Of a DNA stretch of 7,452 nt, positions 1 through 7,452 are shown piece by piece (position 1 is the stretch's first letter; each line of letters begins with the position of its first letter). The stretch comes from Rhodoferax sp. (GTDB lineage Bacteria > Pseudomonadota > Gammaproteobacteria > Burkholderiales > Burkholderiaceae): contig JAIFMT010000151.1 of assembly GCA_020048295.1 (NCBI GenBank), positions 1 through 7,452 on the forward strand, read 5' to 3'. The notes under the pieces were generated by a model. That model ran no database searches and was not told the origin of the DNA. It saw nothing but the letters and a program-made list of their open reading frames with translations. The translations under genes were made by a program, and so were the position numbers.

Positions 1-54
1 GTCGGCATTAAGCAGCCCATAACCGCCATCCACCAGGCCGGTCACGATGTCGGC
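1..54 (-). repeat. In-frame repeat, second copy (residues 958-975)
   Basis: This segment encodes ADIVTGLVDGGYGLLNAD, identical to residues 895-912 of the same protein. It differs from the other copy at six nucleotides, all synonymous third positions. The preceding codon is Thr here and Lys in the other copy, and similarity stops there. The downstream limit is cut by the window edge. Confidence 0.85.
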
Positions 55-2925
55 CGTCACCTGCCAGGCGTTGTTGACAAACTGCTGGTCAAGCAAGCGG
101 CCATTGCAGCCGGCCGAGCTGCCAAACAACAGCAGCGGTACGCGCCGGCGCGCCAGAATCGCTTGCCTGACTGCCGCGTAATTGCGGCTGTCGGCGTTGA
201 GCAGACCATAGCCGCCATCCACCAGGCCGGTGACGATATCGGCTTTTGACTCGATCACCGCTTGCTCGCTGCCGTGGTAGTTCAGGTGCTCGTTGCCCAC
301 TTCAGTCAACACAAACAGGTGCGGACGGACGTACTGACTGCGTTGGGCCAGCTTGCCCGGATGGGTGCCTGCCGCCTCAATGATGGCCACGCGATCCTGT
401 TGCCGGATTGAGGCCAGGCTGCCCATGATGGCAAAGCTCAGGTTCGAGCTGTGCGTGGTGGCGTGAGTCGAGATTTGTGGACTCAGGGCGTGGTGCAGCA
501 TGTTCTTGAAGCCGGTCTTGCCCTCGGTACCGCTGACCAACACGCGTTGGCCGGTAAACAGGTGGTCACGCACATGCCTGCCGAGCTGCTCAACGGCCGT
601 CAACAAATGATCGACACGCAGTACTGGCAAGTCTTGCGGCAAGCCTTCAGCCCACGTGGGCACCATGGCAGCTGCGGCACCGGCCTGGATAGCTTTGCGA
701 ACCGATGCCACGCTTTCTGCATCAAATGTCTCGTTGGAAACGCCAACTTTCATGGCAACAAACAAATTGCCGGCACTGCCTTCGACCAGGTATTTCCGTC
801 TGAAACTCAGGCCAGTCAACAACGTCCCCTCGGGCAGGTTGTGCCAACGGCCGCCCGTCACGGCGGCCATGGTGGCAGCATCCAGCAGCAAGGGGTTCTC
901 TGCAGTGGCCAATTTTGGGGGGTACTGCCTGGGTGAATGGGCAGCAACGACTGCGTCTTCAGGGGTCTGTTGCCAATCGACCAACAGGCGCGCCACCGCC
1001 AGGGCGGGCAAGCGCGCCAGCTTTTCGGCGGTGCTGACACCCGCCACCCCACGGGGGGCCGACTCGCTGACCAGCAGTTCGCCAAGATAGACCTGTCCAA
1101 AACGCAGCCGGGCATCGTCGGTCGCGATTGGCATGGCCTGGCCGCCTTCCATGTCCACCAACGACCAGCACAGCAGGTAGCTGCCGGCTGGCACCCGTAT
1201 CGCCGGCCGCACCACCACGCGGTCGCAGATGATCTGCGCTGGCAGCCAGCGCGCTGGTGGATGAATGCCTTCGGCCACCGGGTGGGTGTAGGCAAAGGCC
1301 TGAGAGCCGTCAGGCCGCAGGCCGGTAATGCGCGCCTCGACCCGGCTGGGCATGGCGGGCGCCGCCGCCTGAAAATAAACTTCACAAACAAATCCTCTTC
1401 CAGCCCTTACTGGACTTGCGTAGCGTGCTCCTAAAATAGTTAGGTTGGGGTTGATGTGCAACGGCCTTGGCCAGGCCTGGTTGTTGCCCTGTATGGCGGT
1501 ATAGACCAGATTGCTTTGGTGTCTGTGCAATGGCTCTGGCAGTGTCAAGGTTCTCGGCCCATCGTGCGGCTGGCTTGGCAAGCTGGGTTTGCGTCGCGTT
1601 GGTCTGGCCAGGTGCTGACCGCTGACACGCAGCCCGACCTCGGTCTTCTCAAGCCGGGTGGTGGGGTCGAGCGCAAGGCTCAGGGTGGTCAGCACCTCGC
1701 GAATGCGCTCAAAATCCTCACCTGTGGCCAGTCTGGCCCGCGCGTTGCTCAGCTTTACCGGGCGGATGGTGAGTTCGCACGACCCATCAGGCTGCCAGGT
1801 CAGCGCAAACAGCGCCGAGTCCTTCATGGTGTGCTGCGCCACCCGGTCAAACAGCAAGGTGCCCATGTCGTAAATGATCGGTCGCCCGAGGTGCATGGCC
1901 ACGCCATGCAGGATGTGTGCAGAGTGACCCAGCACGGCATCGGCACCGAGTTCGATCAGTTGCCGGGCGCTGTTCTGGATGCCCTGACTCGGCGCACTCA
2001 ACCAATTGATGCCCCAGTGCGGGCTGACGATGACGATGTCCGCGTGCGCGCGGGCAATCGCGATGGACCCGGCCAGCACGCTCGCCAGCCTGTCAACGGC
2101 CACGTGGTGGATGCCGGGCGTTGCGTCACCGGCGGCCATCACGGGCGTTTCGGTTTCCACGCCGATGAAAGCGACCGTCACGCCTTTGACCTTGGCGTAT
2201 TTGGGCAGCGCCGCATCAAGCCGGTTGCGGCCAGCACCAAATTGCAGAAAGCCACAGGCCTCCAGCGTGTCGGTTTGCTGCGCCAACGCGTCTGCGCCGT
2301 AGTCCATCGCATGGTTGTTGCCGGTGGCCACGCAGCCCACGCCCGCCTGAAGCAGCACATCGAGCATTTCGGGGTGCGCGTGGTAGTAATACGGCTGCTG
2401 TCCCCCCTTGTCGATAAAGTCGCCCTCAGAACTGATGCAGGTCTCCAGGTTGACCAGGCTCAGGTCGGCAGCCCGAAACAGCGCTGCCACCCCCGCCAGC
2501 GGATCGGCCGCACCGCGCAAGCCCACCCAGCCCGGCATTTGTCGGCCCAGCATGACATCGCCGCCCGCCACCAATTGAAGGCTGCCGGGCAAGGCGATGG
2601 GTACCGGCGGTGTGGCAGCACCTGCCTGGCACCACTGCGCCATGCGCTGTTGCAGCACCGCATCATCGTCAAAAGTCGGGTTTGCCTGGCTCTGTGTCTC
2701 CGCTGCCATGCTCAGTGCCAGCTGCAGGTAGCTACGGCCCATGCCCAGATTGCCGCGCAAACAACAGATTTGCGCAATCAGGGCATAGGGTTCACGCCGG
2801 TGCGGCCAATGCAGGATGGCGCGCCCCGCACTGTCGAGCGCTGTGACCCAATCCTGCCGTTCAATGGCCTGTTGTGCCTGTGCGGCCAGTTGGCGGGCCA
2901 GCTCTTGCTGATGCTGCGCTTGCAT
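1..2925 (-). CDS. TPR-CapA-beta sandwich-MurF-like ligase fusion protein, 3' end missing
   Basis: Open for 975 codons from ATG at 2925 to the window edge; I checked this frame and found no stop. Residues about 10-85 look TPR-like (QDWVTALDSAGRAIL). About 115-415 is a CapA/PGA_cap domain: GGDVMLGR 121-128, NLET 159-162, GNNHAMDYG 202-210, SPHWG 301-305, GHSAH 333-337, then YDMGTLLFD. About 510-600 reads as a beta-sandwich (RVPAGSYLLCWSLVD). From about 680 it is MurF-like: TGGRW at 690-694, ATP-binding loop GTEGKT 799-804, HLNYHGS 880-886, and K894 where Mur ligases carry the carbamylated lysine. CapA and a Mur-ligase-type CapB act together in poly-gamma-glutamate synthesis and export; here both lie in one chain, so an ATP-dependent amide-bond ligase for a surface polymer is my inference. 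The substrate is unknown. The start lies 17 nt after the upstream stop, without a strong Shine-Dalgarno, which suggests translational coupling. The Mur ligase C-terminal domain lies outside the window. Confidence 0.88.
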   Translation of the reverse strand, partial: MQAQHQQELARQLAAQAQQAIERQDWVTALDSAGRAILHWPHRREPYALIAQICCLRGNLGMGRSYLQLALSMAAETQSQANPTFDDDAVLQQRMAQWCQAGAATPPVPIALPGSLQLVAGGDVMLGRQMPGWVGLRGAADPLAGVAALFRAADLSLVNLETCISSEGDFIDKGGQQPYYYHAHPEMLDVLLQAGVGCVATGNNHAMDYGADALAQQTDTLEACGFLQFGAGRNRLDAALPKYAKVKGVTVAFIGVETETPVMAAGDATPGIHHVAVDRLASVLAGSIAIARAHADIVIVSPHWGINWLSAPSQGIQNSARQLIELGADAVLGHSAHILHGVAMHLGRPIIYDMGTLLFDRVAQHTMKDSALFALTWQPDGSCELTIRPVKLSNARARLATGEDFERIREVLTTLSLALDPTTRLEKTEVGLRVSGQHLARPTRRKPSLPSQPHDGPRTLTLPEPLHRHQSNLVYTAIQGNNQAWPRPLHINPNLTILGARYASPVRAGRGFVCEVYFQAAAPAMPSRVEARITGLRPDGSQAFAYTHPVAEGIHPPARWLPAQIICDRVVVRPAIRVPAGSYLLCWSLVDMEGGQAMPIATDDARLRFGQVYLGELLVSESAPRGVAGVSTAEKLARLPALAVARLLVDWQQTPEDAVVAAHSPRQYPPKLATAENPLLLDAATMAAVTGGRWHNLPEGTLLTGLSFRRKYLVEGSAGNLFVAMKVGVSNETFDAESVASVRKAIQAGAAAAMVPTWAEGLPQDLPVLRVDHLLTAVEQLGRHVRDHLFTGQRVLVSGTEGKTGFKNMLHHALSPQISTHATTHSSNLSFAIMGSLASIRQQDRVAIIEAAGTHPGKLAQRSQYVRPHLFVLTEVGNEHLNYHGSEQAVIESKADIVTGLVDGGYGLLNADSRNYAAVRQAILARRRVPLLLFGSSAGCNGRLLDQQFVNNAWQVTADIVTGLVDGGYGLLNAD
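190..243 (-). repeat. In-frame repeat, first copy (residues 895-912)
   Basis: This copy sits directly after K894, where the Mur ligase family usually has a segment like K-A-D-I, a glycine-rich turn and N-x-D. It is therefore probably the ancestral copy. The spacing to the second copy is 189 bp, exactly 63 codons. Confidence 0.85.
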
Positions 2926-2942
2926 GCCGGAGTCTTAGTGGC

Positions 2943-4754
2943 TCATGGCGCATCGTGCCAATACGGCAGCAACTTGGCAAAAAACGAGGCCACGTGCTGA
3001 ATCGTGTCAATGCGAAACCATTGACGGGTGTACTTGAACCGAATGCCGCCCAGAGCGATTTTTGGGTTGGGCGCAAAGTAAATGGCATCCTGGGTGTTGA
3101 CCAGATGCAGTAGCGCCCAGGCCGCCAGCACAATGGCTTGCCACAGCTCTGCGGCCTTGACGGTATCGCCCATCTTGACCGCCAGTTCGTAGGCGCCCAG
3201 CAAGCCCTCGCAGCGTGCGCCATCGGCATAGGGGTAGTCGCCAAATTCGTAATAAAAAGCCCCAGCGTAGTCGGGGTAAGGCGCATCGGTGACCTTGTAC
3301 ATGTGGTCAATCATCTTCTGCGCGTCTGAAAAAACAAACTCGGCATACTGGGGCCGGCGCATCTCGGCAAAATCCCACGCCTCCATGATGCCCATCATCA
3401 GCCAGCCGTCCGATGGCACGGCGCTGTACTCGCTGGCGCGGGTGATCGGGCGAACTTCCAGCAAAAAGGTCAAGGCCTGGTGCAGCTTTTCAATGATCGG
3501 CCCGCGCTGTTCGGGGCTGACCAGGTGCAGGTAGGCGGCCAGCCCGCAAATCGCCTCGCCGGGGTAAAAGAACGAAAAGTAATTCGGGTTTTCAGCCTCG
3601 GAAATCGGCTTGTCGAGGTACAGGTTGTAATAAATGAACTCGCCACTGGCGGTGACCTGGTTCACCAGGTGGCAGGCCAGCCGGTCTGCCCAAAGCCGGT
3701 AAGTGGTGTCGCCGGTGAATCGCTCATATTGCGCCAGCAAATACAGCGCAATGCCCGAGCCGCCAAGTTTGGACTTTTTTTCGCTATAAATGTAGGCCCC
3801 TTGCTGGCCGTTGTAATCTTGCAGGCGAGCCTGCGCCACCAGGTAGTCAATGGCCCGGGTGATGTTGCGCCAGGTATCGTTGCGCCGGTTGCAGCGCTCA
3901 TGAAACAGGCAGGTCATGCCGCCGCCGGCGTGGCGCAGGATGTTGTAGTAGGGGTTTTTGACCGGGTCGCGCGTGGGGTGCTCGTGATCGCGGTACGAAT
4001 TGGTGGCAGCGTCGTAGTAGTACAAAAATTTGCCGTTGGCTTTTTGTGTCAGCTTGATGTGCTCAATCGCCAGATCGACCGCGTGGGAAATTTTCTCGCG
4101 TGTCACTGCACCAACCACCGGATAACCCCGATACAGCGCCCGCCAGCCGTGTTGCGTGGCGAGGTAGCTGGCAGAGCGGAAGCACTCAAACGTCGCGGTG
4201 CGCACCACATCCTCGCCATAGGCACGATACAGATAATCGCGCAACTGGCCCATACCCATGACCGAGCGCACATAGGCATCGCCGGGGGGAAACACGTGCA
4301 GCTTGCCTTCGCGCGTGCGGATCAGCAGGCCATCCACGCCAATCTCAAAATGTCGCTCGCCGGCCTGCTCCATGCCAATCTGGAACAGGTCAACCCGCCG
4401 TGGGGCCTCGGTCACAAAGTCCAGTTGCAGGCTGCATGCCTCAGTGGCCAGGGCAACACGCCTTGCATGCGCCAGCACGTGTCCAAAGACATCGGTAAAG
4501 TCAAGTTTGCCGCCGTCAAACGCGCGTGACACCAGAATCCGGCGGTGTCCGGGTGCATACAGAATCAAAATCAGCCGCAGCGCCCGCTTGGGAAAGCTGC
4601 TATGCGCAAAGGCTTGGCGCAGTGCCGGCACGTCAACCTGGCCGCCGCGCAAACTGGCCATGAGCAGAGCATGAAGTAGTTGATCGGGCTCGGTTGGGGC
4701 GAATGGGTGCAGTCCACGCTCGGGTGCGTCAAACTGCGCCGGCATCAAAGGCAT
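2943..4754 (-). CDS. Two-domain protein with predicted (alpha/alpha) six-hairpin-type barrel
   Basis: The 603-residue protein has no signal peptide or membrane segment, so it is probably cytoplasmic. Residues 60-200 look alpha/beta, with a conserved-looking stretch HFEIGVDGLLIR (135-146) and FPPGDAYVRS (155-164); this faintly recalls AMMECR1 proteins, but I would not assign it. From about 220 to 600, helical hairpins alternate with glycine/aromatic turns: GKFLYYYD 241-248, YNILRHAGGG 270-279, KLGGSGIALYLLAQY 329-343, FYPGEAICGLAAYL 396-409, CEGLLGAYELA 515-525. That rhythm is typical of (alpha/alpha)6 folds such as six-hairpin glycosidases, GH105-like hydrolases and glucuronyl C5-epimerase C-termini. 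Acidic and aromatic residues are plentiful, but no specific catalytic pair can be named. It lies 17 nt upstream of the CapA-Mur ligase fusion gene, so the two are surely co-transcribed. A role in trimming, epimerising or binding a polymer or its precursor is inference. The start is supported by GGAGA six nt upstream. Confidence 0.85.
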   Translation of the reverse strand: MPLMPAQFDAPERGLHPFAPTEPDQLLHALLMASLRGGQVDVPALRQAFAHSSFPKRALRLILILYAPGHRRILVSRAFDGGKLDFTDVFGHVLAHARRVALATEACSLQLDFVTEAPRRVDLFQIGMEQAGERHFEIGVDGLLIRTREGKLHVFPPGDAYVRSVMGMGQLRDYLYRAYGEDVVRTATFECFRSASYLATQHGWRALYRGYPVVGAVTREKISHAVDLAIEHIKLTQKANGKFLYYYDAATNSYRDHEHPTRDPVKNPYYNILRHAGGGMTCLFHERCNRRNDTWRNITRAIDYLVAQARLQDYNGQQGAYIYSEKKSKLGGSGIALYLLAQYERFTGDTTYRLWADRLACHLVNQVTASGEFIYYNLYLDKPISEAENPNYFSFFYPGEAICGLAAYLHLVSPEQRGPIIEKLHQALTFLLEVRPITRASEYSAVPSDGWLMMGIMEAWDFAEMRRPQYAEFVFSDAQKMIDHMYKVTDAPYPDYAGAFYYEFGDYPYADGARCEGLLGAYELAVKMGDTVKAAELWQAIVLAAWALLHLVNTQDAIYFAPNPKIALGGIRFKYTRQWFRIDTIQHVASFFAKLLPYWHDAP

Positions 4755-4836
4755 TCGTTTTCTCCAAATTGCATAGCGAACTGTTTATCCACCGGAACCC
4801 CTTGCAGCACACACAGCGGCCGCAAACCGGTGCTGG
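4755..4836 (-). other. 82-nt spacer between the DUF1566 gene and the 603-residue protein gene
   Basis: It contains the GGAGA ribosome binding site and a loose inverted pair, CACCGG/CCGGTG (4827-4832 and 4790-4795). No strong GC stem with a T-run follows, so I see no convincing terminator. No clear promoter is visible either. Read-through from the upstream gene is therefore plausible. Confidence 0.4.
4761..4765 (-). promoter_or_regulatory. Ribosome binding site of the 603-residue protein gene
   Basis: GGAGA on the minus strand, six nt before the ATG at 4754. It fixes this start over the in-frame ATG three codons later. Confidence 0.75.
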
Positions 4837-5349
4837 CTACTTGCGAACCAGACGAATCAGGTGGCGCTGTTCGCGGTTGAGGGGGCTGCTTTCGCCATGC
4901 TGAAAGCTCACATACCAGGCCAGACTGGCACTGCCCAGGTAGGGCGATGCCGTGCAAAACCAGGCACTGGGTGTGGCCGGAAATGCGCTCGTATCAATGG
5001 TGGGGCTGCCCCGGCGGGTGTCGATCAGGCTGGAGAGCTCTTTGACTGTGGGCATGCGCCAGCCAGACTTTGCCTTGGCCAGCGCTGCTGCCTGTTTTTC
5101 TGAGTGGCTGCTGGCGGTGCCGGTGCAGGTGCCGTCTTTCCAGTGTTGTCCCAGGCTGCACCGCTGCCAGGTCAACCCGGTTCTGGCATCGGTCACCTCG
5201 GCACCATCGGCCGAGTAGGTAAAGCGCACTTGCGTTTCGGCCTGTGCCGGGGTGCTTGTGCACAGCAGGGGCAACAAGGCAAGGATGCTGGCCACCAATG
5301 GGCCATGGGCGTGGAAGGTGGCACGGAACAGGGTGTTGAAAAGCTTCAC
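4837..5349 (-). CDS. Secreted DUF1566 (Lcl C-terminal-like) domain protein
   Basis: The 170-residue protein begins with a signal peptide: a basic N-region, hydrophobic core at about 17-30 and AQA/ET cleavage after residue 37, so the mature protein should be periplasmic or exported. The rest matches the DUF1566 pattern: opening VTDARTGLTWQRCSLGQ (52-68), CTG near 75-77, WRMPTVKEL (97-105), SLID, SAFPATPSAWFCTASP (121-136), AWYVSFQHG (144-152) and terminal LIRLVR. C64 and C75 may form a disulphide. This domain is common in secreted and surface proteins, and no enzymatic activity is known to me. The start codon is GTG, with only a weak AGAG about nine nt upstream; no in-frame ATG would keep the signal peptide. 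It is the first gene of the minus-strand group, 82 nt ahead of the 603-residue protein gene, so co-transcription is possible but less certain than for the next pair. Confidence 0.85.
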   Translation of the reverse strand: MKLFNTLFRATFHAHGPLVASILALLPLLCTSTPAQAETQVRFTYSADGAEVTDARTGLTWQRCSLGQHWKDGTCTGTASSHSEKQAAALAKAKSGWRMPTVKELSSLIDTRRGSPTIDTSAFPATPSAWFCTASPYLGSASLAWYVSFQHGESSPLNREQRHLIRLVRK

Positions 5350-5550
5350 TTTGAATCTCTTGCTGAACGGTCGAAAAATGTCGGGCCAGCGCCCAAAATG
5401 TAAACCTGTCCATTATGAAGCGGCAAAGCCCGGCAATCCAGTGTCAGAAACCCGCGTAGGGCAACTGCTTTGCAAGGTGCTGCTGCAAAATGGTGGGTGC
5501 CTGGCCCAAGCCGGGTCAAAATCGCCACTTGTCTGACACTACTGCGCATC
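5350..5550. promoter_or_regulatory. Divergent intergenic region, probable promoters both ways
   Basis: These 201 bp separate the minus-strand DUF1566 gene from the plus-strand NTF2-like gene, so both transcripts should start here. On the minus strand, CATAAT at 5417-5412 is a reasonable -10 box about 63 nt before the GTG, but no good -35 lies 16-18 nt further upstream. On the plus strand I find no convincing sigma-70 pair. No clear operator palindrome or RNA gene is seen. A plus-strand frame is open through part of the region from a TTG at 5470, but its content does not look coding. Confidence 0.45.
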
Positions 5551-6000
5551 ATGTCCAAACTCACCAAAATGGCCCCCAACGTGGGTGGTTCGGTTGATGA
5601 AGCCGAAGCCAGCTTTTACGAAGCCCTGCAAAGCGCCGACCTGGAGCGCCTGATGGCGTGCTGGGCCGATGAAGACGACATTGTTTGCATTCACCCTGGC
5701 GGTGGCCGCCTGATTGGCCTGGGTGCCATCCGCGCCGCGTTCGAGGCCATGTTCAACAACGGCAGTTTGCGCATCCGGCCTGAGTCCATCCGCAAGGTGG
5801 ACAGCATGACGTGCGCCGTTCACAGCGTGCGCGAGCGCATCGAAGTGCTGACCAAGGAGGGTCCGGTGCAGGCGTTTGTGCTGGCCACCAACGTCTATCT
5901 CAAGACGGCCCAAGGCTGGCGCATGGTGGCGCATCACGCCAGCCCGGGCGCTGCACATGAGTCGCCCGACATCAGCGAAGTCCCCATTGTTTTACATTAA
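5551..6000 (+). CDS. NTF2-like / SnoaL-like domain protein
   Basis: The 149-residue protein fits the NTF2-like cone fold. An N-terminal helix (about 15-38, EAEASFYEALQSADLERLMACW) leads to DDIVCIHPGGGRLIG (42-56), a helix AIRAAFEAMF (59-68), then beta strands ending ATNVYLKTAQGWRMVAHHASP (112-132). The HPGG and TNVY...GWR..HHASP pattern is that of small SnoaL_3/DUF4440-type proteins common in beta- and gammaproteobacteria. Members of the fold range from isomerases to non-catalytic scaffolds, so no reaction is assigned. It is cytoplasmic, with no signal peptide. ATG 5551 is chosen because the domain begins soon after it; no Shine-Dalgarno is seen there, nor before the next ATG at 5569, which is also possible. 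It lies just upstream of the YheT-type hydrolase gene on the same strand. Confidence 0.85.
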   Translation: MSKLTKMAPNVGGSVDEAEASFYEALQSADLERLMACWADEDDIVCIHPGGGRLIGLGAIRAAFEAMFNNGSLRIRPESIRKVDSMTCAVHSVRERIEVLTKEGPVQAFVLATNVYLKTAQGWRMVAHHASPGAAHESPDISEVPIVLH

Positions 6001-6059
6001 ATTGGCCTCTAGACCATATGGATAAAGCGCAGGAAGCTATGAACTATGTAGCTTCTTGC
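5999..6059 (+). repeat. Putative dispersed intergenic repeat of Comamonadaceae type
   Basis: The gap after the NTF2-like stop starts with aaattggcctctag and continues through gataaagcgcaggaagctat to a gtagcttcttgc arm. From memory, short repeats carrying GGCCTCTAG, an A-rich GCGCAAG-like core and AGCTAT are scattered through Comamonadaceae genomes, usually between genes. This copy seems diverged. Only one copy lies in the window, so repetition cannot be shown here. Its right end enters the hydrolase reading frame. Confidence 0.5.
6029..6059 (+). promoter_or_regulatory. Hairpin covering the hydrolase ribosome binding site and start
   Basis: GAAGCTA (6033-6039) and TAGCTTC (6049-6055) pair perfectly. 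With one G-U pair the stem extends to 11 bp (6029-6039 with 6049-6059) around a nine-nt loop. The stem takes in the AGGA Shine-Dalgarno (6031-6034) and the A of the ATG at 6039. In mRNA it could lower translation of the hydrolase or make it depend on ribosomes arriving from the upstream gene. Function is inference. Confidence 0.55.
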
Positions 6060-7070
6060 TGGCTGCCCGGGGGACACGCGCAAACCATTTGGCCCGCGCT
6101 GCTGGGGCGCAATCGTCATCGGCTGGGCGGGCTGGCGCTGCCCGCCTACCGTCGCGAGCGCTGGGCCACACCTGACGCTGACTTTATCGACCTCGATTGG
6201 ATCGACGCGGCACCCGGCCAGCCACTGCTGGTTTTATTTCACGGGCTGGAAGGCTCGTCCAGAAGTCATTACGCGCTGGCCTTTGCAGAATTTGCGCAGC
6301 AGCACAGCCTGCGCTTTGTGGTGCCGCACTTTCGCGGCTGCAGCGGCGAGCCCAACCTGGCTCCGCGCGCCTACCATTCGGGCGATTTTGAGGAGATTGG
6401 CTGGGTGCTTGAGCGCCTGCGACTGCAGCACGCTGGCCCGATTCTTGTGGTGGGCATCTCGCTGGGCGGCAATGCGCTGCTGCGCTGGGCGCAAGAAGCC
6501 GGTAGCCTGGCGCAGCGTGCGGTGACGGCACTGGCCAGCATTTCTGCCCCGCTGGACCTGGCCGCCAGTGGGCAGGCCATGGGGCGTGGCTTAAACCGGC
6601 AGGTTTATACCCGCATGTTCCTGGCCAGCATGAAGCCCCGGGCGTTGCATAAGCTGGCACGCTACCCGGGGCTGTTTTGTGCCCAGGCGATGCATGCTGC
6701 CCGCGATCTGTTTGCATTTGACAATGTTTTTACTGCACCGCTGCATGGTTTCAAGGACACCCACGACTACTGGCGGCGCGCCTCTGCCAAGCCCCGGCTG
6801 GCGCAAGTTCAGTTGCCCGCCTTGCTGGTCAATGCCTTGAATGACCCGTTTGTTCCGGCCTGCAGCCTGCCACAACCCGGTGAGGTGGGTAAACACGTGA
6901 CGCTGTGGCAACCCCGACACGGCGGGCATGTGGGTTTTGCCAGCGGCAGGCCACCCTCGCACTGGCGCACTTTGCCCGATGCGGTGGGCGGCTGGTTGCT
7001 GTCACACCTGCCAGATGCAACTGGTGTGGCCGTTGCGCCCGCCTTGGCCCGAGGCCATGCCGATGGATGA
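6039..7070 (+). CDS. YheT-type alpha/beta hydrolase (COG0429 family)
   Basis: The 343-residue protein shows the opening signature of this family, WLPGGHAQTIWPALL (8-22), then the strand and oxyanion region LVLFHGLEGSS (64-74), RFVVPHFRGCSG (92-103), the nucleophile elbow GISLGGN with S141, the acid in NALNDPF (D269), and HGGHVGF, where H294 or H297 completes the triad. The length is normal for the family. Relatives are cytoplasmic or weakly membrane-associated serine hydrolases of the ABHD1/3 type with esterase-like activity; the physiological substrate is usually unknown. I prefer ATG 6039, which has AGGA about four nt upstream and lies just before the family signature. The in-frame ATG 6018 has no ribosome binding site and would add seven residues. 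The first codons lie in the putative dispersed repeat and a strong hairpin. It is probably co-transcribed with the NTF2-like gene before it and the overlapping gene after it. Confidence 0.92.
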   Translation: MNYVASCWLPGGHAQTIWPALLGRNRHRLGGLALPAYRRERWATPDADFIDLDWIDAAPGQPLLVLFHGLEGSSRSHYALAFAEFAQQHSLRFVVPHFRGCSGEPNLAPRAYHSGDFEEIGWVLERLRLQHAGPILVVGISLGGNALLRWAQEAGSLAQRAVTALASISAPLDLAASGQAMGRGLNRQVYTRMFLASMKPRALHKLARYPGLFCAQAMHAARDLFAFDNVFTAPLHGFKDTHDYWRRASAKPRLAQVQLPALLVNALNDPFVPACSLPQPGEVGKHVTLWQPRHGGHVGFASGRPPSHWRTLPDAVGGWLLSHLPDATGVAVAPALARGHADG

Positions 7071-7452
7071 CATCGTCAGACAAGCCATGGCCAAATGGCC
7101 GCATGTGCCCGATTGCTATGGCTGGCTGGGGCTGGATGCGCGCGGCCACTGGTTCATGCGCGATGACCGGGTACAGGCCCTGGGCCACTTTGCGTGCGGC
7201 GTGCCAGGCAGCAAGGGCTCGCGCTTGCAACACGACAAATTGATCGAGTTCATTGGCCGCAACTACAGTGCTGATGCCCAGGGCCAGTGGTTTTTTCAGA
7301 ACGGCCCGCAACGCGTGTATGTGGAACTTGAAATCGCCCCGCTGGTCTGGCGCGTGCAGCCAGACTTCAGTGTGCAGGATCACATTGGCCGCGCCACCAG
7401 CGTGCAGGGCTGCCTGGTGGATGAGCAGGGCTACCTTTACCTGGTGGGCGGT
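7063..7452 (+). CDS. Conserved protein of unknown function, 3' end missing
   Basis: The first 130 codons are present and open to the edge. The protein begins MDDIVRQAMAKWPHVPDCYG and continues with WLGLDARGHWFMRD, a KLIEFIGRNY segment, GQWFFQNGPQRVYVELE and PLVWRVQPD. This pattern matches a conserved betaproteobacterial protein that I believe carries a DUF number (perhaps DUF2944), which I cannot confirm. It has no signal peptide, membrane segment or recognised catalytic motif, and is rich in aromatic residues. ATG 7063 is preferred because GAGG (7051-7054) lies eight nt before it; ATG 7057, two codons earlier, sits too close. The start overlaps the hydrolase stop by eight nt (ATGGATGA), which indicates translational coupling. 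Confidence 0.8.
   Translation, partial: MDDIVRQAMAKWPHVPDCYGWLGLDARGHWFMRDDRVQALGHFACGVPGSKGSRLQHDKLIEFIGRNYSADAQGQWFFQNGPQRVYVELEIAPLVWRVQPDFSVQDHIGRATSVQGCLVDEQGYLYLVGG

What the first reader, a model, noticed from the sequence alone, without database searches (positions are those of the whole stretch)
1..2925. CapA-type domain and MurF-like ligase fused in one chain, with TPR and beta-sandwich domains
In known poly-gamma-glutamate systems the Mur-ligase-type synthetase (CapB/PgsB) and CapA/PgsA are separate proteins. Here GGDVMLGR/GNNHAMDYG/GHSAH motifs of CapA and the GTEGKT loop and K894 region of a Mur ligase share one open frame of at least 975 codons, joined by a beta-sandwich. The ligase part looks more MurF-like, with an N-terminal MurF-type domain (TGGRW), than CapB-like. 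This suggests a single-chain ligase for an amide-linked polymer or a modified peptidoglycan-type precursor. Fusions of this kind may already be catalogued, so novelty is unproven.
Basis: partly seen in the sequence, partly recalled or inferred. Interest (0 to 1): 0.72.

Follow-up and report, generated by a model that had tools for sequence, protein, structure and literature searches.

The report
Fused epimerase-like/ligase enzyme beside repeat-protein genes
An uncharacterised giant bacterial enzyme joins a peptide-epimerase-like part to a cell-wall-type amide ligase, and its relatives sit beside genes for exported proteins made of long repeats, often rich in aspartate, so it may build chemical side chains on such proteins rather than a capsule or cell wall.

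Summary
Confirmed: one open frame (minus strand, 2925 to 1) joins a helical N-terminus, a CapA/PGA_cap domain, a beta-sandwich and a MurF-type ligase. The window holds only the N-terminal part, and its last 45 bases are an assembly artefact. A 99%-identical relative (P0002, 1504 aa) adds the ligase C-domain and an LPG_synthase_C (GNAT) domain. CapA-Mur fusions recur, also in Gallionella and Sulfuricella.

The gene next door (2943-4754) encodes an unnamed (alpha/alpha) toroid protein. In relatives this toroid often sits near type I secretion genes and low-complexity proteins with Asp at every second residue: 8 of 12 toroid loci versus 0 of 48 control loci. Toroid loci without the window-type fusion may carry separate MurF-like or cyanophycin-synthetase-like ligases instead.

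Best guess: a cytosolic ligase island that decorates exported repeat proteins. The substrate is inferred, not shown. Some toroid/Mur loci lack such repeats, and the window itself shows none.

The parts
46..2925 (-). Reliable part of the CapA/MurF fusion gene (residues 1-960); C-terminus lies outside the window
1..45 (-). Assembly artefact at the contig end (apparent residues 961-975)
   Evidence: 54-nt repeat 1-54 / 190-243, 6 mismatches, same translation; P0002 continues differently
2608..2925 (-). Helical N-terminal region (TPR-like by eye; no Pfam match)
1846..2574 (-). CapA / PGA_cap domain, MslH-like metallo-fold; D123, N203, H205, H334, H337 present
1006..1488 (-). Beta-sandwich linker domain (approximate limits)
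   Evidence: beta strands 397-532 in the AlphaFold model of relative P0006; alignment; not matched to a named family
541..912 (-). MurF-type N-domain; reads SFRRKY where the housekeeping MurF has SSDSRKI
115..537 (-). Mur ligase middle (ATPase) domain: P-loop K803, E850, H880, K894
2943..4754 (-). Upstream partner gene, 603 aa (alpha/alpha) toroid protein, no Pfam family; 17 nt before the fusion ATG, likely one operon

Best explanation
The gene encodes the first two thirds of a large cytosolic multi-step enzyme: CapA/MslH-like domain, beta-sandwich, MurF-type ATP-dependent amide ligase and, in its closest relative, a GNAT domain of the LPG_synthase_C type. With the adjacent toroid protein it belongs to an accessory island that modifies proteins exported by type I secretion, namely low-complexity repeat proteins rich in Asp plus Ser, Thr or Ala. 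Proposed working: before export, the Mur domain joins an amino acid or short peptide by an amide bond to a carboxylate, most simply the side chain of the repeat Asp, as the Mur domain of cyanophycin synthetase does on poly-Asp (recalled). Where present, the GNAT domain extends it from aminoacyl-tRNA. The CapA domain sets the stereochemistry, as MslH does. The toroid trims or rearranges the product. Shown here: architecture, retained catalytic positions, tight gene pair with the toroid, statistical link of toroid and repeat proteins, and toroid, CapA, Mur and GNAT occurring in changing fusions. Inferred: the substrate, the bond, and every catalytic step.
Against: The window contains no repeat protein; the link is by homology. 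L002 carries another repeat rather than strict D-X; L091 (20 kb), L094 (8.8 kb) and L095 (4.8 kb) show no tract, nor do the distant toroid forms in L031, L032 and L033, so Mur and toroid can occur without such proteins. The ligase is not a fixed partner: L041 and L089 have cyanophycin-synthetase-like enzymes instead, and in L092 and L093 no match to P0002, to the L030 MurF-like protein or to the cyanophycin-synthetase-like query was found at E 1e-8. The GNAT domain is absent from 7 of 13 fusions, and none is seen in the L001 and L002 fusions. In L001 and G987 (L112) much of the repeat is STTAPV-type, poor in Asp. The toroid was not found in G987 (1.7 Mb), and no RTX tail in toroid genomes G944, G1153 and G367. 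CapA motifs are lost in P0009 and P0014 (2 of 16 checked). Control loci were sampled, not whole genomes. No biochemistry was seen.
Confidence: 0.38

Rival explanations
1. The island makes a separate amide-linked polymer or peptide conjugate, and the repeat adhesin is a co-regulated matrix component rather than the substrate.
For: CapA and Mur-type ligases together recall poly-gamma-glutamate synthesis; phosphotransferase (APH), weakly matched nucleotidyltransferase and, in another toroid context, aminotransferase and NTP-transferase genes could make small building blocks; Mur+toroid loci without repeat proteins exist (L091, L094, L033).
Against: No CapC in 7 of 7 genomes; no CapB/PgsB match; MslH-like CapA without an apparent membrane anchor.
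Confidence: 0.27
2. The enzymes build a glycopeptide or peptide-phosphate side chain that is put on Ser/Thr of the repeat protein; the amide ligase works on the side-chain precursor, not on Asp.
Against: The D-X repeat of L030 has a long Asp-Ala part without Ser/Thr; kinase and glycosyltransferase were not recognised at every toroid locus.
Confidence: 0.22
3. A MurF paralogue that makes a variant peptidoglycan precursor.
For: Closest solved structures of the ligase part are MurF; full N-M-C domain order in relatives.
Against: murF model 189 bits against a cut-off of 288.6 for the full ligase part of L002; SDSR motif missing; a separate murF in the Gallionella relative; sporadic distribution.
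Confidence: 0.07

Closest known systems
MslH lasso-peptide epimerase (CapA family; PDB 8gq9, 8itg)
   Different: MslH is a single protein acting on the C-terminal Trp of a lasso precursor; here the domain is fused to a ligase; NF038314 cut-off not reached (63.8 of 700)
MurF (UDP-MurNAc-tripeptide:D-Ala-D-Ala ligase)
   Same: Three-domain fold, ATPase residues
   Different: SDSR and YNANP motifs replaced, scores below cut-offs, extra paralogue
Poly-gamma-glutamate synthase CapBCA / PgsBCA
   Same: Combines a CapA-type and a Mur-type part
   Different: CapC absent in 7 of 7 genomes; ligase is MurF-type; parts fused; no membrane anchor apparent
Cyanophycin synthetase CphA
   Different: The window fusion shows no ATP-grasp domain; the proposed acceptor is a ribosomal repeat protein, not poly-Asp made by the enzyme
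Ser-Asp-repeat (Sdr/Clf) surface proteins and LapA-type adhesins
   Same: Asp-Ser/Thr repeats (MSCRAMM model hits of L042, all below cut-off, lie largely in the repeat); LapG/LapD-type genes beside L041
   Different: RTX-tailed or LapA-like (by eye) proteins; (DA)n and (DT)n forms; ligase island beside them. Glycosylation of Sdr repeats is recalled, from no call

Membership tests
Poly-gamma-glutamate synthase (CapBCA/PgsBCA) | CapC/PgsC partner gene | tested here: not met
   PF14102 in 0 of 7 relative genomes, 2 of them with the window-type fusion; control rings in B. subtilis; the window's own genome is not held
Poly-gamma-glutamate synthase (CapBCA/PgsBCA) | CapB/PgsB-type ligase | tested here: not met
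   Best NCBIfam models are MurF types; no PgsB/CapB model listed at E <= 1e-3
Poly-gamma-glutamate synthase (CapBCA/PgsBCA) | CapA/PGA_cap domain | tested here: met
   PF09587 3.4e-56
MurF | Passes curated MurF cut-off | tested here: not met
   112 bits of 544 and 107 of 288.6 for the truncated window protein; 189 of 288.6 for the whole ligase part of L002
MurF | SDSR motif of the N-domain (UDP contact; role recalled) | tested here: not met
   Alignment with the housekeeping MurF of the Gallionella relative
MurF | P-loop, catalytic Glu/His and carbamylated-Lys position | tested here: met
   Alignment columns; roles recalled
MslH / CapA-type peptide epimerase | Fold and catalytic Asp/His positions | tested here: met
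   the Asp by inference from the fold match
MslH / CapA-type peptide epimerase | Epimerase activity on a ribosomal peptide | not testable with these tools
   needs biochemistry
MslH / CapA-type peptide epimerase | Passes the curated MslH cut-off (NF038314) | tested here: not met
   63.8 of 700 bits
Cyanophycin synthetase | ATP-grasp plus Mur domains in one chain | tested here: not met
   No ATP-grasp domain in P0001, P0002 or P0004
GH76 / sugar 2-epimerase toroid enzymes (for the neighbour gene) | Sequence family membership | tested here: inconclusive

The most novel reading that the evidence does not exclude
A new class of post-translational system: ribosomally made (Asp-X)n proteins are turned in the cytosol into brush polymers by Mur-, cyanophycin-synthetase- and tRNA-dependent GNAT ligases that add amide-linked, partly D-configured side chains to the repeat Asp residues, and are then exported by type I secretion as matrix or adhesin, a ribosome-templated counterpart of cyanophycin.
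Probability: 0.25. Interest if true: 0.93.

Novelty: new variant of a known kind. Interest (0 to 1): 0.7.

Why it matters
The fusion is not just an odd capsule enzyme: it points to an island, found sporadically among the genomes searched, in which amide ligases lie next to exported proteins made of tens to hundreds of Asp-X units. If these proteins are modified, they would be a ribosomally templated route to dense anionic or amidated polymers, with consequences for biofilm matrix, metal binding and designed biomaterials. The question becomes directly testable with one purified protein and mass spectrometry. It also adds a candidate role for the CapA family, which is annotated as capsule synthesis although a characterised relative is a peptide epimerase.

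Tried and rejected
Own-genome search failed: no genome is held for the window. A viral-contig scan with the family alignment found none; phages and plasmids gave only partial matches below 60% identity. PADLOC: no match for fusion or toroid. Rfam: none in the window at gathering scores. I first read the toroid's N-terminus as AMMECR1-like by eye; a profile search of solved structures gave only two hits, at E 1.5 and 1.6, neither of them AMMECR1, so I dropped it. The part of the toroid before residue 215 was hardly tested by the fold comparison. In the VIA listing for the fusion the beta-sandwich was barely tested. An RTX-tail protein search was swamped by generic RTX repeats; I used it only as a control.

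Papers: searches for cyanophycin synthetase + Mur ligase + CapA, AMMECR1 + Mur ligase, ATP-grasp/GNAT/CapA/peptide ligase/MurF, RTX adhesin + cyanophycin synthetase, lasso peptide + MslH + CapA, cyanophycin synthetase + adhesin + LapA, CapA/MurF/fusion protein/LPG_synthase/poly-gamma-glutamate, MslH + H295 (102) and Ser-Asp repeat/type I secretion/RTX/aspartate-rich. In these listings I saw no paper on this fusion or island; only open-licence PMC papers are covered, and searches listed only the best 20, 15 and 10 of 89, 442 and 28 papers. PMC2922099 and PMC9266682 were seen as passages only; the others as search listings with the start of the abstract.

Full report
Observation. The minus strand of the window carries one open frame from 2925 to 1, 975 codons, still open at the window edge. 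Pfam finds PGA_cap (residues 118-360, E 3.4e-56) and Mur_ligase_M (797-937, E 5e-19) in it, and NCBIfam finds the murF model over 718-935 far below its cut-off (107 of 288.6 bits). The window end is faulty: bases 1-54 repeat 190-243 at 89% with the same translation, and the 99%-identical relative P0002 continues differently after residue 960. So window 1-45 is an assembly artefact, probably a strain variant joined at a contig end (inference). The real protein is longer: P0002 has 1504 residues and adds the Mur C-domain (weak, below cut-off) and LPG_synthase_C (E 2.9e-9).

The fusion is real and recurrent. A protein search gave 28 relatives. In its precomputed table 13 (P0002-P0014) carry both PF09587 and PF08245 in one chain; database names such as 'UDP-N-acetylmuramyl pentapeptide synthase/poly-gamma-glutamate capsule biosynthesis protein CapA' show that the fusion is already catalogued by automatic annotation. 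Some members have a kinase-like APH insert (P0004; the L001 protein), and 7 of the 13 show no LPG_synthase_C domain (P0005-P0008, P0010-P0012). In one genome per species (GTDB 220) the alignment search returned two loci: Gallionella L001 and Sulfuricella L002. Of 158 genomes in the family of the Gallionella genome G001, 7 matched at E <= 1e-40 but only G001 with both parts (three candidates scored per genome). In a 399-genome sample of the order 13 matched, and the window-type fusion was seen only in G001; another genome, G499, has two copies of a more distant toroid-CapA-Mur chain.

The context. Close toroid genes were found in 1 of 158 (family of G001), 3 of 399 (its order), 2 of 369 (its class), 3 of 131 (family of G342), 5 of 121 (family of G792) and 3 of 22 genomes (family of G002), overlapping samples with E limits from 1e-20 to 1e-40; 12 genomes in all, one toroid locus read in each. 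Eight loci carry a protein with Asp at every second residue for 39 to 697 units: (SD)n in L001, (DA)n/(SD)n in L030, (DSDA)n in L041, (DADS)n in L089, (DSDADA)n in L090, (DT)n in L042, L092, L093; the last three loci are 98% alike in the toroid. L002 has (DDHKVADTTPKA)n. L091, L094 and L095 have none; L094 and L095 are short contigs. Controls: 0 of 48 20-kb loci taken from G001, G002, G342, G367, G792, G944, G954, G1042 and G1069; none was taken from G1066, G1089 or G1153. Nine other loci including the window and the distant toroid forms L031, L032, L033: 0. Fisher p 1.9e-7, or 5e-6 with the three alike loci counted once. The codons inside tracts are mixed, so selection probably acts on the protein (inference). 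Among the 120 RTX relatives listed (of 553 found) none has a tract. The RTX tail of L030 was found in 3 of 131 and 1 of 22 genomes; 3 of those 4 carry the toroid. The fourth, G987 (1.7 Mb, no toroid found), has a gene that reads as the NTase-APH gene of the island beside one of its two tails. Toroid genomes G944, G1153 and G367 lack this tail.

Around these genes lie type I secretion parts (HlyD in L030, L090, L042; outer-membrane efflux protein in L041), LapG-type (229 bits, cut-off 320) and LapD-type proteins (L041), protein kinases (L030, L041), an 806-820 aa protein with an APH domain (L001, L002, L041, and by homology L090 and by eye L112) and a sub-threshold nucleotidyltransferase match in L001 and L002, zinc-protease-like proteins (L001, L002), and amide ligases of changing type: the CapA-Mur fusion (window, L001, L002), separate MurF-like proteins (L030, L090), or cyanophycin-synthetase-like proteins (two in L041, three matching stretches in L089). 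No Mur domain was found by Pfam in the two of L041; that their P-loop is degenerate is my reading by eye. In G342 a separate GNAT gene (36% to P0002 1190-1504) lies on another contig than the toroid.

Interpretation. The simplest account is a cytosolic modification island for type I-secreted repeat proteins: the ligase joins amino acids to carboxylates, GNAT, where present, extends, CapA epimerises, and the toroid processes. The alternating Asp of the repeats and the appearance of cyanophycin-synthetase-like enzymes at two toroid loci make the Asp side chain the most attractive acceptor, but this is inference. Against it: Mur+toroid loci without repeats (L091, L094, L033), where in L091 an aminotransferase related to 2-aminoethylphosphonate enzymes (157 of 360.8 bits) and an NTP transferase sit instead; Asp-poor STTAPV repeats in L001 and G987; no ligase match in L092 and L093; and no repeat protein inside the window. 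The rivals (a separate polymer, Ser/Thr side chains) remain open.

Verdict. I found no paper on it in the searches named under Tried and rejected.

Noticed in passing
window 1-54 and 190-243: Diverged direct repeat with identical translation at the contig end: assembly mis-join.
   Followed up: yes
window 2925-2946: Relative P0002 starts seven codons earlier at an ATG that here overlaps the toroid stop; in the window that longer frame is closed after three codons, so the two differ in the start.
   Followed up: partly
window 4837-5349 (-): 170-aa protein with a hydrophobic N-terminal stretch and an Lcl_C domain (PF07603) upstream of the toroid; operon membership unknown.
   Followed up: no
window 5470-6000, 6018-7070, 6928-7452 (+): SnoaL-like protein, alpha/beta hydrolase (PRK10985 model, 225.8 bits, cut-off 267) and PF11161 protein on the other strand: look unrelated.
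   Followed up: no
L041:11767-16678, L089:592-7936: Tandem cyanophycin-synthetase-like proteins (two, and three matching stretches); no Mur domain found by Pfam in the two of L041; beside toroid and (DSDA)n/(DADS)n genes.
   Followed up: partly
L091:8280-16394, L094, L033: A second toroid context: 1037-1092 aa Mur protein with a weak Fic-like stretch (L091, L033), aminotransferase near 2-aminoethylphosphonate enzymes and NTP transferase (by model in L091, by eye in L094 and L033); no D-X protein.
   Followed up: partly
L042:11360-17434, L093:12481-18399: About 2000-aa proteins made mostly of (Asp-Thr)n with a conserved N-terminus that reads as a LapA-type retention module by eye; a family-41 glycosyltransferase lies nearby in L042.
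   Followed up: partly
P0009, P0014: Members with altered CapA active-site motifs; P0014 keeps the Mur motifs, P0009 has GTDGKT and no Lys at the carbamylated-Lys position.
   Followed up: no
L001:9920-14230: The Gallionella fusion ends in the linker just before where the GNAT domain starts in relatives.
   Followed up: no
P0019-P0021, P0024, P0025: The same CapA domain fused to family-2 glycosyltransferases in other proteins.
   Followed up: no
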